Positions 1 through 41,566 of a stretch of DNA of 41,566 nt are shown here, piece by piece (within the stretch, counting starts at the first letter, position 1; each line of letters opens with the position of its first letter). A model generated the notes under the pieces. It did no database searches. It had not been told where the DNA came from and worked only from the letters and a program-made list of their open reading frames with translations. Source of the stretch: Actinomycetes bacterium (lineage in GTDB: Bacteria; Actinomycetota; Actinomycetes; S36-B12). The position numbers and the translations under genes are program-made. The stretch lies in assembly GCA_024641635.1 (NCBI GenBank), contig JAHECS010000028.1, positions 1 to 41,566 on the forward strand. The letters are read 5' to 3'.

Positions 1-1062
1 CTACGGCGCCGACACCGGCACGGCGCGGAACACGCGGGTGTCAGACGACATGGCATCGACCCGCACCGTGAAGGAGCCCTCGCCCGCGGGAATCCGCCAG
101 ACGCGTGCGGCGGACACAGCGTTCGCGTTGAAGTCGCGGACGGGAACCGCCTCGAACCCGTCGTACTGGTACAGCAGCGACTCGGATCCGTCAGCGGGCC
201 GGGACACCTCGACCGTCAGGACGATCGGGGACGATGCCGGGGCGGCCGTAAGTGCAGGCTGGTTCTGCTGCCCCTCCGAGTTGACGCTCACGTCGACGCG
301 GACCGGCAGGGTCACACCGTCCTCGTCACGCACGCCGGTGACCGCGAGGCCGTGCCATGGCCCCGACGCCGGCAGGGAGTAGACCGGACCGCCAGCCGCG
401 TTCGCGCCCTTCCGCGTCCTCGGAAGGTCGCCCACCCGGTACGAGTAGAGCATCGGCATGTTGGGGCCGAGGGTGCGCAGGCCGTTGTCCGAGATGGTCA
501 GGACGTCGTCGGCTCGACTGGGTCGCCCCGCCTTGAGCGGTCGAGCCGACTCGTAGCCGTACACCGGCACGATGTGGTCGTAGGTCGGGTCACCCGGACC
601 CTGCTCGCGCAGCATCCGGGTGTTGTTGAAGACGCCGACGATCACCACGTCCCCACGCAGGAAGCGGTTCCGCACCCACGACGTGAAGGCGCCGATGTCA
701 CGCGATCGCGGGGAACGCTCCGCCGTGAGACGCATCGACCGGGCCGCCCGAAGGTCGTTCGCGCCGAGGAGCAACTGGCTCGACTCCGCCGTCTGGGGCA
801 CACCCGGTGAGGCGATGGCCCGGGCCGTCCACTCAGACGTGTACTGGCCGAACTGCAGTCCGGCTGTGATGAGACTGGTCTCCCCGCAGTACCCGAAGTT
901 CGCGTTCCACTGCGCTCGCGGTGTCGCGTCCAGCGCCCGCTTGTGCCACTCGTGGCCCGTCGACGGTGCGGCCGCGGCAGGTACCGCCAGCAGGGCCGCC
1001 ACCAGCGCGACAACGCCACTCCGCAGAACCAGCGACCCCAACCCGATCGGCAACGCTGACAT
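1..1062 (-). CDS. Secreted papain/C39-like protein of unknown function
   Basis: A complete 353-residue protein; its TAG stop is the first three bases of the window. Residues 1-32 form a Sec signal peptide with a long hydrophobic core and an AAA cleavage region. The exported part contains FGYCGETS (Cys59), DHIVPVYGY (His163) and ISDN (Asp192/Asn193), an arrangement that fits a papain-like or C39-like cysteine peptidase fold. The C-terminal 130 residues look like a beta-rich accessory domain. The ATG has no Shine-Dalgarno sequence, but a TACAGT -10 box lies 8 nt upstream inside a perfect inverted repeat, so a leaderless transcript is likely. The Cys/His/Asp assignment is inference; the protein could be a non-enzymatic member of the fold. 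Substrate unknown. Confidence 0.8.
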   Translation of the reverse strand: MSALPIGLGSLVLRSGVVALVAALLAVPAAAAPSTGHEWHKRALDATPRAQWNANFGYCGETSLITAGLQFGQYTSEWTARAIASPGVPQTAESSQLLLGANDLRAARSMRLTAERSPRSRDIGAFTSWVRNRFLRGDVVIVGVFNNTRMLREQGPGDPTYDHIVPVYGYESARPLKAGRPSRADDVLTISDNGLRTLGPNMPMLYSYRVGDLPRTRKGANAAGGPVYSLPASGPWHGLAVTGVRDEDGVTLPVRVDVSVNSEGQQNQPALTAAPASSPIVLTVEVSRPADGSESLLYQYDGFEAVPVRDFNANAVSAARVWRIPAGEGSFTVRVDAMSSDTRVFRAVPVSAP

Positions 1063-1066
1063 GAAG

Positions 1067-1082
1067 CGTCACTGTAGTGACG
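1067..1082 (-). promoter_or_regulatory. Inverted repeat overlapping the -10 box of the C39-like gene
   Basis: CGTCACT-GT-AGTGACG is a perfect 7-bp inverted repeat with a 2-bp centre. On the minus strand its middle reads TACAGT (1071-1076), a good -10 box 8 nt from the ATG at 1062. A repressor bound here would block transcription. I see no convincing -35. The operator role is inferred from symmetry and position. Confidence 0.45.
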
Positions 1083-1104
1083 ACGTGCCCTGGCGAGCGC
1101 CGGA

Positions 1105-1977
1105 TCAGCGTCCGACGAGGCCGCCGACCCAGTCGGTCACTCGCTCGGCCGTGACCGCCGAACCGTAGATCGTGGCGTGAGTCTCGTTCGGCAGGACGTC
1201 GAGTGTCACGTCTGCTCCCGCGACTTCGAGCGCGTCGGCGAACGCCTGCGACTGCGACAGCGGGACGACCGTGTCCGCGTCACCGTGGAGGAGGAGGACG
1301 TGCAGATCGCGCGGGGCGGATCCGGACGACGCGTAGGCGAGGGGATCCCCCGATGCCCACAGCTCCGGGTCGGCTTCCCGCGGGACGCCGAAGAAGCCCT
1401 GCATCGCGGACGACGCTGCCGCGGTGTCGTACACGCCGGCAAGCCCGACCATCCCGTCGATACGGGGCAGCGGGAAGGGGCAGTCACCGGCCAGCTCCGA
1501 ACCCGAGACGGCGGCAAGCGCGGCGAGGTGGCCACCCGCCGAGTGCCCCAGGACGACGAGCGGCCCAGGCGTGAGCCCGCCCTTCTCGGCTTCGTGCACG
1601 GCATAGCCGGCCGCGCACAGGACATCCTGCACCGGGACGGGGAAGCGAGCCCCCTGGTCGCCGGCCCGGTAGGTCGCGTTGACGGCCACCATCCCCGCGT
1701 CGGCGACCGCGCGTGCCAACGGCGTCAGACCGGTGCGGTCGGCGGTCTGCCAACCTCCGCCCGGCACGAGGAGGACGACGGGCACCCCCGACTCCGGCGC
1801 TGGCTGCGTGGGCAGGTAGACGTCAGCGGCGACCCCCGGCAGGTAGTCCTCGGTGGCTCCGACTGGCCGCGTGTCCGAAGGGGTGGCAGGACTCGGCGAT
1901 GTCTCGGGAGTGGCGGAGCAGCCGACAAGGGTGGCGAGGGCCACGGCCACCACCAGGCTCGACCCGATGCGCCTCAC
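1105..1977 (-). CDS. Alpha/beta-hydrolase lipoprotein (esterase-like)
   Basis: A 290-residue exported esterase-type hydrolase. The N-terminus is a lipoprotein signal with lipobox LVGC (Cys20), so the enzyme should be anchored to the outer face of the membrane. PGGGW (about 72-76) matches the oxyanion-hole motif of BD-FAE/HSL-type esterases, GHSAGG carries the nucleophile Ser146, and Asp236 (HGDADTVVP) and His267 (NETHATI) complete the triad. The GTG start at 1977 is chosen because it places the signal peptide at the N-terminus and overlaps the TGA of the upstream gene by 4 bp (GTGA), implying translational coupling. An upstream in-frame extension lacks coding character. Natural substrate unknown; a short-chain ester or acylated sugar is typical of the fold. 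Confidence 0.85.
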   Translation of the reverse strand: MRRIGSSLVVAVALATLVGCSATPETSPSPATPSDTRPVGATEDYLPGVAADVYLPTQPAPESGVPVVLLVPGGGWQTADRTGLTPLARAVADAGMVAVNATYRAGDQGARFPVPVQDVLCAAGYAVHEAEKGGLTPGPLVVLGHSAGGHLAALAAVSGSELAGDCPFPLPRIDGMVGLAGVYDTAAASSAMQGFFGVPREADPELWASGDPLAYASSGSAPRDLHVLLLHGDADTVVPLSQSQAFADALEVAGADVTLDVLPNETHATIYGSAVTAERVTDWVGGLVGR

Positions 1978-2783
1978 GCCGCCGTCACCGTGCTCGACGG
2001 TGCCTCGACGTCGTACTGGAGGTCCCGCAGCCGGAAGCGGCCGTAGGTGAACGCGCCACCCGGCCGGTCGTACACGGCGTCGCCTCGAGTCGCGACGCGG
2101 ATTCCCCCGACCTCGTCGTAGTCGGTGAGGGGAGTCGACCATCGCATCGGCACGAACGTGCCGGAGCTGCTGTCGGGTCGGTCGTCAGACACGAAGTCGA
2201 CCAGCTCACCCGCCTCGTTCACCACGAGCGTCGCCGAGACCCTTCGCGAGCCGTTGGTGAAGTCGACCCGTGCCGACGTCTCGTCCAACGCGGTCCAGGC
2301 AAGCCGGGGATCGACCAGGTTGCCCGGCGCGAAGGCGCACCAGTCGTTGAGGACGGTCACGGTCTCCGCCTCGCTGATCTCGCGACCGCTCTGGTCGACC
2401 ATCGTCACTCGCGACGCCACCCGGACCGTGAAGGTCGCCTGCTCCGCCCGGTAGATGTGCAGGGCTTGCACGGGCAGCGCGAACATGCGCGAGGTCATGA
2501 GGAAGATCCGGGCCGGGTGGTCGAAGAAGTTGTACTGCACCGAGCGCGAGGGCATCGGGGCCGAGCCGGGCTTGCGCCACATGTCCGCGTCGAACTCGAT
2601 CCGGACGTTGCGCGGCCGAGGCGCGCCGACCGCACCCGATGCCCGCACGTACCTGCGGACGGGCTCCGGGAGAGGCTCGAGATCAGCCTCCTTCAGGACG
2701 CCCAGCGGCCCGGATTCTCGCGACGCGAACTCGCGCTCCACCTGGGTGGCGAACCGGGCGTCGAGCGCGGGCTTGCGTGCCAC
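1974..2783 (-). CDS. DUF6544 family protein
   Basis: A 269-residue protein without signal peptide or membrane segment. The region PLPEPVRRYVRASGAVGAPRPRN near residues 40-60, followed by a beta-rich half with LNDWCAFAPGNLVDPRL and a FTYGRFRL end, resembles DUF6544, an uncharacterised family. GTG at 2783 is preferred because GAGGAG lies 7 nt upstream; the longer reading from 2879 starts with a low-complexity Arg/Pro stretch. It is the first gene of a two-gene operon and is coupled (GTGA) to the esterase lipoprotein. The function cannot be stated. Confidence 0.8.
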   Translation of the reverse strand: MARKPALDARFATQVEREFASRESGPLGVLKEADLEPLPEPVRRYVRASGAVGAPRPRNVRIEFDADMWRKPGSAPMPSRSVQYNFFDHPARIFLMTSRMFALPVQALHIYRAEQATFTVRVASRVTMVDQSGREISEAETVTVLNDWCAFAPGNLVDPRLAWTALDETSARVDFTNGSRRVSATLVVNEAGELVDFVSDDRPDSSSGTFVPMRWSTPLTDYDEVGGIRVATRGDAVYDRPGGAFTYGRFRLRDLQYDVEAPSSTVTAA

Positions 2784-2814
2784 GACCGGCCTCCTCAGGG
2801 GGCTCGACCCGCTC

Positions 2815-2860
2815 ACGGCCAGACGTCTGGCCGTCCGCGCGGGCCCGTGACTCGAGCGTA
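2815..2860 (-). promoter_or_regulatory. 20-bp perfect palindrome and -10 candidate before the DUF6544 operon
   Basis: Positions 2815-2834 read the same on both strands (ACGGCCAGAC on each half, no spacer). A TACGCT -10 candidate lies at 2855-2860, which would place the palindrome just inside the transcript, about 30 nt before the start codon. It may be a dimeric-repressor operator, or the terminator of the membrane-protein gene that ends at 2987. Confidence 0.4.
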
Positions 2861-2900
2861 CGCGCGCGCGGGGCGTCATCCGGAGTCGGAGCGGATGCTC

Positions 2901-2950
2901 GGGTGATGCAGCGAACCCGCTCGTCGATCACCCTCGAGCGACGATCGCTC
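2901..2950 (-). terminator. Possible terminator hairpins behind the PadR-operon membrane gene
   Basis: Two inverted repeats lie 37-86 nt beyond the stop at 2987. One is GAGCGA-CGA-TCGCTC at 2936-2950. The other is GGGTGAT at 2901-2907 pairing with ATCACCC at 2927-2933. Neither has a U-tract, so the terminator role is tentative. Confidence 0.25.
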
Positions 2951-2986
2951 CCGGGAGCTCGTTCGGCGAGGCTTCGTCGTCGATCG

Positions 2987-3814
2987 TCACACCGCTGCCG
3001 CCGCGGGGACGCGGGCCGGGAGCTCGCTCCTCAGCCAGCGTCCCGTCCCGATCAGGGCGATGCCGAACAGCACGCAGCCGACGGCCAGGCCGATGAGCTG
3101 GGCCAGGAAGTAGTCGCCGTAGCTGTCGACCGGCCCGACCTGCAACGCGTCGAGAGCGATCGCCGACAGGATGGCGACGGGCCACGCGGCGACCATGAGG
3201 ACTCGGGCCGCCCGTGGCGCGGCCCCGGCGTCCCTGAGCCGGAGGACGGGTATCAGGGCCGCCACCGTGAGGAGGCCCACCCCGACGATCCACGCCCACG
3301 TCACCACCGCGAGGAAGAGGGTGCCGAGCGCCGCGGTCCCGATGGCGAGGATGGCGAGAACATCGCGCGCACCTCCCGTCCGGCTCAGCAGGCCTGCGTA
3401 GGTCAGCGTGGTGCACGTGGCGCCGACGAACATGAGGATGGCGACGGTGAAGTACAAGGGCTCCCAGTCCTCGGACAGGTAGTCGGCACGAAGCACGACG
3501 ATCGGTGCGGTGATCAGCCAGGCAGCGGCGCCGACAAGGGCGATGGTGCCGGTCATGCGGGTGAAGGGCGTGGGCATGGCGATACCTCCGGACGGAGCGA
3601 GAGCGAAAGCGCGAGCGACGAGGGCCGCGTCGCCGAAACGGTCGATGACGTGACGCTGGGCAGCCTGGGCGTCCAGGCCATCGGCCCGAGCGCGTTCGGC
3701 GGCCGAACGGAGGTGGTCGTCGGCCTCGCTCACGAGGTCGTCGACGTCAGCGCGCCAGCGCAGCGATCCACGCAGCGCCGTGAGGTAGTCGGAGATCAGG
3801 TCGGTCTCGGCCAT
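2987..3814 (-). CDS. PadR-associated membrane protein (HAAS-type N-terminus)
   Basis: A 275-residue membrane protein. Residues 1-75 are soluble and resemble the HAAS/permease-prefix domain: DLISDYLTALRGSLRW, then alanine- and charge-rich helices ending in a DRFGDAALVARAF motif. About six hydrophobic segments follow from residue 85 to the C-terminus. This arrangement is commonly found beside PadR regulators. The first 19 bp overlap the end of the padR-like gene, so the two are co-transcribed and probably coupled. By family analogy it may be a membrane sensor or partner of the regulator; its ligand is unknown. Confidence 0.8.
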   Translation of the reverse strand: MAETDLISDYLTALRGSLRWRADVDDLVSEADDHLRSAAERARADGLDAQAAQRHVIDRFGDAALVARAFALAPSGGIAMPTPFTRMTGTIALVGAAAWLITAPIVVLRADYLSEDWEPLYFTVAILMFVGATCTTLTYAGLLSRTGGARDVLAILAIGTAALGTLFLAVVTWAWIVGVGLLTVAALIPVLRLRDAGAAPRAARVLMVAAWPVAILSAIALDALQVGPVDSYGDYFLAQLIGLAVGCVLFGIALIGTGRWLRSELPARVPAAAAV

Positions 3815-4134
3815 GGCACCCCGCTCAGGACGGCGCTCACCGCGTCCGAGAACTCCTCCCAGGCCGAGCGTTCCGTGACGAGTGCTCCACGGCCGCTCTC
3901 ACTCAGTCGGTATGTCCGCCTCCGTCGACCCGAGTCCTCGGACCACTCACTCTCGAGCAGGCCTGCCTGCTCGAGTCGGTGAAGTGCGGGGTAGACCGTG
4001 CCCTCGGGCAGGTCGAATGCGTCACCACTGCGTGCACGGAGCTGCTCGATGACGCCGTAACCGTGGCAGGGGCCCTGGGCCAGCACCGACAGGACGAGCA
4101 GATCGAGGTGCCCCTTGAGGGCCTGACCCTTCAT
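3796..4134 (-). CDS. PadR family transcriptional regulator
   Basis: A 112-residue winged-helix repressor. LKGHLDLLVLSVLAQGPCHGYGVIEQLRARSGD, with EGTVYPALHRLEQAGLLESEW, is the classic PadR N-terminal domain; RRRRTYRLSESGRGAL forms the wing. The C-terminal dimerisation part is short, as in the PadR-s1 subgroup. The ATG at 4134 has no spaced Shine-Dalgarno, but a near-consensus promoter (TTGACG, 17 bp, TAGCAT) ends 8 nt upstream, so the mRNA is probably leaderless. It likely represses its own operon. Confidence 0.92.
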   Translation of the reverse strand: MKGQALKGHLDLLVLSVLAQGPCHGYGVIEQLRARSGDAFDLPEGTVYPALHRLEQAGLLESEWSEDSGRRRRTYRLSESGRGALVTERSAWEEFSDAVSAVLSGVPWPRPT

Positions 4135-4142
4135 ACCTCGGA

Positions 4143-4171
4143 ATGCTAGGCATAGCCACTCTGGGCGTCAA
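4143..4171 (-). promoter_or_regulatory. Promoter of the padR-like operon, with candidate operator
   Basis: Minus strand: -35 TTGACG (4166-4171), 17-bp spacer, -10 TAGCAT (4143-4148). This is the best sigma70-type match in the window. The inverted repeat GCTA-TGCC-TAGC overlaps the -10, a natural place for PadR self-repression. The first transcribed base would be at or within a few bases of the ATG at 4134. Confidence 0.6.
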
Positions 4172-4231
4172 GCCCCCTGGATCACGTTTCCGGCGTCGCC
4201 AGGATCCGAGGATCCCGACGGCCCCGGGATC

Positions 4232-4260
4232 GCCTGCGGGCATTGACATCACCCGCAGGC
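4232..4260 (+). promoter_or_regulatory. Inverted repeat enclosing a consensus -35 before the VOC gene
   Basis: GCCTGCGGG and CCCGCAGGC form a perfect 9-bp inverted repeat with an 11-base centre containing TTGACA (4243-4248), the exact consensus -35 on the plus strand. A weak -10 candidate, GAGGAT (4265-4270), follows at 16 bp. The symmetry suggests an operator for the VOC gene; the binding protein is unknown, and the adjacent PadR is one candidate. Confidence 0.4.
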
Positions 4261-4297
4261 CCGCGAGGATCATGCTGCGACGAGCGAAGGAGCGACC

Positions 4298-4669
4298 ATG
4301 GACCTCGGGGCATTCTCGATCAGCCTGGCGGTGGCGGATCTCGCCGCCTCCCGTGACTTCTACGCGAAGCTGGGCTTCGCCGACTTCGCCGGGGATCCGT
4401 CACAGAACTGGCTCATCATGCGGAACGGCACCACCGTGATCGGCCTCTTCCAGGGCATGTTCGAACGCAACCTGATGACCTTCAATCCCGGGTGGGACAA
4501 CGACGCCCGCGAGCTGCCTGACTTCACCGATGTCCGTGAGCTCCAGCGCCGGCTGCGGGACCAGGGGGTCACCTTCCTGACCGAGGCGGACGAGAGCACC
4601 ACCGGACCGGCGAGCTTCCTCGTCGTCGATCCCGACGGGAATCCCGTCCTGGTCGACCAGCACGTATGA
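4298..4669 (+). CDS. VOC (glyoxalase/bleomycin-resistance fold) protein
   Basis: A 123-residue single-domain vicinal-oxygen-chelate protein. It has the paired beta-alpha-beta-beta-beta pattern: SISLAVADLAASRDFYAKLGF in the first half and a REL...LRDQGVTFLTE helix, then PASFLVVDPDGNPVLVDQH, in the second. The DPDGN turn is typical. AAGGAG (4286-4291) lies 6 nt before the ATG. It faces away from the padR-like operon and may be regulated with it. The substrate cannot be deduced. Confidence 0.88.
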   Translation: MDLGAFSISLAVADLAASRDFYAKLGFADFAGDPSQNWLIMRNGTTVIGLFQGMFERNLMTFNPGWDNDARELPDFTDVRELQRRLRDQGVTFLTEADESTTGPASFLVVDPDGNPVLVDQHV

Positions 4670-4705
4670 GCGACCGGGCGCCGGCGCCCAGCGCGGGAGG
4701 CGTGA

Positions 4706-5257
4706 CTACCCGCCGAGCGCGCCCGTCAGGGCCACGAGCGTCGACGACACGCAAGCGTCGGACACGGCGGGAGGGGTGCCGTCGGTGGCGGCATCCAGCT
4801 CCTCGAACGGCGGGCAGTCGCTGAGCGTCGCGGACTGGTCGAAGGTGTACGCGGTGTAGACGAGGTACGCGCGCGTACCGGGGTCGGCGAGGGCAAGGTA
4901 GGCGGACTCCGGACCCATGACGGTGCCGTCGGGAGTCGAGCAGGCCAGCGCGCCCTGATCCCATTCGCCTCCGCCACCGCCGGATTCGGTCGGGGCCACG
5001 CACGAGGCGGCCAGGAAGCCGTCGATGACGTCCTGCGGGATGTCCAGCGGAGCCACGGCCGAAGCCGTACCGCCTGCCGACGCCGTCGCGACACTGCTCG
5101 GGGCCGCGGACGCTGGCGCTCCCGCGCTCGGCGCGGCCACCTCGCTCCCACTGCCGGCGTCGGCGGACTCCGTCGTCGACGAGCAGGCCGACAGCAGGCC
5201 CACGAGAGCAACGCTGGTGGCCAGGGCGAGGGTCCACCGGAGTGGCGCGTGCGACAT
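4706..5257 (-). CDS. Small Ala/Ser-rich lipoprotein, unknown function
   Basis: A 183-residue lipoprotein with signal MSHAPLRWTLALATSVALVG and lipobox LSAC. A low-complexity Ala/Ser/Gly linker (to about residue 70) leads to a globular C-terminal domain with cysteines in AASCVAP, ALACSTP, LSDCPPF and DACVSS; four exported cysteines suggest two disulfides. TAGGGT (5265-5270) lies 7 nt upstream of the ATG, so the transcript is probably leaderless. I do not recognise the domain. Confidence 0.75.
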   Translation of the reverse strand: MSHAPLRWTLALATSVALVGLLSACSSTTESADAGSGSEVAAPSAGAPASAAPSSVATASAGGTASAVAPLDIPQDVIDGFLAASCVAPTESGGGGGEWDQGALACSTPDGTVMGPESAYLALADPGTRAYLVYTAYTFDQSATLSDCPPFEELDAATDGTPPAVSDACVSSTLVALTGALGG

Positions 5258-5264
5258 GGACGCG

Positions 5265-5270
5265 ACCCTA
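5265..5270 (-). promoter_or_regulatory. -10 box of the small lipoprotein gene
   Basis: TAGGGT on the minus strand, 7 nt before the ATG at 5257. No Shine-Dalgarno sequence lies between them, so a leaderless start is inferred. No clear -35. Confidence 0.5.
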
Positions 5271-5370
5271 CGTGGTCCCGACACGGCGACCGCACCGCAG
5301 GTCCGCGGCTCGTTCGACGGCGACTCAGCGTTCGGACCGTCGGGTGGCGGCGCAGCCGGTTGGCCTTCGA

Positions 5371-6231
5371 CTAGGAGGCGGGCAGCCGCTCGAGCATGAA
5401 CGCCCGGGCGCGCTTGGCGAGATCCATGTTGTCGTCCCACAGGTTCCGCCACACGCACAGCGCCACGGCGAGCGCATCGTCGACCACCAGCGAGGAGAAC
5501 GACTCGAACGTGATGGCACCGTCGTAGCCGGACTCGACCAGCGCCCCGAAGACCTCGTCGAAGTCGATGGTGCCGGTTCCCAGATAGCCGCGATTCGACT
5601 CGCCGATGTGGACGTACCCCAGCCTGTCGCCGCACGCGAGGAGCGGATCGCGGAAGTTCCGCTCCTCGATGTTCATGTGGTAGACGTCGGCGTGGACGAA
5701 CACGTTGTCCTCGCCCACGAGATCGATGTAGTCGAGGGTCTGCTGGACCGTGTTCAGGAGGTTGCTCTCGTAGCGGTTGACGAACTCCAGCCCGATCCTG
5801 ACCCCCCGGCCGCGTGCCTCCTGCGCAACCTCGCGAATGACGGCGGCGCTGTTCCGCCGCGTCGCGTCCGTCGCGGGCGCGTCGTACTTGTGCAGTGCGC
5901 TGTAGATGACGCCGCCGAGGAAGTCCGCACCGATGCCCGAGGTGACGTCGAGGGCTCCCATGAGGATGGCGCGGCCGCGCTCGATGGCCTCGGCGTCGGA
6001 CGAGTTGATGTCCGCGGACACGGGCAGGCCCAGCGTGACCGTCGCCCCGAGTCCGGACTCCTCCAGGCGGCCACGGGTGTGCTCGATGTCGATGGCCGCG
6101 GGGTTCATCCCGGAGATCTCGACGAGGTCGTAGCCCGCCTCCACCGTGCTCGCCACGGCGGACTCGCACTGCTCGCGGTCCCACCCGCCCACCCATACGA
6201 AGGAGTGCACGCCCAGCGGATTGGTCGCCAT
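5371..6231 (-). CDS. Ketose 3-epimerase-like (sugar phosphate isomerase/epimerase)
   Basis: A 286-residue TIM-barrel enzyme of the AP-endonuclease-2/xylose-isomerase-like superfamily. The four metal ligands of D-psicose/D-tagatose 3-epimerases are all visible at the expected spacing: Glu149 (GLEFVNRYES), Asp182 (ADVYHMN), His208 (YVHIGESNRG) and Glu243 (TFESF). EFVNRYE and HIGE are hallmark motifs. It probably epimerises C-3 of a free or phosphorylated ketose with Mn2+ or Co2+; the exact sugar is not decidable. The ATG has TACAGT 6 nt upstream (leaderless). It stands alone, divergent from the PepSY-like gene. Confidence 0.88.
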   Translation of the reverse strand: MATNPLGVHSFVWVGGWDREQCESAVASTVEAGYDLVEISGMNPAAIDIEHTRGRLEESGLGATVTLGLPVSADINSSDAEAIERGRAILMGALDVTSGIGADFLGGVIYSALHKYDAPATDATRRNSAAVIREVAQEARGRGVRIGLEFVNRYESNLLNTVQQTLDYIDLVGEDNVFVHADVYHMNIEERNFRDPLLACGDRLGYVHIGESNRGYLGTGTIDFDEVFGALVESGYDGAITFESFSSLVVDDALAVALCVWRNLWDDNMDLAKRARAFMLERLPAS

Positions 6232-6237
6232 GGCGCG

Positions 6238-6243
6238 ACTGTA
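6238..6243 (-). promoter_or_regulatory. -10 box of the epimerase gene
   Basis: TACAGT on the minus strand, 6 nt before the ATG at 6231, with no ribosome-binding site between. It is identical to the -10 of the C39-like gene at 1071-1076. Confidence 0.55.
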
Positions 6244-6327
6244 GCGACCCTCGACGTGCCCTTCGAGTGGCACGAACGCATACCTGCGCTTAACCGGCGC
6301 TGGGTGCCCTTCTGGCCTTGCCCGACC

Positions 6328-6357
6328 TACCGTCGAACCGACGCTGACCGGCGTCAG
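6328..6357 (+). promoter_or_regulatory. Promoter and inverted repeat before the PepSY-like gene
   Basis: A TACCGT -10 candidate at 6328-6333 is followed by the inverted repeat CTGAC-CGGC-GTCAG at 6344-6357, just upstream of the GAAGGAG ribosome-binding site. The repeat would lie in the early transcript and could be an operator or a small hairpin. Confidence 0.35.
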
Positions 6358-6375
6358 GATCGAAGGAGCCCCCTC

Positions 6376-6969
6376 ATGAACCGCGCATTCGCCATCGTCA
6401 TGACAGCCCTCGGAGCGGTCGCCCTGACCCTCGGGACGGCCACCGGAGTCGGGATGGTTCGGTCGGCGACCAGCGCTGGTCCGCTGAGCGAGGCGTCCAC
6501 CCCGCCGCCGGCGGCCACCGCGCCGCTCGCCACGCTGCCCGAGCTTCCCTCCCTCGACGGGCTTCCCGATCCCGCGACGCTCACGGGGTCCGCGCCGTCG
6601 ACGACCGAGGTCGCACCAGCGACCAACGGCGTGCGGATCGAGCAGGTCAGCGCGGTCACCATCTCGGCAGCCCGCGCGAAGCGCAGCGTCCTGAAGCAGG
6701 TGCCGGGAACGGTCCTCTCTGTCACCCGCACGAAGCACGGTGGCTACCCGGCCTACGCCGTCACCGTGCGCAGGGCGGACGGATCAACGGCCACCGGCTA
6801 CGTCGACCGCAGCAGCGGCGTGATCTTCGACTGGACCCAGACCGCTGCGCCGGCCGCGCCCAGCACGTCCTCGACGACGAGCGGGTCGCATGCGTCAGGC
6901 GACGATCACGAGTCGGAGAACGAGCACGAATCCGAGCGCGAGCACGAGTCGGAGCACGGCGACGACTAG
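6376..6969 (+). CDS. Secreted PepSY-like protein with acidic/His tail
   Basis: A 197-residue protein. Residues 1-27 are a hydrophobic export signal or anchor, followed by a Pro/Thr-rich linker to about 90. Residues 95-155 (VTISAARAKRSVLKQVPGTVLSVTR, then YPAYAVTVRRADGSTATGYVDRSSG) match the PepSY pattern of a helix followed by strands. The last 25 residues are dominated by repeated HESE units with Asp and Glu, which could bind divalent metals outside the cell (inference). ATG at 6376 follows GAAGGAG. Its TAG stop shares CTAG with the stop of the convergent ClC gene. Confidence 0.75.
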   Translation: MNRAFAIVMTALGAVALTLGTATGVGMVRSATSAGPLSEASTPPPAATAPLATLPELPSLDGLPDPATLTGSAPSTTEVAPATNGVRIEQVSAVTISAARAKRSVLKQVPGTVLSVTRTKHGGYPAYAVTVRRADGSTATGYVDRSSGVIFDWTQTAAPAAPSTSSTTSGSHASGDDHESENEHESEREHESEHGDD

Positions 6970-8111
6970 TGGGGCGCAGCCGCCACCGGCTTCATCACCC
7001 GATCACCGAAGCGCGGCACCGCACGGGCGGCGAGCGCACCGACCACGGCCGCGGGCACCAGTGCCCAGCCACCGAAGGCGAAACCGATGGCGCCGCCGAG
7101 CACGACGGCCACGACCCATTTCATGGGCGCCGTCGCGATCACCGAGGCGGTGACGCCGACGACGATCGCCGCCTGGGTGGAGGGGCCCGACGGCAGCAGG
7201 AGGGCGCACAGCAGGCCCACCGCCGCCCCGACGAACATCACCGGGAAGAACGGGCCGCCGCGGAAGCCGGAGCCCAAGGACGCCCCGTATGCCAGGGCCT
7301 TGAAGAGGACCACGGCCAGCACGGTGCTCGTCGCCGTCTCGGCAGCCAGGTCGGAGATGTACCCCTCGCCGGATGTCACGACGAAGGTGATGGGAGCCCC
7401 TGTCGTCCCTTGAAGGAGCAGAGCGGACGCTGAGACCACCAGGGCAGCACCGACAAGCGCCCACAGCCGAGGCGCTCCCCGGACGACGTGGTCGAGCAAT
7501 CCACCTCCCCACCGGACGATCGCCACGATGACGGCCGTGGCCAGGGCCACGGGGATCGCCCAGGCGAGGTCGGGGATGGCCAGGGAGGTCGGCTGGTTGT
7601 CCAGCGCGAGGGATCCGCTCAGCAGGGGGCCGACGAACAGCGCGAGGATGGCGCCCCCGGCGCTGGCCATGACGATCCGCTTGGGATCCGCGGCGTGCGT
7701 CGCCCGGGCGACGAGGCCTCCGACGACCGAGCCGGTCGCTACCAGAGCTACCTCGGGCCCGAGGACGAGGCCGCCCAGCAGGGTCGCGGCGATGGCCAGG
7801 ATGGCATCGAGGTAGGCCCGCGGGCTCAGGGACGCCACCGCGATCCCGCCGAGGGGAGAGTGCCCGTGATCCCCGAGGAAGCGCCGGATGAGGAAGACGA
7901 GGAGCGCTGCCGCCAGGGGCACCGACACGACGTACCAGGCGGGCGCCGAGTCCCAGGTGGACGGCACGGTGTCCCAGATCCATGCGATGGCGGCCTGGAG
8001 GGCGATGAGGACGACGTACCCGATGCCGAGCCCGAGGACGGCGCCGATGATGAGGCCGCCGACGGCCCGATCCCGTGGCGGCGCCGCCGCCGACTCCTGA
8101 CCTGACGTCAC
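6966..8111 (-). CDS. ClC-family chloride channel / ion channel protein
   Basis: A 381-residue polytopic membrane protein with about ten hydrophobic helices. ClC signatures are present: LGPEVALVATGS carries the conserved gating-type glutamate, and GSGFRGGPFFPVMFVGA carries GxFxP. The usual GxEGP or GPEAP loop reads GPEVA here. The length suits the short bacterial 'ion channel protein' subgroup without CBS domains. The GTG at 8111 (GGGA about 8 nt upstream) keeps a short cytoplasmic N-terminus; a GTG at 8186 would add 25 residues, and the choice is uncertain. Channel versus H+-coupled exchange cannot be told. Confidence 0.85.
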   Translation of the reverse strand: MTSGQESAAAPPRDRAVGGLIIGAVLGLGIGYVVLIALQAAIAWIWDTVPSTWDSAPAWYVVSVPLAAALLVFLIRRFLGDHGHSPLGGIAVASLSPRAYLDAILAIAATLLGGLVLGPEVALVATGSVVGGLVARATHAADPKRIVMASAGGAILALFVGPLLSGSLALDNQPTSLAIPDLAWAIPVALATAVIVAIVRWGGGLLDHVVRGAPRLWALVGAALVVSASALLLQGTTGAPITFVVTSGEGYISDLAAETATSTVLAVVLFKALAYGASLGSGFRGGPFFPVMFVGAAVGLLCALLLPSGPSTQAAIVVGVTASVIATAPMKWVVAVVLGGAIGFAFGGWALVPAAVVGALAARAVPRFGDRVMKPVAAAPH

Positions 8112-8197
8112 GTCGGCTATCCCACCACGCGGCGCCGCTTCAGGCACGCACCACAGGACCACCAGCGGGGCGTTGGTCAGCCCCACCCCACCCCCTA

Positions 8198-8268
8198 CCC
8201 CCGCCGACCTTGAGGTTGGCGCCCTTTTCCGGGCCGAAAACCAGCGCCAACCTCAAGGTCGGCGGGGG
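8198..8268 (-). terminator. Long palindrome (25-bp arms), likely terminator
   Basis: Two perfect 25-bp arms (8198-8222 and 8244-8268; arm core GCCGACCTTGAGGTTGGCGC) enclose a 21-nt centre that itself holds TTTTC and GAAAA. It begins 20 nt beyond the stop of the YkvA-like gene at 8289 and lies upstream of the ClC gene, so it probably ends the former transcript. It has no U-tract. It could also be a dispersed palindromic repeat, which needs whole-genome comparison. Confidence 0.6.
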
Positions 8269-8288
8269 TGGAGGGTGGGTGGAGGGGG

Positions 8289-8714
8289 TCAGGCGCGGTC
8301 GATGACCACGCCCTGGATGACGTCCCCCGACGGTGCGCCCTGCGACGGCACCTCGGCGCCATCGCGGGCATCGCGGGCATCGCGGGCATCGCGGGCATCG
8401 CGGGCATCGCGGGCGTCGAGCCAGTCCTCGGCCGACGACAGGAGGGCGGCGACCGCGACCGCCGCGAGCGCGATGTCATCGCCGAGGCCGAACGGCCCCA
8501 GCAGCGCCTCGGGCATGAAGTCGACCGGGGACACCACGTAGAGCAGGCCGGCCAGGCCGCCGAACACGCGCAGCCGCGGGGCACCGGGCCATCGGCCCCG
8601 CACCGTGTCACGGATCATGGGGATGACCGCCGCGAGCCTCTGCCCGAGCGGGTGCCGCCCACGGCTGGACCGGACAGCTCCGGCCACCGCGCTTGCTCCA
8701 CCAACGACACCCAT
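8289..8714 (-). CDS. YkvA/DUF1232 family membrane protein with ARD repeats
   Basis: A 141-residue protein. The central region, LRVFGGLAGLLYVVSPVDFMPEALLGPFGLGDDIALAAVAVAALL, is the DUF1232 (YkvA) domain with its SPVDFxPE motif between two hydrophobic segments. It is followed by six exact copies of Ala-Arg-Asp and a C-terminal GDVIQGVVIDRA. GAGGAGG lies 4-5 nt upstream of the ATG. The ARD tract is charged and probably helical or extended; since its unit is 9 bp, changes in copy number keep the frame. Function of the family is unknown. Confidence 0.82.
   Translation of the reverse strand: MGVVGGASAVAGAVRSSRGRHPLGQRLAAVIPMIRDTVRGRWPGAPRLRVFGGLAGLLYVVSPVDFMPEALLGPFGLGDDIALAAVAVAALLSSAEDWLDARDARDARDARDARDARDGAEVPSQGAPSGDVIQGVVIDRA
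8361..8414. repeat. Six tandem copies of a 9-bp repeat inside the YkvA-like gene
   Basis: ATCGCGGGC is repeated exactly six times (8361-8414) and is followed by the degenerate GTCGAGCCA. On the coding strand each unit is GCC CGC GAT (Ala-Arg-Asp). Identical units imply recent slippage and a likely length polymorphism among strains. Confidence 0.9.
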
Positions 8715-8795
8715 GCGACCTCCTCAGTCACGCGCCGACGCGCAGCGATACGACGTTGCCCGGGTCAACGCCGTTCCGTGCTCGCTGATTCCCTC

Positions 8796-8801
8796 TACCC
8801 T
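8796..8801 (+). promoter_or_regulatory. -10 box of the DUF2277 gene
   Basis: TACCCT, 6 nt before the ATG at 8808, with no Shine-Dalgarno sequence; leaderless start inferred. Confidence 0.45.
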
Positions 8802-8807
8802 CGGGCC

Positions 8808-9017
8808 ATGTGCCGAAGCATCAAGACCCTGAGGCCCCCCTTCACCGAGGAGGTCACCGAGGACGACGTCCGCGCGGCCGCACGTCAGTACGTGCGCAAG
8901 GTGAGTGGCTTCCGAGAGCCGGCCGGACACAACCGGGAGGCCTTCGACGAGGCGGTCGAGGCGGTCACGCTGGCCACGCAGGCGCTGCTGGGTGACCTTG
9001 TCGTCCGCGGCCACTGA
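8808..9017 (+). CDS. DUF2277 family small protein
   Basis: A 69-residue basic/acidic protein beginning MCRSIKTLRPPF, followed by TEEDVRAAARQYVRKVSGFREPAGHN and EAFDEAVEAVTLATQALL. This is the complete DUF2277 pattern (Cys2, RQYVRKxSG, N-E-AFxxAV), a small uncharacterised family frequent in Actinomycetota. The conserved Cys2 might bind metal (inference). It is predicted leaderless and stands alone, convergent with the Gly/Gln-rich gene. Confidence 0.88.
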   Translation: MCRSIKTLRPPFTEEVTEDDVRAAARQYVRKVSGFREPAGHNREAFDEAVEAVTLATQALLGDLVVRGH

Positions 9018-9023
9018 CGACCG

Positions 9024-9040
9024 CCCGCGCAGGGCGCGGG
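9024..9040. terminator. Bidirectional hairpin between convergent genes
   Basis: CCCGCGC-AGG-GCGCGGG, a 7-bp stem with a 3-nt loop, fills the 27-bp gap between the DUF2277 gene and the Gly/Gln-rich gene. It could terminate both transcripts. No U-tract. Confidence 0.45.
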
Positions 9041-9044
9041 GGGT

Positions 9045-9614
9045 CTAGCCTTCCGCGTCGGGGCTGGGCTCGGTCGTGGGAAGGCCCTGGTCCTGCGGAG
9101 CTTCGAGTCGATTCCCGCCGGACCAGTTGTCGCCGTCCGGATCGACGCCCCGCCCCTGCATGCCGGGCATGCCGTCATCCATTCCCGGCCCCTGCCCGTC
9201 GCTCGGACCATGGCCGTAGCCCTGGCCGGGAGCCTGGCCGGGACCCTGGCCGTAGCCCTGACCGCCCGAGTTCGGCCCGCGTCCCTGGCCGGGAGCCTGG
9301 CCGAAGCCCTGACCGCCCGCCTCCGGACCATCGCCGAAGGGTCGCCCGGAGTCAGTCATGCTCCACCGGCCATCGTCATTCGACCCCGTCGCGTGACCGA
9401 CCGCGAAGCCGACCCCTCCCGCCACGACGATCAGCCCGGCCGCGACGACTCCGCCGACCACCTCGAGGATGGTGCGGGTGTGGCTGCGGGACGGCGCCGG
9501 GGCCGGCGCTGCCGCAACGGCTGCGGTGGCCACGGGCTGCTGGTCGGCCAGCTCGAGTGACTCGGTCGGGGTGGCGTCGGCGGTTCCCTCGCCGGGCACG
9601 GTGGGCTCGCTCAT
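9045..9614 (-). CDS. Single-pass membrane protein with Gly/Gln/Pro-rich repeats
   Basis: A 189-residue protein. Residues 1-46 are an acidic, Ala/Pro-rich cytoplasmic segment; about 49-72 form one transmembrane helix; the rest is an extracytoplasmic low-complexity region in which GQGYGQGPGQAPGQGYG-type units recur. At the DNA level the units are near-identical copies (about 9223-9264 and 9284-9324). GAGGAG lies 6 nt before the ATG. No catalytic domain is seen; such tails may interact with the cell wall, but this is a guess. Confidence 0.7.
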   Translation of the reverse strand: MSEPTVPGEGTADATPTESLELADQQPVATAAVAAAPAPAPSRSHTRTILEVVGGVVAAGLIVVAGGVGFAVGHATGSNDDGRWSMTDSGRPFGDGPEAGGQGFGQAPGQGRGPNSGGQGYGQGPGQAPGQGYGHGPSDGQGPGMDDGMPGMQGRGVDPDGDNWSGGNRLEAPQDQGLPTTEPSPDAEG

Positions 9615-9675
9615 GGCGTCTCCTCAACGGTTGCTCGCTGCATCTGGCTCAACCATGGGCCATGGAGGTCAGACG

Positions 9676-9687
9676 GTCGTGCACGAC
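9676..9687. repeat. 12-bp perfect palindrome upstream of the Gly/Gln-rich gene
   Basis: GTCGTGCACGAC is self-complementary and lies 62 bp upstream of the start at 9614, within the 115-bp gap behind the nuclease lipoprotein gene. It is a possible operator; there is no other support. Confidence 0.25.
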
Positions 9688-9729
9688 ATGTTCGGGGAAC
9701 GTCAGGGTGAGGGCACGCTCGTGGGCGGC

Positions 9730-10323
9730 CTACGGGAAACAGGCACCCCACAGGCCCGCATCGACGGCCTGGGCGGAGCGCTGCTCCTCCTCGAACAGCG
9801 ACTTCCAGATGTACGGGCGGTCCCCGTACTGGCGCTCGAAGGCGTACCCGCCGCCAAGCGCCTCGAGGTTGAACATGCTCAGGCCGCCGTCGGGCAGCTC
9901 GCGCCACAGGTAGGCCAGGACGCGGTCGTACCTGTCGGTGCGCCCCTGGCTCTCGTCGAACTCGAGGGTGACGCGCTGCCCGGTGAGCAGGTCCTTGGCG
10001 AACTGCGACGCCTCCGGGCCGAAGCACTCCACCGGGGAGTCGGGCTTCACCGTCTCGGGGGTGTTGATGCCGATGAGCCGGACCGACACCTGGTCCCCCG
10101 CGAGGGTCACCTTCACGGTGTCGCCGTCGACGACCCGATCGACCACCACTCCCCTGATCACCTCACCGACGGGGACAGGCCCTCCGCCGACGGTCGCCCT
10201 CGCGGAGACCGTCGACCCAGCGGGAGGCGGCGTTTCGGATCGGAGATCCGTCGTCGCGGGCGTGCCACATCCCGCCGCCCCCGAGACGACCAGAAGAGCG
10301 GTGGCAATCAGGGCGAGTCGCAC
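9730..10323 (-). CDS. Thermonuclease-family lipoprotein (SNase fold)
   Basis: A 197-residue lipoprotein with lipobox ending at Cys19 (SGAAGC) and an SNase-like OB-fold domain from about residue 55. VVDGDTVKV, VRLIGINTPET (the active-site Arg and Glu in RLxxxxTPE) and RTDRYDRVLAYLW (second Arg) are the thermonuclease motifs. The calcium-ligand Asp of staphylococcal nuclease is Asn here (INTPE), which is common in this branch. It probably hydrolyses extracellular DNA or RNA at the cell surface. GTG start with TAGCGT 6 nt upstream (leaderless). It is divergent from ppk2. Confidence 0.85.
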   Translation of the reverse strand: MRLALIATALLVVSGAAGCGTPATTDLRSETPPPAGSTVSARATVGGGPVPVGEVIRGVVVDRVVDGDTVKVTLAGDQVSVRLIGINTPETVKPDSPVECFGPEASQFAKDLLTGQRVTLEFDESQGRTDRYDRVLAYLWRELPDGGLSMFNLEALGGGYAFERQYGDRPYIWKSLFEEEQRSAQAVDAGLWGACFP

Positions 10324-10329
10324 CCGGGC

Positions 10330-10335
10330 ACGCTA
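10330..10335 (-). promoter_or_regulatory. -10 box of the nuclease lipoprotein gene
   Basis: TAGCGT on the minus strand, 6 nt before the GTG at 10323. No Shine-Dalgarno sequence. The same hexamer and spacing recur at 29152-29157. Confidence 0.5.
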
Positions 10336-10391
10336 CTCGCCCGGTCGGACGCTCTTTCCCTGCCAGCCTGCGTCCGGGGCACCCTCGATGC

Positions 10392-10397
10392 AAGACT
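10392..10397 (+). promoter_or_regulatory. Weak -10 candidate of ppk2
   Basis: AAGACT, 6 nt before the GTG at 10404. It keeps the A and T of TAnnnT but not the first T. It fits the leaderless spacing of the neighbours, with lower confidence. Confidence 0.3.
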
Positions 10398-10403
10398 GCC
10401 CCC

Positions 10404-11288
10404 GTGGCGAAGAAGGACGGCGTGGACCCGCATCGACGGACGACCGACGACGACGTCGAGCGCGTGCCCAAGGCGATCTACGAGAAGGAGCTGTACCGGC
10501 TGCAGGCCGAGCTGGTCGAGCTGCAGGAATGGGTCCGCCTCGAGGGGCAGCGTCTCGTGATCCTCTTCGAGGGTCGGGACGCGGCCGGCAAGGGGTCGAC
10601 GATCAAGCGGGTGACGCAGTACCTCAACCCGCGCGTTGCCAGCATCGTCGCGCTGCCCACCCCCACCGATCGCCAGCGCAGTCAGTGGTACTTCCAGCGC
10701 TACGTGGAGAACTTCCCGGCAGCCGGCGAGATCAAGTTGTTCGACCGCTCCTGGTACAACCGTGCGGGAGTCGAGCGCGTGATGGGGTTCTGCACGCCGG
10801 ACGAGTACCGCCGGTTCCTGCACCAGGCGCCCATCTTCGAGCGGCTCCTGGTCGAGGACGGGATCATCCTGCGCAAGTACTGGTTCAGCGTCAGCGACGC
10901 GGAGCAGGAGCGTCGCTTCCGGTCGCGGATGCACGACCCCATGCGGCAGTGGAAGCTCTCGCCGATGGACATGGAGTCCATCACCCGGTGGGAGGACTAC
11001 TCCCGGGCCAAGGACGAGATGCTGGTCCACACCGACATCCCGGAATCGCCCTGGTACGTCATCGAGGCCGACGACAAGAGGCGCGCCCGGCTCAACATGA
11101 TCCATCACTTCCTCAGCACGATCCCCTACTTCGCCGCCATGCGCCCGCCCCTCGAGCTCCCGACGCGCCCCCACTCGACCGGTTACGAGCGCCCGCCCCG
11201 CGAACTCAGCCACTACGTGCCGGACCACGCGGCAGACGTCATCGCCAAGCACGAGAAGTCGGGCGGCAAGGGCGGCAAGGGCAAGTAG
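10404..11288 (+). CDS. ppk2: Polyphosphate kinase 2
   Basis: A 294-residue single-domain PPK2. Walker A GRDAAGKGST (57-66), the Walker B-like LFDRSWYNR (112-120) followed by AGVERVMGF, and the lid-region Arg/Lys in SRMHDPMRQWKLS are all present. Single-domain PPK2s use polyphosphate to phosphorylate nucleoside di- or monophosphates (ADP to ATP or GDP to GTP in class I); the class is not decided here. Length is normal, with an added Gly/Lys tail GGKGGKGK. It sits between two exported nuclease genes, suggesting a link with nucleotide or phosphate salvage. GTG start, predicted leaderless. Confidence 0.93.
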   Translation: MAKKDGVDPHRRTTDDDVERVPKAIYEKELYRLQAELVELQEWVRLEGQRLVILFEGRDAAGKGSTIKRVTQYLNPRVASIVALPTPTDRQRSQWYFQRYVENFPAAGEIKLFDRSWYNRAGVERVMGFCTPDEYRRFLHQAPIFERLLVEDGIILRKYWFSVSDAEQERRFRSRMHDPMRQWKLSPMDMESITRWEDYSRAKDEMLVHTDIPESPWYVIEADDKRRARLNMIHHFLSTIPYFAAMRPPLELPTRPHSTGYERPPRELSHYVPDHAADVIAKHEKSGGKGGKGK

Positions 11289-11340
11289 CCGGCCGAGTCC
11301 CGTCGCCTCCATGACGAACCGGCACCCCGGACGAGCCGAT

Positions 11341-11363
11341 ACCCCAGGTGGCACCACCGGGGT
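11341..11363 (+). terminator. Hairpin behind ppk2
   Basis: ACCCC-A-GGTGG, loop CA, CCACC-GGGGT: a 10-bp stem with one bulged A, 53 nt beyond the ppk2 stop and 23 nt before the next start. It could end ppk2 transcription or lie in the leader of the secreted nuclease gene. Confidence 0.35.
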
Positions 11364-11385
11364 GTCGCCGCGCCAGGGGATGGAC

Positions 11386-12690
11386 ATGGCAGTCAGGCGG
11401 AGCGCTGCGGCGCTCCTCGCAGCGGGGGCGACCTTGGCCTGCCTGCTCGCAGTCCCGCCCACCGTGTCGGCTCGCGAGCCCAGTGGCTCGTACACGGACA
11501 TCCCGATCCAGGAGACCGGCCGGGTCGAGTCGATCCTCGACGGCGACACCTTCCGGTTCGTCGAGGACGGAGCGTCGTCCTGGGTGAAGATCCGGCTCCT
11601 GGGCGTCAACACCCCCGAGGTGACCGGCTTCAACAACATCCACTTCGCCGAGGACATGTGCGCGGGCCAGGAGGCCCTGCGCCTGCTGGCCGGCATCATC
11701 CCGCCAGGCAGCCGCGTGCAGCTGCGATCCCAGAGCAAGGCCTCCTCCAACCGCGGACGCAGCCTGCGGTACGTGTTCGCCTACAACCCCCGCAGCGGCG
11801 CCTACGACATCGACGTGCAGGCCAAGGTCGCGGAGTCCGGGCTGGCCATGTGGTTCACCATCGACGAGGAGTCCGCCCTCTCGTACCCCTACCGCCTCAT
11901 CGTCCAGCAGGCGCAACGCGGCGGCCGGGGCATCTGGGACCCGTACCACTGCGGACCGGTCGAGCAGCCGGATGCCCGCATCCGGCTGACGGTCGTGTGG
12001 GACGCCCCGGGCAGCGACCAGTCCAACCTCAACGGCGAGTCGGTGATCGTCCGCAACGTCGGGGCTGCCGATGTCGACCTCTCCGGGTGGCTGCTTCGCG
12101 ATACCAGTCTCACCGCCTGGTTCTACTTCCCGCAGGGCACCGTGCTGCAGGCGGGCGACTACCGGGTCGTGCACGTCGGCAGCGGCACGACAGGTCAGCC
12201 GGACCGCCGGGACCTGTACATGGGCTCCGTGACACCGCTGTTCCCGAACACCCAGGACGGCAAGTTCCTCGGCGACGGCGCCTACCTGCTCGACCGGAAG
12301 ACGGCGGTGCGCTTCTACGACGAGTACCCCTGCATCACCGACTGCACCGACCCGCTCGCCGGGGTGGTCGTCATCGGCAAGGTCAACGCCCGGTCCAGGA
12401 GCAAGCTCCCGTCGCGTGCTGCGAACGAGGAGTTCATCGTGCTGCGCAACACCGGAGTCGAGCCCGTTCTCCTCGACGGCTACTACCTGCGGCGCAAGGT
12501 CTCCACCTACCCGTTCCCGCCCGGCACGACGATCGACGGCGGCGACACCCTCACCATCCGCATCGGCAAGGGCGCCGCCTCGTCACTCGTCCAGTTCTGG
12601 GGCAGGACCGCTCCACTGCTCACGAACAAGCATGACCGCGTCGATCTGATCTCGAACAAGGACGTCGTCGTCAGTCGCCGGCAGTGGTAG
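11386..12690 (+). CDS. Secreted nuclease: SNase domain plus two lamin-tail domains
   Basis: A 434-residue exported protein. A signal peptide (AVRRSAAALLAAGATLACLLAVPPTVSA) precedes an SNase-like domain (about 40-195) with SILDGDTFRFV, VKIRLLGVNTPEV and the Arg in NRGRSLRYVFAY. Two lamin-tail (LTD) domains follow: about 205-305 (NGESVIVRNVGAADVDLSGWLL, YFPQGTVLQAGD) and about 330-434 (NEEFIVLRNTGVEPVLLDGYYL, FPPGTTIDGGD). LTD modules in secreted nucleases are thought to aid binding to surfaces or substrates. ATG at 11386 is chosen because AGGGG lies 6 nt upstream; earlier ATGs at 11380 and 11311 are possible. Probably degrades environmental DNA. Confidence 0.88.
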   Translation: MAVRRSAAALLAAGATLACLLAVPPTVSAREPSGSYTDIPIQETGRVESILDGDTFRFVEDGASSWVKIRLLGVNTPEVTGFNNIHFAEDMCAGQEALRLLAGIIPPGSRVQLRSQSKASSNRGRSLRYVFAYNPRSGAYDIDVQAKVAESGLAMWFTIDEESALSYPYRLIVQQAQRGGRGIWDPYHCGPVEQPDARIRLTVVWDAPGSDQSNLNGESVIVRNVGAADVDLSGWLLRDTSLTAWFYFPQGTVLQAGDYRVVHVGSGTTGQPDRRDLYMGSVTPLFPNTQDGKFLGDGAYLLDRKTAVRFYDEYPCITDCTDPLAGVVVIGKVNARSRSKLPSRAANEEFIVLRNTGVEPVLLDGYYLRRKVSTYPFPPGTTIDGGDTLTIRIGKGAASSLVQFWGRTAPLLTNKHDRVDLISNKDVVVSRRQW

Positions 12691-12693
12691 CGC

Positions 12694-13233
12694 TCAGGTC
12701 CAGCGCTCGCCGGTCACGTCCGTCAGATGGTGCACCGCATCGTGCAGCAGGTAGCGGGCGAACGACTCGACGGTGAAGGAGGCCCCGTCGCCGCGGAGCC
12801 CGGTTCGCTCCCACGCTTCCTCGGGCACCTCGGCAAGCACCTCGGCGAATCCCTGGGCCGCAGCAGCTGCCTCCGCGGTGACGAGGGCCGGGTCCTGGTC
12901 GTGGTAGCGGTCCGCGATGGCGGTCGCGTCCTGATCCCAGTTGGCGAAACTGGGTCCGTCCTCAGCCAGCATCAGCCGCACCCGCAGGCTGGCCAGGTCG
13001 AACACGTCGCGGACGTGGCACGCGTACTCGAGCGGGGACCACACCGCCGGACTCGGCCGCGTGCGCGCATCCTCGATCGACGTCATCGCAACACTCCACC
13101 GAAGGCCGACGTCGGCGGACAGGTCGGCGAGCGCCGCGCGGGCGGGCTGGCGCGCGTCGAAGCCGCATTCGGGGCAGGCCATGTCGAGGACCCAGGTCCA
13201 GTCCTTGGTATCCGGCGGCGGCTGAGTGCTCAT
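12694..13233 (-). CDS. DinB-fold protein
   Basis: A 179-residue four-helix DinB/DUF664-like protein. His73 (EYACHVRDVFD) with His164 and His168 (LLHDAVHHLTDV) gives the usual three-histidine metal site. The N-terminus adds CPECGF (Cys20, Cys23), a possible extra metal ligand pair. DinB-fold proteins in Actinomycetota are often thiol-dependent transferases or isomerases; the substrate is unknown. It starts 10 bp after the stop of the SnoaL-like gene, whose TAGGGTGG end may serve as ribosome-binding site. Its stop is 3 bp from that of the convergent nuclease gene. Confidence 0.8.
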   Translation of the reverse strand: MSTQPPPDTKDWTWVLDMACPECGFDARQPARAALADLSADVGLRWSVAMTSIEDARTRPSPAVWSPLEYACHVRDVFDLASLRVRLMLAEDGPSFANWDQDATAIADRYHDQDPALVTAEAAAAAQGFAEVLAEVPEEAWERTGLRGDGASFTVESFARYLLHDAVHHLTDVTGERWT

Positions 13234-13243
13234 GCCGGCCACC

Positions 13244-13600
13244 CTAGGAGGGCGGCCGGAACCCCGAGCACAGCAGGTCGGCAGCAGCGATCCGACCGTC
13301 CACCACGGTGCAGAACACGTGCTGCTCGACGACGAAGGGCTCACCGTCCTCCGAGCCTTCGAAGCTGTAGTCGATGCGGAGGAGGCCTCCGACCTCGTCG
13401 CTGTCCTCCGCCAGCAGCCGGAGCGACGACTCGGAGAACCATGCCGTGATGAGCGCCGCCGCCGCTTCCGCCCCGTCGCGCTCGCGCAGCCCCGGCGGGA
13501 TGAGGGCCCGGAAGGTTGCGTCGGGCGCGAAGCACTCCCGGAGGGCGACCTCGTCGTGAGTGGTGATCGCGTGGACGAACTGCGCTGCGATCGCATGCAT
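13244..13600 (-). CDS. SnoaL-like / NTF2-fold protein
   Basis: A 118-residue protein with the SnoaL/NTF2-like pattern: a first helix FVHAITTHDEVALRECFAPDATFRALIP, a WFSESSLRLL helix, then strands GLLRIDYSFEG, FVVEQHVFCTVVDGRIAAADLLCSGF. Members range from isomerases to binding proteins. TAGGTT (13607-13612) is 6 nt before the ATG, so it is predicted leaderless. It leads the two-gene unit with the DinB-fold gene and is divergent from the SulP gene. Confidence 0.82.
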   Translation of the reverse strand: MHAIAAQFVHAITTHDEVALRECFAPDATFRALIPPGLRERDGAEAAAALITAWFSESSLRLLAEDSDEVGGLLRIDYSFEGSEDGEPFVVEQHVFCTVVDGRIAAADLLCSGFRPPS

Positions 13601-13606
13601 GTGCGG

Positions 13607-13675
13607 AACCTACGCTCGTGCAGGCCATCCGAACAGTCCTGACGCACTCCGTGGCCGCTTCGTGATCGCTACCGT
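13607..13675. promoter_or_regulatory. Divergent leaderless promoters (SnoaL-like and SulP genes)
   Basis: Minus-strand -10 TAGGTT at 13607-13612 lies 6 nt from the ATG at 13600. Plus-strand -10 TACCGT at 13670-13675 lies 7 nt from the GTG at 13683. The whole intergenic region is 82 bp, so the two promoters must have their -35 regions close together. Confidence 0.5.
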
Positions 13676-13682
13676 GGACCGC

Positions 13683-15362
13683 GTGACCAGCCACATCGGC
13701 GTGCAGCGGTTGCTGCACTACGACCGGCGAGACCTGCGCGGCGACCTCATGGGCGGGGTGACGGTCACCGCGTACCTCATCCCACAGGTCCTGGCCTACT
13801 CCGCGCTGGCCGGACTGCCCGCCCAGACGGGTCTCGTCGTCATCGTCGTGACGATGACGCTGTATGCGTTGATCGGGTCGTCGAGGCTGCTGTCCGTCGG
13901 CCCCGAGTCGACGACGGCGCTGATGACGGCCGCGGTCCTCGCCCCCCTGGCGCTGGGTGACCCGGTCAGATACGCAGCACTGGCCGCCACCCTGGCCCTC
14001 CTGGTCGGCCTCTACGCACTCCTCGCCGGCGTCCTGCGGCTCGGCTTCATCGGCGACCTGCTCTCCCGACCAGTGCTCGTCGGGTACATGGCCGGCGTCG
14101 CAGTCATCATGATCACCAGTCAGCTCGGGAAGGTCACCGGCGTCGACGTCGCAGGAGACTCGTTCCTCGAGGACATCGGATCGTTCACCGGAAACGCCTT
14201 GGAGAACGGACTCTCCCTGCCCACGGTCGTCATCGGCCTCGTGGTCGCCGGCCTTCTCCTCTTCTTCACGCCGCGATACCCGAAGATTCCCGTTCCCCTC
14301 ATCGTGATGCTGCTCGCCACGATCGTCGTGGCCCTCTTCGGCCTGACCGACTACGGGGTCAAGACGGTGGGGGACGTCAGCATCAGTGGACTGTCGTTCG
14401 GGCTGCCCTCGCTCGACTCAGGGGATCTGGGCATCCTGCTGCTCCCTGCGCTGGGCATCTTCGTCGTGGGCTACACCGACAACATCCTCACGGCCCGTGC
14501 CTTCGCGGGACGGCGAGGTCACCGCGTCTACAACAACCAGGAGTTCCTGGCCATGGGCTCGGCGAACGTCGGTTCGTCCCTCGTCGGGGGGTTCCCGGTC
14601 AGCTCGAGCGCCAGCCGCACCGTGATCGCCCAGGCGAGCGGCGCCCGGTCACAGATGTACTCGCTCGTGTCAGCCGTCCTCGTGGTCGTGTCGGTACTGG
14701 TGTTCGCCCGGGTCATCGAGGCCTTCCCCTCGGCGGCCCTCGGCGGCGTCGTCGTGTATGCCGCGATCCGACTCGTCGACGTCGACGAGTTCAGGCGCCT
14801 CTGGGCCTTCCGCCGAAGGGAGTTCCTGCTCGCCATCTCCGCGACCGTGGGCGTCCTCCTCTTCGACATCCTCTACGGAGTGCTCGCCGCGGTGGCCATC
14901 TCCGTGGTCGAGCTCCTGACTCGAGTCGCTCGACCACACGCTGCCGTGCTCGGGCAGAGCCCCGGCATAGCCGGCTGGCATGACCTCGACGACTACCCGG
15001 GTGCCGCGCAGATCCCCGGTCTCGTCCTGTTCCGGTACGACTCGCCGCTCTTCTTCGCGAACTCCGAGGACTTCGCCCAGAGGTGCCGCGCCGCCATCGA
15101 CGGGGCGGAACCACCCGCGCGATGGTTCGTGCTCAACATGGAAGGCAACACCGAGGTCGACATCACCGGGCTCGACGCCATGGAGGAGGTCCGGCAGTAC
15201 TGCGAGGCATCAGGGGTCGTCATGGCCCTGGACCACGTCAAGCGCGAGGTGCTGAAGCGCCTCGACAAGCACGGAATCGGAACACGCATCGGCCACGCAC
15301 TCATCTTCCCCACCCACCCGACGGCCGTGGCTGCCTACGAGGCCTGGGTCCGCGAGAACTAG
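13683..15362 (+). CDS. SulP family anion transporter with STAS domain
   Basis: A 559-residue SLC26/SulP transporter. YDRRDLRGDLMGGVTVTAYLIPQVLAYSALAGLPAQTGL is the typical SulP start; about 12-14 hydrophobic helices follow to residue 420, including GPESTTALMTAA, NVGSSLVGGFPVSSSASRT and VVYAAIRLVDVDEFRRLW. A cytoplasmic STAS domain occupies about 445-559, with NMEGNTEVDITGLDAMEEV. Candidate substrates are sulfate, bicarbonate or C4-dicarboxylates. GTG at 13683 is chosen for its -10 spacing; GTG at 13674 and an ATG at 13560 are in frame but lie within or upstream of that promoter. The stop shares CTAG with the convergent plsC-like gene. Confidence 0.92.
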   Translation: MTSHIGVQRLLHYDRRDLRGDLMGGVTVTAYLIPQVLAYSALAGLPAQTGLVVIVVTMTLYALIGSSRLLSVGPESTTALMTAAVLAPLALGDPVRYAALAATLALLVGLYALLAGVLRLGFIGDLLSRPVLVGYMAGVAVIMITSQLGKVTGVDVAGDSFLEDIGSFTGNALENGLSLPTVVIGLVVAGLLLFFTPRYPKIPVPLIVMLLATIVVALFGLTDYGVKTVGDVSISGLSFGLPSLDSGDLGILLLPALGIFVVGYTDNILTARAFAGRRGHRVYNNQEFLAMGSANVGSSLVGGFPVSSSASRTVIAQASGARSQMYSLVSAVLVVVSVLVFARVIEAFPSAALGGVVVYAAIRLVDVDEFRRLWAFRRREFLLAISATVGVLLFDILYGVLAAVAISVVELLTRVARPHAAVLGQSPGIAGWHDLDDYPGAAQIPGLVLFRYDSPLFFANSEDFAQRCRAAIDGAEPPARWFVLNMEGNTEVDITGLDAMEEVRQYCEASGVVMALDHVKREVLKRLDKHGIGTRIGHALIFPTHPTAVAAYEAWVREN

Positions 15363-16108
15363 TCGGGCTTGCGGGCTGCCTTCTCCCGGCGAACGCGCTC
15401 CTCGATCTCCTCGGCCTCCTCGAGCGTGGGAGCCGACCCGCCAAGGCGCGCCGGGATCCACCAGGCCCCTGGCGGCTTGTCGGGATAGCGCGCGATCGTC
15501 TCGTCGAGAAGCCCCGACATCCGGGCGTGCAGCTCGGCAGTGAGGAGGTCGGGGTCCACTCCCCGGGGCAGGGGCATCGGCTCGCCCACCGTCATCGCGA
15601 TCGGCTTGCCGCGCGAGAAGTCCTTGCGGTCGTAAGACAGGATTCGCTGGCCGCCGAAGATGATCATCGGGATGAGCGGCACGTTCGCCGCCCGCGCCAT
15701 GCGCACGGCACCGTTCTTGATGTCCTTGATCTCCAGCGAGCGACTCATCGTCGCCTCGGGGAAGACGCCGACGAGCTCGCCCGACTTGAGGGCCGCCACC
15801 GCGTCTCGGAAGGCGGCCGTCCCGGCGTCGCGGTCGACCGGGATGTGCTTCATTCCCCGCATGAGGGGGCCGGCGACCGGGTGGCGGAAGATGCCGTCCT
15901 TGGCCATGAAGCGGACGAGTCGGTGGCCGACGCGATCAGCGGGGATGCCGCCGAGCGCGAAGTCCAGGTAGCTCGTGTGGTTGATGGCCAGGACCGCCCC
16001 GCCCGCACGCGGGATGTTCTGCTCGCCGACCACATCCATGCGAAGGCCGAGCGACGCGAACAGGGTCTTGGCCGTGATGATGATCGGCCGGTACACCGGG
16101 TCGTTCAC
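15359..16108 (-). CDS. plsC: 1-acylglycerol-3-phosphate acyltransferase-like (PlsC family)
   Basis: A 249-residue acyltransferase: NHTSYLDF is the HX4D catalytic motif (His44, Asp49), followed by GIFRHPVAGPLMRGMKHIPVDR and VFPEATMS (Glu118), then VPLIPMIIFGGQRI. It would transfer an acyl chain to lysophosphatidic acid or a related acceptor at the inner membrane face. The C-terminal 35 residues are charged. GTG at 16108 has GAGGGA 7 nt upstream. This start overlaps the stop of a 9-codon upstream ORF (GTGA), so its translation may depend on that ORF. Other PlsC-type acceptors are possible. Confidence 0.88.
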   Translation of the reverse strand: MNDPVYRPIIITAKTLFASLGLRMDVVGEQNIPRAGGAVLAINHTSYLDFALGGIPADRVGHRLVRFMAKDGIFRHPVAGPLMRGMKHIPVDRDAGTAAFRDAVAALKSGELVGVFPEATMSRSLEIKDIKNGAVRMARAANVPLIPMIIFGGQRILSYDRKDFSRGKPIAMTVGEPMPLPRGVDPDLLTAELHARMSGLLDETIARYPDKPPGAWWIPARLGGSAPTLEEAEEIEERVRREKAARKPD

Positions 16109-16134
16109 CGGCGATTCCCTCGACGCTCGATCAT
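16105..16134 (-). CDS. Nine-codon leaderless leader ORF upstream of plsC
   Basis: ATG at 16134 follows a TACGGT -10 box by 6 nt, the spacing seen at proven-looking leaderless starts nearby. It encodes MIERRGNRR and stops with TGA at 16105-16107, which overlaps the GTG of plsC (GTGA). The ribosome-binding site of plsC (GAGGGA, 16116-16121) lies inside this ORF. The arrangement is that of a leader peptide coupling, or attenuating, plsC translation. Four of nine residues are Arg. Expression is not proven; a short chance ORF remains possible. Confidence 0.45.
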   Translation of the reverse strand: MIERRGNRR

Positions 16135-16140
16135 GGTGCC

Positions 16141-16146
16141 ACCGTA
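16141..16146 (-). promoter_or_regulatory. -10 box of the plsC transcript
   Basis: TACGGT on the minus strand. It predicts transcription starting at or next to the ATG of the 9-codon leader ORF and a 26-nt leader before plsC. No clear -35. Confidence 0.45.
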
Positions 16147-16172
16147 TCGGGCGGCGGGTGGGGCCGTGCCGC

Positions 16173-16394
16173 TCAGCCGGTAGCCGGGATGTCGAAGCGG
16201 CGGGTCGGCGAGTGCGCATCCAGCAGGGCATGCACCTCGGACGAGCGGTAGCGACGATGACCGCCGAGGGTCCTGATGCTGGTCAGCTTGCCGGCCTTGG
16301 CCCAGCGCGTCACGGTCTTGGGATCGACCCTGAACAGCGCTGCCACCTCCGCCGGCGTCAGCAGGTGCTCCGGCTCTCCAGGCAGCCCCGTCAT
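16173..16394 (-). CDS. bldC: BldC, MerR-like developmental regulator
   Basis: A 73-residue single-domain DNA-binding protein. LLTPAEVAALFRVDPKTVTRWAKAGKLTSIRTLGGHRRYRSSEVHALL is almost identical to Streptomyces BldC as I recall it, including the winged HTH and the R-T-L-GGHRRYR wing. Streptomyces BldC binds A/T-rich direct repeats as head-to-tail oligomers and controls entry into development; outside sporulating genera its role is less clear. ATG at 16394 has GGAGGG 5-6 nt upstream, which excludes the longer in-frame reading. It is divergent from vdh, as in Streptomyces. Confidence 0.95.
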   Translation of the reverse strand: MTGLPGEPEHLLTPAEVAALFRVDPKTVTRWAKAGKLTSIRTLGGHRRYRSSEVHALLDAHSPTRRFDIPATG

Positions 16395-16490
16395 GGTTCC
16401 CTCCAAGCGGTTTCGCCCCCGCAAAAGGTCCGATTTGGACGTGTTCGTCACCCTTCCACCGCCGACCACGCGCGGCAAGCGCATCCGGCG

Positions 16491-16536
16491 AAAATATCCT
16501 CTGCGTATCCCTTTCGTATTCGCCTCCCCCTAGGGT
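16491..16536. promoter_or_regulatory. bldC-vdh divergent control region
   Basis: The 148-bp gap holds the window's most A/T-rich patch (around 16491-16528, AAAATAT and TTTCGTATTCG). On the plus strand TAGGGT (16531-16536) lies 6 nt from the vdh ATG (leaderless). On the minus strand TATTTT (16491-16496) is a -10 candidate for bldC, about 97 nt upstream of its start. The A/T patch could be a BldC site (inference). Confidence 0.45.
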
Positions 16537-16542
16537 GAACGC

Positions 16543-17649
16543 ATGGGCGAGGGGGCCGATATCCGACGCGACGACCCGTGGGCGGGCTTCGAGGACCACG
16601 AGCGCGTGCTGGTCGCCAGGGACCCGGCCTCAGGGGTCGCCATGGTGATCGCGGTGCATTCCACGGTCCTCGGACCGGCCCTGGGCGGCACGCGGATGGC
16701 CACGTACGCGGACTCCAGCTCCCCCGGTGCATCCGCGTACGCCGACGCCCTGAGGCTGTCGCGGGCCATGACCTACAAGAACGCGCTGGCCGGACTCGAC
16801 CACGGCGGGGGCAAGGGCGTGATCCTCGCCGATCCGGCGCGGAAGGACCCCGCCGTGCTCCATGCCTACGGCCGGCTGGTGTCGACCCTGCAGGGGGACT
16901 ACGTCACCGCAGGCGACGTGGGCATGACCGTCGCCGACATGGACGTCATCTCGGACACCTGCCCATGGACGACCGGGCGCTCGCCCGAGCGTGGGGGCGT
17001 GGGCGACTCCGGCATCCTCACGGCCCTCGGGGTGTTCCGCGGGCTGCAGGCCAGCGCCCGAGCCGTCTTCGGCACGGACGACCTGTCCGGGCGGCGGGTA
17101 GGCGTCGTCGGCGCCGGCAAGGTGGGCGGTCGCCTCATCGGACATCTCGCCGAGGCGGGGGCCGAGGTCGTCGCCGTCGACCCCGATCCTGGCGCCCAGG
17201 AGGCCACCGCGGACCTCGTCCCCACCGTCCGGTTCGTGGCCAGCGTCGAGGACCTCCTCGACTGGCAGCCGGAGGTCCTGTCCCCCAACGCCATGGGCGG
17301 CTTGCTCACCCACGACCTGGCGGCACGGCTGCCCGCACGGCTCGTGTGCGGCGGTGCCAACAACCAACTGGCCGAGCCCGCCGTCGGGGACCTCCTGGCC
17401 CAGCGGGGCATCACCTACGCGCCCGACTTCATGGTGAACTGCGGCGGCGTGATCCAGGTGGCCGAGGAGCTCGTCGGAGGGGACCTTGATCGCGCACGGG
17501 CGCGAACCGAGCGGGTCTACGAGACCACCCTGCGTGTCCTCGAGCGGGCGGCGGCCGAGGGCATCACCCCCGTGACCGCGGCGGAGCGGGAGGCGGTGGA
17601 CCGGATCCGGGCCGCGAAGGACGCGCCGGACGATGCTCCGGGCCGCTGA
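16543..17649 (+). CDS. vdh: Valine/leucine dehydrogenase (Glu/Leu/Phe/Val dehydrogenase)
   Basis: A 368-residue NAD-dependent branched-chain amino acid dehydrogenase. MTYKNALAGLDHGGGKGVI contains both active-site lysines (Lys79, Lys91); VGVVGAGKVGGRL is the Rossmann GxGxxG; NAMGG, CGGANNQL and DFMVNCGGVIQV close the active site. It converts valine, leucine or isoleucine to the 2-oxo acid plus ammonia, feeding branched fatty-acid precursors or catabolism. Position beside bldC and the DUF3073 gene, as in Streptomyces, favours valine dehydrogenase, though specificity is not certain from sequence. ATG at 16543 is predicted leaderless. Confidence 0.9.
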   Translation: MGEGADIRRDDPWAGFEDHERVLVARDPASGVAMVIAVHSTVLGPALGGTRMATYADSSSPGASAYADALRLSRAMTYKNALAGLDHGGGKGVILADPARKDPAVLHAYGRLVSTLQGDYVTAGDVGMTVADMDVISDTCPWTTGRSPERGGVGDSGILTALGVFRGLQASARAVFGTDDLSGRRVGVVGAGKVGGRLIGHLAEAGAEVVAVDPDPGAQEATADLVPTVRFVASVEDLLDWQPEVLSPNAMGGLLTHDLAARLPARLVCGGANNQLAEPAVGDLLAQRGITYAPDFMVNCGGVIQVAEELVGGDLDRARARTERVYETTLRVLERAAAEGITPVTAAEREAVDRIRAAKDAPDDAPGR

Positions 17650-17672
17650 AAGCAGCGCAGGGCCGGAGCAGG

Positions 17673-17757
17673 TACTCTAGGGTTCAATTACCGCGTGGAC
17701 CGCCGCAGTGGCGGCCCGCCGGATCTGTCCGCGATGAGCCGGGGCCCGGGTCCCCGG
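17673..17757 (+). promoter_or_regulatory. Promoter and structured leader of the DUF3073 gene
   Basis: Overlapping -10 candidates TACTCT (17673-17678) and TAGGGT (17678-17683) are followed by a leader of about 85 nt. Two hairpins are visible: CCGCC-GCAGT-GGCGG (17700-17714) and CCGGGG-CCCGGGT-CCCCGG (17739-17757). This is one of the few long 5' leaders in a window of mostly leaderless genes. I do not recognise a known riboswitch. Confidence 0.4.
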
Positions 17758-17773
17758 ATGAGGGGGTCGAGCC

Positions 17774-17998
17774 ATGGGGCGCGGCCGTGCTAAGGCCAAG
17801 CAGACGAAGGTCGCCCGTGCGTTGAAGTACGGCGGACCGCAGACCGACTTCGACCGCCTCCAGGCCGAACTCGGAAACGGGAGCACCGAGGAGCCGGCCG
17901 AGCTCGACGATTCCTACGACGTGGTCGAGGATCCGTACGCGGACGACCCGTACGCGAAGTACTACGACGACGATGACGACGAGGAGTCGACCGGCTAG
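17774..17998 (+). CDS. DUF3073 family protein
   Basis: A 74-residue protein: a basic N-terminus MGRGRAKAKQTKVARALKYGG, a short FDRLQAELG helix, and a strongly acidic tail with six consecutive acidic residues after YAKYYD. This basic-acidic architecture defines DUF3073, found next to purM in many Actinomycetota. The basic end suggests nucleic-acid or ribosome contact, but the function is unknown. A GTCGAGCC stretch precedes the ATG without a strong Shine-Dalgarno sequence. The stop shares CTAG with purM on the other strand. Confidence 0.93.
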   Translation: MGRGRAKAKQTKVARALKYGGPQTDFDRLQAELGNGSTEEPAELDDSYDVVEDPYADDPYAKYYDDDDDEESTG

Positions 17999-19125
17999 GG
18001 GTGCTCCCCCACGAGGGTGACCGCACCGCCGGTGCCGCCCTTGGCCTCCGCGTCGCCCCGCTCACCGTCGAGCCGTTCCCGCACCGTCCCGCAGGTCCAC
18101 GCTGTCACCCCGCGATCGCCCAGCAGGGAGATGGCCCGGTCGGCACCGTCGGCATCGACCACCGCGATCATGCCGATGCCCAAGTTGAAGGTGCGCTCGA
18201 GGTCCGTCCGCTCGACCCCGCCGAGCCCTCCGATCAGGGAGAAGACCGGCTGCGGCGTCCACGTGGACCGATCGACGTCGACCGCCACCGTCGCGGGCAG
18301 CACCCGGGCCAGGTTCGCGGCCAGGCCTCCCCCGGTGACGTGGCTGAAGGCATGGACGTCGACCTCTGCCGCCAGCGCGAGGCAGTCCCGTGCGTAGATG
18401 CGGGTCGGCTCCAGCATCTCCTCGCCGACGGTGCGGCCGAGCTCCGCGACATGTGCGGACAGGCCGGGTCCATCAGGCCCGAGGAGCACCAGGCGAGCCA
18501 ACGAGTACCCGTTGGAGTGCAGGCCCGACGAGGCCATGGCGACGACCACGTCCCCCGGCCGGACCCTGCCCGGCCCGAGCAGAGCATCGGCGTCGACGAT
18601 GCCGGTGCCGGCACCCGCCACGTCGTACTCGTCGGGGGCCATCAGTCCCGGATGCTCTGCCGTCTCTCCGCCGACCAGCGCGCACCCGCCCTGACGGCAG
18701 CCCTCGGCGATGCCGGACACGATGGCGGCGATCCGCTCGGGCACGACCGACCCCACCGCGATGTAGTCGGTCATGAACAGCGGCTCGGCTCCGCAGACGA
18801 CCAGGTCGTCGATGACCATGGCGACGAGGTCGATGCCGATGGTGTCGTGCACGTCCATGGCCCGTGCCACGGCGATCTTCGTGCCCACCCCGTCGGTGGA
18901 GGTGGCCAGCAGGGGGCGGCGGAACCGGGTGAAGGCGGAGATGTCGAAGAGCCCGGCGAAGCCGCCGAAGTCACCCACCACCTCAGGGCGCTGGGCCGCT
19001 GCCACGGAGGCCCGCATGAGGGCAACCGCCCGCTCGCCTGCCTCCACGTCGACGCCGGCGGCGGCGTACGAGGCACCTCCCGCGGGCACCCGCCCCGGGT
19101 CCCCGGCCGTCAGCGGGCTCGTCAT
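17995..19125 (-). CDS. purM: Phosphoribosylformylglycinamidine cyclo-ligase (AIR synthetase)
   Basis: A 376-residue PurM, which closes FGAM to aminoimidazole ribotide with ATP (step 5 of purine synthesis). ASYAAAGVDVEAGERAV, STDGVGTKIAVA, CGAEPLFMTDYIAVG, GCALVGGETAEHPG, ASSGLHSNGYSLAR, SHVTGGGLAANLARVLP and FNLGIGM are family landmarks in order. ATG at 19125 overlaps the purF TGA by 4 bp (ATGA), so it is coupled to purF. The C-terminus is slightly longer than usual (KGGTGGAVTLVGEHP). Confidence 0.97.
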   Translation of the reverse strand: MTSPLTAGDPGRVPAGGASYAAAGVDVEAGERAVALMRASVAAAQRPEVVGDFGGFAGLFDISAFTRFRRPLLATSTDGVGTKIAVARAMDVHDTIGIDLVAMVIDDLVVCGAEPLFMTDYIAVGSVVPERIAAIVSGIAEGCRQGGCALVGGETAEHPGLMAPDEYDVAGAGTGIVDADALLGPGRVRPGDVVVAMASSGLHSNGYSLARLVLLGPDGPGLSAHVAELGRTVGEEMLEPTRIYARDCLALAAEVDVHAFSHVTGGGLAANLARVLPATVAVDVDRSTWTPQPVFSLIGGLGGVERTDLERTFNLGIGMIAVVDADGADRAISLLGDRGVTAWTCGTVRERLDGERGDAEAKGGTGGAVTLVGEHP

Positions 19126-20678
19126 GGGCGGTCGAGCGCGTCGGCAGCACCGCCACCGAGCAGCGTGGTGACGCCCTCGTTGTCGGTCGTGGTTCGCTCG
19201 ACGCGGCGCTCGATGCCCTCCAGCACGTGCTTGCCCAGCAGCTCCGGCTCGGGCAGCTCCACCGGGTAGACGCCGTCGAAGCAGGCGCGGCACAGGCGGT
19301 CCTTCTCGAGTCCGGTCGCGTCCACGAGCTCGTCCAGTTCGACGTAGGCCAGGGAGTCAGCGCCCAGCGACGTGCGGATCTCATCGACCGACAGCCCGTT
19401 GGCGATCAGCTCGGCGCGGCTCGCAAAGTCGATTCCGTAGAAGCACGGCCACTTCACCGGCGGGCTCGCAATGCGGACGTGGACCTCGCGCGCCCCCGCC
19501 TCCCGGAGCATGCGCACCAGCGCGCGCTGGGTGTTGCCGCGGACGATCGAGTCGTCGACCACGACGAGCCGCTGGCCCGCGATCACGTCGCGAAGGGGGT
19601 TGAGCTTCAGCCGGATGCCGAGCTGCCGGATGGACTGCGAGGGCTGGATGAACGTGCGCCCCACGTAGGCGTTCTTCACCAGCCCCTCGGCGAAGGGGAT
19701 GCCCGACTCCTGCGCATAGCCGATCGCGGCGTACCGGCCGGACTCCGGCACGGGGATGACCAGGTCGGCGTCGACCACGTCCTCCCTCGCGAGGCGACGG
19801 CCGATCTCGACCCGGACGGTCTGCACTCCTCGGCCCGAGATGCTCGTGTCGGGGCGGGCCAGGTACACGTACTCGAAGAGGCAGCCCTTCGGATCCGGTT
19901 CGGCGAACCGATGCGAGCGCAGGCCGTGCTCGTCGATGACGACGAGCTCGCCGGGCTCGACCTCGCGGACGAAGGACGCGCCGACGATGTCGAGGGCGGC
20001 GGTCTCGCTGGCGAGGACCCAGCCCCGTTCGAGACGACCCAGGACGAGGGGCCGGATGCCCTGCGGATCGCGGGCGCCGTAGACGGCGTCGTCGTCCATG
20101 AACACGAGGGAGAACGCCCCGCGGACGTAGGGCAGCTCGACCAGGGCGGCATCCTCGAGGCTGAGTTCGGGGTGGGCCGCGAGCAGGCCGGAGAGCGTGT
20201 CGGTGTCGCTGGTGGCCTGCATCCTGGTGCCGAGGGGAAGCTCACCTGAGACGGCGGCCAGGTCCGCGAGCCGGGCGCGCAGCTCGTGCGTATTCGTCAG
20301 GTTCCCGTTGTGCCCAAGTGCCAGGTGGCCCGTCGCGGTGGCGCGGAAGGTCGGCTGGGCGTTCTCCCACACGCTCGACCCCGTCGTCGAGTAGCGCGTG
20401 TGGCCGATGGCGACGTGGCCGTGCAGTGAGTCCAAGCTGGCCTCGGTGAACACCTGCGACACCAGGCCCATGTCCTTGTAGACGACGATGTGGCTGCCGT
20501 CGCTGACGGCGATGCCGGCCGATTCCTGCCCGCGGTGCTGGAGGGCGTACAGCCCGAAGTAGGTCAGCTTGGCGACCTCGTCGCCGGGAGCCCACACGCC
20601 GAAGACGCCGCAGGCGTCCTGCGGACCCTTCTCGCCGGGGAGGAGATCGTGCGACAGTTTCCCGTCTCCGCGTGGCAC
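19122..20678 (-). CDS. purF: Amidophosphoribosyltransferase
   Basis: A 518-residue PurF, the committed step (PRPP plus glutamine to phosphoribosylamine). A 22-residue propeptide precedes the catalytic Cys23 (DACGVFGVW), which must be exposed by cleavage as in the Bacillus type. Fe-S ligand cysteines of that type are visible in KGCLFEYVY, WPCFYGID and LCRACF. VVVDDSIVRGNT is the PRPP loop. The GTG at 20678 is preferred: TAGTGT lies 7 nt upstream, giving a leaderless mRNA, and the propeptide has the expected length; the longer in-frame extension to 21449 is antisense to another gene. It forms an operon with purM. Confidence 0.96.
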   Translation of the reverse strand: MPRGDGKLSHDLLPGEKGPQDACGVFGVWAPGDEVAKLTYFGLYALQHRGQESAGIAVSDGSHIVVYKDMGLVSQVFTEASLDSLHGHVAIGHTRYSTTGSSVWENAQPTFRATATGHLALGHNGNLTNTHELRARLADLAAVSGELPLGTRMQATSDTDTLSGLLAAHPELSLEDAALVELPYVRGAFSLVFMDDDAVYGARDPQGIRPLVLGRLERGWVLASETAALDIVGASFVREVEPGELVVIDEHGLRSHRFAEPDPKGCLFEYVYLARPDTSISGRGVQTVRVEIGRRLAREDVVDADLVIPVPESGRYAAIGYAQESGIPFAEGLVKNAYVGRTFIQPSQSIRQLGIRLKLNPLRDVIAGQRLVVVDDSIVRGNTQRALVRMLREAGAREVHVRIASPPVKWPCFYGIDFASRAELIANGLSVDEIRTSLGADSLAYVELDELVDATGLEKDRLCRACFDGVYPVELPEPELLGKHVLEGIERRVERTTTDNEGVTTLLGGGAADALDRP

Positions 20679-20685
20679 GGGGGCC

Positions 20686-20691
20686 ACACTA
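20686..20691 (-). promoter_or_regulatory. -10 box of purF-purM
   Basis: TAGTGT on the minus strand, 7 nt before the purF GTG. The 63-bp gap to the divergent nitroreductase-fold gene leaves no room for a long leader. I see no PurR-type operator. Confidence 0.5.
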
Positions 20692-20741
20692 CGGGAGAAT
20701 CGTGGCAGACCAGCACCGGCCCGAGAGGGGAGGCGATCGGC

Positions 20742-21221
20742 GTGCCGTCGCCATCGCTGAGGAAACCGCCCACCGGACTCCAGCGGATCCTCTTCCGCAT
20801 GCCGATCACCGCGTACCGATGGCACCTCGGCTGGCTCATGGGCGGCCGATTCGTCCTCATCCACCACGTAGGACGGTCGTCCGGCCTGCCCCGCGCGGCG
20901 GTCGTCGAGGTCGTCAGCCACGACCCGGTCACCGACTGCTACGTGGTCGCGTCCGGGTTCGGGGAGGCCTCGCAGTGGTACCAGAACGTGATGGCCCAGC
21001 CGGACATCACCATCCAAGTCGGCAGCCGCGTCTTGTCCGTCCGGGCCGAGCGGCTCCCCGTGGACCAGGCTCAGGCGGAGATGCTCGACTACGCCCGGAG
21101 GCATCCTGCAGCGGCGCGGAAGCTCTCGGGCTACATGGGGTTCCCGGCCGACGGCACCGAGGAGACCTACCGCCAGGTGGGGACGGTGCTGCCCTACCTC
21201 AGGCTGTGCCCGCGGACGTGA
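20742..21221 (+). CDS. Deazaflavin-dependent nitroreductase-fold protein (DDN-like)
   Basis: A 159-residue split-beta-barrel protein of the F420-binding DDN family. MGGRFVLIHHVGRSSGLPRAAVVEVV, VVASGFGEASQWYQNVMAQPDITIQVGSR and AARRxPAxARKLSGYMGF are the usual motifs. Such enzymes reduce quinones, nitro compounds or fatty acids with reduced F420; some members bind other flavins. GTG at 20742 has GGGGAGG about 8 nt upstream. It is divergent from purF. A second family member lies at 29164, also divergent from a purine operon. Confidence 0.87.
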   Translation: MPSPSLRKPPTGLQRILFRMPITAYRWHLGWLMGGRFVLIHHVGRSSGLPRAAVVEVVSHDPVTDCYVVASGFGEASQWYQNVMAQPDITIQVGSRVLSVRAERLPVDQAQAEMLDYARRHPAAARKLSGYMGFPADGTEETYRQVGTVLPYLRLCPRT

Positions 21222-21245
21222 CGTCGGGGCCGGGACCTGCCGACG
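21222..21245. terminator. Possible terminator between DDN-like gene and potC
   Basis: CGTCGG and CCGACG pair with a 12-nt loop directly after the TGA at 21219-21221. It lies between converging transcripts. Short stem, no U-tract. Confidence 0.3.
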
Positions 21246-21285
21246 CCACGCCTTCGCACCCGAACGGCGGGCGCCGGGCGGCGGG

Positions 21286-22092
21286 TTAGAGGATCCCGCC
21301 GCCGTTCTCGTCAGCGTTGGAGAAGCGCTGGGCGACGTAGATGGGCAGGATGCTGACGACCACGAGTGCGGCCGCGACCACGTTGACGATCGGCGCCTGG
21401 TTGGGGCGGAAGAGGTTCTGGTAGATCCAGATCGGCAGCGTCGTGACACCCGGGCCCGCGGTGAACGTCGTGACGATGATCTCGTCGAACGACAGCCCGA
21501 AGGCGAGGATCGCGCCGGCGATGAGGGCCGAGCGCATCAACGGGAACGTGATGCTCACGAAGGTGCGCCAGGCACCGGCCCCGAGGTCCGCTGACGCCTC
21601 CTCGACGTTGCCTCCGAGGCGGCGGATCCGGGCGATGGCGTTGTTGTAGACGACCACGATGCAGAAGGTCGAGTGACCGATGATCAGGGTCCAGATCGTC
21701 AGGCCGCCGAGGAACGACGTGAAGACGTTGTTCAGCGCGATGCCGGTGACGATGCCCGGCAGCGCGATCGGCAGGACCACGAGCAGCGACAGGGACTCGC
21801 GGCCGAAGAACCGGTAGCGCCCGAGGGCCAGCGCCAGGAGGGTGCCGAGCACGAGTGCGATGAGCGTCGCGACGATCGCGACGCCGATCGAGGTCACCAG
21901 GGCGTCGCGAACGCCCTCGTTGTCGACGGCCTTGCCCCACCACTCCGTGGTGAAGCCGCTGGGCGGCCAGGTGAGGCTCCTGTCGACGCTGAAGGAGTTG
22001 ATGAGGATGACGCCCAGCGGGATGTAGATGAACGCGAACGCCACGATGGCGAAGAGGCTGAGGACGATCTTGGTCCCGCGCGAGATCGACAT
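21286..22092 (-). CDS. potC: Polyamine-type ABC transporter permease (PotC-like)
   Basis: A 268-residue inner-membrane permease with about six helices. EEASADLGAGAWRTFVSITFPLMR is the EAA loop that contacts the ATPase; PIALPGIVTGIALNNVF and FGLSFDEIIVTTFTAGPGVTTLPIWIY match PotC/YdcV permeases. It starts 6 bp after the potB-like stop and ends the A-D-B-C operon. Substrate is probably spermidine or putrescine, but related systems move other cations or small organic acids. Confidence 0.9.
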   Translation of the reverse strand: MSISRGTKIVLSLFAIVAFAFIYIPLGVILINSFSVDRSLTWPPSGFTTEWWGKAVDNEGVRDALVTSIGVAIVATLIALVLGTLLALALGRYRFFGRESLSLLVVLPIALPGIVTGIALNNVFTSFLGGLTIWTLIIGHSTFCIVVVYNNAIARIRRLGGNVEEASADLGAGAWRTFVSITFPLMRSALIAGAILAFGLSFDEIIVTTFTAGPGVTTLPIWIYQNLFRPNQAPIVNVVAAALVVVSILPIYVAQRFSNADENGGGIL

Positions 22093-22098
22093 GGCGCC

Positions 22099-22971
22099 CT
22101 ACAGGTTGTCCAGCGCGCCCGAGCGACGGACGGCGAACAGGTAGAGCAGCACGATGATGACCGGGATGGTCGCTACGGCCGCGGCGAATGGGAGGTTGGT
22201 GACGTACGTCGTCTGCACGACGTTGCCCAGCATGGTGACCTTGCCGCCGACGATCTGCGCGGTGATGTAGTCACCGAGGCTCAGCGAGAAGGTGAAGACC
22301 GACCCGGCGACGATCGAGGGGAAGATCATCGGCATGACCACACTGCGGAACGTGCGGCCGCCCTTCGCGCCGAGGTCGGAGGAGGCGTCCAGCATCGAGT
22401 TGGGCAGCCTGGTGAGCCCTGCGTAGATCGGCAGGATCATGTACGGCAGCCAGAGGTAGGTGAGGGTGATGACGATCCCGAGGAACCCGTAGCCGGGGCC
22501 CCCGAGGCCGAGGGGGCTGAGGAACCACGCGATGACGCCGTCCTCGGGCTGGAGCATCGCCCGCCACGCGTAGACCTTGACGAGGTAGCTGGCCCACAGC
22601 GGAGTCAGCACCATCGCGACCATGAGCGGGCGCCACTTCGGGTGAGCGACCCGCGACATGAAGAAGGCCAGTGGAAGGGCGAGCACCATGCAGAACGCCG
22701 TTGTCAGCAGCGCGATGCCCACTGTCCGCAGGACGACCCCGTAGTACGCGGAGTTCGTGAAGACCTGCTGGAAGTTCTTGAGGGTGAACGTCTTCACCAG
22801 CTGTCCGGTGAAGTCGTCGATCGTCCAGAACGCCGTGAGGAACAGGGCAGCAAGGGACCCCAGGTAGATCACGACCAGCCACGCCATCGGCGCGCTCAGC
22901 AGACCGGCAAGCCGCATGCGCGGATGCCGGTAGCCGAACCCGCCGCGGGGCGCGGTGGTCATGGTCGTCAC
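22099..22971 (-). CDS. potB: Polyamine-type ABC transporter permease (PotB-like)
   Basis: A 290-residue permease with about six helices: WLVVIYLGSLAALFLTAFW, ALLTTAFCMVLALPLAFFMSR, the EAA loop LDASSDLGAKGGRTFRSVVMPMI, and SLSLGDYITAQIVGG followed by MLGNVVQTTY, as in PotB. GTG at 22971 is preferred over ATG at 22962 because GAGGGA lies 5 nt upstream of it. It follows the substrate-binding gene by 26 bp. Confidence 0.9.
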   Translation of the reverse strand: MTTMTTAPRGGFGYRHPRMRLAGLLSAPMAWLVVIYLGSLAALFLTAFWTIDDFTGQLVKTFTLKNFQQVFTNSAYYGVVLRTVGIALLTTAFCMVLALPLAFFMSRVAHPKWRPLMVAMVLTPLWASYLVKVYAWRAMLQPEDGVIAWFLSPLGLGGPGYGFLGIVITLTYLWLPYMILPIYAGLTRLPNSMLDASSDLGAKGGRTFRSVVMPMIFPSIVAGSVFTFSLSLGDYITAQIVGGKVTMLGNVVQTTYVTNLPFAAAVATIPVIIVLLYLFAVRRSGALDNL

Positions 22972-22997
22972 TGGGGTCCCTCGCTACTCGTCTGCGG

Positions 22998-24257
22998 CTA
23001 GCTGCGGAGAGCAGCCCAGGCGGTTGCCCACTCCGAGTACGGCACGCACTGGGTGTCAGTGCGGCCGTCGAGGCACTGCGCGGTCGGCGTGTTCCAGTAG
23101 TACACGTCCGTCCAGTAGTCAGCCTCGCCGGCGTGGTACGTGGCGCAGTGGTCCTTGTCCGCGGTCAGCTCACAGGACTTGGCGTTGGCAGGCGCCTCGC
23201 CGAACCACTCCGCGACCTGTGCGTTGACCTCGGGCGACACGATCCAGTCGAGCCACTTGTAGGCGCAGTTGATGTTCGGCGTGTCCTTCGTGACCATCCA
23301 CGTGTCGGACCAGCCGGTGGCGCCTTCCTTGGCCTTGGTCGCCTCGACCTTGCCACCCTCTGCCTGAGCGAGGTTGGCGATGACCTGCCACGACGTGCCG
23401 ATGGCCGTCGTGCCGGAGTTGAACGCCTGGATGGCCTTCGTGTAGTCGCTCCAGTACTCGCCGATGAGCGCCTTCTGCTGCTCGAGCAGCGCCATGGCCG
23501 CGTCGAACTGCGCCTGGTCCAGCGCATACGGGTCGGTGATGCCCAGCTCCGGCTGAGTCGCCATGAGGTAGACGGCAGCGTCAGCGATGAAGATGGGCGA
23601 GTCGTACGCGGTCACCGCGCCGGCGTAGGGCGAGTCCGCCTCGAAGGTGTACGCCCACGAGTCGATCGGCTCCTTGACCTTGTCGGTGTTCCACATGACG
23701 AGGTTGGCGCCGCGGCCGTGCGGGATGCCGTAGGGGACACCGTTGACGCTGTTGAACTTCTGCAGCTTCAGGTCGTCGAAGATGTCCGCGTAGCTCGGCA
23801 CGAGGTCGGTGTTGACCGGCTGCGCGCTGTCGCCGTAGATGAGGCGCAGGGTTGCGTCACCGGAGGCGGAGACGACGTCCCAGCCACCGCCCTGGACGAG
23901 CTTGACGGCCTCGTCCGAGGTGCCGAAGGTCTTCAGGTTGACCTGGCAGCCCGTGGCCTCCTCGAACGGAGTGGTCCAGTCGACAGCAGGATCGGTCGAA
24001 CCGTCCTCGACGTAGCCAGGCCACGCCAGGATGTTGACCTGACCCTCGCCCTCGCCGACCGGGCCGGCATAGGCGTCGCCACCGGGAGCCGGCGGCTCCT
24101 CGATCTGGGGAGACTCGGCGGGTGCCGCTGACGCGGCCGCCGAACCCTCGGCGGCAGCACTGGAGCCTGCCTCCTCCGACCCGCCACCGCATGCGGCGAG
24201 CATCATCGCGGCAGCAGAACCCACTGCAGCGATCTTGAGCAGACGCTTCGTGTGCAC
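22998..24257 (-). CDS. potD: Polyamine-type ABC transporter substrate-binding lipoprotein (PotD-like)
   Basis: A 419-residue lipoprotein: signal HTKRLLKIAAVGSAAAMML with lipobox LAAC, a Ser/Ala/Glu/Pro linker to about 65, then a periplasmic-binding-protein type II fold (QVNILAWPGYVEDGS, FEEATGCQVNLKTFGTSDEAVKLV, VPYGIPHGRGANLVMWNTDKV, NCAYKWLDWIVSPEVNAQVAEWFGEAPAN). Two late cysteine pairs suggest disulfides. GTG at 24257 sits 6 nt after AGGAGG; the ATG at 24263 directly abuts that motif and is the less likely start. Ligand is probably a polyamine or similar compound (inference). Confidence 0.88.
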   Translation of the reverse strand: MHTKRLLKIAAVGSAAAMMLAACGGGSEEAGSSAAAEGSAAASAAPAESPQIEEPPAPGGDAYAGPVGEGEGQVNILAWPGYVEDGSTDPAVDWTTPFEEATGCQVNLKTFGTSDEAVKLVQGGGWDVVSASGDATLRLIYGDSAQPVNTDLVPSYADIFDDLKLQKFNSVNGVPYGIPHGRGANLVMWNTDKVKEPIDSWAYTFEADSPYAGAVTAYDSPIFIADAAVYLMATQPELGITDPYALDQAQFDAAMALLEQQKALIGEYWSDYTKAIQAFNSGTTAIGTSWQVIANLAQAEGGKVEATKAKEGATGWSDTWMVTKDTPNINCAYKWLDWIVSPEVNAQVAEWFGEAPANAKSCELTADKDHCATYHAGEADYWTDVYYWNTPTAQCLDGRTDTQCVPYSEWATAWAALRS

Positions 24258-24282
24258 CTGCATCCTCCTCTTCTGTTGCGAT

Positions 24283-24304
24283 GCCGCGAGCGGGTGCCCG
24301 CGGC
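24283..24304 (-). promoter_or_regulatory. Hairpin between potA and potD
   Basis: GCCGCG and CGCGGC enclose an inner GCGGG-TG-CCCGC in the 62-bp gap between potA and potD. An intergenic hairpin here could protect the potD message or reduce read-through, adjusting binding-protein level relative to the ATPase (inference). Confidence 0.35.
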
Positions 24305-24319
24305 CGGTGACCTGATGGA

Positions 24320-25351
24320 CTAGTCGGTGACCTGGTACTCGTGGCGGCTGTCCCACGCCAGCTGCACGGCCTCGCCGCGGAGGTGAGCAAGGTCCGTCGA
24401 CATGTCGGAGTTCTGACGCACTGCGACGAGGGATCCGCCGACCGCCAGGTCGATCACGAAGCGGGTGGACATCCCGACGTAGACGACCTCGCGCACGGTG
24501 CCGCGAACGCTGTGCTGCCCCTCGCCGACCGTCTCCTCGACGGACAGGACCCGGATCTTCTCGGGGCGCACGGACCATGTCCCGGGGCGGCCGAGGACGG
24601 CCTGGGCAGCCTCCGACTCGAGCAGGTTGGAGGTCCCCACGAAACCGGCGACGAAGGACGAGGACGGGTGCTCGTACACCTCGGACGGAGTGCCGAGCTG
24701 CGCGATGTCCCCCTTGTTGAAGACTGCGATGCGGTCGGACATCGTCAGCGCCTCGTCCTGGTCGTGCGTGACGAAGACGAACGTGATGCCGACCTGGCGC
24801 TGGATCTCCTTGAGCTCGACCTGCATCTGCTCGCGCAGCTTGAGGTCAAGGGCGCCGAGGGGCTCGTCGAGGAGAAGGACCTTCGGGCGGTTCACGAGGG
24901 CGCGCGCGAGGGCCACGCGCTGGCGCTGCCCGCCGGAGAGCTGCGACGGCGCCCGGTCGCCGTACCCGTCGAGCCGAACCGCCTCGAGGGCCTCCTGGGC
25001 GCGCAACTTTCGGTCAGACGAAGGGACCTTCTTCACCTTCAGCCCGTACTCGACGTTCTTCTGCACCGTCATGTGCGGGAAGAGCGCGTAGTCCTGGAAC
25101 ACCGTGTTGACGTCGCGCGCGAAGGGCGGCACCTGGGTGACATCCGCGCCGGCCAGCTCGATCGTGCCGGCGTCGGGGCGCTCGAATCCGGCGATCATCC
25201 GCAGGACGGTGGTCTTGCCCGAGCCTGACGGCCCGAGGAGGGTGAGGAACTCACCGTCCATGACGTCGAGGTCGACGCCGTTCACGGCCACGACGTCGCC
25301 GAATCGCCGGGTGAGTCCGCGAAGGCGGATGGCCACTGACGGCTCGACCAT
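24320..25351 (-). CDS. potA: Polyamine-type ABC transporter ATPase (PotA-like)
   Basis: A 343-residue ABC ATPase: Walker A GPSGSGKTT (40-48), Q-loop VFQDYALFPHMTV, signature LSGGQRQRVALARAL, Walker B VLLLDEPLGALD and switch His in VTHDQDEAL. Residues from about 240 form the C-terminal TOBE regulatory domain (WSVRPEKIRVL). It is the first gene of the A-D-B-C operon, with GAGGAG about 9 nt upstream of the ATG. It energises uptake through PotB/PotC. Confidence 0.93.
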   Translation of the reverse strand: MVEPSVAIRLRGLTRRFGDVVAVNGVDLDVMDGEFLTLLGPSGSGKTTVLRMIAGFERPDAGTIELAGADVTQVPPFARDVNTVFQDYALFPHMTVQKNVEYGLKVKKVPSSDRKLRAQEALEAVRLDGYGDRAPSQLSGGQRQRVALARALVNRPKVLLLDEPLGALDLKLREQMQVELKEIQRQVGITFVFVTHDQDEALTMSDRIAVFNKGDIAQLGTPSEVYEHPSSSFVAGFVGTSNLLESEAAQAVLGRPGTWSVRPEKIRVLSVEETVGEGQHSVRGTVREVVYVGMSTRFVIDLAVGGSLVAVRQNSDMSTDLAHLRGEAVQLAWDSRHEYQVTD

Positions 25352-25382
25352 GGGCTACCCAGCTCCTCGACAGCACGACGAA

Positions 25383-25472
25383 CACCCCCGCTGGGGTGGT
25401 CGGGGCACGTTACCGGGTGTCATCGGTTTCAGTACAGCCACCGTCCATCCACAGACGAAATCGTTATCGATT
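25383..25472 (-). promoter_or_regulatory. potA upstream region with operator candidate
   Basis: The 147-bp gap before potA holds the inverted repeat AATCG-TTAT-CGATT (25459-25472), a -10 candidate TAACGT (25407-25412, minus strand) without a matching -35, and the hairpin CACCCC-CGCT-GGGGTG (25383-25398). The repeat may bind a regulator of polyamine uptake; the hairpin could end the purSQL transcript or lie in the pot leader. Confidence 0.35.
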
Positions 25473-25498
25473 CGTATGTCTTGCCACGGTTTCCATGC

Positions 25499-25801
25499 CT
25501 ACGAGGGGCTGACAAGGGGCAGATACGCGGACAGGTCGGAGCGCTCGCCGCTCGCCCGGACCCGACCCGTGGCCACGGCGTCCGCCCAGGACAGGTCACC
25601 GCGCGCCAACGCGAGCCAGGTCTGCGGGTCGGTCTCCACGATCGCGGCGGGCGTCCCGCGTCGGTGGGTGTGACCGGGCACGGCCTGGACGGCCGCGAAC
25701 GGGGGGACCCGGACCTCGACGGCCCGACCCGGCGCCACCTGCCGCAGCATCTCCAGCGAGGCCTTGACCTCGGCCCTGAGCGCCTGCTGCGCCGGATCCA
25801 C
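25499..25801 (-). CDS. Sterol-carrier family protein linked to purL
   Basis: A 100-residue protein resembling the small 'sterol carrier family' proteins found behind purL in Actinomycetota: VEVRVPPFAAVQAVPG, then RRGTPAAIVETDPQTWLALARGDLSWADAVATGRVRASG, which matches the SCP2-type strand-helix pattern, and a final LSAYLPLV. GTG at 25801 lies 2 bp after the purL TGA, so it is the last gene of the purS-Q-L transcript. Ligand and connection to purine synthesis are unknown. Confidence 0.85.
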   Translation of the reverse strand: MDPAQQALRAEVKASLEMLRQVAPGRAVEVRVPPFAAVQAVPGHTHRRGTPAAIVETDPQTWLALARGDLSWADAVATGRVRASGERSDLSAYLPLVSPS

Positions 25802-25803
25802 CG

Positions 25804-28086
25804 TCAGCCCAGGATGGCGGGCAGGGTCCGCTCGTGCGCGTCGCGCACCTCGTCCAGCGTGACGGTGAACTGGTCGGAGAACTGGAGCACCTGGGTCCCC
25901 GCCGGGTAGCCGGCATCGGCACCGAGGCCGGAGTCGACCACGCCGACCCGGTGCGCCGGCAGCTGGCGAGCCGCGCACATCTCGGTGAACCTCAGCTCCT
26001 CGCTGCGGGGCACGACGACGACCGCACGGCCCGTCGACTCGCTGAAGAGGAAGGTGAACGGGTCCAGTCCGTCGGGCACCCAGCACCGCGCGCCGATGCC
26101 CGCTCGCAGCGCCATCTCGACCAGCGACTGAGCGACGCCCCCGTCGGAGACGTCGTGCGCCGCCGTGAGCATGCCGTCGCGAGAACCCGCGACGAGGATC
26201 TCCCCCAGCAGTCGCTCGCGCTGGAGGTCGACCATCGGCGGGAGGCCACCGAGGTGGCCGTGCACGTGGTGCGCCCACTCGCTCCCGCCGAACTCGTCGC
26301 GGGTGTCGCCGAGGAGGTAGATCAGCTCGCCGTCCGGACCCCAGGCCATCGGCGTCCGGCGGTCGACGTCGTCGATGACACCGAGGACCCCGACGACCGG
26401 CGTCGGCAGGATCGCCGTGTCGCCGGTCTGGTTGTAGAAGGACACGTTGCCGCCGGTGACGGGGATGCCGAGCTCGAGACACCCGTCGGCGAGTCCCGTG
26501 GTCGCCTGCGCGAACTGCCACATCACCTCCGGGTCCTCCGGCGAGCCGAAGTTCAGGCAGTTCGTCACCGCCAGCGGGATCGCACCGGAGGCCGCGACGT
26601 TGCGGTAGCTCTCGGCGAGGGCCAGCTGTGCTCCGGCGTACGGATCGAGCTTGGCGAACCGGCCGTTGCAGTCGGTCGAGACGGCGATGCCGCGGCCCGT
26701 CTCCTCGTCGATGCGGATCATGCCGGCGTCCTCGGGCTGGGCGAGGACGGTGTTGCCGAGCACGTAGCGGTCGTACTGCGACGTCACCCAGGACTTCGAG
26801 GCGAGGTTCGGCGCAGCGGCCATCGTCAGCAGGGTCGCGCGAAGCTCGTCCGGTGTCGATGGTCGCGGAAGGCGATCCGGACCGTCGGCCTGCAGGGCGT
26901 CCTGCCACGAGGGTCGGTGATACGGGCGGTCGTAGACGGGGCCCTCGTGCGCCACCGTGCGCGGCGGGACGTCGACGATCCGCTCGCCGTGCCAGTCGAC
27001 GGTCAGCCGCCCGCTGTCGTTGACCTCGCCGATCACGACCGCCTCCACGTCCCACTTGCCGCACAGGGCCAGGAACGCCTCGAGGTTGTCGGGCCTGACG
27101 ATCGCGCACATCCGCTCCTGCGACTCGCTCATGAGGATCTCCTCAGGAGTCAGCGTTGGATCGCGCAGGAGGACGTGGTCGAGCCAGACGTGCATGCCGC
27201 CCTCGCCGTTGGAGGCGAGCTCGCTGGTGGCACAGGAGATCCCGGCGCCGCCGAGATCCTGGATGCCCTCGACGAGGCCAGAGTGGAGCACCTCGAGGGT
27301 CGCCTCGATCAGCAGCTTCTCCATGAACGGGTCGCCGACCTGGACGCTCGGGCGCTTGGTCGGTCCGCCCTCGTCGAAGGTCTCGGATGCGAGCACCGAG
27401 ACGCCGCCGATGCCGTCGCCGCCCGTGCGGGCCCCGTACAGCACGACCAGGTTGCCGACGCCCTTCGCGCTCGCCAGATGGATGTCCTCATGCCGCATGG
27501 CCCCGACGCACAGGGCGTTGACGAGGGGGTTGCCCACGTAGGTCGGATCGAAGACGACCTCGCCGCCGATGTTCGGGAGACCCAGGCAGTTGCCGTACCC
27601 GCCGACGCCGGCGACGATGCCCGGCAGCACGCGCCGCGTGTCCGGTGCGTCGAGCGGTCCGAACCGCAGCGGGTCCATCACGGCCAGCGGGCGAGCGCCC
27701 ATCGACAGGATGTCGCGGACGATTCCGCCGACCCCCGTGGCCGCACCCTGGTACGGCTCGACGTACGACGGATGGTTGTGACTCTCCACCTTGAAGGTGA
27801 CGGCCCAGCCGTCGCCGATGTCGACGACGCCCGCGTTCTCGCCGATCCCGACCAGCAGGACGTCGGTCTCCGGCTTCTTCTCGCCGAACTGGCGCAGGTG
27901 CACCTTGCTGGACTTGTAGGAGCAGTGCTCGCTCCACATGACGGAGTACATGGCCAGCTCGGAGCTGGTGGGGCGTCGATCGAGGATGTCCCGGATGCGC
28001 TGGTACTCATCGGGCTTCAGGCCGAGCTCCGCGAAAGGCTGGACGTGGTCGGGGTCCTCGATCGCATGCGTGACGGTGTCGATCAT
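25804..28086 (-). CDS. purL: Phosphoribosylformylglycinamidine synthase subunit PurL
   Basis: A 760-residue small-type PurL, the catalytic subunit of the PurSQL complex (FGAR plus glutamine to FGAM, step 4). [65 protein letters not shown] and [17 protein letters not shown] are diagnostic. Length fits the form that needs separate PurS and PurQ. It is coupled to purQ by an ATGA overlap. Confidence 0.98.
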
Positions 28087-28763
28087 GCGGCTGCCACCAG
28101 CGACGTCAGGATGGACGTGAAGAACGGCAGGCCGTCGGTGGTCGGACCGGTGAGTGCCTCGACGGCATGCTCGGGGTGCGGCATGAGTCCGACCACGTTG
28201 CCGCGTTCGTTCCGGATGCCGGCGATGTCGCGCCGGCTGCCGTTGGGGTTCACCTCGAGGTAGCGGGCGATGACTCGACCCTCGCCCTCCAGCCGGTCGA
28301 GGGTGGCCTCGTCGGCGACGTAGCCGCCCTCACCGTTCTTCAGCGGGATGACGATCTCCTGCCCCGCGTCGAAGTCGGACGTCCACATCGACGTCACGTC
28401 CTCGATGCGCAGGCGTTGGTCGCGGCAGACGAAGTGCAGGGAGTCGTTGCGGGTGAGCGCACCGGGGAGGAGGTGCGACTCGCACAGGATCTGGAACCCG
28501 TTGCAGATGCCGAGCACGGGCAGGCCGCCTTCGGCCGCGGCGACCAGCGAGTGCATCACGGGTGCGAACCGGGCGATGGCCCCGCAACGCAGGTAGTCGC
28601 CGTAGGAGAAGCCGCCCGGCAGGACGACGGCGTCCACGGACTTGAGGTCATCGTCCCCGTGCCACAGGGGAATGGGCTCGCCTCCGGCGATGCGCACGGC
28701 ACGGGCGGCATCGCGATCGTCGAGGGACCCGGGAAAGGTGACGACGCCGATCCGCATCGTCAC
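28083..28763 (-). CDS. purQ: Phosphoribosylformylglycinamidine synthase subunit PurQ
   Basis: A 226-residue class I glutamine amidotransferase that supplies ammonia to Pur[39 protein letters not shown] (nucleophile Cys) and GLMPHPEHA (His, Glu) are present. GTG at 28763 overlaps the purS TGA (GTGA); ATG at 28757 is a near alternative. It overlaps purL by 4 bp. Confidence 0.97.
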
Positions 28764-29005
28764 GCCTCGACCCGCATCCGGTAGTCCTCGATGACCGGGT
28801 TGCTGAGCAGCTCCTCGGCGAGCTTGTGCATGAGCTCGAGCCGCTCGCCCTCGAGCTCACCGTCGACCTCGATGACGAACTGCTTGCCCTGACGGACGTC
28901 CGCGACCCCGGTGAGCCCGAGGCGGCCGAGAGCCCCCTGGACGGCACGGCCCTGCGGGTCGAGGATCTCCGGCTTGAGCATGACGTCGACGACGACGCGG
29001 GCCAC
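28760..29005 (-). CDS. purS: Phosphoribosylformylglycinamidine synthase subunit PurS
   Basis: An 81-residue PurS, the small structural subunit that lets PurQ dock on Pur[31 protein letters not shown] and [13 protein letters not shown] are the family landmarks. GTG at 29005 is chosen for AGGAG about 6 nt upstream and for the conserved start of the fold. It is the first gene of purS-purQ-purL-SCP. Confidence 0.96.
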
Positions 29006-29054
29006 GGGCACTCCTGTGATTCGACGAGCTCGGCGATTGGGCTCCTGCAGCGCA

Positions 29055-29060
29055 ACCCTA
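29055..29060 (-). promoter_or_regulatory. -10 box of the purS operon
   Basis: TAGGGT on the minus strand, giving a leader of about 43 nt with its own AGGAG. The matching -35 position (about 29078-29084) falls on the edge of the 72-bp palindrome. Confidence 0.45.
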
Positions 29061-29077
29061 CCGCCCGTCCCCGCCCC

Positions 29078-29149
29078 GCCGAGAGGCATGGTGTGGTCGT
29101 GAAACGGGGCTCTGGAGCCCCGTTTCACGACCACACCATGCCTCTCGGC
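29078..29149. repeat. 72-bp near-perfect palindrome between purS and a DDN-like gene
   Basis: Two perfect 35-bp arms (29078-29112 and 29115-29149) are separated only by TG. Each arm reads GCCGAGAGGCATGG onward to GGGGCTC. It lies between divergent genes, so it is not a conventional terminator. It covers the -35 position of both promoters, with the DDN-like -10 box starting 3 bp beyond its edge. It may be a mobile palindromic element, a protein-binding site, or a cruciform-forming element. Confidence 0.85.
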
Positions 29150-29151
29150 AG

Positions 29152-29157
29152 TAGCGT
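29152..29157 (+). promoter_or_regulatory. -10 box of the second DDN-like gene
   Basis: TAGCGT, 6 nt before the GTG at 29164; leaderless. It abuts the 72-bp palindrome. Confidence 0.5.
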
Positions 29158-29163
29158 CCGAGC

Positions 29164-29634
29164 GTGGGCAGCCGGGGGTACGACCTGTGGTGGGGCACCG
29201 TGCTCCGGCTGACCACGGTCGGCCACAAGGTGCTCGACCGCGCGAGTGGCGGCCGGCTCGGCCGCCGCTTCCCCGGAGGCCAGCAGGTCGTCTGGATCAC
29301 CACGCTGGGACGGAAGTCCGGCGAATGGCGCCGATCCCCGCTGCTGGCCGTCCGCGAGGACCACGACCCGGCCAAGCCCTGGCTGGTCACCGGATCGAAC
29401 GCCGGGCAGTCCACCGTTCCCGGCTGGGTGTTCAACGCGCGCGCACACGAGAACGGGACGCTCGAGGTCGACGGAGTCACGACGCCCTGCCGGTTCGAGG
29501 AGGCGGTCGGCGACGACCGCGCACGCCTCTACGTGCAGCTCGTGGAGACCTGGTCGGCCTACGCGATGTACGCGAAGAACGCCGAGCGCGAGATCCCGGT
29601 GTTCCGGATCTTTCCCCAGATCGACGAGCCCTAG
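29164..29634 (+). CDS. Deazaflavin-dependent nitroreductase-fold protein (second DDN-like)
   Basis: A 156-residue DDN-family protein: FPGGQQVVWITTLGRKSGEWRRSPLLAVRE, WLVTGSNAGQSTVPGWVFNARA, then VDGVTTPCRFEEAVGDDRARLYVQLVETWSAYAMYAKNAEREIPVFRI. The TLGRKSGxxRxxPLL motif is stronger than in the copy at 20742, which supports F420 binding. It differs enough that recent duplication is unlikely. GTG start, leaderless. It is divergent from purS across the long palindrome and convergent with galE. Confidence 0.9.
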   Translation: MGSRGYDLWWGTVLRLTTVGHKVLDRASGGRLGRRFPGGQQVVWITTLGRKSGEWRRSPLLAVREDHDPAKPWLVTGSNAGQSTVPGWVFNARAHENGTLEVDGVTTPCRFEEAVGDDRARLYVQLVETWSAYAMYAKNAEREIPVFRIFPQIDEP

Positions 29635-29677
29635 GCCTTCACTCCGAGTCGGCCCGGGAGCCAGGACGCCACAGCGC

Positions 29678-30640
29678 TCAGTGGTTGGCCTGCCACGCCG
29701 ACCAGGCCGACTCGACCATGCTCGGCAGGTCGCGCGTCGCACGCCAGCCGAGCTCGGCCTCGATCCGGCTGGTCGACGCGAATGTCGCTGGCGGATCCCC
29801 GGCCCGGCGGCCCACGACCTCCGGCGCGATGTCGCGGCCCACGGCAGCGGAGATGACGCCCATCACCTCGTGCACCGACGAACCTTCGCCACGGCCCACG
29901 TTGAACACGTCAGCACAGCGCCCGGCCTCGCACCGCTCCGCGGCCGCGACGTGCGCGTCGGCGAGGTCCTGCACGTGGATGTAGTCGCGGATGCAGGTGC
30001 CGTCCGGCGTCGGATAGTCATCGCCGAACACCTGCGGGCGGCGGCCCTCGTCGAGGGCCGCGAACACCATGGGGATGAGGTTGTTGACGCTGGTGTCACC
30101 GAGGGCGTCCGAGCCCGCACCCGCCACGTTGAAGTACCGCAGCGATGCCCACGACAGGTCCCACGCGACCCCTGCATCGCGGACCATCCACTCGCCGACG
30201 ACCTTCGTCTCGCCGTACGGCGACTCGGGCCGCAGCGGCTCGTCCTCCGTCACCGGGTTGACGGCCGGGGTGCCGTAGACGGCAGCCGACGACGAGTACA
30301 CCATCCGGCGCACCCCCGTCCCCTCCATCGCCTCGAGCACCGACAGGAGGCCGACCACGTTCTCGCGGTAGTAGTACAGCGGCAGGTCGACGGACTCTCC
30401 CGCAGCCTTCTTCGCCGCAAGGTGCACGACCCCGTCGATCTCATGCGAACGCATCGTGTGGGCGAGCGTCACGGCGTCGTGGACGTCGCCCTCGACGATC
30501 GGCACGCCCTCCGGGATGCGACGCGCCAGCCCCGCCGAGAAGTCGTCGTAGACCACGACATCCCGGCCGCTGTCGATCAGCGCCCGGACGACGTGCGCTC
30601 CGATGTACCCGGCTCCGCCGGTGACCAGCCAGGTGGTCAC
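29678..30640 (-). CDS. galE: UDP-glucose 4-epimerase
   Basis: A 320-residue extended SDR: VTGGAGYIGAHVVRAL (8-14 NAD loop), YSSSAAVYG (Ser about 118), YGETK (Tyr142, Lys146), RYFNVAGA and DGTCIRDYIHVQDLADAH, all typical of GalE. It interconverts UDP-glucose and UDP-galactose for cell-wall or exopolysaccharide sugars. GTG at 30640 overlaps the purC TGA (GTGA), so it is the last gene of purD-purB-purC-galE, an unusual partner for purine genes. Related UDP-sugar epimerases are possible. Confidence 0.92.
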   Translation of the reverse strand: MTTWLVTGGAGYIGAHVVRALIDSGRDVVVYDDFSAGLARRIPEGVPIVEGDVHDAVTLAHTMRSHEIDGVVHLAAKKAAGESVDLPLYYYRENVVGLLSVLEAMEGTGVRRMVYSSSAAVYGTPAVNPVTEDEPLRPESPYGETKVVGEWMVRDAGVAWDLSWASLRYFNVAGAGSDALGDTSVNNLIPMVFAALDEGRRPQVFGDDYPTPDGTCIRDYIHVQDLADAHVAAAERCEAGRCADVFNVGRGEGSSVHEVMGVISAAVGRDIAPEVVGRRAGDPPATFASTSRIEAELGWRATRDLPSMVESAWSAWQANH

Positions 30641-31536
30641 GTGAACGACTCGCCGGTGAGACGCTCGTAGGCCTCGACGTACTTCGCCCTCGTCCGCTCG
30701 ACGACCTCGTCGGGCAGCGCCGGCGGAGGCTCATCGGAGTTGCGGTCCCAGCCGGAGTCGGCGGACGTGAGCCAGTCGCGCACGAACTGCTTGTCGAACG
30801 ACGGCTGCGGGCTGCCCGGGCTCCAGGTCGCCGCATCCCAGTAGCGGGACGAGTCAGGCGTGAGCACCTCGTCGGCGAGCACGATCCGCCCGGCGTTCTT
30901 GCCGCTCTGCGCGAAGCCGAACTCGAACTTGGTGTCCGCGAGGATGAGCCCACGACTGGCGGACAGTTCGAGGGCGCGCACGTAGACGTCGAGCGACATC
31001 CGCTTCAGCTCCTGCGCCTCCTCCTGCCCGATCATGACGATGACCTCGTCATACGTCACGTTCTCGTCGTGCTCGCCCAGTGCGGCCTTGGTCGCCGGGG
31101 TGAAGAGCGGCTTCGGCAGGAGCGAGCCGTCCTTGAGCCCGGGCGGGAGTCCGTTGCCGCAGATCCGGCCCGTCGCCAGGTAGTCGCTGAGCCCGGATCC
31201 GGCGAGGTATCCGCGAACGACGCACTCCACCGGCAGCATCTCGAGCGGCTCGCAGACCATCGCCCTGCCCGCCACCGCCTTCGGGATCTTTCCGGACGCC
31301 ACGTGGTTGGGCACGACGCCCTGCAGCTGGTCGAACCACCACTTCGAGAGGGCCGTGAGGATGCGGCCCTTGTCGGGGATCAGCGTGGGCAGCACCCAGT
31401 CGTAGGCGGAGATGCGATCGCTCGCCACGAACAGCAGCTTGCCGTCCGGCGTGCGGTACAGATCGCGGACCTTGCCGGAGTAGATGTGCTCGTACTCAGG
31501 CGACAGCCCGTAGTCCGGTGCGGTGATGGCGTCCAC
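30637..31536 (-). CDS. purC: Phosphoribosylaminoimidazole-succinocarboxamide synthase
   Basis: A 299-residue SAICAR synthetase (CAIR plus aspartate plus ATP, step 7). SGKVRDLY, VASDRISAYDWVLPTLIPDKGRILTALSKWWF, ECVVRGYLAGSGLSDY, LILADTKFEFG and LADEVLTPDSSRYW are signatures of the long actinobacterial/eukaryote-like form. Its GTG shares one base with the purB TAG (TAGTG), implying coupled translation. Confidence 0.97.
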   Translation of the reverse strand: MDAITAPDYGLSPEYEHIYSGKVRDLYRTPDGKLLFVASDRISAYDWVLPTLIPDKGRILTALSKWWFDQLQGVVPNHVASGKIPKAVAGRAMVCEPLEMLPVECVVRGYLAGSGLSDYLATGRICGNGLPPGLKDGSLLPKPLFTPATKAALGEHDENVTYDEVIVMIGQEEAQELKRMSLDVYVRALELSASRGLILADTKFEFGFAQSGKNAGRIVLADEVLTPDSSRYWDAATWSPGSPQPSFDKQFVRDWLTSADSGWDRNSDEPPPALPDEVVERTRAKYVEAYERLTGESFT

Positions 31537-32969
31537 TAGAGGATGTCTCCCGGTCGGTAGGAGGCGGCATCAGGGTGCCGGTCGACGATGACGGCCACCC
31601 GGTCGGCCACGGCCCGCACCTGGCGGCCCGCCGCCCCCGTGAAGGTCAGCGGCTCCGCGACGATGGCCTCCAGCTCCTCGCGGGAAAGTCCCAGCCGCTC
31701 GTCTGCCGCGAGCCGGTCCAGCAGGTCGTTGTCGTCGAGAGCGGCCTCGCGCATGGCGAGGGCCACGGCCACGGCGTGCTCCTTGATCGCCTCGTGTGCG
31801 GTCTCGCGCCCCACTCCGTTGCGGACAGCGGCCATCAGCACCTTGGTCGTCGACAGGAACGGCAGGTACCGCTCCAGCTCGCGATCGATGACCGCGGGGA
31901 ACGCGCCGAAGTCGTCCAGCACGGTGAGGAACGTCTCGAACAGGCCGTCGATGGCGAAGAAGGCGTCCGGCAGGGCGACGCGACGAACGACGGAGCAGGA
32001 GACATCGCCCTCGTTCCACTGCGACCCGGCGAGTTCGGCGACCATCGTGAGGTACCCGCGCAGGAGCACCGCGAAGCCGTTGACCCTCTCGCACGAGCGC
32101 GAGTTCATCTTGTGCGGCATGGCCGACGAGCCGACCTGTCCCGGTCGGAACCCCTCGGTGACGAGGTCGAGACCGGCCATCAGCCGGATGGTGGTGGCCA
32201 GACTCGACGGGGCAGCGGCCACCTGCGACAGGGCCGAGACGACATCGAGGTCGAGGGACCGCGGATACACCTGCCCCACGCTGTCGAGCACCTGCGTGAA
32301 GCCGAGATGGGCAGCGACCGCAGCCTCCAGCTGGCCGAGGAGCTCCTCGTCGCCCCCCATGAGGTCGAGCATGTCCTGGGCCGTGCCCACCGGACCCTTG
32401 ATCCCACGCAGCGGGTACCGACCGATGAGGTCCTCGAGCCTCGCGAAGGCGACGAGCAGCTCGTCGGCAGCGGAGGCGAACCGCTTCCCGAGGGTCGTCG
32501 TCTGCGCGGGGACGTTGTGCGACCGGCCGGTGAGCGCGGTGTCGGAGTAGGCGACCGCCAGCGCCACCAGTCGGTCGAGCGTCGCGACGCACCTGTCCCG
32601 CACGATGACGAGGGACTCGCGCACCTGCAGCTGCTCGACGTTCTCGGTCAGATCGCGCGAGGTCATCCCGAGGTGCACGTACTCATGTCCGGCGAGCGCG
32701 TTGAACTCCTCGATGCGCGCCTTGACGTCGTGCTTCGTCACGCGCTCGCGGTCCGCGATCGACGTCAGGTCCACGTCGTCGATGACGCGCCGGTAGTCGT
32801 CGAGAGCCGCCTGCGGGATCTCCAGTCCGAGCTCGACCTGGGCCGATGCCACCGCCAGCCACAGCCTGCGCTCCATGACGATCTTCGCCTCGGGCGTCCA
32901 CACGCCGGTCATCGAGGCTGAGGCGTAGCGACCCGCGAGGACGTTGGGGATGGCTGGCTTCGATGTCAC
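31536..32969 (-). CDS. purB: Adenylosuccinate lyase
   Basis: A 477-residue fumarase/aspartase-superfamily lyase acting in step 8 and in AMP formation. HEYVHLGMTSRDLTENV, LTGRSHNVPAQTTTLGKRFA, LRGIKGPVGTAQDM and the loop signature GSSAMPHKMNSRSCERV are all present. GTG at 32969 lies 4 bp after the purD stop. It belongs to the purD-purB-purC-galE operon and also serves PurA, encoded 5 kb away. Confidence 0.97.
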   Translation of the reverse strand: MTSKPAIPNVLAGRYASASMTGVWTPEAKIVMERRLWLAVASAQVELGLEIPQAALDDYRRVIDDVDLTSIADRERVTKHDVKARIEEFNALAGHEYVHLGMTSRDLTENVEQLQVRESLVIVRDRCVATLDRLVALAVAYSDTALTGRSHNVPAQTTTLGKRFASAADELLVAFARLEDLIGRYPLRGIKGPVGTAQDMLDLMGGDEELLGQLEAAVAAHLGFTQVLDSVGQVYPRSLDLDVVSALSQVAAAPSSLATTIRLMAGLDLVTEGFRPGQVGSSAMPHKMNSRSCERVNGFAVLLRGYLTMVAELAGSQWNEGDVSCSVVRRVALPDAFFAIDGLFETFLTVLDDFGAFPAVIDRELERYLPFLSTTKVLMAAVRNGVGRETAHEAIKEHAVAVALAMREAALDDNDLLDRLAADERLGLSREELEAIVAEPLTFTGAAGRQVRAVADRVAVIVDRHPDAASYRPGDIL

Positions 32970-32973
32970 GCGG

Positions 32974-34242
32974 TCATCCTTCCGTGGCGGCCCGCGCCGC
33001 GATGTCCCGGCGGTGGTGCGATCCCTCGAGCCGGATCAGGTCGACCGCCGCGTAGGCGTGCTCGCGTGCGCGGGCGAGCGTCTCGCCGTGGGCCGTGATC
33101 GACAGCACGCGCCCGCCGGACGACGCGATCGCTCCCTCGTCCGTGATGGTGGTGCCCGCATGGAAGATGTCCACGTTGACCTCCTCGGCGGCCCTCTCCA
33201 GTCCCGAGATGACGTCGCCGGTGCGTGGCGAGGTGGGATAGCCCTCCGCCGCGATGACGACGGTCACGGAGTAGCCGGACTGCCACACGAGCGGCGGCAC
33301 GTCGGCCAGGTGTCCGGTGGCGGCGGCCATGAGGACCCGGCCCAGCGGCGAGCGGAGGTTCGCGAGGACCACCTGGGTCTCGGGGTCCCCGAAGCGGGCG
33401 TTGAACTCGATGACCCTCACGCCTCGCGAGGTCATCGCCAGTCCCGCGTAGAGCAGGCCCGCGAAGGGAGTTCCGCGATGGCGCATGACGTCGACCATCG
33501 GCTGGAGCACCCGCTCGGTCACGTCGGCCGTCAGCGTCGGCGGTGCCCACGGCAGGGGTGAGTAGGCGCCCATCCCCCCAGTGTTCGGGCCGGTGTCGCC
33601 CTCCCCGGCCCGCTTGAAGTCCTGGGCCGGCTGGAGCGGCAGCACCGTCGTGCCGTCGGTGATCGCGAAGAGGGAGACCTCCTCGCCGTCGAGGTACTCC
33701 TCGATGACGGTCTGCACTCCGTAGCCCTTGGACAGGATGGCTCGGGCGTGCGCGACGGCCTCGGCGCGGTCGGACGTGACGACGACACCCTTGCCGGCCG
33801 CCAGGCCATCGTCCTTGACGACATACGGGGGGCCGAACTGGTCCAGCGCCGACTCCACCTCGTCGATGCCCGTGCAGACGTGGGCCATCGCCGTCGGCAC
33901 GCCGGCCTCGGCCATGACCTGCTTCGCGAAGGCCTTGCTGCCCTCGAGCTGGGCCGCCTCGGCGGACGGGCCGAAGCAGGCGATGCCTCGGTCACGAACG
34001 GCATCCGCGACGCCGGCGACGAGGGGCACCTCCGGGCCGATGACGACCAGTTCGGCAGCGACGTCGACCGCGAGGTCGGCGACGGCCACCGGATCCGTCA
34101 CATCGACCGGCCGGGTGTCGACCTCGCGCGCGATCCCGGCATTGCCTGGGGCGGCCACGACCTCCGAGACGGAATCGTCCGCCATCAGGCTCGTGATGAT
34201 GGCGTGCTCGCGAGCACCGGATCCGATGACGAGGACCTTCAC
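32974..34242 (-). CDS. purD: Phosphoribosylamine-glycine ligase
   Basis: A 422-residue ATP-grasp GAR synthetase (step 2). MKVLVIGSGAREHAI, APGNAGIA, IGPEVPLVAG, FGPSAEAAQLEGSKAFAK, PYVVKDDGLAAGKGVVV, QDFKRAGEGDTGPNTGGMGAYSP and FNARFGDPETQVVL are diagnostic in order. The GTG at 34242 has TAGGCT 6 nt upstream, so the four-gene operon is predicted to begin with a leaderless mRNA. Confidence 0.97.
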   Translation of the reverse strand: MKVLVIGSGAREHAIITSLMADDSVSEVVAAPGNAGIAREVDTRPVDVTDPVAVADLAVDVAAELVVIGPEVPLVAGVADAVRDRGIACFGPSAEAAQLEGSKAFAKQVMAEAGVPTAMAHVCTGIDEVESALDQFGPPYVVKDDGLAAGKGVVVTSDRAEAVAHARAILSKGYGVQTVIEEYLDGEEVSLFAITDGTTVLPLQPAQDFKRAGEGDTGPNTGGMGAYSPLPWAPPTLTADVTERVLQPMVDVMRHRGTPFAGLLYAGLAMTSRGVRVIEFNARFGDPETQVVLANLRSPLGRVLMAAATGHLADVPPLVWQSGYSVTVVIAAEGYPTSPRTGDVISGLERAAEEVNVDIFHAGTTITDEGAIASSGGRVLSITAHGETLARAREHAYAAVDLIRLEGSHHRRDIAARAATEG

Positions 34243-34248
34243 GGTGTC

Positions 34249-34254
34249 AGCCTA
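34249..34254 (-). promoter_or_regulatory. -10 box of the purD operon
   Basis: TAGGCT on the minus strand, 6 nt before the purD GTG, no ribosome-binding site. The next element upstream is the hairpin at 34261-34314, which occupies the -35 region. Confidence 0.5.
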
Positions 34255-34260
34255 TTGATG

Positions 34261-34314
34261 CCTCGTCGGACGTGGCGGGGTCAGGGGCGCCGGGACCCGC
34301 CACAGGTGACGAGG
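34261..34314 (-). terminator. Two-tier hairpin behind the class III aminotransferase gene
   Basis: Outer arms CCTCGTC/GACGAGG (34261-34267, 34308-34314) and inner arms GTGGCGGG-(G)-TC/GACCCGCCAC (34272-34282, 34294-34303) form one long hairpin, starting 20 nt beyond the aminotransferase stop at 34335. It is probably its terminator, and also abuts the purD promoter. No U-tract. Confidence 0.5.
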
Positions 34315-34334
34315 TATCCGCTGACGGCGGACCG

Positions 34335-35681
34335 CTAGCCGGTGTAGTGCCCGTCCACCACGGCGAAGGCCTCGTCGAGGATGGCCAGGCCCTCCTTGGC
34401 CTCCGCCTCGGTGATCGTGCACGGCGGCACGACGTGGAGTCGGTTGAAGTTCGCGAACGGCAGGGCGCCACGCTTCTTGATCTCGCCCTGCAGCTCGACC
34501 ATGGCCGGCGATGTCCCGCCGTAGGGGGCGAGGGGCTCGCGCGTCTCCCGGTTGGACACCAGGTCGAGGGCCCAGAAGACCCCCAGGCCACGGACCTCCC
34601 CGATCACGGGGTGCCGCTCGGCGAGGTCGCGAAGACCCGGTCCGAGGACGTCCTCCCCGATGCGGGCGGCGTTCTCGACGATCCCCTCCTCCTTCATGGC
34701 ATCGATGGACGCCACGATCGAGGCGGCCGCCAGCGGATGGCCCGAGTAGGTCAGTCCGCCGGGGAACACCCGGTCATCGAAGGTGGCTGCGATCGGATCG
34801 GAGATGACCACGCCGCCGACGGGCACGTACCCGGAGTTCGACCCCTTCGCGAAGGTGATGAGGTCGGGCGTCACGTCGAAGTGGTCGAAGGCGAACCACT
34901 TCCCGGTGCGGCCGAAGCCGCACATGACCTCATCCGCGATGAAGACGATGCCGTAGGTCTCGCACAGGGCCTGGACGCCCTCGAGGTAGCCCGGCGGCGG
35001 GATGAGCACGCCCGCGGTCCCGACGACGGACTCGATGAGGATCGCTGCGATCGTCGCCGGTCCCTCGAACTGGATCACCTGGAACAGGTGCTCGAGCGCA
35101 CGTTCCGTCTCCTCCTCGGGGCTGGTCGACCAGAAGCTGGACCGGTAGGGGTACGGGCCGAAGAAGTGGACGACGTGGTCCGCGTACTCGTTCGGCCAGC
35201 GGCGCGGGTCGCCGGTCGCCTGGATCGCCGTGCCGGTGTTGCCGTGGTACGAGCGGTAGAACGACAGCACCTTGTCGCGCCCGGTGTGCAGTCGCGCCAT
35301 GCGGACGGCGTTCTCGTTGGCGTCGGCCCCACCGTTGGTGAAGAACACCTTGTTCATGCCGTCCGGCGCCAGGTCGACGATCCGCTTGGCCGCCTCGCCG
35401 CGCACGTCGTTCGCGTGCTGCGGGGCGATCGTCGCCAGCCGGCCGGCCTGATCCTGGATCGCCTTCACGACCTTCGGATGCTGGTGTCCGATGTTCACGT
35501 TGACGAGCTGCGAGGACAGGTCCAGGAAGCGGTTGCCGTCGTAGTCCCAGACATAGCAGCCCTCGGCCGCAGCGACGTTCATCGGGTTCAGGGCGCCCTG
35601 CGCGCTCCACGAGTGGAAGACGTGCGCGCGGTCGAGATCATGGACGCGCTGGCCCTCTGCGGGATCGGGGGTGAAGGACAT
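34335..35681 (-). CDS. Class III (omega-amino) aminotransferase
   Basis: A 448-residue PLP-dependent fold-type I enzyme. FTNGGADANENAVRMARLHTGRDKVLSFYRSYHGNT, FIADEVMCGFGRTGKWFAFDHF (Asp250) and LITFAKGSNSGYVPVGGVVIS (PLP Lys279) are class III hallmarks. It resembles omega-amino acid:pyruvate, taurine or beta-alanine transaminases; the true amino donor is undecided. A polyamine-derived amine is conceivable given the pot operon, but the genes are 9 kb apart. CGAGGAG precedes the ATG; a TTACCC-17-TACCGT promoter lies upstream. Confidence 0.88.
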   Translation of the reverse strand: MSFTPDPAEGQRVHDLDRAHVFHSWSAQGALNPMNVAAAEGCYVWDYDGNRFLDLSSQLVNVNIGHQHPKVVKAIQDQAGRLATIAPQHANDVRGEAAKRIVDLAPDGMNKVFFTNGGADANENAVRMARLHTGRDKVLSFYRSYHGNTGTAIQATGDPRRWPNEYADHVVHFFGPYPYRSSFWSTSPEEETERALEHLFQVIQFEGPATIAAILIESVVGTAGVLIPPPGYLEGVQALCETYGIVFIADEVMCGFGRTGKWFAFDHFDVTPDLITFAKGSNSGYVPVGGVVISDPIAATFDDRVFPGGLTYSGHPLAAASIVASIDAMKEEGIVENAARIGEDVLGPGLRDLAERHPVIGEVRGLGVFWALDLVSNRETREPLAPYGGTSPAMVELQGEIKKRGALPFANFNRLHVVPPCTITEAEAKEGLAILDEAFAVVDGHYTG

Positions 35682-35717
35682 CAGGGGCTCCTCGGGGTCG
35701 TGCCTGTCGTCGTGAGC

Positions 35718-35746
35718 ACGGTACGCGCTCCGCCCGAGCAGGGTAA
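35718..35746 (-). promoter_or_regulatory. Promoter of the aminotransferase gene
   Basis: Minus strand: TTACCC (35741-35746), 17-bp spacer, TACCGT (35718-35723), followed by a leader of about 30 nt with a CGAGGAG ribosome-binding site. Confidence 0.45.
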
Positions 35747-35760
35747 GGGTGCCGGAATGT

Positions 35761-36591
35761 TCATGACGATTCGGGCTCCGCCGTCCCGGTCACCAGCCCG
35801 GCGACGAACGCGGCGACGTCGTCAGCGAGCCGTTCCGGCTGCTCCCACAGGACCAGATGGCCCACCCCCGCGTACTCGCGCCGGCGCGCGCCCGGGACGG
35901 CGGCCAGCAGGGCCCGCTGGTCGTCCGGCGAGATGAGCATGTCCCGATCGCCCCAGATCGCCAGCACGGGGCTCGTGATCGACCCCGATCGCAGGGGCGG
36001 CGGCGACTCGGTGAGCCCAGCCAGGCTCAGGCGCCACACGTCGGCGGGAATGGCGAGCGCGTCGAGAACCCGGTCGGCGACATACTCGGCAGGAACAGCG
36101 TTCTCGAGCGCGAACCAGGCGACCATCTCGCGGGCCCAGTCGGCCGGAATGGGATCGACGAGGGCGTCGATCTCGTCGGCGAACGACGGCCGGCCCAGCA
36201 GGCTCGTGGGCGACCCTGCGAGGACGATGCCGTCGACGCGTTCCGGGGCCAGGACGGCCAGCTGCTGTGCGACATAGCCGCCACTCGAGGCGCCGACGAG
36301 CACCGCCGACGCGACGTCCACCTCGGCAAGGAGGGCCAGCACGTCGTCGGCGACGGACACGAGGTCGTACCCCGCAAGCGGCTTGTCCGACTGGCCGTGG
36401 CCGCGCAGGTCGACGGCCAGCACGTGCAGGGAGGACGGCAGGGCGTCGGTCATCCGATCGAAGCTGCCGAGGGACTCACCCCACGCGTGCAGCAGGACGA
36501 CGGTCCTCCCCTGGCGTCCACCCTGCTCGCGGAGGGCCATGGCGATGCCGGTGCTGACGCCGACCCGGCGGACGGCCCGCGAATCGGCCAC
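35761..36591 (-). CDS. Alpha/beta-fold hydrolase
   Basis: A 276-residue hydrolase: VVLLHAWGESLGSFDRM (HxxG-type oxyanion loop), LAVDLRGHGQSDKP, nucleophile in LVGASSGGYVAQQLA, acid in IWGDRDMLISP and His in GVGHLVLWEQPE. It resembles 3-oxoadipate enol-lactonase and haloperoxidase-type hydrolases, with unknown substrate. GTG at 36591 lies 9 bp after the stop of the GNAT gene, so it is the third gene of the purA unit. Confidence 0.85.
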   Translation of the reverse strand: MADSRAVRRVGVSTGIAMALREQGGRQGRTVVLLHAWGESLGSFDRMTDALPSSLHVLAVDLRGHGQSDKPLAGYDLVSVADDVLALLAEVDVASAVLVGASSGGYVAQQLAVLAPERVDGIVLAGSPTSLLGRPSFADEIDALVDPIPADWAREMVAWFALENAVPAEYVADRVLDALAIPADVWRLSLAGLTESPPPLRSGSITSPVLAIWGDRDMLISPDDQRALLAAVPGARRREYAGVGHLVLWEQPERLADDVAAFVAGLVTGTAEPESS

Positions 36592-36600
36592 TCCCGAAGG

Positions 36601-39937
<3,337 letters not shown>

Positions 39938-39945
<8 letters not shown>

Positions 39946-40342
39946 GCGGTACCGACGGGTCGCAGTCGTCGATGAAGACCGCCAGGCGATCGACCTCGTC
40001 GTGCTCGTCGATAGCGTCCGCTGCCCGCGCCAGCGAACGGAGGCACCGCAGGAAGCCCTGGTTCGGCTCGTGGTGCCACGGCACCGGGCCGTGGCCCTTC
40101 CAGCCGTTGCGGCGCAGGGCGTCGAGACCACGGTGGTAGCCGACGCGGGCGAAGGCATACGACTCCATCACCCGACCGTCCGCCCATGCCTGGTCCGACA
40201 GAACCGCCCAGGCCAGCGAGCTGGTCGGGTGGTTCCGGGCGGCCTGGGCCGCGTCCATCCCCGCAGCGAGGTCGCGGGCGGCGGGATCCTCCGGAAGGTT
40301 CGTGGGTGGCGGGCTGTCGAAGAGGTTCTTGCCGATGGTCAT
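39938..40342 (-). CDS. DUF3151 family protein
   Basis: A 134-residue soluble protein: MTIGKNLFDSPPPTNLPEDPAARDLAAG, HPTSSLAWAVLSDQAW, SYAFARVGYHRGLDALRRNGWKGHGPVPWHHEPNQGFLRCLRSLARAADAIDE. This matches DUF3151, a family neighbouring fba and purA in many Actinomycetota (including mycobacteria). TPR-like helices are suggested; function unknown. ATG at 40342 fits the family start; an in-frame extension to 40456 crosses a hairpin and is rejected. Confidence 0.92.
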
Positions 40343-40382
40343 GCGACACAGCCTGCCATCACGGGAGGCGTTCGGCGCGCCG

Positions 40383-40474
40383 GCCGCAGCCCAGCTGCGG
40401 CAACCCCGGAGTCCGGTCCGGGACAGATGCGCAGGGGTGGCCCGCTTCCGGGCCACCCCTGCGCATGTGTCCCG
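40383..40474 (-). terminator. fba terminator region with long hairpin
   Basis: The main hairpin (40419-40474) has 18-bp and 7-bp perfect stem segments separated by one G-G mismatch, with loop CTTC; its arm core is ATGCGCAGGGGTGGCCCG. It begins 22 nt beyond the fba stop at 40497. A second hairpin, GCCGCAGC-CCA-GCTGCGGC (40383-40401), follows. Together they probably end the fba transcript in the 154-bp gap before DUF3151. Confidence 0.6.
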
Positions 40475-40496
40475 CCTTGCGGGAGAACGAAAACTG

Positions 40497-41519
<1,023 letters not shown>

Positions 41520-41539
41520 CGGGACTCCTGCTGTCGGGC

Positions 41540-41559
41540 GGATGTAAGCGATGACATCC
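41540..41559 (-). promoter_or_regulatory. Inverted repeat upstream of fbaA
   Basis: GGATGT-AAGCGATG-ACATCC, perfect 6-bp arms with an 8-bp spacer, 21 nt upstream of the fbaA ATG. The shape fits a dimeric regulator site in the promoter or early leader. The window ends 7 bp further, so the full promoter is not visible. Confidence 0.4.
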
Positions 41560-41566
41560 TTCCAGA

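Follow-up and report, generated by a model that had tools for sequence, protein, structure and literature searches.

The 41,566-bp stretch of an Actinomycetes genome analyzed here (the window) contains a long palindrome between divergently oriented genes for PurS and a deazaflavin-dependent nitroreductase-like (DDN-like) protein, which raises the question of what this palindrome is and how it came to lie there. A first-pass annotation had described it as 72 bp long with 35-bp perfect arms, and this description was confirmed: the arms (29078-29112 and 29115-29149) are 100% complementary around a 2-nt centre, TG, while in 10 versions of the window randomized by a first-order Markov model, perfect arms reached only 9-14 nt. 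As RNA, the palindrome is predicted to fold with -75.4 kcal/mol; a search of Rfam gave nothing above the gathering threshold, only microRNA-hairpin look-alikes. The annotation also correctly placed the end of the palindrome just short of the -10-like box of the DDN-like gene (Table 1). This box fits TANNNT, and relatives have a -10-like box at the same place (TACGGT/TACCGT); the promoters are putative, and locally the palindrome has likely replaced the -35 regions of both.

Table 1. Features of the window palindrome, its neighbors and a second palindrome in the window
Feature	Coordinates	Strand	Basis and remarks
F3 palindrome copy (CCGCCGACCTTGAGGTTGGCGC), distinct from F1	8187..8279	.	Second copy at L133:1786-1856
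purS, divergent neighbor of the palindrome	28760..29005	-	
F1-family palindromic element, 72 bp (most F1 copies 65-77 bp)	29078..29149	.	Similarity searches and alignment
Outer box GCCGAGAGGCA, near-invariant across F1	29078..29088	+	F1 alignment and pair counts; mirror at 29139-29149
5-nt spacer TGGTG, variable, where two-sided changes among copies are concentrated	29089..29093	+	Alignment columns 15-19; paired with CACCA at 29134-29138
Inner box TGGTCGTGAAAC, core TGGTCG	29094..29105	+	Alignment; mirror at 29122-29133
Inner stem GGGGCTC-TG-GAGCCCC, specific to the window copy, longer than in most copies	29106..29121	.	
Right-arm outer box TGCCTCTCGGC	29139..29149	+	
-10-like TAGCGT of the DDN-like gene	29152..29157	+	2 bp from the palindrome; putative promoter
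DDN-like gene, probably leaderless, GTG start	29164..29634	+	

The exact 35-nt arm matched only the window locus in the own genome (G000; a 3.06-Mb draft in 82 contigs). A similarity search of this genome identified ~28 more copies, giving a family of ~29 that we refer to as F1. Once extracted, the copies were palindromes of the form CCGCCGAGAGGCA-n5-TGGTCGYGAAAC-loop followed by the mirror, with arms of ~31 bp, paired ends and unconserved flanks. The copies on C48 and C82 share an identical stretch of 66 bp that includes the loop, and their flanks are unrelated. Variation across F1 is found in the 5-nt spacer and the inner stem and is almost absent from the outer box and TGGTCG. Two-sided changes occur at 12 of the 31 arm pairs in the F1 alignment, with 69 matched cells compared to 21 in shuffles; such matched changes can result from either selection on the fold or correction between the arms. 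The idea that perfect arms reflect recent origin or correction is plausible: near-perfect arms are found in most copies, and where copies differ, the change on one arm is often matched on the other. The palindrome is unlikely to be an assembly artefact, since the same assembly has ~28 further copies in other contexts and independent genomes, including complete records, contain elements of the same kind.

F1 is not the only such family. When 440 kb of the own genome was scanned for palindromes without bias, two more families in this size class emerged, F2 (TCGTTGAGTGCGGGGTTGTTGGG) and F3. Covariance and pattern searches recovered related elements from several genera within the bacterial family. 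In these elements, the outer sequence is particular to each genome, while the TGGTCG core of the inner box is often kept. The F3 copy in the window has 46-nt arms that are 87% complementary and lies 3' of a minus-strand gene; nearby, at ~8360-8412, tandem GCATCGCGG with a 9-bp unit lies in or near a short minus-strand ORF.

The synteny of purS and the DDN-like gene is conserved within the genus. The gap between them is 158 bp in the own genome (86 bp minus the palindrome) and ~79-102 bp in six same-genus genomes (G001, G003, G008, G009, G011, and G012). Because these six genomes have a short, empty allele, the window copy was most likely inserted in the own lineage; the exact insertion junctions are unreadable because the relatives are distant (57-74% DDN protein identity). 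The F1 site on C36 is empty in G012, with 6 bp between the stop codons, and that on C65 is empty in G001, while the C65 junction in G056, from another genus, carries an element of a different dialect. Searching the arm against the own genome and its relatives, as the first-pass annotation had recommended, thus returned the many copies expected of a dispersed element as well as an empty allele, and its suggestion of a mobile palindromic element is supported. Its alternative, an operator shared by purS and the DDN-like gene, is rejected, since the site is not conserved in relatives, being empty in six of them, and nearly all other copies lie at gene 3' ends. In another species (G002; L067, ~1950-2940), the purS-DDN junction carries an apparent CopG/VapB and PIN-domain toxin-antitoxin pair, and therefore this junction has taken up different insertions. 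A check for target-site duplications gave no convincing case, with a weak signal of no fixed length (mean match of 1.28 versus 0.88 in shuffled data, p=0.016).

The statement that the palindrome is not behind any gene is correct for the window copy and does not extend to F1, most copies of which lie 3' of genes, frequently with only 0-10 nt between palindrome and stop codon; these gaps are approximate because genes were called with our own codon-usage script. Among the 27 copies for which both neighbors were called, 16 are in a convergent setting (genome-sample background, 64 of 429; p=1.5e-7), 9 lie between tandem genes, adjoining the stop of the upstream gene, and 2 have divergent neighbors (the window copy and C68:5146). 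The convergent bias and the closeness to stop codons, together with a very stable fold in which two-arm changes preserve pairing, are what would be expected if the palindromes were bidirectional transcription terminators or mRNA 3'-end stabilizers that are kept alike within a genome. We regard this explanation as unlikely. The arms are not followed by a T-run (none at 29150-29165 or on the opposite strand), two copies lie between divergent genes, and many convergent gene pairs lack a palindrome. At C57:137798, moreover, the palindrome has an ordinary terminator-like hairpin alongside it in both G000 and G008. Conservation covers the box sequences besides the pairing, and the association with DUF559 genes described below would be secondary and its frequency (30/91 versus 0/797) unexplained. 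Termination may instead be a side effect of insertion, and F1 elements 3' of genes may similarly affect mRNA stability. The window also has a hairpin with 26-bp arms at 40419-40474, on the 3' side of a minus-strand gene; it resembles an ordinary terminator and belongs to none of the repeat families seen. On C68, three F1 copies lie within 3 kb (L029:3748-6792) among genes for PemK/MazF-like, methyltransferase, TetR regulator and mycothiol-isomerase-like proteins.

A Y1 (RAYT) transposase was rejected as the cognate enzyme: PF01797 had no match in the own genome and was positive in five control genomes. Instead, a gene for a 335-aa DUF559 protein (DUF559-A) lies between the F1 copies C57:136701 and C57:137798, and a second (DUF559-B), which had no match in phages, lies between the F2 copies C61:33472 and C61:34533. 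The third DUF559 match of the own genome (C61:133877) is a fragment without palindromes that adjoins a short tandem repeat; at L129:13850-14170 (C61:133850), this fragment is followed by tandem GCAGTGACCACTCGCAGGGGGTGCGC copies. In the own genome, DUF559-A is neighbored by genes for a transporter ATPase and a periplasmic binding protein; its layout is repeated in G008 at the same locus, where the neighbors are conserved. A mutually similar palindrome pair brackets 30 of the 91 DUF559 loci taken from across the bacterial family compared to 0 of 797 control positions (Fisher 1.5e-32); the controls were drawn from only three genomes (G000, G012, and G001), and the bracketed loci include near-duplicates (26 are left after removal of those >90% identical). 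The bracketing palindromes are ~0.9-1.2 kb apart and occur in direct as well as inverted orientation and are, therefore, not simple terminal inverted repeats. Counting any long palindrome nearby, the figures are 55 of 91 DUF559 loci and 42 of 800 control positions, and DUF559 is present in 13/14 genomes with F1-like palindromes compared to 32/68. Two thirds of the loci in the family-wide set have no detectable pair. In a class-wide sample, 193 of 296 genomes had a DUF559 match. Beyond the bacterial family the pair is rarer: among class-level loci outside the family-wide set, it was found at 2 of 50, with several more one-sided. Palindrome pairs are specifically linked to DUF559 in many genera.

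This linkage bears on a further explanation, namely that an unrelated, unseen insertion sequence gave rise to the palindromes as fully palindromic MITEs, with DUF559 lying between two of them by chance or as cargo. Their size and intergenic habit fit, and insertion sequences are often lost from draft assemblies. We nevertheless consider this explanation very improbable, as the pairs are specific to DUF559 in many genera and families, with a different palindrome sequence in each. Moreover, the own draft genome contains full palindromes only: no longer elements with F1 palindrome ends were found, nor any half-copies or single-arm, uptake-sequence-like occurrences besides one chance-like 17-bp match at a probable start codon (C47:26166). 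Plasmid records contained no F1 element.

The C-terminal domain of the DUF559 protein matches Pfam DUF559 above the cut-off and is a Vsr-like PD-(D/E)XK domain; a profile of 26 sequences of this domain matches PDB 3hrl (3.6e-8), PvuRts1I (2.5e-4) and 3r3p, a mobile-intron protein (3.8e-4). The residues E34, D66, E77, D79 and G80 of the aligned region (E, D, ExDG) are invariant in 26/26 DUF559 nucleases, and the nuclease is therefore under selection to stay active. The N-terminal half weakly matches PADLOC AbiEi models (1.6e-6 and 2.5e-7).

Nuclease and palindrome also diverge together. Among the 26 non-redundant loci, palindrome-arm similarity correlates with nuclease identity (Mantel r=0.38, p ~1e-4), and ExDG..K and ExDG..H nucleases have different palindrome types. 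This correlation is expected from linkage alone; it means that the pair travels together and does not imply that one binds the other. At the orthologous locus L196/L237, both flanking palindromes have switched dialect, with neighboring genes at ~80% DNA identity and the nuclease at 52%. DUF559-A of G000 and G008 is likewise 52% identical, compared to 85-90% for its neighbors. Because DUF559-A occupies the same locus in G008 and the DUF559 gene the same locus in L196/L237, the gene is mostly inherited vertically. A 4.2-kb DUF559 locus is 99.8% identical between L249 (G016) and L251 (G023), from genomes placed in different genera, reflecting either recent transfer or cross-contamination of the assemblies.

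A nuclease evolving much faster than its neighbors, an AbiEi-like N-terminal half and same-locus palindromes that switch dialect at both ends together would also fit if the palindromes were recognition or self-marking sites of an AbiEi-type defence or conflict nuclease, kept for control rather than spread. That explanation appears improbable to us: the AbiEii nucleotidyltransferase toxin partner was not seen beside DUF559-A, copies have been inserted where relatives are empty, and ~20-30 scattered copies 3' of genes would be superfluous for autoregulation.

Independent genomes repeat the arrangement. In G072 (5 contigs), the palindrome flanking the DUF559 gene is present in ~23 copies. Of the 21 copies outside the DUF559 unit, 12 are at most 180 kb away from it (p=4e-7, with the radius chosen post hoc), and identity did not vary significantly with distance from the unit (p=0.10). 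G250 (one contig) has the DUF559-palindrome unit and at least 5 dispersed copies. In Tsukamurella tyrosinosolvens NCTC13231 and Arthrobacter sp. ERGS1:01, a palindrome pair brackets the DUF559 genes EL451_RS09310 and AL755_RS00945, respectively, and more copies lie elsewhere in each strain, while Arthrobacter sp. StoSoilB13 has the palindrome found beside one of its DUF559 genes dispersed at 37 places on two replicons (both strands counted).

The bracketing of DUF559 genes suggests a bacterial system of mobile repeats whose enzyme had no earlier link to repeats of this kind. We consider it reasonably probable that the palindromes are REP-like, non-autonomous repeats spread by the DUF559 nuclease, i.e., a REPtron-like system with an unrelated enzyme. 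Spread by this protein would be the simplest account of the data and would parallel REP/RAYT systems (PMC3116915, PMC3733652, PMC8266576). The window palindrome would be a non-autonomous F1 copy, short and without a gene, copied to an intergenic site; such copies would be best tolerated at gene 3' ends and could form a hairpin or cruciform. The likely cognate enzyme of F1 is the AbiEi-like/DUF559 protein encoded between the two F1 copies on C57. Its N-terminal half would read the arm boxes, and its C-terminal domain would cut DNA at the palindrome, starting copying or transfer. The dispersal of the palindromes, the insertion at the window site and the linkage to DUF559 genes are shown by the data above; we infer the binding, cutting and spreading by the nuclease, as well as the strand chemistry. 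If correct, DUF559, a large and poorly understood nuclease family, gains a candidate DNA partner and a testable role, and proteins annotated as hypothetical, "DUF559" or "AbiEi family antitoxin" gain a function. Cultured Arthrobacter and Tsukamurella strains carry the layout, so the role can be tested there.

Bacteria commonly carry short dispersed palindromes, which in many lineages have no known source or means of movement. To our knowledge, the HUH-type RAYT is the only enzyme so far tied to them, and the literature searched reported no link of DUF559 to palindromes or of AbiEi to DUF559. ERIC, YPAL and RPE, which are tens to >100 bp long, are palindromic repeats of intergenic regions, and F1 resembles them in being intergenic and palindromic; we know of no link between them and a nuclease gene. 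I-Bth0305I (PDB 3r3p) represents the EDxHD/Vsr-like homing endonuclease family, in which a nuclease domain related to that of DUF559 (profile E=3.8e-4) serves mobility. Homing endonucleases, however, cut the intron-less allele of one site, whereas the DUF559 palindromes are many and dispersed, and two flank the gene.

The closest comparison is with the REPtrons, formed by REP/REPIN sequences and RAYT (TnpA-REP): their extragenic palindromes are dispersed and favor tandem and convergent intergenic sites, repeat copies flank the enzyme gene, enzyme and repeat co-diverge, and the enzyme is mostly inherited vertically while non-autonomous copies are dispersed (PMC3116915, PMC3733652, PMC8266576). 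The system described here shares the multicopy, dispersed extragenic palindromes (~29 in F1, ~23 in G072, and several in the Tsukamurella and Arthrobacter records) and the cognate repeats flanking an enzyme gene, with DUF559 in the place of RAYT. Unlike REPtrons, it has an AbiEi-like/DUF559 PD-(D/E)XK enzyme and, in the own genome, no Y1 HUH transposase. Its DUF559-linked palindromes are ~50-80 bp with two boxes per arm, and F1 arms pair to their ends over ~31 bp, whereas REPs are 20-40 bp with a stem of 5-13 bp and an unpaired GTAG or CGTC tag. Because enzyme and repeat structure differ from those that define REP-RAYT, we regard the F1/DUF559 system as REPtron-like but outside that family. 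CGTC-REPs, found mainly in alpha-proteobacteria, are likewise palindromic and have no dedicated transposase found, but have stems of 8-9 bp and the unpaired CGTC tag (PMC3733652); a link between them and DUF559 is speculation. Tentatively, and with slightly less than even confidence, we propose that AbiEi-like/DUF559 proteins form a second, evolutionarily independent class of palindrome-mobilizing enzymes, the PD-(D/E)XK counterpart of the HUH RAYTs, with one dialect each in actinobacteria and possibly related to the spreader of CGTC-REPs.
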